From positions 2,147,011 to 2,211,010 of the forward strand of contig NC_040022.1 in assembly GCF_000972845.2 (NCBI RefSeq): a DNA stretch of 64,000 bases. The letters run 5' to 3'. The position numbers and the translations under genes were made by a program. This DNA comes from Larimichthys crocea. Lineage: Eukaryota; Chordata; Actinopteri; Sciaenidae. A model generated the notes under the pieces. It was given only the letters and a program-made list of their open reading frames with translations. It ran no database searches and had not been told where the DNA came from. Positions 1 through 64,000 of the stretch are shown here, in pieces (within the stretch, counting starts at the first letter, position 1; the number at the start of each line of letters is the position of its first letter).

Positions 1-942
1 GATGACAGTAGCCACCGCTGGCTTCACCTCGCTCTCAGAGACGTCCACTTCACTGCCCAGGTCCAAGGTGTAGACTGGGGAGGAGGGAGACTCAACCAAG
101 GGGGAGGACGGGTCTGGAGAAGCGGGCTCGGACTTGATTTCCAGCTCTTCTTGTGGCTCTGGGACGCACAGCGGAGCAGTGGGAACATCCTGTTCATCAA
201 TGTAGGGTTCAGGCTCGTCCACTGTAATGACAGAGGGCTCTAAACAGACAGTGGGGACAGAGGGAGGAGGAGGAGGCACGCTCGGGAGAGAAGCAGAGGG
301 AGGACTCAAGAGCACGGGAGTTGAGAGAGTTGGCACTGGGAGGGAGTCGAGCTCCATGGGGACATCCAGGGAGGCTAGGAGGTCTTCTGGAGAGCTGGGG
401 GACTCGTGGGTAGGACTGCAGGAGCCAATCAGAAAGTCCAGGTCTAACTCACTCAGATCCACCCGCTCAGCCATCCAGTCCAGGTCACCGAACATATCCT
501 CTGTGGAGGCGAACGAGGCATATATTAACACGGTGTCTGCACAAAGAGATGGTTTTTAATTCATGTATAACATTTCAGAATCATTACCTTTGCTGCCATA
601 TGAGACGGATTGTCTCAGCTGACCAGGGTGGCCCAACCAGGGGAGGGAGGGCAGGTCAGACTCCATCCCAACTTTGTCCCCCTGGAAGAGGACGGCTGGC
701 GGCGAGGGAGGAGGAGAGTAGAAGGGAGGGGGTGAGGAGGAAGAAGACAGTGATGAGGAGGTGAGGGGCGACACAGGTGAAGCGTCGCCCTCCAACGAGG
801 CACCTCCTCTGTCCTGTAGTTCTTCCCGATCAGGGCGAACAGGTAGGAGGTCCATGGGGTCAGCCATGGGAGAGGAAGGTCCCCAGAGATGGACCTCCAT
901 GTCTTCCAGGCCAAACTGTGAGTTTGTCATCATCATGGTCAT
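1..942 (-). CDS. atf4: Activating transcription factor 4 (ATF4), partial: exons 2 and 3, 3' end outside window
   Basis: ATF4 is a bZIP transcription factor of the integrated stress response that activates amino-acid, redox and ER-stress genes. The coding sequence reads complement(join(<1..536, 588..942)). It starts MTMMMTNSQFGLEDMEVHLW; the 51-bp intron (587-537, GTAATG...GTGCAG) is in frame and exon 3 continues with FGDLDWMAERVDLSELDLDF, then a Ser/Pro/Glu-rich activation region with LDLGSEVDVSESEVKPAVAT near the window edge. About 297 residues are visible; the basic region and leucine zipper lie beyond position 1. The intron is very short but both sites are canonical. The start at 942 is the first ATG after the overlapping uORF2. 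Whether this is the atf4a or atf4b duplicate cannot be told. Confidence 0.93.
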
Positions 943-2103
943 AGTGGCTGTTGTTGGTCACAAAGGGAGCACGCGACGATGCTAGGAAAGTTTCGAACTC
1001 TTTTATGCTGTCGAATGCAGCAGCGGTGAGGGTTTCCACGAAGGACCTGAGGAATAAATGCAGCAGCGGTGAGGGTTTCCACGAAGGACCTGAGGAATAA
1101 AACAAAACATTTGTGGTGAGAATTGTAAAAAAAAATAAATAAAAAAGATTATAATAATAATAAAAATATATATATATATATTTTTTTATTTTATTATATT
1201 TTTAAACTACAGTGTACGCCACAAATAAAATCTTCACATTACTTTTAAAAAATTTAATTAATTAACCAGACTTCAATCAATGGGAGCTCCCATTCCGATG
1301 ATACCAAGATGACAAATTCCTAAATGTATTTTTTTTCATACCAACCTATCAAGTCAGTGCTAAGATTTATCAAACTAGAGTCAAATATGACTAAGGAAAT
1401 GCTTTGTCACTGATTTTAACAACATACCCCCATCAATGTGTTTGTTTTGTTGTTGTACAATGATGCAAAAAATGATTCCAGCAAGGAACTCTGGGTAATG
1501 TAGTGTTATTAAGCGCAACACTGCCCCCATCACTGCAATGCACCTGGTGTACGTCACGTGTTTCCACCCAGATACCGGTCTTATGACTCTGACGTCAGTC
1601 TGTCTCCAAACAGGGTCAAACGCGGACTCCCCCCTCCCTCCTCCCTCCCTCACTATAAAAGCAGCCACACTTTCTGTAATCCACCCGCCTACACAAAGCC
1701 GCCATTTTGCCATAAAAAAGAGGAAACGAACATTTTCTGTCTGCCACGTCGACAGTCCTCTCAACGACACTTTAAAGGTATATAAGAATCACAACGATGA
1801 CGAATATAATCAACAGTCTAAGAAAATTTAATAATTAATACTATTGTCTCAACTTAGCTTTTCATTTTACATTTTAATACATAATAAAATCACTAAATTA
1901 AACTTTTATTCGATGTGAATCACGTCAAATTAACCGTTGGCCTTCAGGTTACGTTAAACCAACGTTCGAAAAACGTTAAGATCGAAGTCTGTGCTCGCGC
2001 TGCTAACGTTAGGCTGTTGGGAGCGCGTGGCCACCTCTAGGCCGGGGACAGCTGTCATCGATAAAAATAAACATTAACCGGTAAAAATTAATACTTACGA
2101 CAT
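860..2103 (-). CDS. atf4 upstream ORF 2 (inhibitory, overlaps atf4 start)
   Basis: This is the conserved inhibitory uORF2 of the atf4 leader. Its start lies at the very end of exon 1: ATG (2103-2101) plus TC, then the donor GTAAGT at 2098. Exon 2 from 1046 supplies GTCCTTCG..., giving MSSFVETLTAAAFDSIKEFE and later TFLASSRAP, ending at 860 (63 codons plus stop). It overlaps the atf4 ATG (942) by 83 nt out of frame, the same overlap I recall for human ATF4, whose uORF2 contains the similar TFLDSSKAP. In stress, reduced eIF2-GTP lets ribosomes scan past this ORF and start atf4. The join is inferred from splice consensus and frame. A duplicated acceptor at 1090 offers another form. Confidence 0.82.
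1015..1100 (-). repeat. Perfect 43-bp tandem duplication spanning atf4 exon 2 3' splice site
   Basis: Units 1015-1057 and 1058-1100 are identical. Each contains, on the minus strand, TTTATTCCTCAG followed by GTCCTTCGTGG, so the acceptor and first bases of exon 2 are present twice (AG ending at 1090 and at 1047). Because 43 is not a multiple of 3, acceptor choice changes the uORF2 frame. It could be genuine or an assembly error. Confidence 0.9.
1484..1790 (+). promoter_or_regulatory. TATA-containing promoter-like cluster inside atf4 intron 1, directed to plus strand
   Basis: The plus strand reads, in order: a ZNF143/SBS-like site (minus strand ACTACATTACCCAGA, 1488-1502), an E-box CACGTG (1555-1560), a perfect CRE palindrome TGACGTCA (1590-1597), a C/T-rich stretch, TATAAAA (1654-1660), then about 115 bp ending at a possible donor (AAAG followed by GTATAT near 1778). 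This looks like a core promoter for an antisense or divergent transcript. No convincing protein is encoded downstream. Confidence 0.5.
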
Positions 2104-2410
2104 GTTTGCTGAATAAGAAGTGACTCAGTGCACTGGTTGGATGCACTGTTTTGTTTGCGGCTGGGTCGCGGCGCACTTTTACACTGCCATTTCGGCAAAA
2201 ATAGAGCGATGTTCAACAAGGCGGTCACTTCAGGTCGTTTCTTCCTCGGGATGGAAAATGGCGAACGCTGTGACGCGGCCGCTGATTTAAAGCTGCTAAA
2301 AAAAAACAGGTGCCGGATGTATCCTTCCGACGTGCTCTCAGTATCACTCCGCCTGTGTTTTGTAATCTACATTCAGTGCATAGTCTGCTGTCAGACAAAA
2401 AACAAGTAGT
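2091..2410 (-). promoter_or_regulatory. atf4: atf4 exon 1 and promoter region
   Basis: Minus-strand exon 1 ends at 2099 before a strong GTAAGT donor. CpG content rises across about 1920-2350. A TGACGC half-CRE lies within CTGTGACGCGGCCGC near 2268-2282 (plus strand). The transcription start cannot be fixed by eye but should lie between about 2230 and 2400. Intron 1 runs from 2098 to about 1090 or 1047. Confidence 0.55.
2179..2190 (-). CDS. atf4 upstream ORF 1 (3 codons, MAV)
   Basis: In exon 1, on the minus strand, ATG GCA GTG TAA sits in the context CCGAAATGG (A at -3, G at +4). Human ATF4 uORF1 is likewise three codons (MA plus one residue). It begins 87 nt upstream of the uORF2 start. In the known mechanism it is translated by most ribosomes, which then resume scanning. 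The match in size, sequence and spacing supports the placement of exon 1. Confidence 0.78.
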   Translation of the reverse strand: MAV

Positions 2411-2936
2411 CCCTGTTACTAAACTACGTCGATACAAGGTTATTTTAAATTAATTATATTAATTCTGACTTTTAGTTAGTTTTCACACTTGAATCTATGA
2501 GTTACATTAACACCCATCTCTTGTACATTAAAAATAGTCTTTCTTAAGAATAGATACATATAAATAGATAGATTTATCTTTATTAATTAAAATTAGGTCA
2601 TCACAGCAGTCCAGTATATTTGAATACAATAAAAATACAATAGAATAAAATATTGAGGTAGAAAATATAGAAAATAAGAAAGGGACAAGGTTCCTCTACA
2701 AGGTATCAAGGTAACATCTACAATACTGTTACACTCTATCTTTTGTTTTTGTCAAATGGTGTTGTTTTAACGTGCACTTGGTTGGAAATATGGTAAAATA
2801 AAATATAACCCACTATGATACTCGCACATACACATTAGGTTCTGGGAATATGACATATTTCTCAAAATATAATAGGCATTTAATCACAAATTCCACCGAT
2901 TGAAACATTTACAACACATAGCTTGCTCACTCTATG
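2411..2936. other. Intergenic spacer, atf4 to apol-like gene
   Basis: AT-rich sequence with no ORF or recognisable element. It lies between the atf4 5' end and the 3' end of the minus-strand apolipoprotein-L-like gene. Part will be that gene's 3' UTR; a minus-strand AATAAA-type signal is plausible near 2580-2640 but I cannot choose one. Confidence 0.5.
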
Positions 2937-5900
2937 TCACACATACAATTCGAACGTTTCCCACAAAGAGTTCATGTGATCCAGGTCATCCTGCAGATTT
3001 TCAGCCAGCAGGTGAACCCTACCAGAAAACTTGCTCTCATTTGACTTCTTCAGCTTCTGACCACCCTTTTTTGTGAAGTACTGATCCAGTTCATGAATAA
3101 AAGCCTTAAGCAGTTTCTCAGGCGACGCCAGCCGGGTGTTTGCAGAACCCTTCCTGGCATTGTTTGTGAGCACATACTTGGACAGGTGTGCCATATTCAC
3201 TGCATCAGCCTGAACTCTGGCCCTCTGCAACCTGGGAAGGTCGTGCCTTCGCAGCTCGTCCATCCCAGAGAGGATAAAGTCCATCCCAGAGAGGATAAAG
3301 TCCAGACATCGCTCCAGGTCGCCAACCTCGTTTATATATTGGAACGCCAGCGTTTCAACTCTCGCCTTATTCACAGACTTCTTTTTGGCCTTAGCATTGG
3401 CGCCAAGCACCATACCAACACCAACAGCCATAGCAATCAGCGAGAGACCCAAGGTAAAAGGCACCATGGCAACACCTACTACTATAGCCACCACTCCCGC
3501 GGATTCAATTTTTTGGGTTTTCTTCTGCACCTTGTCCAGGCTGCGGCAGATGGAGTTGAACTCTGTGATGATCTCCTGCAGGGTTTCCTTGCGTTTCATC
3601 AAGAGAAGGTTGTAGAGACGGAGGGCTTTTTTCACATTCATGGCTCTCTCATTGAATGATCTGTACACAGACAGAGACAGAAAAGACATAATTAAATCTG
3701 TCTTTATCCAACTCGTTTAGTTTAAAATCAGCCAATTAACTTAAGTAATTTTGACCATATTGTGATTAGATATTTAGGACAGTGAACCATAAAACTGTAT
3801 GCTCCAATCAGACTTTATTTGCAAAGCACTTTTCATACAACCAAAATGTAACAAAAAGTGCTTCACACAATAACACAGAGACCATTAATTGGTAAAGTCA
3901 ACAGGAGACACAGAAATGTAAAGTGGTATGTCATCAGCATAGTGGTGAACATTTATGCCTAACCCCTGGTGTTGGCGTTTCCATGTGGTAGCATGTAAAT
4001 CTTGTTACATGAAACTAAAATAACGTCACCAGATAACAGAAAATGTATGAGGAATCCATATGTTTCCATGTGGTTACCTGATTTCTTCCTCTAAACTGAG
4101 CCCATAGAATGACGGAGCCATTAAATGAGATTCTGTTGGAGTGACAGCACAGAAATAAATTAAATACTGCTCTTTAATACTGAAGACACTGACATGTTAT
4201 GCATCTTTGCATAGTTACTGATTTATCTATTAGACTTTTATTTTAAGATGAATTAATCACTGGTAGTCAATAAAAGAAGGGAAAAAACACCCAAATTTGA
4301 ACTTACTTGACTCTCTTTGCAACCATCTCAGCATCATTTTGATGTCCTGAGGGAAAACATTTTCTCGTTAAACAAAATGTTGCGAGAGACGATTTTTCTC
4401 ATAAAAACCTGTTTAAGCTTTTAATCGGGATAAATCCCAGTTCATTTGCAGGTGAACACAGCAATAGATTAACAGATCAGAACTAAACTAAAGCCTCTAA
4501 ATACTCTAATACAGAAATATAAGATACTTTTTAGAGTGTACACACACAGACACACACTCTCACCGTCACATGTTCATCAGTATCTGGCAGAACTGGCAAA
4601 TAATCAGGATGCACGGTGTTCTCTGACTCTGGCTGTAATGTTCTTGTTGAAGGTGGCCTGAATGGAGGTAGCGGAGGTCCGGTCTGTAATAGATCAAAAA
4701 CAATTTATCAGTTTATAAATGTTCATATACAACCATGCTCACCAGTAAATCAATTGCTCATTCTTGATTGGTCAATAAAAGAAGAAAGTTGGTAAAGCTC
4801 ACTTTATATTTATACAATGTAAGTACTGGATCAGGTGGGGGAGCAAACAGCTTTCCGAAAATCTGCATGTCATGCTGACGTATGTTTCTGATAATGTCAC
4901 GGAAACTCGTATACGTTATGAGTTTCCACCAACATGCACAACAAGCATGTATTTCTGCAACATTTGCTGCTGTTTTGGCACCCGTCCAAGTAACTGTTGT
5001 TGTCTGGTGACTGTCATACCTGTGGAGGCGAGGTTTCACTTACTGAATGTGGAAGGGTGGGCTGCCAAGCTGGAACTGCAGGTCTGTCTGGGTAGTATAA
5101 GTCCTGAAGACATTTACATTGTGGTTGAGTAATGCGGTTGAATAGAATCAAAACTTTGACTTTAAGCTTGCAATTTACCGTTGAATGATCAGGAGTCCAG
5201 TAGAGACCTACTTCCTCAACCGAGAAAGCTGCTGACGAAGATCTGGATTGCCAACTCCCATCATTGAAAATCTATCCAAGGAAATATGAACGAGATGAAA
5301 ATGACTATACAGTATAGTCACGCAAAGAAAAACTGGTTCTTGGGAAACATTTTGTTCTTAAGAACCCTTTCTGCTGCTCCTCATGGCTGTGTGTAGAACT
5401 GATTGTTGTGGTGTCATTTTTCATTGTAAAGGGTGATAATCCACAACTAATTTTTAAAAAGAGAGTGAGAGAGAACAATTAAAATGTGATAAACATTTAT
5501 ATAAAGTAATAAACAACTTCACTGAGTATGTATTTTAGTGATTTTATTTTTTAATGTATCCAATAATGCGTTAAAAGTCCAATATTTTAATTCAAATTAT
5601 TATATATTGTACCTTGAATAAACTCAGGGAGAAATACTGGTTAGACTAAATTCTGGGAAGTAAAAAGTTCCTTGTAGAGCTGGAAAATGTTCCCCTATCG
5701 CAGCACCATGAAGAACCATTTCAGACTCTCACTGGAAGGGTGTTCTTGGGACAACTGACTGAAATGACCATCAGTCTGTGATTTTCCGATGTGTCTGAAA
5801 GAAGTCAAGTACCTCAGGTTCTGGCCTCACTGTAGACAGTGGTTTATAGATACAGTTGGAGGGAGGAGGAGGAGGGAATGCAGGCCGCGGTGGAGGTGGA

Positions 5901-8525
5901 GGACATTTTATTGTTTCAGTACTCGTTGCTGGAGGCTAGCACAAGGAAGAAGGAAGAAGAGTTTAGTCATAATTAAAAAAAAAAAAACTCCATGTAGTCA
6001 TTTTTATGATTTAGTTTAAAATATCACACACATTCAAAGCTGTATTGGGATTTGAATTCACGCATTGATGGCCTTCTGCTGGGGGTTTACTCAAGTTCAC
6101 ATATTTGCTCATTGGTGGTCTGGGAAGAGGAGGAACAGGCTGAGGCTTCTTGTGGTCTGCAGGTTGTTGTGAGCTCTGACGACAGAGGAACATTAAACAT
6201 GCTAATTTAACACACTGTCATGAGCTAATGAATATCAAAAAGTGTTCAACTCACATCTGCATTGGTTGTATCGCTGGTTCTGTCCACAGAGTCAACAGTG
6301 GTGTTGTTGCTGGTGTCGCACTTGGCCTTTAGTTTTATTTTAGACCAGGGTCGAGGCACAGGTTTGGCTTTAACTTCTTGCTGGGTTTCATCGGTGACAG
6401 CACCCTGAGAAAAAAAAAAACAGTATCACAACAGATAAAAAGTTCTATTTTTACACCACCTTCCTATAAAGATGGCTTTGATAAGATACAGACGTGCCGA
6501 AGGCCTGTCAGTAGTTCATGAATTTAGATTTTAACAGTAGTAGTAGTAACAGAAGTGCATGTTTACCAGTAACGTGTCTGGGTCTTCATACAGTTGGACG
6601 TCATATGAGTTGGACTTCTTCAGGCTTTTCTTCAGAGGCTTGAGAGGCTTAAAAGTGAAATAAATTCATTCTCGTCATTAGAGCAAAGGCTGCCAAACAA
6701 ACACATGCACCGTGTTGTGTTTCCTTTTATATATCCTTACATAACGACATAATAGTTTCTTTTATCTGATTTCTATGAGGAAGGTTTCAGTCCCCGTCAT
6801 CCTCTTATCTCCAGACACATCCGCATTTTAACCACAAATATTCACCGGTAAGGGTTCCTCCTGTTCAGCTCCTTTTAGTCACCGGTTACATTATGTGTGG
6901 TATTCCCATGCCTGACCACAGGAATAACATGCAACATACAGTGCATCAAGATCGGAAGGTAACCAGAACCAATCTGCTGCGAAACAACTAATCACAAACA
7001 TTTGCCAGGATGGACCCCAGGCTCATGTCCCGAAGGCCCTGCACCCACCAACTGGCAGGAGTATTCACAGAGAGATATTTAACCTCCACATTGTCTCCAT
7101 CCGCTTTAAATCCACCACCATCATCCCCATTCCAAAACAAGTTGATGACTTACTGGCTTTCATTATTCTTTTTACAGACATGGACAAGCCACAAAACCAT
7201 TGTATGGTCCAACAGCGTCTGCATGGCCTTTGACCTGGGGTCCCAGCAGTACCTCCCTGTACTGCCCCTAACCCTAACCTAATACCTCCACCTGCCAGGG
7301 AGTTCCTGTCCCTGAGGGACACATCAGCCTGTTCTCGCTCGGATACAGGAGTCACACATCACGCACCAGCAGGTCTTAAGACTACTGAACAAATAAACAC
7401 AGCTTTGCCTTTTATACATTTGTTTTTTTAAAACACATATATGATTATTGTTCTTTTGTAATGAAGCTTGTATAACCGGAGTGACAATCCTGACTCTTGT
7501 GCTTCAATGGTGCATATTTTCAGTCACATTTTAAATGAAATGAAATGACCACAAATCAGCCGGCACACCTTCAGCACAGAGATTTCAAGGCCCAGTTAGT
7601 AATCCAAGTCTTATACTTACGTACTTTTACTTTTCAATGCAGGGCGTTTACTTGTCACAGAGTATTTTAACAGTGAACAGATGTTTTAGTTTCATAGTCC
7701 TGGTGCTGTGCAGGCAAGTCAAAATGTCCAGAGCAGTTTAAAACAGAAACATGAGATGCTGAGTAGCACCGTAGTGTCATAACAGTGCAGTGTTTAACCG
7801 GGTTTTTAACCTGTAAATCATGGTCTTTAAGGAAGTTGGCACGTGCATGTATACTAGAGATTTCCTAGTACCGTAGCTCTTAAATAATTTCTCTTTCCTC
7901 CTGTTGACACTTTGAGTATCATACTCCTTTCTTATTGTACACTTTTGTACAGTTATTACAGACTCTCTCTCTCTAATGTGCTGTCACACAGAGCTGTCCT
8001 ACATCCTGAAGTTTGTGTAGTCGCCTAAAAAAACAGTACAGTAGTTGTTTAATCAGTAGGATTAAGGCATGCTGTATTCACATGCTTATACCCCTGTTTT
8101 GTTGCATGAAACAGGCGTCTCATAGTTCAGTTTACCAAGAACTAATCGATTAAATCAATCAGACTTTATTTGCAAAATTCCATCCATCCCAGCTGGAACT
8201 GGTACACCCTGGAGCAGTTACCAGATCATCATAGGGTTGACAGATAGAGACATTAAAAAAAAATAAATGTAAAAATGTGAGTTAATAATTTAGAGCTTCA
8301 TATATATTACATCAAATCTGTTAGAAATCATTTATTCATTAAATTTGTGTTACCTGCACATTACATGTGGTGGCATGTTTCTTTAGCAGGGTGAGACTAA
8401 CACAATGCAACCAGACAAGAGCAGATACACTCTTCTTTGTCATGTATCTTTAAAGCTTAACTCTGTGTTGTAACATATATAAAACAAACTGATAGCAAAC
8501 AGAATAAAGAGCTTGTTCTTACCAT
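2937..8525 (-). CDS. Proline-rich protein with C-terminal apolipoprotein L-like domain
   Basis: APOL proteins are membrane-inserting, channel-like proteins of innate defence and lipid or mitochondrial membranes. Reading: complement(join(2937..3660, 4307..4326 or 4346, 4564..4683, 4803..4862, 5020..5103, 5179..5271, 5813..5935, 6062..6175, 6255..6404, 6567..6647, 8523..8525)), about 523 residues. The ATG is the last codon of exon 1, followed by GTAAGA. Exons 2-9 are all phase 0 and encode Pro-rich modules: PLKPLKKSLKKSNSYD, VPPLPRPPMSKYVNLSKPP, PPPPPRPAFPPPPPSNCIYK. These suggest SH3 ligands and possible phosphotyrosine sites (DVQLYEDPD). The last exon has the APOL hallmark: a helix, then GVVAIVVGVAMVPFTLGLSL and IAMAVGVGMVLGANA, a hydrophobic hairpin. 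Exon 10 keeps frame only with the weaker acceptor at 4327. Exon 1 is least certain. Confidence 0.72.
3258..3299 (-). repeat. 21-bp in-frame tandem duplication in APOL domain
   Basis: Two exact copies of a 21-bp unit (3258-3278, 3279-3299) encode LDFILSGMDFILSGMDELRR, so FILSGMD is present twice. The frame is kept and the helix extended by two turns. Confidence 0.9.
3795..3885. repeat. Fragment of a common teleost interspersed repeat
   Basis: CAATCAGACTTTATTTGCAA and AGTGCTTCACACAATAA form a motif I associate with short dispersed fish repeats. Related wording appears at 8153-8175 and 33340-33390. It lies in the last intron of the apol-like gene. Confidence 0.4.
7030..7200 (+). mobile_element. 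Degenerate LINE reverse transcriptase fragment
   Basis: With frame shifts, the plus strand gives HQLAGVFTE, then IFNL, RFKSTTIIPIPKQ and further decayed sequence. The order 'QLA-VFT-IFN-...-FK-TTIIPIPK' is typical of fish LINE polymerase. It is broken by indels and has no open frame. The family cannot be assigned. Confidence 0.5.
8180..8235. repeat. LINE 3'-tail-like repeat fragment
   Basis: CATCCCAGCTGGAACTGG, ACACCCTGGAGCAGTTACC and CATCATAGGGTTGACAG resemble the widespread vertebrate wording 'gtacaccctggacaggtcaccagtcc'. Short and decayed. Confidence 0.45.
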
Positions 8526-8699
8526 TATGGTCCAGTGTACAAGCCGTTATTATCACTTTTGAGTTTGATCCTTTAATTTTGTATCCAGCATGAGAAACGG
8601 CTGTGCAGCTCGTCCGGCCACACATGCCATAGATGGCTTGTGTCGGCGTCATCCAACTTAAGTAGTCACAAAGGTGTGATGTCACAACCAAGACAACAA

Positions 8700-10140
8700 T
8701 GTGGGTAGATTTTCTCCGTTCTGCTCAACATATACAGAAACAACAAGCGCAAGAAATATGTCAATCAGACACCAAGATTCATCAGATAAGACAATGACTT
8801 GACTTACACTCATTCTCTAGAGACAAACTAATTAACTAACTAACTCCAAACTGACCTCCAACAAACAGCCTAAAGTTCTCTAGTTTACTTTGTGTAGACG
8901 AGTAATTATTGTCAATAATAATAATTATTGTCAATAAACTGAGGTTTGATTGATGATGATGTGTATGTGTGTGATTTTCTTGTGTGCAAACCGGCCTTTA
9001 TGTTGAAATGTTCGAGTTTTCTGTGTTGGGGAATTCACCTAAAACTCGTTCAACAGGCTAAGTGAGTGTCTTTCCAGCAACTGCGTTCATGCTTTGCCAT
9101 TCCAGGAAGAGCAGCTTGTGGAATGTCTCATTCTGAATTTGTAATTTACTGTGGTTCAGATTTAAAACTCATTATCATTCATAATTTTGGGTTGTTATTA
9201 TTGAGTACTTTAGAAGGTAATTCCAGTCCATGACATGAGGAGTTCAATATTTAAAAAAATGTGCTCATCTGTTTTCTTGCTGAGAGTTAGATGAGAAGAT
9301 TGATACCCTACTTAGGGTTGTTTCAATCACAGTCACAATCACAGACGGGTATCATTCTTCTCATGTAATTAACAGCAAGGAAGTGAATGTATTTCCCAAA
9401 ACCTTTCCTTGTCATGGATAGTGCAACGATGCAAACAATGCTATAATGTCATCTGTGTCTCTGAATAAACTGTTCTTTTTGCAGTTTTACATTTTTTATT
9501 TTAATAGTGGATGGGAGACAGGAAATAAGGACATTGGGCAGTGTTATTGAGGAAATTGAGGTTGCTGGAAAGTGAAGCCAGCTTGGAATAAAAATAACTG
9601 CAGTTCCTCAAACGTCCAGTTGAGGCTGGCTCCAGAAGTGAGTCAGTCTCCATAAGTCCCCATGTTCAAATGTCCAACTTCACAGCAGAAATAAACATGT
9701 TTACAGCCTGGTACAAAAAACTGTTTTGGTCTCTATAGCTAATTTCCCCATTCATGAAAACTACATATTTTTTAAAGTTAGTTTGATTACTGAGGGTGGC
9801 AGGTGCCACAATAACGAGATAATCAGTTTGTTGAGGCAACAAAATAAAAAATATGTAAAGTTTGCACAGAGATCTAGTTTATCTTTATGGATTATATTTA
9901 TCACGAATTAACAGGAGGCCTGTCGACATATGACATCCTTCATCTTGTGCTGCTAGAGTGATGTGTTTTTACCAAAAGCACAAGAAATCGTTAAAATAAC
10001 ACTTTTCTTAAAGGGAATTTGGTGCAGGGAGCTTTAGTTTAATTCAAACTGCAAATATGTTTATTATTATGATTCATGTTTCTTTTTTTTTTTTTTACAA
10101 TAGAGCACTAGTTAACTGTTAAGTATGGTAAGATTGACTG
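8700..10140. other. Intergenic region between apol-like gene and ctsd, with one dispersed repeat copy
   Basis: The 5' flank of the apol-like gene starts near 8700. 9597-9760 is a copy of a repeat that recurs at about 33630-34065, 37065-37330, 38905-39020 (inverted) and 55195-55330 (inverted), sharing GAGTCAGTCTCCATAAGTCC and ACAGCCTGGTACAAAAAA. No gene seen. Confidence 0.6.
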
Positions 10141-10145
10141 CTGTT

Positions 10146-10450
10146 AATTGTTGCCTGAGTCGGTCTCACATTCTGCCGAACTTTAAACCCAAAGATAACA
10201 CCCCAAATACTGCACGCCCCAGAATTAGTCATAGAGAATGTCTTTATTCATGCAGATGTTATTGTCAGCATATTCTAGTCTGGAGACACAGATGTCTGTT
10301 TATGCAGATTGTAACGTCAACAGCAAGATATCTATTATGTCTAGGAAGGCAGCAATTAGATATGGGGGCACCCAGTCAAAGACAAACAATTAATACTGCT
10401 GAGGACCTCAAGGCCCACACGTGACCTTGTGTAACCTAAGGATAGAAAAT
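10146..10450 (+). repeat. Interspersed repeat, copy 1 of 3 (ctsd upstream)
   Basis: This segment is shared with 39021-39440 (same strand) and 52890-53390 (opposite strand). Common landmarks are GTCTCACATTCTGCC, TTTATTCATGC, AACGTCAACAGCAAG and TATGTCTAGGAAGGCAGCAA. The 3' part, shared with the 52.9-kb copy, carries CACGTGACCTTGTGTAACC. Size near 450 bp suggests a solo LTR or a non-autonomous transposon; I cannot classify it. Confidence 0.75.
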
Positions 10451-10480
10451 TCCATAACATTAGTTACTGGTTTAATTAAA

Positions 10481-10548
<68 letters not shown>
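10481..10548. repeat. (CTAT)n microsatellite
   Basis: Seventeen uninterrupted CTAT units, followed by a short (AT)n run at 10591-10608. Confidence 0.97.
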
Positions 10549-10731
10549 GTTATCTTTCTTCTTAGCTTTAGTCTGTATAGTTAGGTTTTTATATATATAT
10601 ATATATATGAAGTTTAATCAGGTGGATTTGTATGTTCCAGTACGTGCTGTATCAGTATTGACTTCACATCTCTGCAACTCGTGACCATGAACACACCTAA
10701 ATAGAGCGAGTGTTGGATTGACCAATCAGAT

Positions 10732-10757
10732 CACGCCACTGACAGCTCTCCTCCAAT
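10732..10757 (+). promoter_or_regulatory. ctsd: ctsd proximal promoter CCAAT boxes
   Basis: Two CCAAT boxes (10732-10736 and 10753-10757) lie about 180-200 bp upstream of the ctsd ATG in a GC-richer stretch, as expected for an NF-Y driven housekeeping promoter. There is no clear TATA box. A CACGTG at 10418-10423 lies further upstream but inside a dispersed repeat. Confidence 0.5.
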
Positions 10758-10932
10758 CACAGAGCGACATAACGGAGGAGACCCGAGTGAATCCGGAGAT
10801 TGCCGAAGCGCGTTCACTTCCCTGACTCGTGCGTCGTCAGTTGACACAGAGGTCCGTGTTTGCTCGCTCGTTAAAGTCGGAAACTGAACAAAACAACAAG
10901 AAAAGTTGGTTTTATCTCCACCAGGACGGACA

Positions 10933-14812
<3,880 letters not shown>

Positions 14813-15267
14813 CCTGCTGAGCACCGCTTGAATGAAACATGACTGTGAAGATCACGCAGAGCTAAAAGTAATCATGTAGCCTTATTTGATTTGCACCAAA
14901 CCAAAGCATTTCATGATTGTTGTGTATCGCTGCGAGGGGGCTGGCTTACCACTGAAATATCTCACGCCTGCTTAGAATAGTGAAGTTTACACGAGAAGCT
15001 GGTTTCCAACGAGCGACATGCGACTTTGTACACATCCAGTGAGGAGCGCGGATGATTCCTGCCACTGACCAAAGCGACTGCTTCACTCTTTGTTTGTGAA
15101 GCTGGCAGGATTAAATCAGAACTGTGATGCACTGCAGATTTTTGGATATCATTTTGTTTCGCTCCTCAGCACATTTCCAAACGTTTAAGAAGCTTTTTGT
15201 ACACTGAAGATATCTCAGGATTTTTCTTTTAACACTCCTTTGTGAATTTTATGACCAAATGTTACTG

Positions 15268-15273
15268 AATAAA
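15268..15273 (+). terminator. ctsd: ctsd polyadenylation signal
   Basis: AATAAA about 455 bp after the stop codon, followed by a T-rich stretch. Confidence 0.75.
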
Positions 15274-15299
15274 ACTTAAGTTGATTTTTTTTTTTAATG

Positions 15300-17367
15300 A
15301 GTTTAGATTGTAACCTGCTTCCTTTTGTTGACAAAAAACACAAAGATGAACCTGCAGGATGTCATTTATAACATTTAATGTTTAAGTATACAAAGTGCTG
15401 CACTGTTCAGCTCCAGAGCTGAACTGAAAGAAAAGAAGCTGGGAAAAATACACAGCATGCAACACAGCAGTATGATCTCCACCACGTAGAGGTAGTTTCT
15501 ACTTTGGGTTTCTTAGTTTTATTTTTACAGTAACATACAAATGTGGCACAGTGACACTATTCCTTCAGCACAGTAGCATAAATTAGGTCTGCAAAGGAAG
15601 ACTCAATGATTTCATACGAGCACATCCAGAACAAAGCACGATCAGTGGCTTCACAACGTGGAACTGAATCAAATAAATACTCGACTCTTGTTTGTTTTTT
15701 TGATTACAAATGTACAATAAATACAAAAATATTCACTTGTTTCTCCGTTATTATCCGGATGATTATTAACTAAATGCACAACAGAACTATAAACATATTG
15801 TACACTGTACAAACAGTGGGTTGGAGGGGACGCCTGCTCCACGTCACTGCCGTTTGTTCCCCTTTCTAAGGCTAAAAAAACGAGAGCAAGAAGCAACCAC
15901 GCTTTCGTCATTTGGAGCGACAGTCTGGCTGATCCAAGATCAGACACTCGACGCTGATCCTTCTCCATCAGATCACGATCTAAGAGAGATTAGCACCTGT
16001 AATCTATTAATATACATGTAGGCGTAAGCGGCCTGCTAGTAGTGATGACTACATGTACATATGCCGCGCTAATACACGTTTGGCTACAAGATCTGATCTG
16101 TACGTCTAAATCAAAATAGACACGGATACAGAACTAAAGAGGCAACAACTGAAGTCAATACTGAGACTAAAAATCACCAAATGACAAAGCACTCCTGCAG
16201 GTTAGTATCATGTTTACAGCAGCACGGACAGTAGCTGGAAGACTTTAACTCCCCTTACTACAAGGATCCAGACTCAGATCAAGTGTATGCAACTTAGTAT
16301 GGAAGGTGGTGATCTAAAAGGAAAGACGATCTGAGGTGGAGTTTAAATTAAAGCAGAAACCAGGACACACAAAGCTTAGGTCTTCCTCCCTACCTTCCTG
16401 TCACTTTTTCAGCTGTCTTGATCAAAATAAAAATAAAAAGGTACAAAAAAGCACCCAAAAGAAATGAAGAAACCACCCGTGATGAAGTGTAAAAACATGA
16501 AAATGAGTTAAAGCATATTTGACCTGTGCACCAAAGAAACAGAAGTGAGACTGAGGAAGAAAAACAGCCTTCATTTCAGGACACAAAGAGCAGCTCTGTC
16601 TCAGTCAGACAGTCACATGGAAACAGTTTCCAGTCACGCCGTTAATGAGTGAGATGATAAAACCTCGGTGTTGTATTGTTTCCAGAAATGGCATTACTTT
16701 ATAATCAGGCTAGAAACGGACACGAACACACGACTCGAGTGGTTTGATTTCTAGATTAGTTCGGTAACACATGCAACGTTTTCACAGATCCCAGGAAACA
16801 TACGTACATCTTTCTAAACGCAGCCACTGTATTAATGAAGTTCAGATCACATACACGTGAGGACAAAACAAAAGAAGTTCGTCTCTTTAAACTCAAGAAC
16901 GTCGAGTCCGTCGGGCTGATCAACGATTTATTAGCTTTTTGGGTTGGCATACACACAATCAACATCACATCCTAATCCTCCTGACACAGTGGCACGACAT
17001 TGAACCTGCATCCAACCGGTTTAAAAAGAGCTTGAATATAACGCAGAGGTTCAGGCTGCGTCTCACATTTCATGTGCTTCACCTCCGTCCTGATGATGTT
17101 TGGCCCTTTAACTTCATTAATACAATGGCTTAAGTGAGAGCCACACACACACACACGCGCGTGCGCACACACACTCCAGAGCCGTCGCTTAAAATATTAT
17201 TTGCATGATCACACTTCTCAGACAGATGGCGTCATGTGTGTGTCGCGTTGTTCTGAAGAGAGAGGATGCTTCCATGCAGTTATTTTTGTGTTTTGTTTTT
17301 CTCCCTCCACCCCCACCTGGGTGCCTCCGTCACGGCTCGAGGTCGTCCCAACAAAACTGCTGTGTCG
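15300..17367 (-). other. mief1: mief1 3' UTR and ctsd/mief1 convergent spacer
   Basis: About 2 kb without coding potential between the ctsd poly(A) signal and the mief1 stop at 17368. By position most of it is probably mief1 3' UTR. It includes a GT/CA run near 17145-17172. The poly(A) site cannot be chosen. Confidence 0.45.
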
Positions 17368-19344
<1,977 letters not shown>

Positions 19345-19552
19345 CCTGCCTCTGAAAAGGGATGACGAAGAGCAACATTGTTGCGTAACCAGATTCTCAA
19401 GTATGACAATGTTAAAGGCCTTTGACTCAGCAGCAATCAACGAGCAACCACACCCAACACACGTCATCTTTACCCCGGATCAGCTCACATAAAAAAAAAG
19501 TATTTACCTGGGAGATACGGCTCCAGGTGACCTTTAACCGACCTGAACCCCC

Positions 19553-19765
19553 CTACATAAGCCCACCCAGGCGGCTGCTGAGGAAGAACTGTCCCCTCTT
19601 CAGCGCGTCCTCCTTGTCTTCGGGTATGCTCAGAGTTTGGCAGCGGCGAAACTCGCGAGCCACGGCGCGGCGGTAGTAGTTACGGTCGGTGTACTGAAGG
19701 TGACGCCCTGCGCGGAGCAGCGACCGGTACAGCTCCAGCACGGCACCGCGAGACCAGCCGCCCAT
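19553..19765 (-). CDS. MIEF1 microprotein (MIEF1-MP / altMIEF1), LYR-motif uORF in mief1 leader
   Basis: A 70-residue upstream ORF on the mief1 transcript: MGGWSRGAVLELYRSLLRAG, then LQYTDRNYY, VAREFRR and FFLSSRLGGLM. The human MIEF1 microprotein has the same length and layout ([20 protein letters not shown]). It is a mitochondrial-matrix LYR protein reported to take part in mitoribosome assembly. The LYR-type motif (ELYRSLLR) and the later basic F-R are kept. It lies in one exon (19508-19802, acceptor CCCCCAG, donor GTAAAT), upstream of the exon with the mief1 start, so one mRNA encodes both. The ATG at 19765 is the start aligned with human. Confidence 0.9.
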   Translation of the reverse strand: MGGWSRGAVLELYRSLLRAGRHLQYTDRNYYRRAVAREFRRCQTLSIPEDKEDALKRGQFFLSSRLGGLM

Positions 19766-19779
19766 CAGGGATCGCACAT
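19765..19779 (-). CDS. Mini-ORF (MCDP) overlapping the MIEF1-MP start
   Basis: In the same exon ATG TGC GAT CCC TGA ends so that its stop shares the A of the MIEF1-MP ATG (TGATG). It lies 24 nt after the exon's 5' edge. It could allow or limit re-initiation at the microprotein start. Confidence 0.5.
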   Translation of the reverse strand: MCDP

Positions 19780-19809
19780 GGAGAGGGGGGACACCCTGAA
19801 GCCTGGGGG

Positions 19810-20440
19810 GGAGAGGGAGGAGACGAAGGGAGAGGTTACATATTTTATCTTTTTGCTGTTGAAGTATTGACAGACTTTTTGTATGATAATAAATAGATAG
19901 ACTATAAGTTATCCTGATATATAAACATGAATATCACATCTGCAGATCATCATGAAGTCACCGCTGATTATTAATCATCCATCTTTTGCCATAACAGACA
20001 CTATTTGTTGTTGATGATGAAGTCATATTTTTGTCCACGTTTTATTTATCCTGCATGAAACAACAAGACAGTATCTCGGACGTGTGGGTTTTGTAGTCCG
20101 TCTTCTTGAACTTTGTAGTTTTTAACCACAGATTACGTCACATAATTACATCTTCTGGTGGAAGTCATGAGGTCACTGAAGTGTTTAGGAAAGGACACAG
20201 GAGGTAACTGTTTCAGACTATTGGATGTAAGTGGAAGGAGGTGGAGGAATGGGTGAAGGTCTATGGGTGGAGAAAGATTTATGAGACTGTGCAGGACAAT
20301 AATCATGATATTTAAGGACACAGAAAGCTGAATTTACACACAAACATTGCTACATAGACTCTCTTCCATGTGGCTCAGCTCTGAGGGTTAAATCCACATT
20401 TTAGAGCACCACCTCCTCCTCCACCTTCCTCCTCCACCTC
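19810..20440. other. mief1 intron 1, no feature seen
   Basis: Intron sequence between the microprotein exon and the CpG-rich 5' region. No repeats or ORFs worth naming. Confidence 0.5.
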
Positions 20441-20773
20441 CTCCCAGCTGCGGCGTCAGCTCACACAGGCTACACCGCTCAGCTAACGTTAGCACCCGCT
20501 TTGAACCGTCTGAACACGGACTCCCTGAGCTCCATCCGCCCGCTGCGGGACAGCTGCTTCACCCGCATGCGGGGGAACGGTCAGTGAACCCGGTCAGAAA
20601 ATGGCTGGCTCCGCGGAAAGTCACACATCTCTCCCCGGACTAGCCGCGTTAGCTCCGCACGCTAAAGTTAGCTGACCTCCGTGAGGAGACGCGGCCGTGG
20701 GAAGAGCCGCGGAGGACACGGAGCGAGAGAAAAACACGAACACACACGGAGGAGAAACACGAGGAGGACTCAC

Positions 20774-20930
20774 GCTTTAGAAAGGAGAGCAAAGATTGTC
20801 CAGACAGAGGCAGAGACCTGCTCCTGCTCCTGCTCCTGCTCCTGCCGGGGGTCACACACGGAGCTGACGAGCGGAAACTAAAGCTGCAGATCCGGGTCAT
20901 CACCGAGCCGTTACAACGCTCATTTCAAAA
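20774..20930 (-). promoter_or_regulatory. mief1: Probable mief1 non-coding exon 1 and promoter
   Basis: A CpG-rich stretch (about 20440-20930). On the minus strand TTTCTAAAGC is followed by GTGAGT at 20773, a good donor. The exon contains four copies of GCTCCT-type hexamer (20818-20843 plus strand). The transcription start is not resolvable. Confidence 0.45.
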
Positions 20931-20953
20931 TAACGGTTTAAAATAATTCAATG

Positions 20954-20954
<1 letters not shown>

Positions 20955-20993
<39 letters not shown>

Positions 20994-21010
20994 ATTATTA
21001 TTATTAGTGC
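20955..21010. repeat. (TTA)n microsatellite
   Basis: A run of TTA/ATT triplets with one interruption. Confidence 0.9.
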
Positions 21011-21017
21011 TCATATA

Positions 21018-21625
21018 TACGAGTATTAGGGCCACATTTTTTTAATGGAATTAATTACGAGATTAAAGTCATTATTAAATATGGCGAGTAATTAATTCTC
21101 GCCATATTCAATAATGACTTTAATGTGAAGTTGATCTTAACCTCAAATGTTTCATTATGTCAACCAAAAAAAAGCCAAATCTTACAGCCATACATATCTG
21201 ACAATCCTAGCAGGACATAAATATTATTATAATTATTTATTATTATTATTATTTATTATTAGTAAATATTGCTATATATTACGACGGAGTATTAGGGCCA
21301 CATTTAAATAAATAAAAAATTGAATTAATTACGAGAATAAGTCATTATTAAATATGGCGAGTAATTAATTCTCGCCATATTCAATAATGACTTTAATGTG
21401 AAGTTGATCTTAACCTTGTGTTCATTTTAAACATGACTTATTATGACTAATGCAAAGTCTTTAACAAAATCATTCAGAAAGTAATGTTTTGTCTCTCATC
21501 TACAGATATATTCACACCACCTGTTATGTCTATAAAGGTTCAAATGTTTTATTATGTCAACCAAAAAAAGCCAAATCTTCCAGCCATACATTATCTGACA
21601 ATGCTAGCAGGACATAAATAATATA
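21018..21625. repeat. Imperfect tandem duplication carrying two long hairpins
   Basis: Copy 1 (about 21018-21235) and copy 2 (about 21287-21625) share GAGTATTAGGGCCACATTT, a hairpin, GTGAAGTTGATCTTAACC, AAGCCAAATCTT and AGCAGGACATAAAT. Copy 1 lacks about 120 bp present in copy 2 (21415-21540). In each copy TCATTATTAAATATGGCGAG pairs, with one mismatch, with CTCGCCATATTCAATAATGA around a 9-nt loop (near 21072-21120 and 21340-21389). Confidence 0.8.
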
Positions 21626-23205
21626 TTCTATAAAAAAAGGCCATGATTGGGCCGTACTTTGGACATCCCTGATTCAGTGAAACCAAATCACAGCCGTGCT
21701 GATATTCAGTATAACAGCACTCCCCCTTGTGTGATATTGTTTTTATACAGTTCTATTAGTTAACAGTAATAAGTGACAACAGGTTATTTGTTATTTGTTT
21801 GTCTATTTAATCATTTGTTTGGGCTCTGCCAACACAATATATTGTGTTTGTAGAGTGATGTGTTTGAATTATTAAAATCTTATATTTCTTAAAGAAAGTA
21901 TAGAAAGTATGTATATATGTATATTTGTATATATATATCATATGCACCTACCTCATGTACATAAAACAACTATTTATTTCAGCACCCTTTGCACTCAGCA
22001 CCATTATACTATTGTCTTATTCTGTCTACAAGTCTTTATATATAATGTTTATAATGAAACCAGAGTTCTTGTATGTGTACACTCGCTAATAAAAGTGATT
22101 CTGATTGATTATGTATATGCATCTGTCATTGGCTTTTATTTATTGTTAGGGTTTAAAGATGTATGTCTGAATTAAAATTTCAAGCTAATTTTGGTGTCAA
22201 GGGATGATCAAAACCGTTCTCTACCTATTTCATACTCTGTTATTATTCTGTGGAGCAGTGCTGAGTTGGCATTCAGCTGCAGGAGAGCAAGAGATGTGGG
22301 GACAGCTTAGGACAGCAATGCCAGGTGAGTCAATGAACACAGCTGTAGCCTACTGTCTAAGCAGACTCCTTCCTTTTTTTAATGCTGTAGCTTGCTGGAC
22401 GCACACAGGAGACGGATACGCCAGCCTGTTTATATAAGTTGGTTATTGAACTTTTGTACTATAATAATGTGCAACTAACAAGCCAAGCAGCTATATTTAA
22501 ACACAAATTTTCAGCCTTGTGATATTTGCCCTTGGGTCCAAGAGCCACTGGAATCAATGTTGATGTTGGCATGATTGAGGCCTTGTTAGTAATACACTCA
22601 GACGATGCTTGATAGGTGTTTAAAAAGTCATCACTTCATTAAAAAGAACAATGATACATACAGTATGACTTTAACAGAAATCCTTTACATACAAAGACAG
22701 AGTGATAGAAATGAAACAAATTATTATATTGAGTAACAATGTAAAACATTTGCTTAAAATGTATAAATGATAATACAACATGTTCAAAGATGAGTACAAA
22801 TGTGTTCCTTTATGTTGTCCTTATATAGTTTACGTTGTCTGAACAACTTATTCATACAATTTATACCCCTTTACTAATTATTTTAAAACTGTTAATAAGT
22901 CTTAACAACAACAACAATTCAAGTTCTTGTTCTCTGTTACAATGGTTCTGCAGCTTTACTACTAAGAAAGGGACTCAAAGCATGGGGATAAGATTTAAAG
23001 TACTATTAATGATTTACTAATCAAGTGAAGGGTACAAGGGTCATGTAGGACTAAAGGCTGCAGAAGGTTTTTTTCTGGCCATGGACACAGGAGGAATTAA
23101 AGGTCCAAAGTCTGGATAACTGAGGCGTTTTTATTGCATATTCATTTTGGTCTCAATACCACAAGTATATCACATCTAATGGCCTGTAGAGAAACTGAAC
23201 CGTGA
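21626..23205. other. Intergenic, AT-rich; probable 3' UTR of the multi-enzyme gene at the right edge
   Basis: No convincing gene. Short reading frames near 21909 and 22204 have no family features. Some of 22450-23205 is likely 3' UTR of the minus-strand gene that ends at 23206. Confidence 0.5.
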
Positions 23206-26200
23206 TCAGGGCATGTACTTTGTTCCTTTCATCCTAGGAATGATATGCATGTCTCTAATGTCGTCATGCTGAAGCAGCCAGCACAGGTAGCGCTCCGTCC
23301 CCATGCCCCATCCACTGGTGAGGAGTGGTTTCACTTGCCGCATGTTAATGTACCATTTGTAGGACTGCTCCGGCACTGCATGGTGCCTGAGGGCCTCCTG
23401 TACCATCTCAGGGGTGGAGTGACGTTCTCCAAGCCCAACAGTCTCACCAAGCCCCAGAAGAAGGTCACCAGCTTTGGCTTTGCTCCGCCCAGTGCCCTCC
23501 ACATATGCCTGGTAAAAGGGAACTCCTAGATGGTCCATTTCAGTCAGCCAAACAGCACCACCATATTTCTCTATCAAGACCCGCTCGCCTTTGCGTGTCA
23601 GCTTTCTGCCAAATTGGGGCTGGCCATCTTGGACCCACTCTACGCAGTCAGTGGAGGGCATCATGGGAATGGCCTGGTCAAGAGGGACTCTTGGGAGTGG
23701 GGTTTTCCCATCCAGCTTACTCAGCATGGCTGTGACATGTGTCAAGGTCCCAGCAGTGTTTAGGATCAAATCAGAGTGTTTCTTCAGCATAGACTTGGTA
23801 AGATGAGCCACATATCCCTCTGCTATGGACATGGCATTGTCCATGTCACCCAACAGTTCACACTCTACGTGGTAGAACTGGTTCAAGTGTGTGGCATCAG
23901 GATCTTCCCCTCTAAAGCTGGGAGAAATGTAGTACGTCCCTGGTAGGTCATCCTGGAAACGAAGGAAGTATTCAAGTACAAACTGCATTGAGTCAGCCAG
24001 GTAGATATCCTGGCCCAGCAGGTTAACAGAAACTGGTTCTGAGTCAGATCCCAGGCCCATTGGCGAGGAAATGGTGTCTGTTGTGAGAGGTGTTAGAGCG
24101 TAGGAGTACTGGCAGGCAGTGTGGAAATATTCCACTGTGCTATGGAAAAGAGTGTTTTGGATCTGGAATAGGTTGCGATACCACTGGCTCTTGATGGCGA
24201 TTGTGGAGTGAGACTGAGGGTCTTCCCATGAATGAGGAGGCCTGCACTGGGTAATCTTTGAGTGGATCTTTTTGAGGTGCTCAGGGTCAGCAGCTGGACC
24301 ATTCATGGATGACACATATCCAGGGTAGCTTTGGTAGCATTCCGGTTGCAGCTCAGTGGTTTTAGTGCCATCTGGTGAAGGCAACAGAGGGATCAGTTTG
24401 GCATGAGCATAGTCAATCTCAAAGCCTTCAAAGATCAGTGCAACTCCTCGAGCTCTCATTCCCTCTTTCAGCAGTTGGGCAACTTTAAGAGTGGCTAAGA
24501 TCAGTGCTTTGTAGTCAGCTTCCTCTAGTTTGAAGATGTCACTGGACAGTGGTTTGCGTGGCACCACAACAGTTAACCCAGGAGTGTTTGGGTATGGTGT
24601 CAAGAAGGCAACATGCTCACTGTCTTCCCACACTCTCCACTGTTTCTGCTCTCCACGCACAATGCGACTAAACAGGTTATCATTGGAAGCATCTCCAAAA
24701 AAGTCAAAGCAAGAGGGTGCATTTGGTGTTGGCAGTCCATTTCTAATCTTGGCTTGAACCTGGGTCAGTGCTTCATCATCCCAGCACGGGCCACTTTTTG
24801 AGGTGCAGTAGCCAGGATCATAAGTGTGGAATTCTTCTTCACTGGCAAGATGAGGCTGCCACTTTGGCTCCAGACCATGAAGTGGGAGCAGTCTGATTTG
24901 GGCTGGATGATCAGGGTTTGGATTGAAGACCAAGGCACAGCGCTGCACCCCCAGTCGCTCACATAGCAAGCTTGACACAGCTCTTGCTCCTTGTAGCATA
25001 GCCACAAAATCAGATGTAACCAACTGGAAGATGCTGCTTGCCCCGCTAAGACTTTTTCTAGTCAGTATGGTTGACCCAGGGATCCAAGGATTGGGATCAA
25101 GGTAGGCAACCAGCTCATCTGTTTCCCAGATCACATTTGAGAAGTCCTTTCCAGGCCTGAAAACCTCTGCTCGTGAAATGCCATCTACCATTGAGGCCAC
25201 AAACATGACACCAGAGTTTGTTTCAATGATGGCATCACCTTTAGTGTCCACAGCAATGATTCCTGCACAGATCCCGTTTAGATTCTCAGCCATCACTTCT
25301 CTACATGCCTGCCTAAGGCTGTACCCTTTGTGATGGTAGAGACTGGCTATTTTCTGTGCAACTGTATGCCTCAAAAATACATCTCCATCTCCAGAGCAGG
25401 TAATAGCTACCTTGTCATCAGCATATATTCCTGCCCCAACCACTGCTGTATCCCCAACTCGCCCTTTCAGCTTTCCTACTAACCCCCCGGTGGAAGTTGC
25501 AGCAGCCAACTCGTGCCAACGATCCATTGCCACAGCTCCAACTGTCTGAGGGTGATTGTTTTTTGAGGTTTTTCCATTGCTGAGCTTCAGCATTAATTCT
25601 CTGTGACGTACATCTGTGTAGAAATACTCAGGCCCAACTGGCTTCTCTTTCTCTTCCAACCCTTGCAGAAGCTCCTCAGCGCCATCGCCCACAATGAGTG
25701 AATGTGAGCTTTTCTCCATGACACATCTGGCTGCTTTTATTGGGTTCTTCACACTTTGCACACAAGCAACAGATCCCGACCTCATTGCATTGCCGTCTAC
25801 AATGGTGGCTTCCATTTCATTTTTTCCATCCTTGTTGAATACTGAGCCTTTACCTGCATTGAACAGGAAGCAGTCCTCCAGAGCTTCCACTGACTTCTGG
25901 ACTGCGTCCAGACTCTTGCCACCTTGTTGAAGCACTTGGGCTCCAAGGGTTAAAGCTGTCTGCAGAGCAAACTCAATAACCCCGATCACATCAGGGCTCA
26001 GCATCATCTCCTCTCCAGCACCACCATGGATCATTAGAGTGTAGTCTGGGCTCATGCCATCCTTTGGGCTGTCTGGACAGTGATATGCCTCTCCATTCAT
26101 CTTCTCTTTTTGACCCTGTTGAAGTAGACAATCGAGGGCTCCCATTTGGCATGCAATACCATATCTAACAGCTAGAAGCATCACTAACTTCAGGTTTTTG

Positions 26201-28177
26201 TTCAGGCTTTCTTTAAGCTTCTCTAGTGTCAGAGCAAAGCTCCCTTTTCCATTAAGCACAATCCGAACCTTCTCTCTCTTCCCAAGGTATGTTACAGCAA
26301 GCTGGTCTTGGGCATAAACATTCCCTACTCCACATTCCACACCCTCCACCATATCTGTACCTGTGAGGTATACAGGTGGACATCCAAATGGGTCCAGGTA
26401 CTTCTTCAGTGGGTTGTCAGATGGAAGTGACCGACGCAGTGCAGCTAGGTGAGGACCAACTCCTTGACCACTTTTGGTTTTTTTAATGAGGCTCTTGTGC
26501 TCTAAAAATGCAACATGGAACAAGCGTAGGAGGTCAGTAGTGTATTGGACTGTGTTATCTGCGCCAATGCAGGATGCCAAGGCGCCTACAAACTTCTGAG
26601 AGTGCATGGTGAATGAGTATGTAGGATCACAACGGCCATGTTTGTAGTGGCGCATATGGGTAGGCGTGACAAGAATGTGTTTGGCAGCAGCATCCCCAAG
26701 AGTTTGCCTCAGGGAAAGCTGCAAAGAGAAGTTGATCCAAGCATCATAGAGGCCTCTCTGCCCTCTGAGGGTAGAAAATACATCAGGATAGGAAGGGACA
26801 TCAAAAGTGAGAACCGGATGTGTTGTTTTTAAGTCAGGACTCAGTTTGGGGATACTCACGCCTTGCAAGGGGAATGGTAGGGAAGTTGGACAAACAGAAT
26901 TAACATTGTTTACTTTGACAGACCCATTCACATTGTCTGTGTCAGCGTGGACCAGATTTAAGTCAACAGTTTCTGACAGATTGTACACAAACTCAGTCAT
27001 AAGTCCGGCCACCATCCCATCCACAGCACTGTGTTCAAACAGTATCCCAGCTGTGCTGTCCTTGAACACCACCAAGTTCACCACCTGTCAGAAAATAGAA
27101 AAACAAAGATAAGTTTGTTCTTTTAATCCCCTGGAAATCAATCAAACTCTATTAGCACTAATAACATACTCTAGGTTATATACAATACCTTGTCATAATA
27201 TCTCAGACATGGACTGTCTCCGACTCTTCCCAGCCTCACTGCATTGAGGATATCAGCCAGTTCAGACGGTGCGTTGCACTCCTCCAGACAGAGTGTTAAC
27301 ACTGCACTCTCCATCAGCCCCAGTGACGCTGCTGCATCCCCTCCTTGCCCCAGGATCTCTTCCCTGGTGGCCGCCCAGGCTTTGCGCTCCATAGCCGAAA
27401 GGCTGCAGATGGCAGAGGGATCATTCTGTTTTCCTGCTCTGGGTTGATCTATCACCTGAGCCAGCTGGTTGTAGATGTCACTGAATGATCGAGCAGACAC
27501 TGGACCACCAGTGCTTGGACGCCACAGTATGTCAACAGGGAACACTCCTGCAACACAGGTGATGATGGCATGGAGGCTATCTGGATAGACCTGAAAATGA
27601 AATGACAAAGCTACAGATTAGAGATTGTGTTTTGCCGCCCTCCATTGTTGCAAGTTTGAAGCTTGTTGCACCTGTGACCACATCTTTTAAACCCAGAATT
27701 TTCCCTCAGCTTGTGTCCTGCCAGTAATCTCACCTTAATTTCATCTTGAAGTCTTCCAGGAATTCGGCTGGCAGCAAATACCTCAGACTGTTGTGTGCGC
27801 TCCATTGGCACATTGCCCTCCAGCAACAAGGGCTCACTATGCAGCTTTGCCGCTGCCCAGAGCAGAGCGGCTGCCCTCCCCAGCTGGGTACATCGCTTTG
27901 CTTGGGAAGGAAGAACAACAACAGGGAGCGCTGTGGAGGTTGGCAGGGGGTCAGCGCAAGACAGCAGAGCTCTCTTGAATTGCTCCGTCACCCAATTCTC
28001 TTGACCCGAAGCAGTGGTTGCTAATTTTTGCTGGACCTCTTGAAGGAGCTCCCTCTGCTGTTCCATTGTACTTCTGAACTCAGGATAAAGGTCAGGACTT
28101 AAGGTGAGCTGCAGGACACGGCTCACTTCTTGCAAGGTAACATCCAACTCTGGAACAGGGTAGTTGAGAAGGGCCAT
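23206..28177 (-). CDS. Multi-enzyme fusion: acyltransferase + asparaginase-like + 2 HIT + AsnRS/AsnA-like adenylating domain
   Basis: Exons 28177-27734, 27590-27189 and 27084-23206 join in phase 0 to 1574 residues. Residues 1-600: choline/carnitine acyltransferase-like, with YPVPELDVTLQEVSRVLQ, active-site-like FEHSAVDGM (His300), YKHGRCD and GQGVGPHL; a clear STS motif is missing. Residues 629-920: isoaspartyl peptidase/asparaginase Ntn fold, with LMIHGGAG, nucleophile motif HPQTVGAVAMD (Thr796), STGGLVGKLKGRVGDTAVVG and SGDGD. Residues 925-1030: HIT-like, active site degenerate. Residues 1075-1185: second HIT-like, with FSRIVRGEQKQWRVWEDSEH and YAHAKLIPL. Residues 1235-1574: class II synthetase core, motif 2 FRGEDPDATHLNQFYHVE and motif 3 GWGMGTERYLCWLL, no anticodon-binding domain. 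No signal peptide is obvious. Domain calls are strong; the joint function is inference (aspartate/asparagine-type substrate). The ATG follows an acceptor at 28179. Confidence 0.9.
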
Positions 28178-28259
28178 CCTGTTGATATAGAGGAGGCTTG
28201 ATAGAAAAAAGAGAAAATAAGAAAGAGAATTAATGGTGGTCCCATGTATTTTGTTCATT

Positions 28260-30700
28260 ATTGCTCAAAAATGCAGGACAGACTGCATTTCAATTACATC
28301 CATTTGAATTACATTGTTTCATTATAAATTAACTAATAAACTTAATATGAAGCAAGTAAAACCATTTATGTAATAGTACTAATAAACTCAATCTGCTTTC
28401 ACTACACAGTAGTGTAGTAGTAGCCAGGTTTATTCATTCTATATTAATAAAGCAGAAATTAATGCAGTCTATTAGTACTTTTACACAAATCTTATTACTT
28501 CCTTCAAATTAAGTTTGTTAGTTAATTTATTTTCTATGTAACTGAAATGCATAAGAGCCCAAAATGTTGTGTATGTGTGGAAAAAATGATAAACAAATAT
28601 TAAATGCATGCATGTTTGGCCCCAGTCACTGCTACAGTAATTAAAACTAATTATTATTATTATAGCATTATGTCATTTAATTTTAAATCACACATGGATG
28701 AATGTGTCATTTGTGACCCACGTGTGTAAACTTGATGTAGTGATCCAAAAACTATTTTTGTTCATTTAGTATGAAAATAATGATCTGTTGTAATCAGTGG
28801 TTAAATTGGCTTTTGTAAGGAGGGGGAGCCCTTCTTCACTCACAGTGGTCAATATCTCTCAAAACATTTGTATTTACCTCGCACCATCTTTTTAATACAT
28901 ATTTTATCAATTTATAACCTACCTATTTATATATATACTGATATCTGTATCAGTGAAAGCATGGACTGGAGTTTTATTGATTCAGGTTTTATATCAATAA
29001 ATAAGCGGAACGGATTCAATAATGAAGCTCTGACACAGCACTCTGGAAACAGCGATGAGTGAACAGACTCATGTACTACAGAGGTGAGGAGGCCGTCTCC
29101 AGCCCAATTTAATCTCTGGTTATAATAAAAAACAAGACATTTCAAGAATACTTGGAATAATTAATCATAAAAAATACATTGCCACTAATAACTAATAAAG
29201 TGCTACTATGAGGTTGGCATTTTGTTTGGGAAAGAAATCTCAACATCTACTCAACAACCATGAAAGACATTCAGCAGAATATCAGGATAAGATGTGATGC
29301 TACTTCTTACACGGTGGGACTAGCAGTCTGCTGAAGAAGCTGCTTAAGGCCTGCATGCTAAACTGAGTAACTAAAATCCTAAAAAATTGTAAACATGACC
29401 TGATAAACATCCACATTTGAGCATTATCACTGTGAGCATGTCAGCATTTAGCTCAGCGCATGACTGTGTGCACATATAGCACAAGGTTTTACTCACAAAC
29501 TACACACAAAGAGAAACACACACATAACACACAATGCAGTATATCAGCATTATATCACACAGGTGACATGTGCCCCCTCTCGTTGCCCTTCACTGTACAT
29601 TTCCTTCACATGATGTCCAACCATTCTCACATTAGTGTAACCAATAAATCAATTAAGTGATTCATGGTAAAGGTATGCCCACTGCTGATTCTAACACAGG
29701 TCTCTTTGTGTATTAATGTGGATTTTATTTTCCATCTGAGACAATACCCCCTGGACTGCCCGAGTAAATGACTCATAACTAAACTCATCTGCTCACACGT
29801 GAAATCACTTACTTCCTTTTTTTTTTTTTTACTACTCATGCTTGATATTTATGTTGTCGCCAGTTGTCAAGGGAATGTGCCCCCTCGCTGTATGACTGCC
29901 GGGAAAATTAGATTGCTGCTGATTTGTCTCATCAGTTCAAGTCATCCACACAATGCTCTCTGTCTGTGTTCAATCTGAGGATGGATTCAGGTTCTGCAGG
30001 TCTTGTGATTCTAATAGCTCAATTATTGACAAGCAGTACACCAGTACCACTCCTACAATACAGCTAATTATATTACATAACACATATTTTTCAATGTAAC
30101 ACGACAGGACGTTTGTATTATATTCTGTAGCAGATTTTCTTTACTCTAATTTTCTGAAATTGTGTTTTAGAAGTTGGTTTCATTCTTATTTTAAAGAATC
30201 AGTTCCCATAAATTGCACAAACATATTCTATCTTTGAACCCCAGTGGTTTCTGTCCAATAAAATACTAAAAGGTATAGTAAGTGGTAAAACATCATTTCT
30301 TTCCAGAAACAACAAATTACTTATTAAACCACAGAAAAAAACTTTCTACCAAAGAAATAGTCTCTGAACACTGCTGGTGAGTAGACAAACATGAGTTAGC
30401 AACACATTGTTTCTGGAAACTCAACATGATGCTGTTTTTGTACTATTGATAGATCTCTTCTTTAATTCCTAAAAAGAAAATGAACTTTTCTTGTATGAAA
30501 GAAAATTTACTCTCCAAGGAATAAACATTTCCGAAAGCTTAAAGTATTGTTTGTGACTTGTCTTCATTTTTAAACTATTTCCAAAAACAAGAAATCAATC
30601 CTGAAAAATGCCACAAAACAGAAAGACTTGATAGCTGACACTCAAACATCACATCATTAGAAATCCATTGTTTTGTTTTACACTTATTAATAAATTTTAA
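28260..30700. other. Probable intron 1 of the multi-enzyme gene
   Basis: AT-rich sequence without recognisable genes or full repeats. A T-run lies at 29819-29830. I see nothing further. Confidence 0.45.
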
Positions 30701-30713
30701 AAAATCAGCTTAC

Positions 30714-30830
30714 CTCAATATGGAAATTTCTCTGAGATCTGACCAGTTGGTAGGATGGCAGAACAGTCAGTGGGAGGAAAACTTGGTTGGACTACAAAAA
30801 CAAGGGCTGGTCTATAATATAGAAGCAGTG
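30714..30830 (-). promoter_or_regulatory. Possible non-coding first exon of the multi-enzyme gene
   Basis: On the minus strand TTTCCATATTGAG is followed by GTAAGC (30713), a strong donor, and TATATTATAG lies just upstream (about 30812-30822). The coding exon has its acceptor (CAACAG) at 28179, so an upstream 5' UTR exon is required. This is the best candidate, but unproven. Confidence 0.35.
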
Positions 30831-30860
30831 ACTCCAATTAAGCAATTTAGTTTCTTGCCT

Positions 30861-30866
<6 letters not shown>

Positions 30867-30906
<40 letters not shown>
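30867..30906. repeat. (CT)n microsatellite
   Basis: About twenty CT units, just upstream of the possible first exon. Confidence 0.95.
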
Positions 30907-30909
<3 letters not shown>

Positions 30910-30914
<5 letters not shown>

Positions 30915-32690
30915 ATCTCTTTCTCCCGGTCACAATCTGTCTGATTGTTCACGTGTTTGACGGTCCAACTTCACCACTGACTCTCCCTCCTCTCTCATTC
31001 AAATCTAATTTAAATATATACATATATCTTTTTAATCTTTATCTAAAACTTGTGTTCAGGACAGAAGCTGTTATCTTGTACAGTTAGTCACTGACGATAA
31101 CTGAATCCCTGGCATCAATGCTTCCTTCCTTCTGTGCTGCCAGTTTTGCGAACAAATATAATAAGGTGCTATCTGTTCAGGCAAATTCATTGTGTATCTC
31201 TCAGATTTACACTGACGTTAGTCTTGTACGTGCTCAAACCAACAAATTAGCTTCAACCTGCAACTCCAGTCATACAGTGACTTTATCTTATTTAACCAGC
31301 AAACCCAAATTTAGTTTTTCATCTTATTTAATGTTTTGTTCCTAAGTAAACTATGAGGGAAATTATTGTTATAACTGTGTAATTATGTTAATGAGAGAAG
31401 GGAGTGTGTGAAACCACTGGGTGTTACAGTCCAATCATAAAAAAAACATGATACCAAGAATAAAATGAAACAAAATAAAAATGAAAAACCTAAAAAAAAG
31501 GCATGATTTCTCCTATTGTGTACATGTATCATATACAATGCAATTACTTCTGAAATGCAAATTAGATTAGATTTAATTGTATTACTGCTGATTAGCAGAA
31601 TGCAAAGAAGCAGTAAACTGCAGTATGATATAACATATGGGAATGCTACGTTATGAAGTATTAACATTAATGACGTGATAAACACACAATATGAACTGTA
31701 ACACAACAAACAACCAGCCTTACAATTCTGATACATGAAGGTGAAAACATTTTTATTGATTATTACAAGCAGAGCAAACACACGTCAATAAAAACGCAGA
31801 CAGATGTTAACACCTGCTGAATACTTGGAAATATTGAAATATTGTCAGATACGGTTCCCCCTCTGTTCAATATGAAGATCATACTGCTGACTTCTTTCCC
31901 CACAACAGATAATTCAGGCTGATCTCATTAAATCTGACCATTTAAAACAGAGGGGGACGCATCCTGACAGCTTGGAATATTACTGTCAGATATTGTTCCC
32001 CCTCTGTTCAATATTAAAGGAGGCTCAGACACACATTAAAGACTTTAATAACATTAAACAAGAAATACATAGTGTATACTTACTTTTTAAAAACATACAA
32101 TTATTATCAAATTCAATAAATACATGATTCTGCATCAAAGACATCAGAACAGCATCACATGAGGGATACAAATGTTTCTCAGGAGTCCAGCAACTCACTG
32201 ACTTTCATACACCTCCACTAATTACAAGCAAACAGATCACAGGTGAAGATAGTTACCTTTAATAGCCATTCAATCCCAGTTGTTTCAGGTTAGGTGCAGG
32301 TTATCAGGCCAAATTACGAGGGTATGTAAACTTTTGATCAGGGTGATTTGGATAGTTTCTGTTGTCACTGTGCTTTAAAAAGAGTAAAACCAGATATTTC
32401 ACAATACATGGCTTTGGCCAAACACTATCACTAAGAGTGAAAGAAAACATTTTGTGTTATCATTCATTTTCTCTGAGAAATGGCCAAGAAACAAAACATT
32501 GTGTCTGGTGGAGCTGTTCAGTAGGTGGATGTATTATAAGTTATAAATCAACTTATTGATTCTCTTATTTTGTTAAGTTGTATTCTGGTTTTATTGCATT
32601 CATGCTTTCTACAGTGTTTGCACTCCAAACCACTTGGCGGAGGTAATTTACGCATCAGTTGTCGCTGAGGCTCTGCAGGCTGTCTGTGCT
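30910..32690. other. Intergenic region upstream of mpst copy 1
   Basis: No gene. A segment of about 30 bp (GTTCCCCCTCTGTTCAATAT with flanks) occurs at 31853-31872 and again at 31994-32013, each preceded by a GTCAGATA-type sequence, probably a decayed dispersed repeat. The mpst promoter should lie at the right edge; no TATA box seen. Confidence 0.45.
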
Positions 32691-32696
32691 CTGAAC

Positions 32697-34572
32697 ATGG
32701 GAATGCAAACTCGAGCTCTCGTCTCTGCAAAATGGCTCGCAAACATGCTCAAACGCAATCCGGTCGGACCGAGTTTGCGGATCCTGGACACGTCCTGGTA
32801 CCTCCCGAGCATGAAGCGAGACGGCAAGAAGGAGTTTGCGCAGACGCACATCCCAGGTGCGTCTTTCTTTGACATCGACGAGTGCGCGGACAGGACGTCC
32901 AAGTTTGATCACATGCTCCCCTCAGAGGAGTCCTTCGCAGATTATGTGGGAGATCTTGGCATCGGGACTGACAGCCATGTGGTCGTTTACGACGCCAGTG
33001 ACTTTGGAGCTTTCACCTGCACCAGGGTTTGGTGGATGTTCCGCTTGTTCGGTCATCCACAGGTGTCGGTGCTGAACGGGGGTTTTAGGAACTGGGTCAA
33101 AGAGGGTCATCCAGTGGAAGGGACGTACACCAGACCTGAACCGGCCCGCTTCACCGCCACCACGAAGCACCGCTCCTCCTGGGTGAAGTCATTTGAGGAC
33201 ATTACAAAGAACATAACAGATCAGGAGTTTCAGGTGGTGGATGTGAGACCGTATGCGAGGTTCCGAGGGAAAGAACCAGAACCAAGAGAGGGTACGCCTG
33301 CTTTGAGATTTAATATTTTATCCCTTTATTTATTTAAATGGCACCTTTTATGCAAACATGCAGCCCAAAGTGCTTCACAGAGCAAACATACATAAAATGT
33401 TAAAATAAGTAAAAATCAGTAAGAAAATACAAATAAATAAACTGAAATCTAAAAAATAAACAAAATGTTTAAGAACCAGTTCAGCAAGCCATAAAAACCA
33501 TGTCAACAATATGCTTAAAGTTAATAAAGTATTAGTACAAAGAAGTATCAGAGAGGATCAAGGCCATGAAGTGCAGTATGTGGGCCATGTTTTTCAGAAT
33601 CTTATCAGCGAGCTACCAACTGAACACTGATAATTAATTAAAGGACCAGTGTGTCGGATTTAGTGGCATCTAACTGGTTTAGTTGCTGATTGCAGCGCCC
33701 TTCCCTTTCTAGCGGTGCAAAAACCAAACACCAACCTCCATGGCTGTGAAGTGAAGTGCCAAAAACTGCAGTTCCTCAAACGTCCACTTGAGGCTGGCTC
33801 CAGAAGTGAGTCAGTCTCCATAAGTCCCCATGTTCAAATGTCCAACTTCACAGCAGAAATAAACATGTTTACAGCCTGGTACAAAAAACGTTTTGGTCTC
33901 TGTAGCTAATTTCCCCGTTCATGACAACTGTACTGAGGGTGAATTTATATACAACTCACCTGTTCACATTATATTAAGGCTTAAAGTTCCAAATAATTAA
34001 CAGTGTGGCTGCTTTAATTGACAGGTAGGTGCTGTTACAGATGACTTATATGAGCAACCAGGTGTCATTCGGCCCACCTCAGATCCACCGATGATCCACG
34101 TCTTTGCCGATTTTTAGATTAGCCGAAATGTTCCTGAATGTTAAATTGATGTGCAGGAATTTGTGACATGTCTGAAGAGCACAGACAAAAACACAAATGC
34201 ATGTTAGAGACTCTTAAGATTTCTGTGTATTTTACCATGCAAAGAAAGTAACTCCTGTGTCCTTGTCCCACAGGTGTTAAACCGGGTCACATCCCCGGCT
34301 CCAAATGCATGCCTTTTTTCAGTTTCGTCGACAATGACGGCATGATGCTGTCCACGGAGGAACTGAAGAAGTTCTTTGAGAAGTCAAAAGTGGACCTGAA
34401 TAAGCCGATCTGTGGATCCTGCGGCTCCGGTGTGACCGCCTGTCACTTGGTGCTGGCTGCCCATCTGTGCGGCGCCCCCGAGGAGGCGTCTGTGTACGAC
34501 GGATCCTGGTATGAGTGGTTCACTAAGGCTCCACCAGAGCATGTGGTCTCTGAGGCCGAAAGCAAGCTTTGA
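32697..34572 (+). CDS. mpst: 3-mercaptopyruvate/thiosulfate sulfurtransferase, copy 1
   Basis: MPST moves sulfur from 3-mercaptopyruvate to thiols or thioredoxin (H2S and cysteine catabolism) in cytosol and mitochondria. Exons 32697-33291 and 34274-34572 give 297 residues, the family length. Two rhodanese domains are visible: the N-terminal one with TRALVSAKWLAN, ILDTSWYLPSMKRD and FAQTHIPGASFFDIDECAD, and the C-terminal one with the catalytic loop CGSGVTACH (Cys248, as in human MPST; rhodanese TST has CRKGVT). It ends with VYDGSWYEWF. The start MGMQTRALVS matches the paired gene's [10 protein letters not shown]. The intron (33292-34273) holds a dispersed repeat. AATAAA lies at 34803. A tandem paralogue follows 0.9 kb downstream. 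Confidence 0.94.
33630..34065 (+). repeat. Dispersed repeat in mpst intron
   Basis: Begins AAAGGACCAGTGTGTCGGAT, a common teleost element, continues with GAGTCAGTCTCCATAAGTCC and ACAGCCTGGTACAAAAAA, and ends near AATTGACAGGTAGGTGCTGT. The same element is at 9597, 37065 and, inverted, 38905 and 55195. Confidence 0.75.
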
Positions 34573-34802
34573 GGAGGACGAAGACAAACCAGCATTTGAT
34601 ATATTCTCACTGTTCTCAGCATGTAACTCTTTATCCTGTAAAGGCCCTCTCTGTACAGGCCCATGATTTGAATAATTCAGCTCATACAGGATCATTTTCA
34701 CTAAATCCTGAATCTGAAAAGCTTCTGCCTGCCGCCTGTGGCCTTTTTAAAGAAATGTATCCATGTGGCACAACCTGCTGGTGCTTTAGTGGATGTGCAG
34801 TT

Positions 34803-34808
34803 AATAAA
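34803..34808 (+). terminator. mpst: mpst copy 1 polyadenylation signal
   Basis: AATAAA about 230 bp after the stop codon. Confidence 0.75.
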
Positions 34809-34829
34809 CGTGCCTTGAAAGACTTTTGA

Positions 34830-35490
34830 AGAACTAATGTGTCTGTCATAGCCTCTGCTTTACAGACTGTGTTCTACTGTTGGCACACGGAGGGATCTTA
34901 TAGTATCAAAATAATACAAATTTACATTTCCTGTAATATTTCGCACATACATTAATGATTATTCATGAGTTAAAATGTGATGGCAGAAGTGCATCAAATC
35001 AATTTACAGAGATTTCTAATATTTATTTTTTTATTTTAAACAGAAAACCACTAAAATTTTATTTACAAAGTTAGAGTTTGAATGTAAAGGTGCACATTCA
35101 CATTCATGTAAAACTAATAAGACTTATGAAGAAAAACATTGTTGTTAATGTAATAATACTTAAAATAATAGTTTGGTTGTTTACAGATATTGTCCATTAT
35201 TTTATTGTATACAAACAAACAGAAAACTACTGTAAAATTTTCCATAAATTTCATTTATACTTTTACAACATCCAGCTGCTCTGTGTCTCAAGTAGAAGAA
35301 GAGATTTTATTTAATATTTAATGTGTTTTTATGTATTTGTCATGTTTATTAATGACGCATCTTGAATGCGTGCTGTGCGGTGTTTGCACATTTTGCAGGC
35401 GCAAAGTTCACAGTTTGCAGAGAACATGGAGTTCACGCTTTCTGCATGTTTAACATTTCCCTCTAGCGCTCACGGCTTGTATTTGTACCC
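34830..35490. other. Spacer between the two sulfurtransferase genes
   Basis: AT-rich, about 650 bp, with no element recognised. The second gene's promoter must lie here; there is no clear TATA box near 35400-35490. Confidence 0.45.
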
Positions 35491-35493
35491 ATC

Positions 35494-36608
35494 ATGGCGG
35501 CTCAGACCCGGGCTCTGGTGTCGGGACAGTGGCTGTCGGATGCGATCAGAAACAACCTGATCGGACCGAAGCTCCGCGTTCTGGACTCGTCATGGTATCT
35601 ACCGAAAACCAAACGGGACCCGAGGGCTGAATTTGCGCAGAGGCACATCCCGGGCTCGTCGTTTTTTGACATAGACCAATGCAGCGATAAAAGCTCCGAG
35701 CTGGATCACATGCTGCCAACTTCCAGACACTTCTCCGAGTATGTTGGAGATCTGGGCATCGGCAACGACACGCACGTCGTCGTGTACGACACCAGCGACT
35801 TCGGGGCGTTCAGCGCGCCCCGCGTCTGGTGGATGTTCCGGCTGTTCGGGCACGGCTTGGTGTCGGTGCTGGACGGTGGGATGAAGAACTGGTTGGCTGA
35901 GGGCCGTCCTGTCACATCCGAGCACTCCAAACCGGAGAGCAGAGAGTTCAAGGCGACTCTGAACCAGGCGTGGGTGAAGAGCTATGAGGACGTGCTGGTC
36001 TGAACCAGGCGTGGGTGAAGAGCTATGAGGACGTGCTGGAAAACATCGGCACCAAGCAGGTCCAAACTGTGGATGCAAGGTCTGCAGGGAGGTTCAGAGG
36101 AACCGAGCCCGAACCCAGAGATGGTGAGCAGGATTTCAAAATAAAAGCACTAAGATGAGTGGACAGGTGGAATTATAAAGTATGCATGATTGATTGAACA
36201 GAAGTGATCTCATGGCATCTTGTTGGTTTGTTGGGACATTACCTGTTGTAAGACTTTTAACTGACTTGTTGAATTGTATCTCACTCCTTTCTCTCTCTTG
36301 CCCTCGCAGACACGCTGCCGGGTCATTTCCCCGGTACCATCAACATGCCGTTCCCGTCTTTCATGGACGCCTCTGGAAAAGAGCTGGGAACTGACCAACT
36401 GTCCAAACTGTTCAAAGAGGCCGGGGTGGACCTGGAGAAACCACTGTGGGCTACCTGTGGGTCCGGTGTCACGGCGTGTCATGTTGTTCTGGCTGCTCAC
36501 CTGCTGGGACACCCCGGGGTGTGTGTTTATGACGGATCCTGGTCTGAATGGTTTAAAAGGGCGACTCCAGAGCACATCATCTCAGAGGGGGAAGGGAAGA
36601 AGGTGTGA
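35494..36608 (+). pseudogene. MPST-type sulfurtransferase, copy 2, frame broken by a 41-bp duplication
   Basis: A close paralogue of the gene 0.9 kb upstream: [34 protein letters not shown] and [19 protein letters not shown]. Exon 1 is 35494-36123, exon 2 is 36310-36608 with the same catalytic loop CGSGVTACH and end VYDGSWSEWF. At 35959-36039 a 41-bp unit is present twice, so the frame runs into TGA at 36001 after YEDVLV (169 residues). Removing one unit restores the frame up to the GTGAGC donor at 36124 and on into exon 2. Nothing else in the gene is damaged, so either a recent mutation or an assembly error is likely. If the error is in the assembly, this is an intact second mpst/tst-type gene of 295 residues. 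Confidence 0.8.
35959..36039 (+). repeat. 41-bp tandem duplication in sulfurtransferase copy 2
   Basis: Units start at 35959 and 36000, each beginning CTGAACCAGGCGTGGGTGAA. The copies are identical over 40 bp and the period is 41. Confidence 0.92.
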
Positions 36609-36639
36609 AGGGACGAGTACAGGGGTGTAGTGTAGTGAT

Positions 36640-38800
36640 AGTCCATGTTTCATCTGAAACATTCAGTGAAAATCTCCTCTATACTATGCAACTCATCTAA
36701 TTTTGCATCACACAACAGTTGCACAATTTAGAAAAGGTTCACACTACCCTGAAATGACTTCACTGTTACAAAAAGTGCAATTATTCTCAAGATTCATGTC
36801 TAAAAAATTTGTGTCAAATGTTCACTTTTCTCAGAGGAGGAGTTAATGTGAACATATTTGTGAATCCTTTCACAAATATTGCATTAAATGCAAACACAAA
36901 ACTTCAAAATCTGGATAACACTGGAAGAAAACGACTGACATTGTTTCCCATAATCCCCCTGGGACTGTGAGGGAGATTATCAGTATTTGTTCAGTGTATG
37001 TATTTTGCCCTTCTGTTATCAGAGGCTAGCTACTGAATAGGGAAGTTTTTCCTTCATGTATGACCAAGCGGCAACCTCAAACATCCACTTTAGGCTGGAT
37101 ACAGAACGAGTCAGTCTCCGTAAGTCCCCATGTTAAAATGTCCAGCATAGCAGAAATAAACATGTTTACAGCCTGGTACAAAAAAAATAGTTTTAGTCTT
37201 GAGAGCTAAGTCTGAAGTTTTATAGAACTCACCCGTTCAAATTAGGTTGAGGCTTAAAGTTATGCATAATTAACAGCTTGGCTGCTTTAATTGACAGGTG
37301 GGTGCTGTTAGATGGCGTGTTTGAGCTCCTGGGCATTTTAAAAAGGGAAGTCCTTGTTTTGCTACAGAAAGATAAAGGTCACATTTTTCCCTTTTAAAAT
37401 ATGCCAAGCTCTTGACATGAGTAAAAACTTCTTTATTCAGTAACTAGAAATGTAAATATTTTGCTTTGTTAGAGGCTCATCTGTGACAAAAGGGCAAAAT
37501 ACACACACTGAACTAATATTGATCTCCTTCACAGTCTGTGGGATTATATATTATATCGTTTTGGTCGTATTCTTCCAGTGTTGTATAGATTTTCAGAAGT
37601 CAAAATGTTTTGCTTTTGTATTTTCACCTCATAACATATTTTAGACGTGACCTTTATCCTCGTGTAGCAAAGCATTGAACTTCCCTTTAAAATATGTCAT
37701 GACATGGAGGATGTCAGATGACAGGGCAAAATACATACATACATATAAATACATACATACATATTATAGGAAACAATTTTCTTTTATTCTTTGCAGAGTT
37801 TGATTCAAATCAAATGTTTTATTTTGTATTTTCGTCTCATAACATTTTAATTTCATCGTGAGTAAACTGTTGGAGAAGAAAATTCAACTTAATGTGAAAA
37901 AATTAGGCAGATAAAAAGGCCTACAGAAAGACTGCAGCTTCTTTTGCTGAGATGCAAAAAAAAAAAAAAAAAAAAAAATTGGGATGCTGACGCAGACGAA
38001 ATCAAAACCAGTTCAGTCCGGTTCCTGTGCTTGATTTGAGGTGTCTGGCAAGATGCCCGATTTTCAAGACAAAGTTTGAGTTTGTCTATTTTAGGTTTTG
38101 TTTTACCATGTCGGAACTATGCACAGTCTTACAATGTGAAGTATTTGACTCGTATGTAACCTGAAAATACTAATGTGAAGAATAATTAAGAAATTCCTGA
38201 GTCCTATTTTGAGAGTGGCTTTGAAGATTGCAGTCAAAGCTGTGCACCTATTCCAACCTGAATCGTGTTTTTGTTACAAGCGATCTGGCGTCTTTGAATT
38301 GTTACACATGGTGACTAACAAGTTATCTAAAACACTGTTTATGATGTCAGCTGTTGCTATGTTGCACTGAGGTGAAAAGCAAACTGTACAGACCAGAACA
38401 AAAGAGCGTTACTGATGGGCAAAACAGAACGAACAAGTCATTTTGAACAATTCTTCTCAAACTGTGGACTTTGCCAAACCTCCACCCTGTGATGGACAGC
38501 GCCTTTATTGGGGTCTATTTAGCTTCTGACACTCATCCACTGATGCATTAGTCATTTTCAAGCAATGCTAAAGCACCATAAAACACCACTGTAGCTGCTA
38601 AGACATGTTTCTGTATTTTTGTTAAAGTATTGTCAATAAATTCGAAGCTATTAGAAAAGACAAGACTATATTTTTTCATTACTTTCACACTCAGCTTGAC
38701 TTTGAAGTGTAATGTTATATATGTTACAAACGTTTTTATACCAAACATTTTTATGTGAAAAAATAAAAAATAGTATAAAATGTGAACAAACAGATAAGTT
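36640..38800. other. Intergenic region with a dispersed repeat and poly(A) run
   Basis: 37065-37330 is a copy of the repeat seen at 9597 and 33630. An A-run of about 22 lies near 37957-37978. CATACATA units lie near 37733-37765. No gene seen. Confidence 0.5.
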
Positions 38801-38809
38801 ACATAAAGC

Positions 38810-39020
38810 CCTGTGATAAGCTGGTGACGTGTTCAGGGTATACCCAGCCTCTTGCCCAAGATCAGCTGGGATAGGCTCCAGCCCCACCGTGACCCTTGGT
38901 GATTTCACCCTCAGTACATGAGTGATTGGGGAAATTTGCTATAGAAACCAAAACTGTTTTTTGTACCAGGCTGTAAACATTTGTATCTCTGCTGTGAAGC
39001 TAGACTTTTTAACATGGGGA
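38810..39020. repeat. Repeat cluster: LINE-tail-like fragment plus inverted dispersed repeat
   Basis: 38838-38893 has GGTATACCCAGCCTC and GCTGGGATAGGCTCCAGCCC, a wording found in LINE 3' tails across vertebrates. 38905-39020 is the reverse complement of the element at 33830-33930. Confidence 0.65.
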
Positions 39021-39440
39021 GCTTGTTGTGGAGAAATTGCTGAAGTCAAAGGTCAATGGTGAGGTCAGGAAGGAACAAAGTGTTCAGGAGCTTCTGATTA
39101 TTTATTGACACTTGGCCAAGGAGAATTAGAGACACTCTCAAAGTTCATCAGAAGTGCCTGAGTTGGTCTCACATTCTGCCCAACTCGTCCTGGTGGATAG
39201 ACTTTAAACCCCAAGATAACACCACAAATACTATACGCCCAGAATTAGTCAACAAGAATGTTTTTATTCATGCGGGTGTTATTGTCAGCATGTTAAGGAG
39301 ACACTTTTGTCTGTTTACGCAGACTGGAACGTCAACAGCAAGCTATCTTATTATGTCTAGGAAGGCAGCAACAGGTCTCTTCGACCCTGGCCACCACAGT
39401 GTTGAGTTAGGCTGGTACCTACTGTTCTCAACCAAAGCCA
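39021..39440 (+). repeat. Interspersed repeat, copy 2 of 3
   Basis: Begins TGTTGTGGAGAAATTGCTGA and matches 10146-10450 and the reverse complement of 52890-53390. The 3' end is cut off near 39440. Confidence 0.75.
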
Positions 39441-39721
39441 ATTCATTTGTGATTCATTTTGATGAATTCAAAATGACCGAATCATCATCATAGCTATTGC
39501 AACTAGCCTCAAGTGGCCATTTGTGGACTGCATTGCACTTTAACAATCAGTGTATACTCTGTGCAGTCTCTCAAAACTAAATTCTTTATAAGGTTTTAGA
39601 TTTATATATTGCATAGTTCACTGTTACTTGGTTTTTATTTTACTGTTACTGGTTTTATTTAACTGTTATTTATACATGTGTATATAGTGTGTATATAGTG
39701 TTAAAATAGTATATTGTATAG

Positions 39722-40270
39722 CAGTCCCACCAGGATTTCGCGGGCTTTTTAAAAAAATAGTTGCCGCCTAAAATGCCTAAAGTTGCATGAGGTTTTCAAA
39801 AAAATTGTGGTGAAAGTTGCTGTGCTTTTGACATTTTTGTTGCGATTTTGTTGCGGGAGGAAGTGAAAGTTGCGATAAGTTGCGATTTGACAGTCGTCGC
39901 TGGGGGTGAGGGGCCCCGTCCCTGGGGGCAAGCCCCGGAGAGGCCGCAGCGAGCACTAAGTCCACGGCCCCGGGAAGCGGCAAGGTCTGGGTGGGAGGGC
40001 GCTGTAAAGCTCGAGCCCCAGAGTCTTTCCAAGCTGACCCAGAGCTGGTCATGACGCACCGCTGCGGGGAGAGGTCCCACGAGGGAATCCTCCCGCACTG
40101 TGTGGCCATCCCTGACCCGCCGAGTTGAATCCCCCGGGCAGACTGCGCGGAAGTTGCGGAAAAAATCGCGGTGATTGGTTAAAATTGCAACACCGCCCTG
40201 AATTCACGGGGATTCACTGAAGTTGCGTTGAATTTGCAAATCGCAACATCGCGAATTCCTGGAGGGTCTG
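39722..40270. mobile_element. 549-bp non-autonomous DNA transposon with TIRs and 6-bp target duplication
   Basis: Left end CAGTCCCACCAGGATTTCGC, right end (reverse complement) CAGACCCTCCAGGAATTCGC. The flanks are GTATAG on both sides (39716-39721 and 40271-40276). The core (about 39895-40140) is very GC-rich, unlike the surroundings, and flanked by GTTGCGATTT-like sub-repeats. No transposase frame. Confidence 0.75.
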
Positions 40271-40439
40271 GTATAGGTGTGTATAGTGTTTTGTTTTCTT
40301 GCTATCACTTAATATCTCACTTACTGTTTGGGAGCTGCTGTAAACAAAAACAATTTCCCTGCGGGGATTAATAAAGTATTTCTGATTCTGACTCATTTCG
40401 ATGAATTTCAAAATGAGCGGATCATCCAAACGCGGTGAA

Positions 40440-40855
40440 CTCCCCCGGCATTGAATGCCACACCAAAGATGGCCGACCGCGCCTGACGTGCGTGACCCGG
40501 GCTGCCCGGTGAGCTGCCTGAAGGTCCTGACGAAATAAACAAATTGGGGTCCTCTCTCTTCGCTGTAAGCTAGCTAGTCGAAACGGTTGTTACGAGTCAC
40601 ATTGTTTCACAACAACTGTGGCAAATTGTGAGAAATAACACCAATGTGTGTCGGTTAGAGTGTTCGGGGGAATGTTTATAAACCCAGAGTTCGGCTCGGT
40701 TCGCTCGGTTCCGTCCTAACTGTCCCGGTTTTTCTGCTTTTTTAAACGTCGACGGGTGTTTTTTTTTTTTTTTCTTCAAACGGTAACGTTAGCATCGGCT
40801 AAGCTAACAGGCTAATTTAAATTATTCGACATTTACCTGAACAAATAAAAAACAG
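40440..40855 (+). promoter_or_regulatory. ube2i: ube2i promoter and non-coding first exon
   Basis: CpG-rich sequence from about 40430, with CRE-like CTGACGTG (40483-40490). A non-coding exon ends AAAAACAG before GTGAGT (40856). The transcription start is not resolvable. The next exon starts at 41069. Confidence 0.55.
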
Positions 40856-41082
40856 GTGAGTTCAGATTAAAGGACGTCACGTTTGTTAGTGTTAATGATG
40901 ATTTTAAATCATTTCACAGTCGATAGATTTAATTTATCCTCGTCGTGTAAACACACGAATCAACGGTCGGTGGGAGCTAACGTGCGCTTTCATGTTTTTT
41001 ATTTATTTAGTATGAAAGCAGTTTGATTTATTAATAATTAATCTGTTTCATAGGTTGTTTTTCCACAGGGAGGCGTTGATGA

Positions 41083-43496
<2,414 letters not shown>

Positions 43497-44688
43497 AGAG
43501 GAGAGCTGGGCCTCTGATCCCGCCTGAGCAGCCTGAACTTACGGAGGATACAAACAGGAGGCAGGCAGCACCTGAAGGACCACTCCAACAAGAATCCAGT
43601 TTTGAGTATTATCATACTATCACACAGGTGGCGAGTGAGCCTTTTTTTTTTTTCTTTTTCTTTTTTTTTAAAACAACAAATCATACAATAAGATCATAAC
43701 TTTACCTTCAACAAATGTTTATGCATTTTCAATGCATAGCTCATGATCCTAGAACTCCGCTGTCGACACGACCTTTCGCTCTTTGTAACTCTTGTATAAT
43801 CCATATCTCCAGTTTCTTCATGAGTCCTGCGAAGCTCACTCATGCCTCCATCGAATACTGTAATAAAGTAATGCTAATGTATCGGCAGAGCTGTAGAAAT
43901 AAGATTTCACGTCCAAACCACTCTCTGTGTAAACGTTCAAGAGGAGGAGATTTCGCTAAACCTTCCAGTTTTTAATGAAGAAAAATCCCACCGAGTATTG
44001 TAGATAGTGTTTCACGAGGAGCTGGGACAAAGCGTTTCGTTCCCGTCACATCCCAGAAAAGCATCAAAAAATACAGTCGACACGTCAGATTCAGGTAGAA
44101 GACAATCCTGGCACTTGTATATTGGTTGTTAAGCTAAAACTAAAGTGGTGTTTGTCCATCTCAACGAAGGGAGGAGTTTAAATCCTTTTATTGCAGTGGA
44201 GAGAAGATAGTGTTCAGATTCTTTTTGTGAATCCAACTCGGGAGTGAAAGTATTCAACGTCAACACCAGCACGCCGTCTGCTTCCCCTCCCCGCCCCCCC
44301 CAAAAAAATAGCTACAAAATGAGACAGAGGAGAGTTTTTCATAGTGAAAGTAACAAAAAGCTGTCGCTGTGTGAGCACCACTTTGAGTCGTTTTATCCCA
44401 CAATGCTTAGAAAACAAAAAACATGTCTCATCGAGTCACAATCGTGAAAGAAGCTGTTTTAAAATCTGGCGAACAGAAGCTGAAGGATCCCCGTTGGAAT
44501 GGCCTCTCAACCAGCAACAGAGAGACAGAAAGTGCACTTGAGAGTTAAAGCGAAGGCCTGAGATTTTTTTTGCCTCTGAGTATATGAGTGCATGTACATA
44601 ATATAAATAATGAAAAAATTGTGGAAGTTATGTTTTATATTGTTTTAGCCAGTTAACATTTGTGTGTGGTATTATAACAAAAGAACAC

Positions 44689-44730
44689 AATAAATGGCAT
44701 ACAATTGTGAAATAAAGTTGAATAAAAGAA
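44689..44730 (+). terminator. ube2i: ube2i polyadenylation signals
   Basis: AATAAA at 44689 with further AATAAA copies within about 35 bp, 1.2 kb after the stop. Confidence 0.65.
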
Positions 44731-44739
44731 CAAAAAAAG

Positions 44740-45410
44740 TTTGTTCCTGAGTTTTTTTATATTTCGACATAACTTCAGTTTTTATCCATGACGGCACTCA
44801 CAGGTTTCTGAGCTTAGGTGTCGTCCACCTGATCACTTTTTGAGAAGAAAGGTGAAGATTGAAGGATGTGGTTCAAGGGATGAAAGGTCGGGGGATCAAT
44901 CAGTCAGACTTAAATAAAACACCCCACATCCCCTGCCCTGAGTAGTCGAGGGGTGAAAGGTTGATGAAGGACTTTGGAGATCGGGGATGGGAATAAGACC
45001 AGGATTCGAGAGTCGAGCCTCTGAGTACATCACTCTGTGTGTTAGAGCCCTGTGGTTCCTGTATTTGATTGAAATAGAGATGAAAGGATTTGAAAATACA
45101 GTCAAAGAGGAGTGAACAGTGAAGATGTGCTTCAGCACTTGATGTGCAGAAACAGGATGAGGTCTTTCTTCCTGAACTTAGTCATAAAACTTTATTTGAA
45201 GCAACATCTAATTATAAATACCATCAGAATAAAACAACTTTATTTTTGGACACCGAGGCGTGTTATCTTTGTCAAAATGTCACTTTTTTCTTTTTCTTTT
45301 TTTTTAGTCGTGTCCACAGTGAAACCTGATGTAATGCTCTCCGGTGTCTTGCATGACATTCTTAAGAAATTTAACACCTTTTGTTTTGCCTTACCTCTCC
45401 TGTGGTTTAT
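44740..45410. other. Spacer between ube2i and the small unrecognised gene
   Basis: No repeats or coding sequence recognised. The 5' exons or promoter of the next gene may lie here, since its first coding exon begins at an acceptor (CTCTCAG, 45418). Confidence 0.45.
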
Positions 45411-45419
45411 TCTCTCAGT

Positions 45420-47198
45420 ATGACCTCAATTGGCCAAAAAGACACCAAACCAGCAAAGACGCAGGTGAGAAACCTATATATTTTTTTTCTCTGTTTTGTT
45501 TTGTTTTGTTCTGCTGCTGCTGCTGCTGCGTGTTAAACAATGTGCTGGTGTTGTTTGTGATGATTTCCTTTTGAACATGTTGTGCCCTAGGTGAGGGCCG
45601 TAGAAAGCCCTCAGGTGCTGTCCCTGTCGCTGCCTCATTATGTTGATCCTGGATCAGACTCGAACGCCCACGGTTACCACAGCTTGGGCCACTGTCTTCG
45701 CAACAACATATTTCCAGGTCTGTACATCAACATCCAGTCTCTATAAAGACCCCCAGTCTCCTAACACTTCATTTTAGTATCTGTTGTAATGTGCAAGACG
45801 AGTGGGTGCACGATCAGTCGGGGAGTATTGACAACCAATGACAGCCAACACACTGCTGCCAATATGTTGTTAAGCTGACATGACATGAACGTTACTTCAC
45901 AGGCAGTGGCCACGTTGGACAATAGTAAATCAAGGGGATCCTGAGTAACACAATCTGTCTTATCCTGCTGAATAATTTAGCTGTGAATGTTGCCATGTGC
46001 ACTGAGTGACACGCTAACTTACTCTCACTCGCTCATTTGCTTGTATTTCAGGTGTGGTGAGCTGTTCGGCTGCCCACATGAGTTCAAAACATGCCGTCCC
46101 ACTTTCAGAACAACCATTTCCAAACTGATGATTGCATGAAATATATATATTTTTAAAAAATCACTATTATTGCTTTTTTGATGCACAAATCCATAACATA
46201 ACAGTTAGGAACATTGTTTTATTTGTGACAGATTTATATTCCCAGCATTTTTGTCTAAATTGTATGTCACTGACTTTTGATTGGACTTCACAAGTGGTGC
46301 TTCCTGTTTGACTTCTTCCTGTGACTAAATCTGTGTAGAAAAAAGGTGCCGAAATCTAAGTTCGGGTTTTAAAAATCTGTGTAGTTTTGGTGCCTTTATT
46401 ATAAGTAGTTTTGATACCTTAGTCTAAAATATTTTGGTGCCTAAATCTAAGTAGATTTGGTGCCTTAATCTAAGTAGTTTTGAGACCTTAATCTAAGTAG
46501 ATTTGGTACCTTAATCTAAGTAGTTTTGGTGCCTTAATCTAAGTAGTTTTGATACCTTAATCTAAGTAGTTTTGATACCTTAATCTAAGTAGTTTTGGTA
46601 CCTTAATCTAAGTAGATTTGGTGCCTAATCTAAGTATTGATACCTTAATCTAAGTAGATTTGGTGCCTTAATCTAAGTAGTTTTGATACCTTAATCTAAG
46701 TAGCTTTGGTGCCTTAATCTAAGTAGTTTTGATACCTTAATCTTAGTAGTTTTTATACCTTAATCTAAGTAGATTTGGTGCCTTCATATAAGTCGTTTTG
46801 TTTTCTAAATCTAAACTTCTTAGTCTTGTTAAATTTTATTTCATTATTCACACTTTTTCTTTCCTAACCCACCTTTAATTCACCCCACTGAACCTTCTGT
46901 CTTCAGGTGCTCCTTTAACATGGAGGTCCCTCACCATGGACTCCTACATCAGCCACCCTCTGACTGGTTGGCCTGCTGACCCCCATCTCTGGTATGGGCA
47001 CAAGACAGATGAACTGGGTAGGTTTTTCTTTCTCCTTTTATTTTTCTGTAACTGCTCTGGTTAACACGTTCATGACACACCTTTTCGGCTTCTTTTCTTC
47101 TTCTTGCAGTCCAGTGGACAGAGAGAAACATCATGAACCAGAAACTCAACATGAAACTGACAGCGATGGAAGAAAAAAAAAAGGGCACTGCAAAATGA
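45420..47198 (+). CDS. Unrecognised small protein, four coding exons
   Basis: I do not recognise this gene. Exons 45420-45464, 45591-45717, 46907-47017 and 47110-47198 join in frame with canonical sites to 123 residues. It starts MTSIGQKDTKPAKTQVRAVE and continues with SLPHYVDPGSDSNAHGYHSL, NNIFPGAPLTWRSLTMDSYI and SHPLTGWPADPHLWYGHKTD, ending in a basic tail with MNQKLNMKLTAME. It is rich in H, P, W and Y, has no signal peptide or membrane segment and reads like the short cilium or sperm microtubule-associated proteins, but that is only an impression. An optional exon (46052-46138) would end the frame early. AATAAA follows at 47332. Intron 3 holds a minisatellite. Confidence 0.6.
46375..46815. 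repeat. Minisatellite, ~23-bp unit, about 19 copies
   Basis: Unit TTAATCTAAGTAGTTTTGAT plus ACC, alternating with variants carrying GATTTGGTGCC. It is AT-rich and lies in the intron of the small gene. Confidence 0.92.
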
Positions 47199-47331
47199 GG
47201 TCCAGCTTCCTACAATGAGACCACAACAACACACACACACCGCCTTTGTAATTCACACCTCAGGTTACCTTGGAAATGCTAAAAAAAAGGTGTGACATGC
47301 AGCATTACATGTTGTAACATTGGTGTTAAGC

Positions 47332-47337
47332 AATAAA
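47332..47337 (+). terminator. Polyadenylation signal of the small gene
   Basis: AATAAA 134 bp after the stop codon. Confidence 0.65.
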
Positions 47338-47344
47338 CAAACGA

Positions 47345-49500
47345 TAAAGATAAGACATGAAATACCACTAAAAAGATTATTGGTTAGATCATGGCTGATA
47401 ATGTCTTTGGTTTGGGATAAACCAAACTGTAATCAGTTAGGTGTCACAGAACAATAGCGCCGCTCATTTTTGTGCATTTACATGATTAAAGAAACGAAAA
47501 TAAACTTGATTTATTGAGTCATTGTGATGCTTTTTTTTCCGTCTCCTTTAACACCGCTTAAAAATTTGGCGTAAAGGTTATCGCAGAGGTCCCGACTCAA
47601 ACTAAAACTAAACAACCTGAAACCGTCGAGTGCTACCAGCAGTTTGAAGGGGTTATTTGTCTCTGTGTGATGTGAAGGCAGCACAATGGAGGTGGTTTCA
47701 ACAGAAAACCACTGAAACTTGCTTTTTGTCACTACCTCCTGTCTTTCCTCTTCAGTCAGACCTATATATATATAACAAGTATAGTAGAAGTGATCTGCTG
47801 CGTTTTTTTCTTTACTCCACAGATGAAGCAGGTGAATTTGCATCGATTGATTCGACTAGTAATGTTAAACTGGTAAACAGTATATCTGATCAACACCAAC
47901 ATGTCAGCACTGACACTGCGAGTGTCTTTAACTGCACTAACAGATAACTGTGCAAGCACAGGACAGACAATGTTTAAAGTTTTTGGACTGTATGTAAATA
48001 CTGTAGCAGTTTATGCAGCATTTACTCCACAGGATATCAGTCTGTTAACGAGAACTGTACATATTTTAGTGTTTGACTTCTGCATTAGATTAGGCAAATG
48101 TAGTGAAAAAAATAGCACTAGTTTACTTATGATACATCTTTGAAAGATGTTTATTTTTGTTGATGTTGTTTTTACATGTTTTGCAGCATGAAGTGTGCCC
48201 TCCCTTGCTACTGTTCTCACCTCCACCCTAACTGAGAAACCCCCTCCCCTCCACTGACTCTGTGGTTTGTTGGTGGACTTATTTCTCGCTGCCTTACGAG
48301 CACAAACATCACTATGGTCTTCTAGACAGCGAGAGCTGTGCGCTCTTCTTCCTCTTCTGCACGCCTCAAACCATTGTCCGACCTTAGTCTCTCCTTTCAC
48401 CACTGCTAGCTGATGCCAACACCTAAGTAGGCGCATGAACTTGTGGGGTGATGCATCAGATCACCGTTTGACATACTGCAGGCCTGAACCCACTCAACTA
48501 ACCTGCTGAGTTGAAACATAATGTGTTGCAACAGTTGTTGTTGTTGTGTGCGTGAATGCTTTGTGGCTTGCAGCTCTATGTACAACATGTTGCACAATGG
48601 CCCCTCATTGAACTTTAAGACTGAGATGAATGCATTGATCTTATAGTTCGACTGTGCAGGTTTCAGTGTAAAACTTCTGTTAGAAATGTTTCCCCTTATC
48701 TCCACTCTCTGTTGGGGATTTGGGATTGTAAATTACTGAGGTTATATTGTTTGTTTTTTAAATTAATTTGTACAGTAAAGTATGGAATAAAACACTTATA
48801 CAAGCCTGAAACGTGAAATAAACAGTACTAATATCTAGTACTAATATCCTTTTAAAAAACTGGCATCTGTGCCCGATTTATAATTAAATAAATATGGTAT
48901 AACTAATAGTACGATAAAAGGATATTAGTACTGCTGATTTCACGTTTAAGTGTATAAAATTTGGGGTTTTCCATTAAATATGACAGTGATTTACTGTAAA
49001 ATGAACAGTCTGTCACTTAAAATGCTACTTTATTCTGTATAAGTTTATGTAAATAAAGGTTTTGCCATTAAATATGCATTTTCTTTTTAAAAACAAACAA
49101 AACTGGCAGCAGTGGTTGCCAGAATTTTATCACAATAAATAGGTATAACTTTACTTTCTAATATTACGACAACAGGATATTAGTACTGTTATTAGTTTCT
49201 GACGTTTAAAGTTGGCTTTTTTCCATGTTTTGTTGCATAGTTGACATGAAAATACCGTATGAATGCCATATATAACAATATATTTTGAAATAATCGTGGT
49301 TTATCAAGAATACTACTTTATTCTGTAAAAAATTCCCTTATAATGCCATATAAATTAAGCTTGTGCCAAGAAATATGAAATATGTTTTATCATTGTCAGA
49401 GTTTATAAGTGACAACACAATAAGCATGAACACTTATTATTATAAACCTGTGATCTGGTGCTATAGAAATTTGAATTTAATAGCAATTCATGAAACTAAT
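47345..49500. other. Intergenic region, small gene to il2rb
   Basis: No coding gene seen. AATAAA occurs at 48787. At 48811-48834 and 48918-48941 a 24-bp inverted pair (22 of 24 matching, sharing CAGTACTAATATC) could fold, and GATATTAGTACTG recurs near 49166. Otherwise AT-rich. Confidence 0.5.
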
Positions 49501-49504
49501 CTTT

Positions 49505-49544
<40 letters not shown>

Positions 49545-49566
49545 TCAGTCTTTCTTTCTTTCTTTT
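49501..49566. repeat. (CTTT)n microsatellite
   Basis: About sixteen TTTC units with one CAG interruption. Confidence 0.96.
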
Positions 49567-50350
49567 TACAGTAACTCTTGAGACGAAGCGTTGAAATAAA
49601 ATATAAATCTTGAGATTGGAAAAATTAAAGTCATCTTCAATTAAAGTCTTGACCTGGTGTCTTACATTTAAGACAAAGTGACGAACTAACAATCAGAGGA
49701 AATGTCTCGCGGCCTATGGCTTCACAAATGAAATGTTTGGTGACCTTTTTTAGAGAAGAGCCGAGCTGCTGCTTTAACTCTTAGTTCTCTTTCCCTGTAT
49801 AGAAGCAGTAGAGTAAAATATACTGTATATGCTTCTGCAGCGCTTGCGGCTATAAGAGCAGTGGTTTTGACGCTGTACTACTTTTTTTGCTCTGTGTGTG
49901 TGTGTGTTCGCATCTTAAATAACCCCATAGTTCTAAATTGGGACGGTTTAAGCCTCTTTAATCCTCCGAATCTTTATTTAAAGCTGCGTTTCATTGTCAT
50001 AAACCACTTCATAGGACGACCTGAGCTGTTTCTCTTTATACAACCCACTTTACGTTGTGATTGAAAGCGGATGCGGTGGCGTGCTTTGTATTTCTTGTTT
50101 TCAGTGTAATTATGTTAAAAGCTGTGTGATGGGGTCCAGGTAGGTAGGTGTCTGTTGGGTGAAGTAGGCACTTCTCCTCCTCCTCACCCCCCCCTCCACC
50201 TAGGCCCGTCCTCTCTCTTACTATCACACGACCTCATGAGGCTTCCTGTAAAGCCCCAGATACCGGCTGTGGTTACAAGTGGAAAATGTTACTGGGCACT
50301 TTAAAGAAGAGACAGGGGCGAGAATGAGGAGAGAGAGGGATGAGTGAGTG

Positions 50351-50365
50351 ATAGAAAGAGAGAGC

Positions 50366-50411
<46 letters not shown>
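50351..50411. repeat. (GA)n microsatellite near il2rb 5' exon
   Basis: AGAG-rich from 50351, a pure GA run from about 50372, ending at 50411, about 45 bp upstream of the likely first exon of il2rb. Confidence 0.95.
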
Positions 50412-50413
<2 letters not shown>

Positions 50414-50454
50414 GGGAGGTTGCATAAGAGACTGAGGTAGAGATGTGCGAAAGA

Positions 50455-50543
50455 TCTTCTGAACTCGTCAGCCCACCAGAGGGGACGACAATGTGTTTCC
50501 TCTCAGGGACCTCCTCCTGTCTTTACTGACCACAGCTCACGAG
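50455..50543 (+). promoter_or_regulatory. il2rb: Probable non-coding first exon of il2rb
   Basis: A stretch ending ACAGCTCACGAG before GTACTG (50544) fits a 5' UTR exon, since the coding exon has its acceptor (TTTGTTTACAG, 51750) 16 nt before the ATG. Exact start unknown. Confidence 0.4.
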
Positions 50544-51766
50544 GTACTGTATCAGTTTCTTTGCAGATGATGTTCAAATTTATCTTCACACTGGCTCTTT
50601 GTTTTATTATATGACTGCTTCATTACCTAGGTTTCCTGATCTCGTTACTCAGAACAAATGCTTTTGTTTTCCCCTTTGTGCTTAAGGTTACGATATGATA
50701 CGCATATCAATTGCGGGTGACGCATCTGCGCTTGTCATTGTAGTCCTACTCAGTTCAGGCTTTGACGGAAAAAAAAAAACAGCAACGCCTGATGACTCAA
50801 ACCAGTGACAAAATGTGAAACTTTATGGAAAATATCCACGTCATGTAAAGAGAATCTGTGTATGTCTCTTCTTAATAAAACATAATAGTCTTGCTGTAGA
50901 ACATGGTTCAAACTGTGTCTGTGGTGGACTAGCACAGGTGTCACTGTTTCCAGTAAAGTTTCACATTTAACTGCTCGTTGCCGCCTTCTCAGGATGACTA
51001 TATTTCTGCTCTCAAAAGCTGCTGATGATGATTGGCTTATGCAATTTCAACGTCCAGGTTTCAGAAACGAGTTTCTCTCCATTAAAAAACATTTCCATAC
51101 GAAGGTAGAAACTTGTCTGAGTCATAACCACCACTTTGTCGGAGTCCAAGATTATGATTTTAACACATATTCATCTATATTGTGAACATTTTTATGTTGA
51201 ATATGTTAATGTATTTAACATCGACACACAGTATATCCAACATATAATATAACAATGTATGCAAAGGCTGTGATGAATTAACGCTTTTCAAGTATCCCAG
51301 AGGTCCTACATAGAAAAAATAAGGTCTCATGCCCTCTTAAAGTTTCCATCTTCATTGATAATTCTGGCTAACCATGTGTTTTGTGTCTCTGTAACCATTT
51401 TTTAACATCTGAAGCGGCTGTACTCTTCCATGATCCGAGGTTTATTTAAGCAGCTGTGACCACCCCGACCTTTGAAACCACCCGCTCAAACCGCCAAGAC
51501 ATTTACTCATGTACACGTTCATGTGCTTTGTCCCGTAGTATACCAGTTTCCATCCCCAAACTACACTATATTTTCAACATAGAATTTTTTCGACGCTTCT
51601 GCCAAATAACACTTACAAGCATCCTTTCATAATCTGTTAAATGTTTTGTAAAACACGGCTGCTCTATGTGTTATACGAAGTAATTTCAGACCTTCCATCA
51701 TTGGATTTTTAGTCTTGTTGTAATGTGCTGTTTGTCCCCTTTGTTTACAGTCATAGTGTCGTGGTC

Positions 51767-54669
51767 ATGGAGATCCTGTGGTCCGTGTACATCCAGGTGG
51801 TTCTGTTTTCAGTGGGTGCTCACTCTCACAGAGGTATATTTGAGGATGTTCATAACTGAAACTGTTTCTATGTTACTGTCCTGAAATCCCTTCGAACGGG
51901 GAAGTTTAACCGTCCGAGTTTAAGTCCAGCAACACTGACAAATACCATTCTAATCTATCTCTCTCTCTCTGTTATGTCTGTCTCTCGCTCAAGGACTGTC
52001 CTGCGTAAATGACTATGTCAACAATGTCAGTTGTACGTGGAACGGCTCTCTGGTGGCTCCTGGTGTTAACTGCTCGATCTCTGGTCTGACGAGAGCCCGG
52101 ATCTTTAGAGGCTACGAGAGAATTTCCATTGAAATAATGTAAGATGTTATACTCATTGCTACTTACCAAAATGTTATGGATTTAAAATATTTTTTGTCTT
52201 GACAGTTAAGCAAATCTGCAGCAGTTAATGGTGATTTTATTTTATTTTTTTTAGTCGAACCTGCAAGCTGGAACGACATGGAAACTCTCCTCCAGGCTGC
52301 AGTTTTGTCTTTGAAAGTGAAGTAAGTCACTCACAAAAATCATTCATAAAAACCTCTCATGGATTTATCTCTATATAAAATGAATGCCACGATTTGTCCC
52401 TACAGGAATTCAACTCTTACAAAGCTTTGCCCTACATCCGCATGGAGTGCGATGGCATGTTGGTGGACAGCCTCACAGACTACCAGCCGAAGGATCACAG
52501 TTAGTGGCTTTTACTTCATCAGTAAACTGTTTTCAGGAGGCCGTCTTAGACACATTTATATACTTAGAAACATTAGGAAATGACGTCACTCTGTTTAAGA
52601 AAGGTTAAGTCTGGGACAAGTGGACGAAAGTCAAAGTCCAGTTGCCCGATATTCAACCATGAACCTTCACAGATCTCATTGTGTGCTTTTCTTTCCACAT
52701 ATGTGTCCGTGTGTCTGTTTTGTGTGTGCATACAGTCAAAATGAATCCTCCAGGTATTCCCCGTGTCAACAGCACTGTCAATGAGACCTGGATATCCTGG
52801 AGTGCAGGCAGTCCTTGCTCGAGGTTCATCAAGGCCTTTAGGTTCCAAATTCAGGTCAAACAGAAAAACAAGACATGGAAGGTGAGTGGCCATAATCATA
52901 GGTTATCCTTAGGTTACACAAGGTCACGTGTGGGCCTTGAGGTCCTCGGCAGTATTGGTTGTTTTGGCTTTGATTGGGAACAGTAGGTGCCAGTCTGGCC
53001 AGGGTCGAAGAGACCTATTGCTGCCTTCTTAGTCATAATAGATAGCTTGTTGTTGACGTTCCAATCTGCGTAAACAGACATCTGTGTCTCCAGACTAGAA
53101 TATACTGACAATAACACCTGCATGGGTAAAGACATTCTCTCTGACTAATTCTGCGGCGTGCAGTATTTGGGGTGTGATCTTTGGATTTAAAGTCTATCCA
53201 CCAGGATGAGTTGGGCAGAATGTGAGACCGACTCAGGCACTTCTGATGAACTTTGAGAGTGTCTCTAATTCTCCTTGATCAAGCGTCAATAAATAATACA
53301 GCATAAGACATAAGAGGCTCCTGAACACTTTCTTCCTTCCTGACCTCAGCATTGACCTTTGACTTCAGCAATTTCTCCACAACAGAAAAGACATTTTTAT
53401 AAAAAATACTTAGCACAATTCTGTGTAACTAGTAGTGTGCTAATTTCAGCAAGGTAGTGTCTCAGTTCGAGTCCAGCCATTGCATATTTATGATGATCAC
53501 AACATTTTACTGCTTCTTCTTCATCGCCGAATTGCAACTGAGTTTCCCCGGCCGCCATTGTCACAATGCCAGCAAAGGGCTAGATACGAGGTGGTTGAAT
53601 GTTGAGGTTAGCTGTTGTGTAACGGTAGCTAATTGTTTATCAGATATGTTGTTTCATCTTCAAATATCGACCATGTGCCTCCAAATTTGAATTTTTATTG
53701 TCTTTACAGTTGCTGATCAGTACAGTATATACATTTTATGGCAATCCTTTCAATAGCTGTTGAGATATTTTACATCAAAATATTAAGTGGCATATTATTT
53801 ATGTGGTGCATTGATAACATCAGCTACTCATGAGGTCTACACTTCCCCTTTGACTAAATGTTATATCTTAATTCATGCTTATATTTATTCTGGTTCAATG
53901 CTCTGGTCACAAATAATGTTTGGTTTCATGCATAAATCATTCAAAAGGCAAATGCAACAGAACTTACTAACATTATTTAGATTCTGCTTCAGATTCTGGT
54001 TACGAAACACCCTAATTATGACATTCTGCCCAATTTCCATCTGTTATCAGGAGGCCAGAGATATGTTCACACACGAATTGCAGCTAGAATTACCTTCTCA
54101 GCAACTAAAGGGACACTTGCAGGTCAGGGTGAGAGTCTGCACCATTGGGGATTTGCTTAGCCAATGGAGCAACTGGAGTCCAACAACGTCCTGGGTAGGA
54201 CCAACAGATACGGCGACAACATCAGAGGATGAATGTAAGAACACATTGCATTTTCAGGTTGTTTCAGTTGCAACCAAACCAACTTACAAAGTTATTACAA
54301 GAAAATAGATGCATAGATTGGTCCATCAAGTACAGATGGAAAAACACATGTAGGGTTACTTCCTTGTCGACTCTAATAGGGTGTTATATTGGTGAGACGA
54401 CAGATGATACAGTTCTATACACGTCTTGCAGAGATCCTGTAAACAAATGACTAAATGCTGTACTTGTATATGCATTTTGCAAATTGTAATGTCAGCTCTC
54501 TGTTTCAGGGTGTCTTCTTGATTGGACATATTTGTGGAGATCGATGTTGAGCGTGGGTCTCATCCTTGTTATAATCGTGGTCCTTTACAGGAGTTGCATG
54601 AGCAGACGGTGAGTGTAGTGTTACGTTGTGTTTTGTTTGTTTTTATGCAGTATGTTCAATGTAATTGTT

Positions 54670-54704
<35 letters not shown>

Positions 54705-57700
54705 CTTCAGGTTCCACAACAAGAAGCCGGTACCAGACCCTTCGAAGTATTTCCACACTCTCCATTCTCTCCATGGAGGAAATCTAAAGGTAAACATTCA
54801 AACCATACATTAAGCCTTTTTACCAAATGTCCTACCACATAGAACAGTTTGACATTTCTTTCAGCAGATGTGACCACCGAAACCTATTTATACATAGATG
54901 ATCTGTTCACTTTGACTTCCTTATTGAAGCTGCTGCTCATTATGGTAGATGGATAAAATGGATCAATGTTAATCAGTATTCAGCAAAGTAACTGAATAAT
55001 ACTAGTAATAGTGGCTCAGTAATGTCACTGTAATGTAGCAGCTCAAAAGACTGCAATACAGCCAATACAAATGCAATTGAGTGGTACATGGTGTCATCTC
55101 CCAGCTGGAGTACCCCAGGGTTCAATGTTGGGCCCACTGACAGTATAAAGAATGGATGGTGCAGACCTGGGGCGGTCTGAATGAGGTCTGGTGCTCAAAC
55201 AAGCCATCTGTAACAGCACCTACATGTCAGTCAAAGCATCCACGCTGTTATATCTGCATAACTTAAAGCCTTAATATAATTTGAAGACAGTTGTATTATA
55301 AAAAATTCACCCTCAGTACAGTTGCATGCAGGAACACAGTTGGCACTTCCTCTTTATACTTCTCACAGAGGTGCGCAGCTACATCATCACATAACAGGCC
55401 TGGTAACCATGTACAAACTTTCCTGTGGTGGAATACTATACTCTAGAAATACAGAATTTAATTAAAAGTGATTAAGTCATGTATGTTATGTATTCTGCAA
55501 AGTACAGAGTAACTATAGCTGTCAAAATAACAAAGAGGGATTAAAAAAGTACAAGCGGCATCAAATCTGAAGTAAAGAACCTCAAAATTACATCTGAGTA
55601 CAGCCAGAAGGTCAGTTTACTAGTCTTGTCTTGTGAGTTCCACAACATTATGAAAAAGCCAAACAAGCAGGAAGTCCAAATACTGAAGAAAGTAGAGCTG
55701 CTGCTGTTGGGGGCCCTTCAGACAGTTTGTCTCATGACCTCCTGCCTATTTTCCATTTGCAGGTTTAATAAGAAATGAGGGTGTGTCACTCACCGCTGAT
55801 TACCAGTAAAAAGTCGCAGGCACAGTCTGCCCCAGATTTTTAAAAGGTCTTTGGTGTATTTTGTTGTTGCTTCTCAAGAAACACACATGCCACTCTTTCT
55901 TTCTTTATTTCTAGAAGGGCTGAATCCTCTGTCAGCTCCTGCGTCGTTCTTCATGGCCCAGCCATGCGACCACATCTCCCCAGTCGAGTTGTGTGAAGGC
56001 TCTGACGTTGCCCCATCCACCTCTCCATCCTCCAGCTCCACCACCACCCTGCTCAGTTCAAGTTCTACCCCTCGGCTGGCTCAGACACCAGCAGGGTCGC
56101 TGACAACTCCTCCTCCTCTTCTTCATCCTGTTTCTCCAACATGGGCATTTCCTGTCCAGCTCCTCCGGCAGCTCAGCTCAAACTGACCCCAATCCCCCTA
56201 CTTCACATCACGATGATTTCCACAACTGCCACAACAACCTCCACCACTCGCGCTCTGCCCATCCTCACCAACTTTCCAATCTATGAGAGCTTGAAGAAGG
56301 AGCCTCAGAGCCCGGACTCGGGCTTTGGCATCGGAAAGGAAGATGAAGAGGAGAAGGAAGATAAAATGGTTGTGAATGTAAAGAGGAGGAGGTTAATCAG
56401 CAGACCTCTCCTCTCGTCATCCTCCCTCTCTGTCTTCCTCCCTGGACATGCCCTCCCTCCCTCCCTCCCTACCCCCCTCTAACACTCCCGGTCACTCAGG
56501 TATCCACTGATAGTCAACAAGTAGACACACCTGTGGCAGCTGCCAGTATAACTACTACGCCGCCTGGCCTATGGCTGGTGCCATGTGCAGGTCTTCCTCC
56601 ATGCCTGTGGAGACTTGTAAAACAGGATATCTGACCCCAAAGAGCTGCAAACCACTTCAGCAATAAATCCATCTGAAAACTTCATGTAATGAATCTGGAA
56701 GAACCCCTATGTGATTGTTCAGGCAGCCTGACATGGATTAGTCTAATCTTTTTTTTTTTTTTGAAAAACAAAATTTAAATCTAAATTAATAATTTTAGTC
56801 ACTTGGGGTAAGAAGAACAAGCTGAATAAAGGTCCAGGTGTAAAGATTTAGGAGTGTTTATTGACAGGAATGGTATACAGTATCCATTAGTACGTTTTCA
56901 TTAGTGTATAATGCCTGAATATAAGAATCATGTGTTTTTCTAGAAATGAACTTTGTTTTTTAATGTGAATTTGGCAGCTGAGTTTTTCTCACATGCTTGG
57001 AAGGAGAGGGTGAGTGTATCATTTGTTTGCATGCTACTTACTGCTAGGTGGCACTACATCCAACACGGGGACGTTTAAAGTTTTCACAGTGAATGTGTTA
57101 ACACTTATTTTGCTTCTCTGGGAAATACCATACACGGTATAAATATGGATGTTGTATCCATTATGTCATCATCAGGGTCCTGCCTCTTCCACCCCTCCCA
57201 GCTGATCAAAAATTAGCTGGCAAACAGGCCGCCTGTAATGGCATCCACCTGCTGATCAAAGCTAATGTTCTTAGCCACGGCAAGGACTGAATCTTTGTAC
57301 ACGGGGCAGTTGCTCTACCGACTGTGCTGAACGTCACCCATAATGTAGCTGATTTACGTATATGTAGCAATACTGCCGGACTCCTAACAAGTACCTTTAA
57401 ACTTCTTACGTTCACTGCAGTTTATTTGCATTAGTGTACAAATATGCATGAAATAACATTGCAAAGCAAAGTATGAACGTAGTTATTACTTTAAACTAAA
57501 TGCTACTGTCACTTAATAACGACGTTACAAACTGCTTTTTTTTTGGAGTTTGCTTTTATTACTTTAACCTAAAAATAGACAAAGACATATGTTCAAACTA
57601 CAATACCATTTTAATATATATAAAAAAAAAAATTAAAAAGATAAATACCAGGGTTTTTTTTTGTTCCTGGCAGGCAGATGTGTGATTTTTAAGAAGTAAA

Positions 57701-60353
57701 ACTTGATGTAAACGTGGTTTAATGTATGTAAATAGTCACAAATTACTTGTGATGAGGAACTTTTAGAGTCGAATCACGAGAAGATGTTATCGTAGGTGAT
57801 GTCTGCTATCGCTCGCACGATCTAAGCTCATGTTTAAGGGTGTGAAAGCAACATGTAGCATTAAATTTGTTGTTGATGTTTTGTTAAAAGTTGTAAGGCA
57901 GCTGGTTTGCCATCAGTGTTTTTGTCATCTCATTTGTTCGTCCACCTTTATAAATTATTTTTAAGAGTTTGAGCGATCAAATCAACACCTTTAATCATCA
58001 TAAATCATTATTTCAGAAACAGATAATTCATCTTACAATATACCAGCACCTGGTTTAAGTTTTACTGTCTACCTTACACTTTTGGTGTAATATTTCTAGG
58101 CTCTCATAAATCATTGGGGATAAATGTTGCTGCTCTCGTCTCTACATGTGCAGTATATTTCCGTTGCACTCAGTGACATCTGTGCAGAGACCAAACAAAA
58201 TAAAAACCTTTGGTAGAAATGGGTCACCCTTTGACTTCCTGTGTCGTTGTGGAGTGAAGGCTGAGGGGTGGGCATGTAAACCAACATGAGAAAGAGTGTG
58301 AGTGTGTATGTGTGTGTGTGTTTACGTGTCCTGTCAGGTGGTCCTGGTGGTGTGTGTGTGTNNNNNNNNNNTGTGTTTATTCTACATTAATTTGATCATT
58401 TTACATAAATAAATATTCATTATAAGCTTCAGTCTCAGAAAAATGCATTTAATTTATTGATACATTTATTGATAGATTAATCGCGATTAATCGCGATTAA
58501 TTCCAGAAATTTTTGCGATTAATTAGTTAATTTTTTTTAATCGATTGACAGCCCTACTATTTATACATAGATGATCTGTTCACTGACTTCTTTATTGAAG
58601 CTGCTGCTCTATTATGGTAGATGGATAAAATGGATCAATGTTCAATCAGTATTCAGCAAAGTAACTGAATAATACTAGTAACTAGTGGCTCAGTAATGTC
58701 ACTGTAATGTTAGCAGCTCAAAAGACTGCAATGTACAGCCAAAACAAATGCAATTGAGTGGTACATGGTGTCATCTTCCCAGCTGGAGTACCCCAGGGTT
58801 CAATGTTGGGCCCACTGACAGTATAAAGAATGGATGGTGCAGACCTGGGGCGGTCTGAATGAGGTCTGGTGCTCAAACAAGCCATCTGTAACAGCACCTA
58901 CATGTCAGTCAAAGCATCCACGCTGTTACTTCTGCATAACTTAAAGCCTTAATATAATTTGAACAGGTGTATTATATAAAAATTCACCCTCAGTACAGTT
59001 GTCATGCAGGAACTACAGTTGGCACTTCCTCTTTATACTTCTCACAGAGGTGGCAGCTACATCATTCACACAACAGGCCTGGTAACCATGTACAAACTTT
59101 CCTGTGGTGGAATACTATACTCTAGAAATACAGAATTTTAATTAAAAGTGATTAAGTCATGTATGTTATGTATTCTGCAAAGTACAGAGTAACTATAGCT
59201 GTCAAATAAACAAAGAGGGATTAAAAAAGTACTGAAGTAAAGAACCTCAAAATTACATCTGAGTACAGCCAGAAGGTCAGTTTACTAGTCTTGTCTTGTG
59301 AGTTCCACAACATTATGAAAAAGCCAAACAAGCAGGAAGTCCAAATACTGAAGAAAGTAGAGCTGCTGCTGTTGGGGGCCCTTCAGACAGTTTGTCTCAT
59401 GACCTCCTTGCCTATTTTCCATTTGCAGGTTTAATAAGAAATGAGGGTGTGTCACTCACCGCTGATTACCAGTAAAAAGTCGCAGGCACAGTCTGTCCCA
59501 GATTTCTAAAAGGTCTCTTGGTGTAGTTTGTTTGTTGCTCTCTAAGAAACACACATGCTACTCTTTCTTTCTTTATTTCTAGAAATGGCTGAATCCTCTG
59601 TCAGCTCCTGCCTCGTTCTTCACGGCCCAGCCATGCGACCACATCTCCCCAGTCGAGTTGTGTGAAGGCTCTGACGTTGCCCCATCCACCTCTCCATCCT
59701 CCAGCTCCACCACCACCCTGCTTCAGTTCAAGTTCTACCCCTCGGCTGGCTCAGACACCAGCAGGGTCGCTGACAACTCCTCCTCCTCTTCTTCATCCTG
59801 TTTCTCCAACATGGGCTATTTCCTGTCCAGCTCCTCCGGCAGCTCAGCTCAAACTGACCCCAATCCCGCCTACTTCACCTATCATGATGATTTCCACAAT
59901 CTGCACAACAACCTCCACCTCACGCTCTGCCCGTCCTTCACCAACTTTCCAATCTATGAGAGCTTGAAGAAGGAGCCTCAGAGCCCGGACTCTGGCTTTG
60001 GCATCGGAAAGGAAGATGAAGAGGAGAAGGAAGATAAAATGGTTGTGAATGTAAAAGAGGAGGAGGTTAATCAGCAGACCTCTCCTCTCGTCATCCTCCC
60101 TCTCTGTCTTCCTCCCTGGACATGCCCTCCCTCCTCTTCTCCTCTACCCCCTCCTAACACTCCCGGTCTAACTCAGGTATCTACTGATAGTCAACAAGTG
60201 GACACACCTGTGGCAGCTGCCAGTATTAACTACGCCGCCTGGCCTATGGCTGGTGCCATGTGCAGGTCTTCCTCCATGCCTGTGGAGACCTGTAAAACAG
60301 GATATCTGACCCTCAAAGAGCTGCAAACCACATTCAGCAATAAATCCATCTGA
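51767..60353 (+). CDS. il2rb: Interleukin-2 receptor subunit beta-like cytokine receptor
   Basis: IL2RB is the shared signalling chain for IL-2/IL-15 type cytokines on T and NK cells. Exons: 51767-51833, 51994-52138, 52255-52321, 52406-52499, 52736-52881, 54051-54234, 54509-54608, 54711-54789, then 59583-60353; all in frame, 550 residues. Visible: a signal peptide (VYIQVVLFSVGAHS), paired cysteines of the first fibronectin domain, WSNWS box (212-216), membrane helix MLSVGLILVIIVVLY, box 1 PVPDPSKYFHTLHSLHGGNL, an acidic tail with EEEKEDK and a C-terminal TGYLTLKELQ like the STAT5-docking tyrosine of human IL2RB. The last exon is present twice; the nearer copy (55917) is frameshifted, so the 59583 copy, beyond the gap, was used. 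Confidence 0.92.
52890..53390 (-). repeat. Interspersed repeat, copy 3 of 3, in il2rb intron 5
   Basis: Reverse complement of 39021-39440 and 10146-10450. It is the most complete copy, running from TTTCTCCACAACA back to CCTTAGGTTACACAAGG. Confidence 0.78.
54884..58361 (+). repeat. Copy A of 3.5-kb duplication (error-rich), ends at assembly gap
   Basis: Matches copy B (58557-62095) along its whole length, but is 61 bp shorter because of many single-base and small deletions spread over intron, exon and 3' flank alike. It stops exactly at the N-gap, inside a GT repeat, at the same point where copy B continues. This pattern suggests a false duplication from a low-quality contig end or second haplotype. 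Confidence 0.9.
55917..56669 (+). pseudogene. Duplicate, frameshifted last exon of il2rb (copy A)
   Basis: Corresponds to 59583-60353. Directly after the acceptor it reads AAG GGC TGA where copy B has AAATGGCTGAATCC, so a stop appears at the third codon; more 1-base indels follow. Not translatable as it stands. Confidence 0.85.
58362..58371. other. Assembly gap, 10 N
   Basis: Ten N bases inside a GT-rich run; the gap size is nominal. After it comes 185 bp ending in a dispersed repeat (GATTAATCGCGATTAATC and TTAATCGATTGACAGCCC) before copy B starts. Confidence 0.99.
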
Positions 60354-62095
60354 AAACTTCATGTAATGAATCTAGAAGAACCCCTATGTAATCGTTTTAG
60401 GCAGCCTGAATGATGGATTAGTCTAATCTTTTTTCTTTTTTTTTGAAAAACAAAATTTAAATCTAAATTTAATGATTTTTGGTCACTTGGGGTAAGAAGA
60501 ACAAGCTGAATTAAAGGTCCAGTGTGTAAGATTTAGGAGTGTTTACTGACAGGAATGGTATACAGTATCCATTAGTACGTTTTCATTAGTGTATAATCGC
60601 CTGAATATAAGAATCATTGTGTTTTTCTTGTCTTAAAATGAGCCCCGTAGTTCTCTGATCTAGAAATGAACTTTTTGTTTTTAATGTGAATTTGGCAGCC
60701 GGAGTTTTTCTCACATGCTTGGAAGGAGAGGGTGAGTGTATTCATTTGTTTGCAATTTGCTACTTTACTGCTAGGTGGCACTACATCCTACACGCTGGAC
60801 GTTTAAAGTTTTCACAGTGAATGTGTTAACACTTATTTTGCTTCTCTGGGAAATACCATACACTGTATAAATATGGATGTTGTATCCATTATGTCATCAT
60901 CAGGGTCCTGCCTCTTCCACCTCCCAGCTGATCTAAAAAATTAGCTGGCAAACAGGCCGCCTGTAATGGCATCCACCTGCTGATCAAAGCATAATGTATC
61001 ATCTTAGTCGGCAAGGACTGAATCTTTGTAAACGGGGCAGTTGCTCTACCGACTGTGCTGAACGTCACCCATAATGTAGCTGATTTACGTATATGTAGCA
61101 ATACTGCCGGACTCCTAACAAGTACTTTAAACTTCTACGTTTCACTGCAGTTTATTTGCATTAGTGTACAAATATGCATGAAATAACATTGCAAAGCAAA
61201 GTATGAACGTAGTTATTACTTTAAACTAAATGCTACTGTCACTTAATAACGACGTTACAAACTGCTTTTTTTTTTGGAGTTTGCTTTTTATTACTTTAAC
61301 CTAAAATCAGACAAAGACATATGTTCAAACTACTAATACCATTTTATATATATATATATAAAAAAAATTTAAAAAGATAAATACCAGGGTTTTTTTTGTT
61401 CCTGCAGGCAGATGTGTGATTTTTAAGAAGTAAAACTTGATGTAAATGTGGCTTAATGTATGTAAATAGTCACAAATTACTTGTGATGAGGAACTTTTAG
61501 AGTCGAATCACGAGAAGATGTTATCGTAGGTGATGTCTGCTATCGCTCGCACGATCTAAGCTCATGTTTAAGGGTGTGAAAGCAACATGTAGCATTAAAT
61601 TTGTTGTTGATGTTTTGTTAAAAGTTGTAAGGCAGCTGGTTTGCCATCAGTGTTTTTGTCATCTCATTTGTTCGTCCACCTTTATAAATTATTTTTAAGA
61701 GTTTGAGCGATCAAATCAACACCTTTAATCATCATAAATCATTATTTCAGAAACAGATAATTCATCTTACAATATACCAGCACCTGGTTTAAGTTTTACT
61801 GTCTACCTTACACTTTTGGTGTAATATTTCTAGGCTCTCATAAATCATTGGGGATAAATGTTGCTGCTCTCGTCTCTACATGTGCAGTATATTTCCGTTG
61901 CACTCAGTGACATCTGTGCAGAGACCAAACAAAATAAAAACCTTTGGTAGAAATGGGTCACCCTTTGACTTCCTGTGTCGTTGTGGAGTGAAGGCTGAGG
62001 GGTGGGCATGTAAACCAACATGAGAAAGAGTGTGAGTGTGTATGTGTGTGTGTGTTTACGTGTCCTGTCAGGTGGTCCTGGTGGTGTGTGTGTGT
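58557..62095 (+). repeat. Copy B of 3.5-kb duplication (intact)
   Basis: Contains il2rb intron 8 sequence, the intact last exon (59583-60353) and the 3' UTR. The UTR includes a common fish element from about 60513 (AAAGGTCCAGTGTGTAAGAT). An inverted dispersed repeat lies at 58855-58995. A likely poly(A) signal (AATAAA) is near 61931. Confidence 0.9.
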
Positions 62096-64000
62096 CACAG
62101 TGTGAGCATGTGTATTAAAGTGTGGTTTGACATTTAACTCTGACACAACCATCGACATCCGTTCACCTCAGAGATTTAGCCATGTCAGTAAGAAACCACA
62201 CAAGATGTTTCTTTTCATCAGTTTCTCCCTCTCCATTTTCCATTTCACAAAAACCTGTTAACGCGTCATACCCCAGTTATGTCAAGCAAAAGTGTAATAT
62301 TTGTAAAAAAAACAAAACACTATGTACTTGCTTACATGTTTTGGTGGCCTAAATTGAAAAATGATGCAATGTAAGCAGAGTTTTTAGAATCTGTCCAGCT
62401 TGAGTGCAACAACAACAGCAACAAAACCACAAGTTATTTATGTACTCCGCCATAGATGTACTCACTGACTCCTCACAGAGGAATGTACGCACTGAAGAAA
62501 ATCACTGGTTGGGTTATTTAACCCAAACTAAAACATTGTTAAAGCTCAAGTTGTTTGTTTTTAATGATTATTTTATTTGCTTTTATTTGGTAGTAGCATG
62601 CAAACAGGAAAGAGGGCAGAGAGAGAGAGAGAGAGAACGAGAGAGGGAGCGAGAGGTGGGTGTGTTGTTATTGCACAAAACAAACATGACAATGAAAACT
62701 GTAAAGAATACATGTATTATCAGGAGTAAACGCTGACAAAAAGGGGGATTTGCAGATTATGGCAATTTGCAACTATATTTTACAGAGATATGTCTGTGAA
62801 GGTTATCCAGGTCGACTTTCTTCAACAGGAGTTAAATCTGGGGCAACTGGACTTCAATGTGAACAAACATCTTTAAAGATCTACAACTAAGAAGCTTCTT
62901 CAGTTCTGACTAAGTGGTGGTGAGATCCAGGTATTTAGCCTAGACCAGGCTGCTCGTTGTTGTAACTGTAACCTGAGGTCTGGTGTGAACTACAGTTGTT
63001 AAGATCACCTAAAGGTCTTTACTTTCACTCCTCCTTTAAACCACCTCCCTTCCCTGTCGAAAAATGCAAACATCATTAAAAGAGTGACCCTAAGGTATAA
63101 GAAACCTACAGAGTCTAGTCCATGATGAGTGTGCCCTCCTTTGTTGAGCCAAGTGTTTGTGGAGTGGCTGTTTGACGTGGTTGTAGACCTGCGAAGACAT
63201 TTCGCCTCTCATCCAAGAGGTTTCTTCAGTTCTGACTGACTGGTGTGGAGATCCGAATATTTAGCCTAGGCACAATCGTAAGAAAAGAAACACCGACATT
63301 TGAGGGATGCACTCACAACTGGACCTTTGGGAAAGGACAACATTACAGGTGATGGAGAAAAGGACTGACCAACTAATCCTTACGTATCTGGCTTATTGCA
63401 GGATCCCGGTGTTCTTCAAACTCCACAGACTTCCACAGAAACTGGTACGCCCCAAAGACCGTACTCCAGAAAAGTAATCTGGTGTCCAACGCAGCCAGGA
63501 GCGCACAGACCTATACAACTGTTAAAGATTAACTGTTTTAACTCTTTATATGTATTTATGAGTCACTTCTTACGTGAGGTAAGTAGGAAATCTTATCTTA
63601 TATAAAAAATAGGATCAAAGTTACCCATTGACTTGGGTGTGATTGATTGTTTTCTACCATCAGATGCTGGTTAGAATAAGTTTTTAAGTGACGTTTTGCA
63701 TGATTGACATTTCTCATGATGCACTATGTTCATTCGGCCACTAGGTGACATTACAAAACTGAACAAATCTTCCCTGTGGGTTGTTGAGTGTTATATAGTC
63801 TTGTCTGTGCAGCATCTTCATCATTGCACATTCGGTCCCTGTGCCCCGGTTCAATAAATATTATCTTTATCTGTTTTTGCAGTGTCCATCAGGTGTTCAT
63901 CCAGCTGGATGGCTTTGCTGCCTCAGCCTGTTTAGATTTCCTCAGCTTGCTCAGTCAATCACAGAGCAAGCTTTGACCCAGATGGCCAGAGGAGAAAGCG
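62096..64000. other. Region downstream of il2rb, repeat fragments only
   Basis: A (GA)n run lies at about 62615-62660. Two related fragments (62885-62960 and 63165-63290) share CTTCTTCAGTTCTGACT and TATTTAGCCTAG; the second begins with AGACATTTCGCCTCTCATCC, common in fish mobile DNA. No gene is recognised up to the window end. Confidence 0.55.
63390..63530 (+). mobile_element. Degenerate retroelement fragment
   Basis: With frame changes the plus strand reads IPVFFKLHRLPQKLV and RPKDRTP, followed by SNLVS, similar to the end of fish retroelement polymerases ('LVHPKDRTPRHKQSNLVYAV'). It has no open frame. Confidence 0.45.

What the first reader, a model, noticed from the sequence alone, without database searches (positions are those of the whole stretch)
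23206..28177. Single polypeptide fusing acyltransferase, asparaginase-like, two HIT-like and AsnRS/AsnA-like domains
One 1574-residue frame contains a choline/carnitine acyltransferase-like domain (FEHSAVDGM), an isoaspartyl peptidase/asparaginase-like Ntn domain (HPQTVGAVAMD, GRVGDTAVVGAGIYAD), two HIT-like domains and a class II aminoacyl-adenylate-forming core (FRGEDPDATHLNQFYHVE, GWGMGTERYLCWLL). I know of no described enzyme with this order. HINT-type HIT enzymes hydrolyse aminoacyl-adenylates, and AsnRS-like enzymes without an anticodon domain can make asparagine, so the parts could form a pathway: activate an aspartate-like acid, edit or release the adenylate, cleave an amide, and acylate the product. 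The sequence shows domains and motifs; the pathway is inference.
Basis: partly seen in the sequence, partly recalled or inferred. Interest (0 to 1): 0.95.

Follow-up and report, generated by a model that had tools for sequence, protein, structure and literature searches.

The report
Fish five-module enzyme with antibiotic-synthetase ancestry
A fish gene reported to matter for silvery skin cells encodes one giant protein of five enzyme-like parts, one of which belongs to the family of a bacterial enzyme that helps build a nucleotide antibiotic, so the fish protein may build an unusual fat-linked nucleotide.

Summary
A three-exon minus-strand gene (23206-28177) encodes one 1574-aa protein: choline/carnitine-acyltransferase-like, Ntn isoaspartyl peptidase/asparaginase-like, two HIT folds and an AsnRS-like adenylating core. 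It is not a joining artefact: the same order runs through teleosts, gar, Lingula, a scorpion and two fungi, with catalytic positions conserved. It is the ortholog of zebrafish si:ch211-256m1.8, called saiyan, an iridophore gene that a 2026 paper calls essential for normal iridophore cover; my searches found no biochemical function in print. The AsnRS-like part does not look like a tRNA ligase: it lacks the anticodon domain and groups, apart from AsnRS (100/100 support), with AgnA, the truncated-AsnRS biosynthetic enzyme of the nucleotide antibiotic agrocin 84. Of 16 bacterial loci with kin, 9 also hold an S66 (MccF-like) peptidase and 9 a second aaRS-like gene. My best reading: a eukaryotic megaenzyme that activates Asn or an Asp-like acid with ATP and builds an acylated amino-acid-adenosine conjugate, plausibly of the dinogunellin type (P-N-linked adenosine phospholipids known from fish roe and eel blood). 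Shown: gene, domains, conservation, ancestry. Inferred: substrate, P-N bond, product.

The parts
27734..28177 (-). exon 1 (residues 1-148), start ATG at 28177; N-terminal part of the choline/carnitine-acyltransferase-like module
27189..27590 (-). exon 2 (residues 149-282), acyltransferase-like module continued
23206..27084 (-). exon 3 (residues 283-1574 and stop codon): rest of the acyltransferase and the other four modules
26116..28168 (-). choline/carnitine-acyltransferase-like module (residues about 4-605, two introns inside); catalytic-type His300 (27031-27033) and Asp304 of HxxxDG
   Evidence: (best PDB match choline acetyltransferase, 66 bits, EHSxxDG aligned)
25186..26046 (-). Ntn isoaspartyl peptidase/asparaginase-like module (residues about 629-915); predicted self-cleavage before Thr796 (25543-25545), giving chains of 86.6 and 86.5 kDa
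   Evidence: (beta subunits of solved enzymes align from this Thr)
24751..25149 (-). first HIT fold (residues about 928-1060), no HxHxH; likely structural half of a GalT-like pair
24331..24684 (-). second HIT fold (residues about 1083-1200) with YAHxK motif; His1176 (24403-24405) retained as candidate nucleophile
23209..24213 (-). AgnA/AsnRS-like adenylate-forming core (residues 1240-1574) with motif 2 Arg1340, motif 3 Arg1547 and the family motif GLGSDS (Ser1295, Asp1296); no anticodon domain

Best explanation
A eukaryotic megaenzyme for an acylated amino-acid nucleotide. The C-terminal AgnA-type core binds ATP and an Asn- or Asp-like acid and makes the aminoacyl adenylate or a P-N-linked AMP conjugate; the HIT pair, folded like one GalT unit, moves or removes AMP through His1176; the acyltransferase module adds a fatty acyl group from CoA; the Ntn module, which should cut the chain before Thr796, hydrolyses an Asn or beta-aspartyl amide as release, trimming or self-protection step. 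The likeliest product class is the dinogunellins, P-N-linked adenosine phospholipids of fish roe and eel blood. Shown here: gene, domains, conserved active-site positions, predicted folds, AgnA-type ancestry. Inferred: substrate, the order of steps, P-N bond, product, self-cleavage.
Against: No activity, substrate or product was measured. The known expression and phenotype concern iridophores and white skin, not eggs or blood; nothing links them to dinogunellins. The gene is in the teleosts listed generally, so its presence in kin of dinogunellin-bearing fish does not discriminate. I know of no such compounds from fungi, Lingula or scorpions. NCBIfam's asparagine synthetase A model scores the core higher (199 bits) than its AsnRS models (114), all below cut-off. 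That dinogunellin holds an asparagine-derived aminosuccinimide is recalled by me and comes from no call, as is the proposal that AgnA itself forms the P-N bond. The bacterial loci show no match to the fish asparaginase or acyltransferase modules at E 0.01, and a HIT protein in 1 of 16. The GalT-like superposition is loose (rmsd 4.1-4.6; 13-20 in Foldseek's own superpositions of GalT-like chains).
Confidence: 0.36

Rival explanations
1. Asparagine-dependent amidotransferase: the Ntn module frees ammonia from Asn or a beta-aspartyl amide and the AsnA-like core uses it to amidate an activated acid, as AsnB-type enzymes couple an Ntn glutaminase to a synthetase (recalled). HIT clears stray adenylate, the acyltransferase modifies the product.
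For: NCBIfam scores the core highest with asparagine synthetase A (199 bits) and the Ntn module with beta-aspartyl-peptidase (216 bits); both catalytic sites conserved.
Against: Both scores are under their cut-offs (322, 567). The bacterial loci examined look like nucleotide-antibiotic cassettes and show no match to the fish asparaginase module. Some animal and fungal proteins, as predicted, have the core without the Ntn module.
Confidence: 0.2
2. Guard or repair enzyme: it recognises and dismantles aminoacyl adenylates and phosphoramidates (HIT) and isoaspartyl or beta-aspartyl amides (Ntn), with the AsnRS-like core as binding module; protection in cells with high purine flux such as iridophores.
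For: Hint enzymes hydrolyse nucleotide phosphoramidates (review passage); the second HIT keeps its His; iridophore expression.
Against: The core keeps its ATP-binding motif positions in nearly all of 121 sequences, more than a mere binding module needs; the acyltransferase with conserved His is unexplained.
Confidence: 0.12
3. Purine or aspartate supply for guanine crystals: a multifunctional enzyme that feeds aspartate or nitrogen to purine synthesis in iridophores.
For: Iridophore marker and reported zebrafish iridophore role; an asparaginase-like module would give aspartate.
Against: Same five modules in two fungi, which have no iridophores; no domain of the purine pathway among the Pfam matches; AgnA kinship.
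Confidence: 0.1
4. Gene-model artefact: separate genes joined by the reader.
For: Three exons had to be joined.
Against: Exon 3 alone holds four modules plus the acyltransferase C-terminus in one open frame; the order is conserved in many named genomes.
Confidence: 0.01

Closest known systems
AgnA of pAgK84 (Agrocin84-synthetase)
   Same: class II AsnRS-like core without anticodon domain, GLGSDS motif, joint clade apart from AsnRS; 37-38% identity
   Different: single domain, plasmid cluster with methyltransferase, resistant LeuRS and MccF-like gene; the fish protein adds HIT pair, Ntn and acyltransferase modules
Asparaginyl-tRNA synthetase
   Different: no anticodon domain; AsnRS GEIIGGS and His of H[STA]G[FY]G (5 of 5 bacterial AsnRS) are replaced by GLGERH and TSGWG in the fish protein, the Thr being invariant in the 9 and 17 rows; score far under the asnS cut-off
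Archaeal-type asparagine synthetase A
   Same: AsnRS-like core alone, best NCBIfam model
   Different: 199 of the 322 bits required; fused modules
Isoaspartyl peptidase/asparaginase (IaaA, ASRGL1)
   Same: Ntn family, Thr nucleophile, GRVGD and STGG motifs; 2zak, which I recall as E. coli IaaA, is the best PDB match
   Different: Gln before the Thr in the fish protein (Gly, Glu or Asp in fungal three-module forms); lies inside a long chain, so self-cleavage would split the megaenzyme
GalT and ADP-glucose phosphorylase (two-HIT enzymes)
   Different: YAHxK in the second, no triad in the first; HPHxQ of GalT (recalled) absent
Choline/carnitine acyltransferases
   Same: family match, EHSxxDG aligned with choline acetyltransferase
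   Different: low similarity (66 bits); acceptor unknown
Microcin C pathway (MccB, MccF, MccE)
   Same: S66 kin of MccF accompany the bacterial relatives; P-N-linked aminoacyl nucleotide product (review passage)
   Different: MccB has an unrelated fold (recalled); no ribosomal peptide here

Membership tests
Asparaginyl-tRNA synthetase | class II core with motif 2 and motif 3 arginines | tested here: met
Asparaginyl-tRNA synthetase | N-terminal anticodon-binding domain | tested here: not met
   the region before the core is the HIT pair; the core model covers residues 121-433 of 1x54
Asparaginyl-tRNA synthetase | curated family score | tested here: not met
   asnS 110 bits, cut-off 342.6; PRK03932 114 bits, cut-off 414
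Asparagine synthetase A (PRK06462 models) | curated family score | tested here: not met
   199.2 bits, cut-off 322
AgnA-type biosynthetic AsnRS homologs | common clade apart from AsnRS | tested here: met
   100/100 support with 5 bacterial AsnRS as outgroup; no eukaryotic or archaeal AsnRS in that tree
AgnA-type biosynthetic AsnRS homologs | GSDS loop motif | tested here: met
   fish protein yes; 279 of 291 fetched proteins with at least 250 aa of the domain; 11 of 12 bacterial tree rows (L016 lacks it); 0 of 5 AsnRS
AgnA-type biosynthetic AsnRS homologs | role in making an aminoacyl-nucleotide | not testable with these tools
   needs enzyme assay
Ntn isoaspartyl peptidase/asparaginase | family score and Thr nucleophile with STGG, GRVGD | tested here: met
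   Pfam 265 bits, cut-off 27; Thr796, Thr814, Arg824, Asp827 in 121 of 121
Ntn isoaspartyl peptidase/asparaginase | beta-aspartyl-peptidase equivalog score | tested here: not met
   216 bits, cut-off 567
Ntn isoaspartyl peptidase/asparaginase | self-cleavage | not testable with these tools
   position predicted only
HIT superfamily | HIT fold | tested here: met
   both halves of the model
HIT superfamily | HxHxH motif | tested here: not met
   second HIT: central His and Lys in 121 of 121, first position Tyr in 108 and His in 13; first HIT no triad
Choline/carnitine acyltransferase | family score and catalytic His with Asp/Glu at +4 | tested here: met
   Pfam above cut-off in all three exon frames; His300 in 121 of 121, Asp304 in 120 with 1 gap; alignment
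Dinogunellin synthase (proposed) | makes the compound | not testable with these tools
   needs null fish and mass spectrometry

The most novel reading that the evidence does not exclude
The saiyan gene encodes an animal enzyme of nucleotide-antibiotic ancestry: an AgnA-type synthetase that came from bacterial clusters, gained HIT, Ntn and fatty-acyl modules in eukaryotes, and makes dinogunellin-type lipid-nucleotides in fish (and relatives of them in arachnids, brachiopods and fungi), with a role in iridophores.
Probability: 0.27. Interest if true: 0.92.

Novelty: new variant of a known kind. Interest (0 to 1): 0.74.

Why it matters
A pigment-cell gene with a reported phenotype, for which my paper searches (open-licence library only) found no biochemistry, gets a testable enzyme class. 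The origin of dinogunellins gets a candidate: the one search on that word gave two reviews, whose passages name no enzyme. And an antibiotic-synthesis fold turns up inside an animal megaenzyme. The bacterial side also shows uncharacterised cassettes (AgnA-like, methyltransferase, S66, second aaRS-like gene) that look like makers of unknown tRNA-synthetase inhibitors.

Tried and rejected
Artefact of joined genes: rejected. Plain AsnRS or plain asparagine synthetase: the core falls under the curated cut-offs of both and outside the clade of 5 bacterial AsnRS. Viral relatives: one scan of viral contigs, 49 pattern matches, none a relative. Defence system: no PADLOC match for the exon 3 frame. Ostracod record (Cyprideis torosa, P0295): dropped as probable fish contamination, 86% identical to an Alosa protein. 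The lamprey record (Lampetra planeri, P0158) joins the core to a rhodanese domain, and rhodanese-like frames lie next to the gene in this window, so it is also suspected contamination. VIA-align did not list archaeal asparagine synthetase A among its 50 rows; this is no evidence of difference, and a profile search does find it (3p8t). Copies inside the window: none besides the gene itself. In the 121-row count the rows are the window's protein and the 120 long proteins (at least 850 aa) among the first 240 fetched, mostly fish; the long proteins fetched later were only spot-checked (20 proteins). In one search the queries came from the same loci, so each source locus matches itself, no control windows of other genomes were run, and some loci are close kin (L001 with L002, L004 with L005); the single unrelated locus in that database, L008, gave no match. 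L008 itself is a 23% match that I take for an AspRS gene and left out of the 16. The tree was a quick one with two long bacterial rows joined, and its fungal rows do not form one group; five-module P0289 falls beside the animals there (88, not starred), which leaves vertical loss and transfer between fungi and animals both open. I rely, where the AgnA row itself is long (1.69). Tree rows were chosen by hand: 79 and 39, out of 302 proteins fetched plus locus proteins. The single paper found (PMC4226144) and the two listed were not opened.
Full report
What is there. On the minus strand three exons, 28177-27734, 27590-27189 and 27084-23206, join in frame across GT-AG introns into 1574 residues. 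Exon 3 alone is an open frame of 1292 residues. Pfam names choline/carnitine acyltransferase in the frames of all three exons, and Asparaginase_2, HIT and class II D/K/N synthetase in exon 3. The nearest database protein is from the croaker Collichthys lucidus, same length, 22 differences, so the window is probably from that species or a close one.

It is a conserved gene. Of 214 database proteins found with the whole sequence, the 120 listed are, as I read the list, teleost or unnamed records carrying acyltransferase, asparaginase and synthetase domains; whole-length identities run from 99% down to 67-68% (eel, tarpon, a carp). The other 94 were not shown. A search with an unnamed distant member (P0185) found the same five-module order in gar, the brachiopod Lingula anatina (1538 aa), the scorpion Centruroides (1521 aa; an unnamed record is 70% identical to it), the basidiomycete Amylocystis (1543 aa) and Talaromyces rugulosus (1556 aa), and a form without acyltransferase in 13 named fungal records of that list. 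Lingula also has a core-only paralog. In the alignment of 9 proteins Thr796, His1176, Lys1178, Arg1340 and Arg1547 are invariant; His300 and Asp304 are present in the 6 that have the acyltransferase (read from the alignment). A pattern check of 20 non-teleost long proteins finds the TVG Thr and YAHxK in all 20.

It has a name and a phenotype. The gene is zebrafish si:ch211-256m1.8, called saiyan. Three papers held contain that identifier. In PMC12918100 (passages) it is expressed in white but not orange clownfish skin, is treated as an iridophore-related colour gene, and is said to have no previous associated function. [quoted passage not shown] Searches for saiyan with asparaginase and for isoaspartyl peptidase with chromatophore and skin gave nothing; iridophore with asparaginase gave one paper on choroid plexus, not opened. 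PMC5638112 (passage) names MIEF1 as its likely neighbour, and here a MID51-like frame and two rhodanese-like frames flank it.

What the core is. NCBIfam ranks asparagine synthetase A (199 bits, needs 322) above asparagine-tRNA ligase (114, needs 414). Where AsnRS have GGS[QEM]R and a His in H[STA]G[FY]G (5 chains, 5 of 5 bacterial AsnRS), the fish protein has GLGERH and TSGWG; the Thr at the place of the His is invariant in the 9 rows and the 17. A family motif, GSDS, is in 279 of 291 fetched proteins, 11 of 12 bacterial tree rows and none of 5 AsnRS. Among plasmids the bacterial relatives include agnA, annotated Agrocin84-synthetase. A review (PMC4392301, passage) says agnA encodes a truncated AsnRS homolog lacking the anticodon domain that serves antibiotic biosynthesis. 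In a careful tree of 39 rows the fish core lies with 12 AgnA-type bacterial proteins against 5 bacterial AsnRS at 100/100; the eukaryotes form one clade (99/100) inside the bacterial set; nearest are Herpetosiphonaceae and a deltaproteobacterium (93/92, not starred).

The bacterial setting. Of 16 loci with an AgnA-like gene, 9 hold an S66/MccF-like peptidase, 10 a related methyltransferase, 9 a second aaRS or aaRS-like gene (LeuRS in the agrocin and Xenorhabdus loci, AlaRS in Exiguobacterium and Peribacillus, ProRS-like or AlaRS-like in others). The queries came from the same loci, some loci are close kin, and no control windows were run. The S66 gene of pAgK84 is itself annotated MccF-like. 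The two nearest loci carry LuxE; L006 also LuxC, an AMP-binding enzyme and a carrier protein; L003 also a HIT protein that matches the second fish HIT at 32%, 9e-21, the only HIT among the 16. A resistant synthetase and MccF protect producers of agrocin 84 and microcin C (review passages), so these cassettes look like makers of aminoacyl-nucleotide compounds; this is inference for all but agrocin 84.

From setting to function. The active part of agrocin 84 carries an N-acyl phosphoramidate in place of the anhydride of leucyl-AMP (PMC4307249, passage). That AgnA forms this bond is, as far as I recall, the proposal of Kim 2006; I could not read that paper. Fish contain a class of compounds of similar logic: dinogunellins, adenosine-containing phospholipids with a P-N bond and a fatty acid, from roe of cabezon and northern blenny and from eel blood (PMC6429109 passages and a PMC7463754 passage and figure legend). 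I recall, without a call, that the third part is an asparagine-derived aminosuccinimide. ATP, an Asn-type acid, a P-N bond and a fatty acyl group are what the modules of this protein would handle. Hence the proposal. The gene occurs in an eel (P0114), a prickleback (Cebidichthys, P0030) and a sculpin (Clinocottus, P0119), which I recall as kin of the fish in question, but it occurs across the listed teleosts, so this does not test the idea.

What speaks against it. No assay exists; the published link is to iridophores, not eggs or blood; I know of no such lipids in fungi or arachnids; the bacterial loci lack the Ntn and acyltransferase modules; the Ntn module has no clear step. An Asn-dependent amidotransferase remains the main rival.

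Verdict. Observation confirmed. One conserved gene, one protein, five modules (near certain). Core of AgnA-type biosynthetic ancestry (very likely). Acylated amino-acid nucleotide as product (about one in three), dinogunellin-type in particular (about one in four).

Noticed in passing
L001-L007 and L009-L017 (AgnA-like gene inside each): Recurrent bacterial cassette: AgnA-like synthetase with, in part of the 16 loci, a related methyltransferase (10), an S66/MccF-like peptidase (9) and a second aaRS-like gene (9), in Streptomyces, Xenorhabdus, Exiguobacterium, Peribacillus, Bradyrhizobium and others; probable unknown tRNA-synthetase-inhibitor clusters.
   Followed up: partly
L010:11446-13041: Pantoea plasmid gene, annotated GNAT acetyltransferase, fuses that part to an AgnA-like core (531 aa).
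   Followed up: no
L001:18461-20623 and L002:18610-20805: One frame seems to join an AlaRS-related N-terminal part to an S66 peptidase.
   Followed up: no
window 17368-18192 (-) and 32577-36003 (+): A MID51-like frame and two rhodanese-like frames flank the gene; two fish proteins (P0056, P0066) carry MID51-type domains as well, probably annotation errors over the neighbour.
   Followed up: partly
window 2937-3716 (-): Frame with a sub-threshold apolipoprotein L match.
   Followed up: no
P0002/P0003, P0011/P0049, P0078/P0086, P0055/P0092: Two predicted proteins per species in Dicentrarchus, Sebastes, Centropristis and Nerophis, which may mean recent duplications of saiyan.
   Followed up: no
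P0134 and P0258: Lingula has both a core-only predicted protein and the five-module protein.
   Followed up: partly
P0295, P0158: Ostracod and lamprey database records that look like fish contamination.
   Followed up: partly
P0264, P0268, P0242-P0250 and others: Residue before the Ntn Thr varies in fungal three-module forms (Gly, Gln, Glu, Asp) but is Gln in the five-module proteins seen.
   Followed up: no
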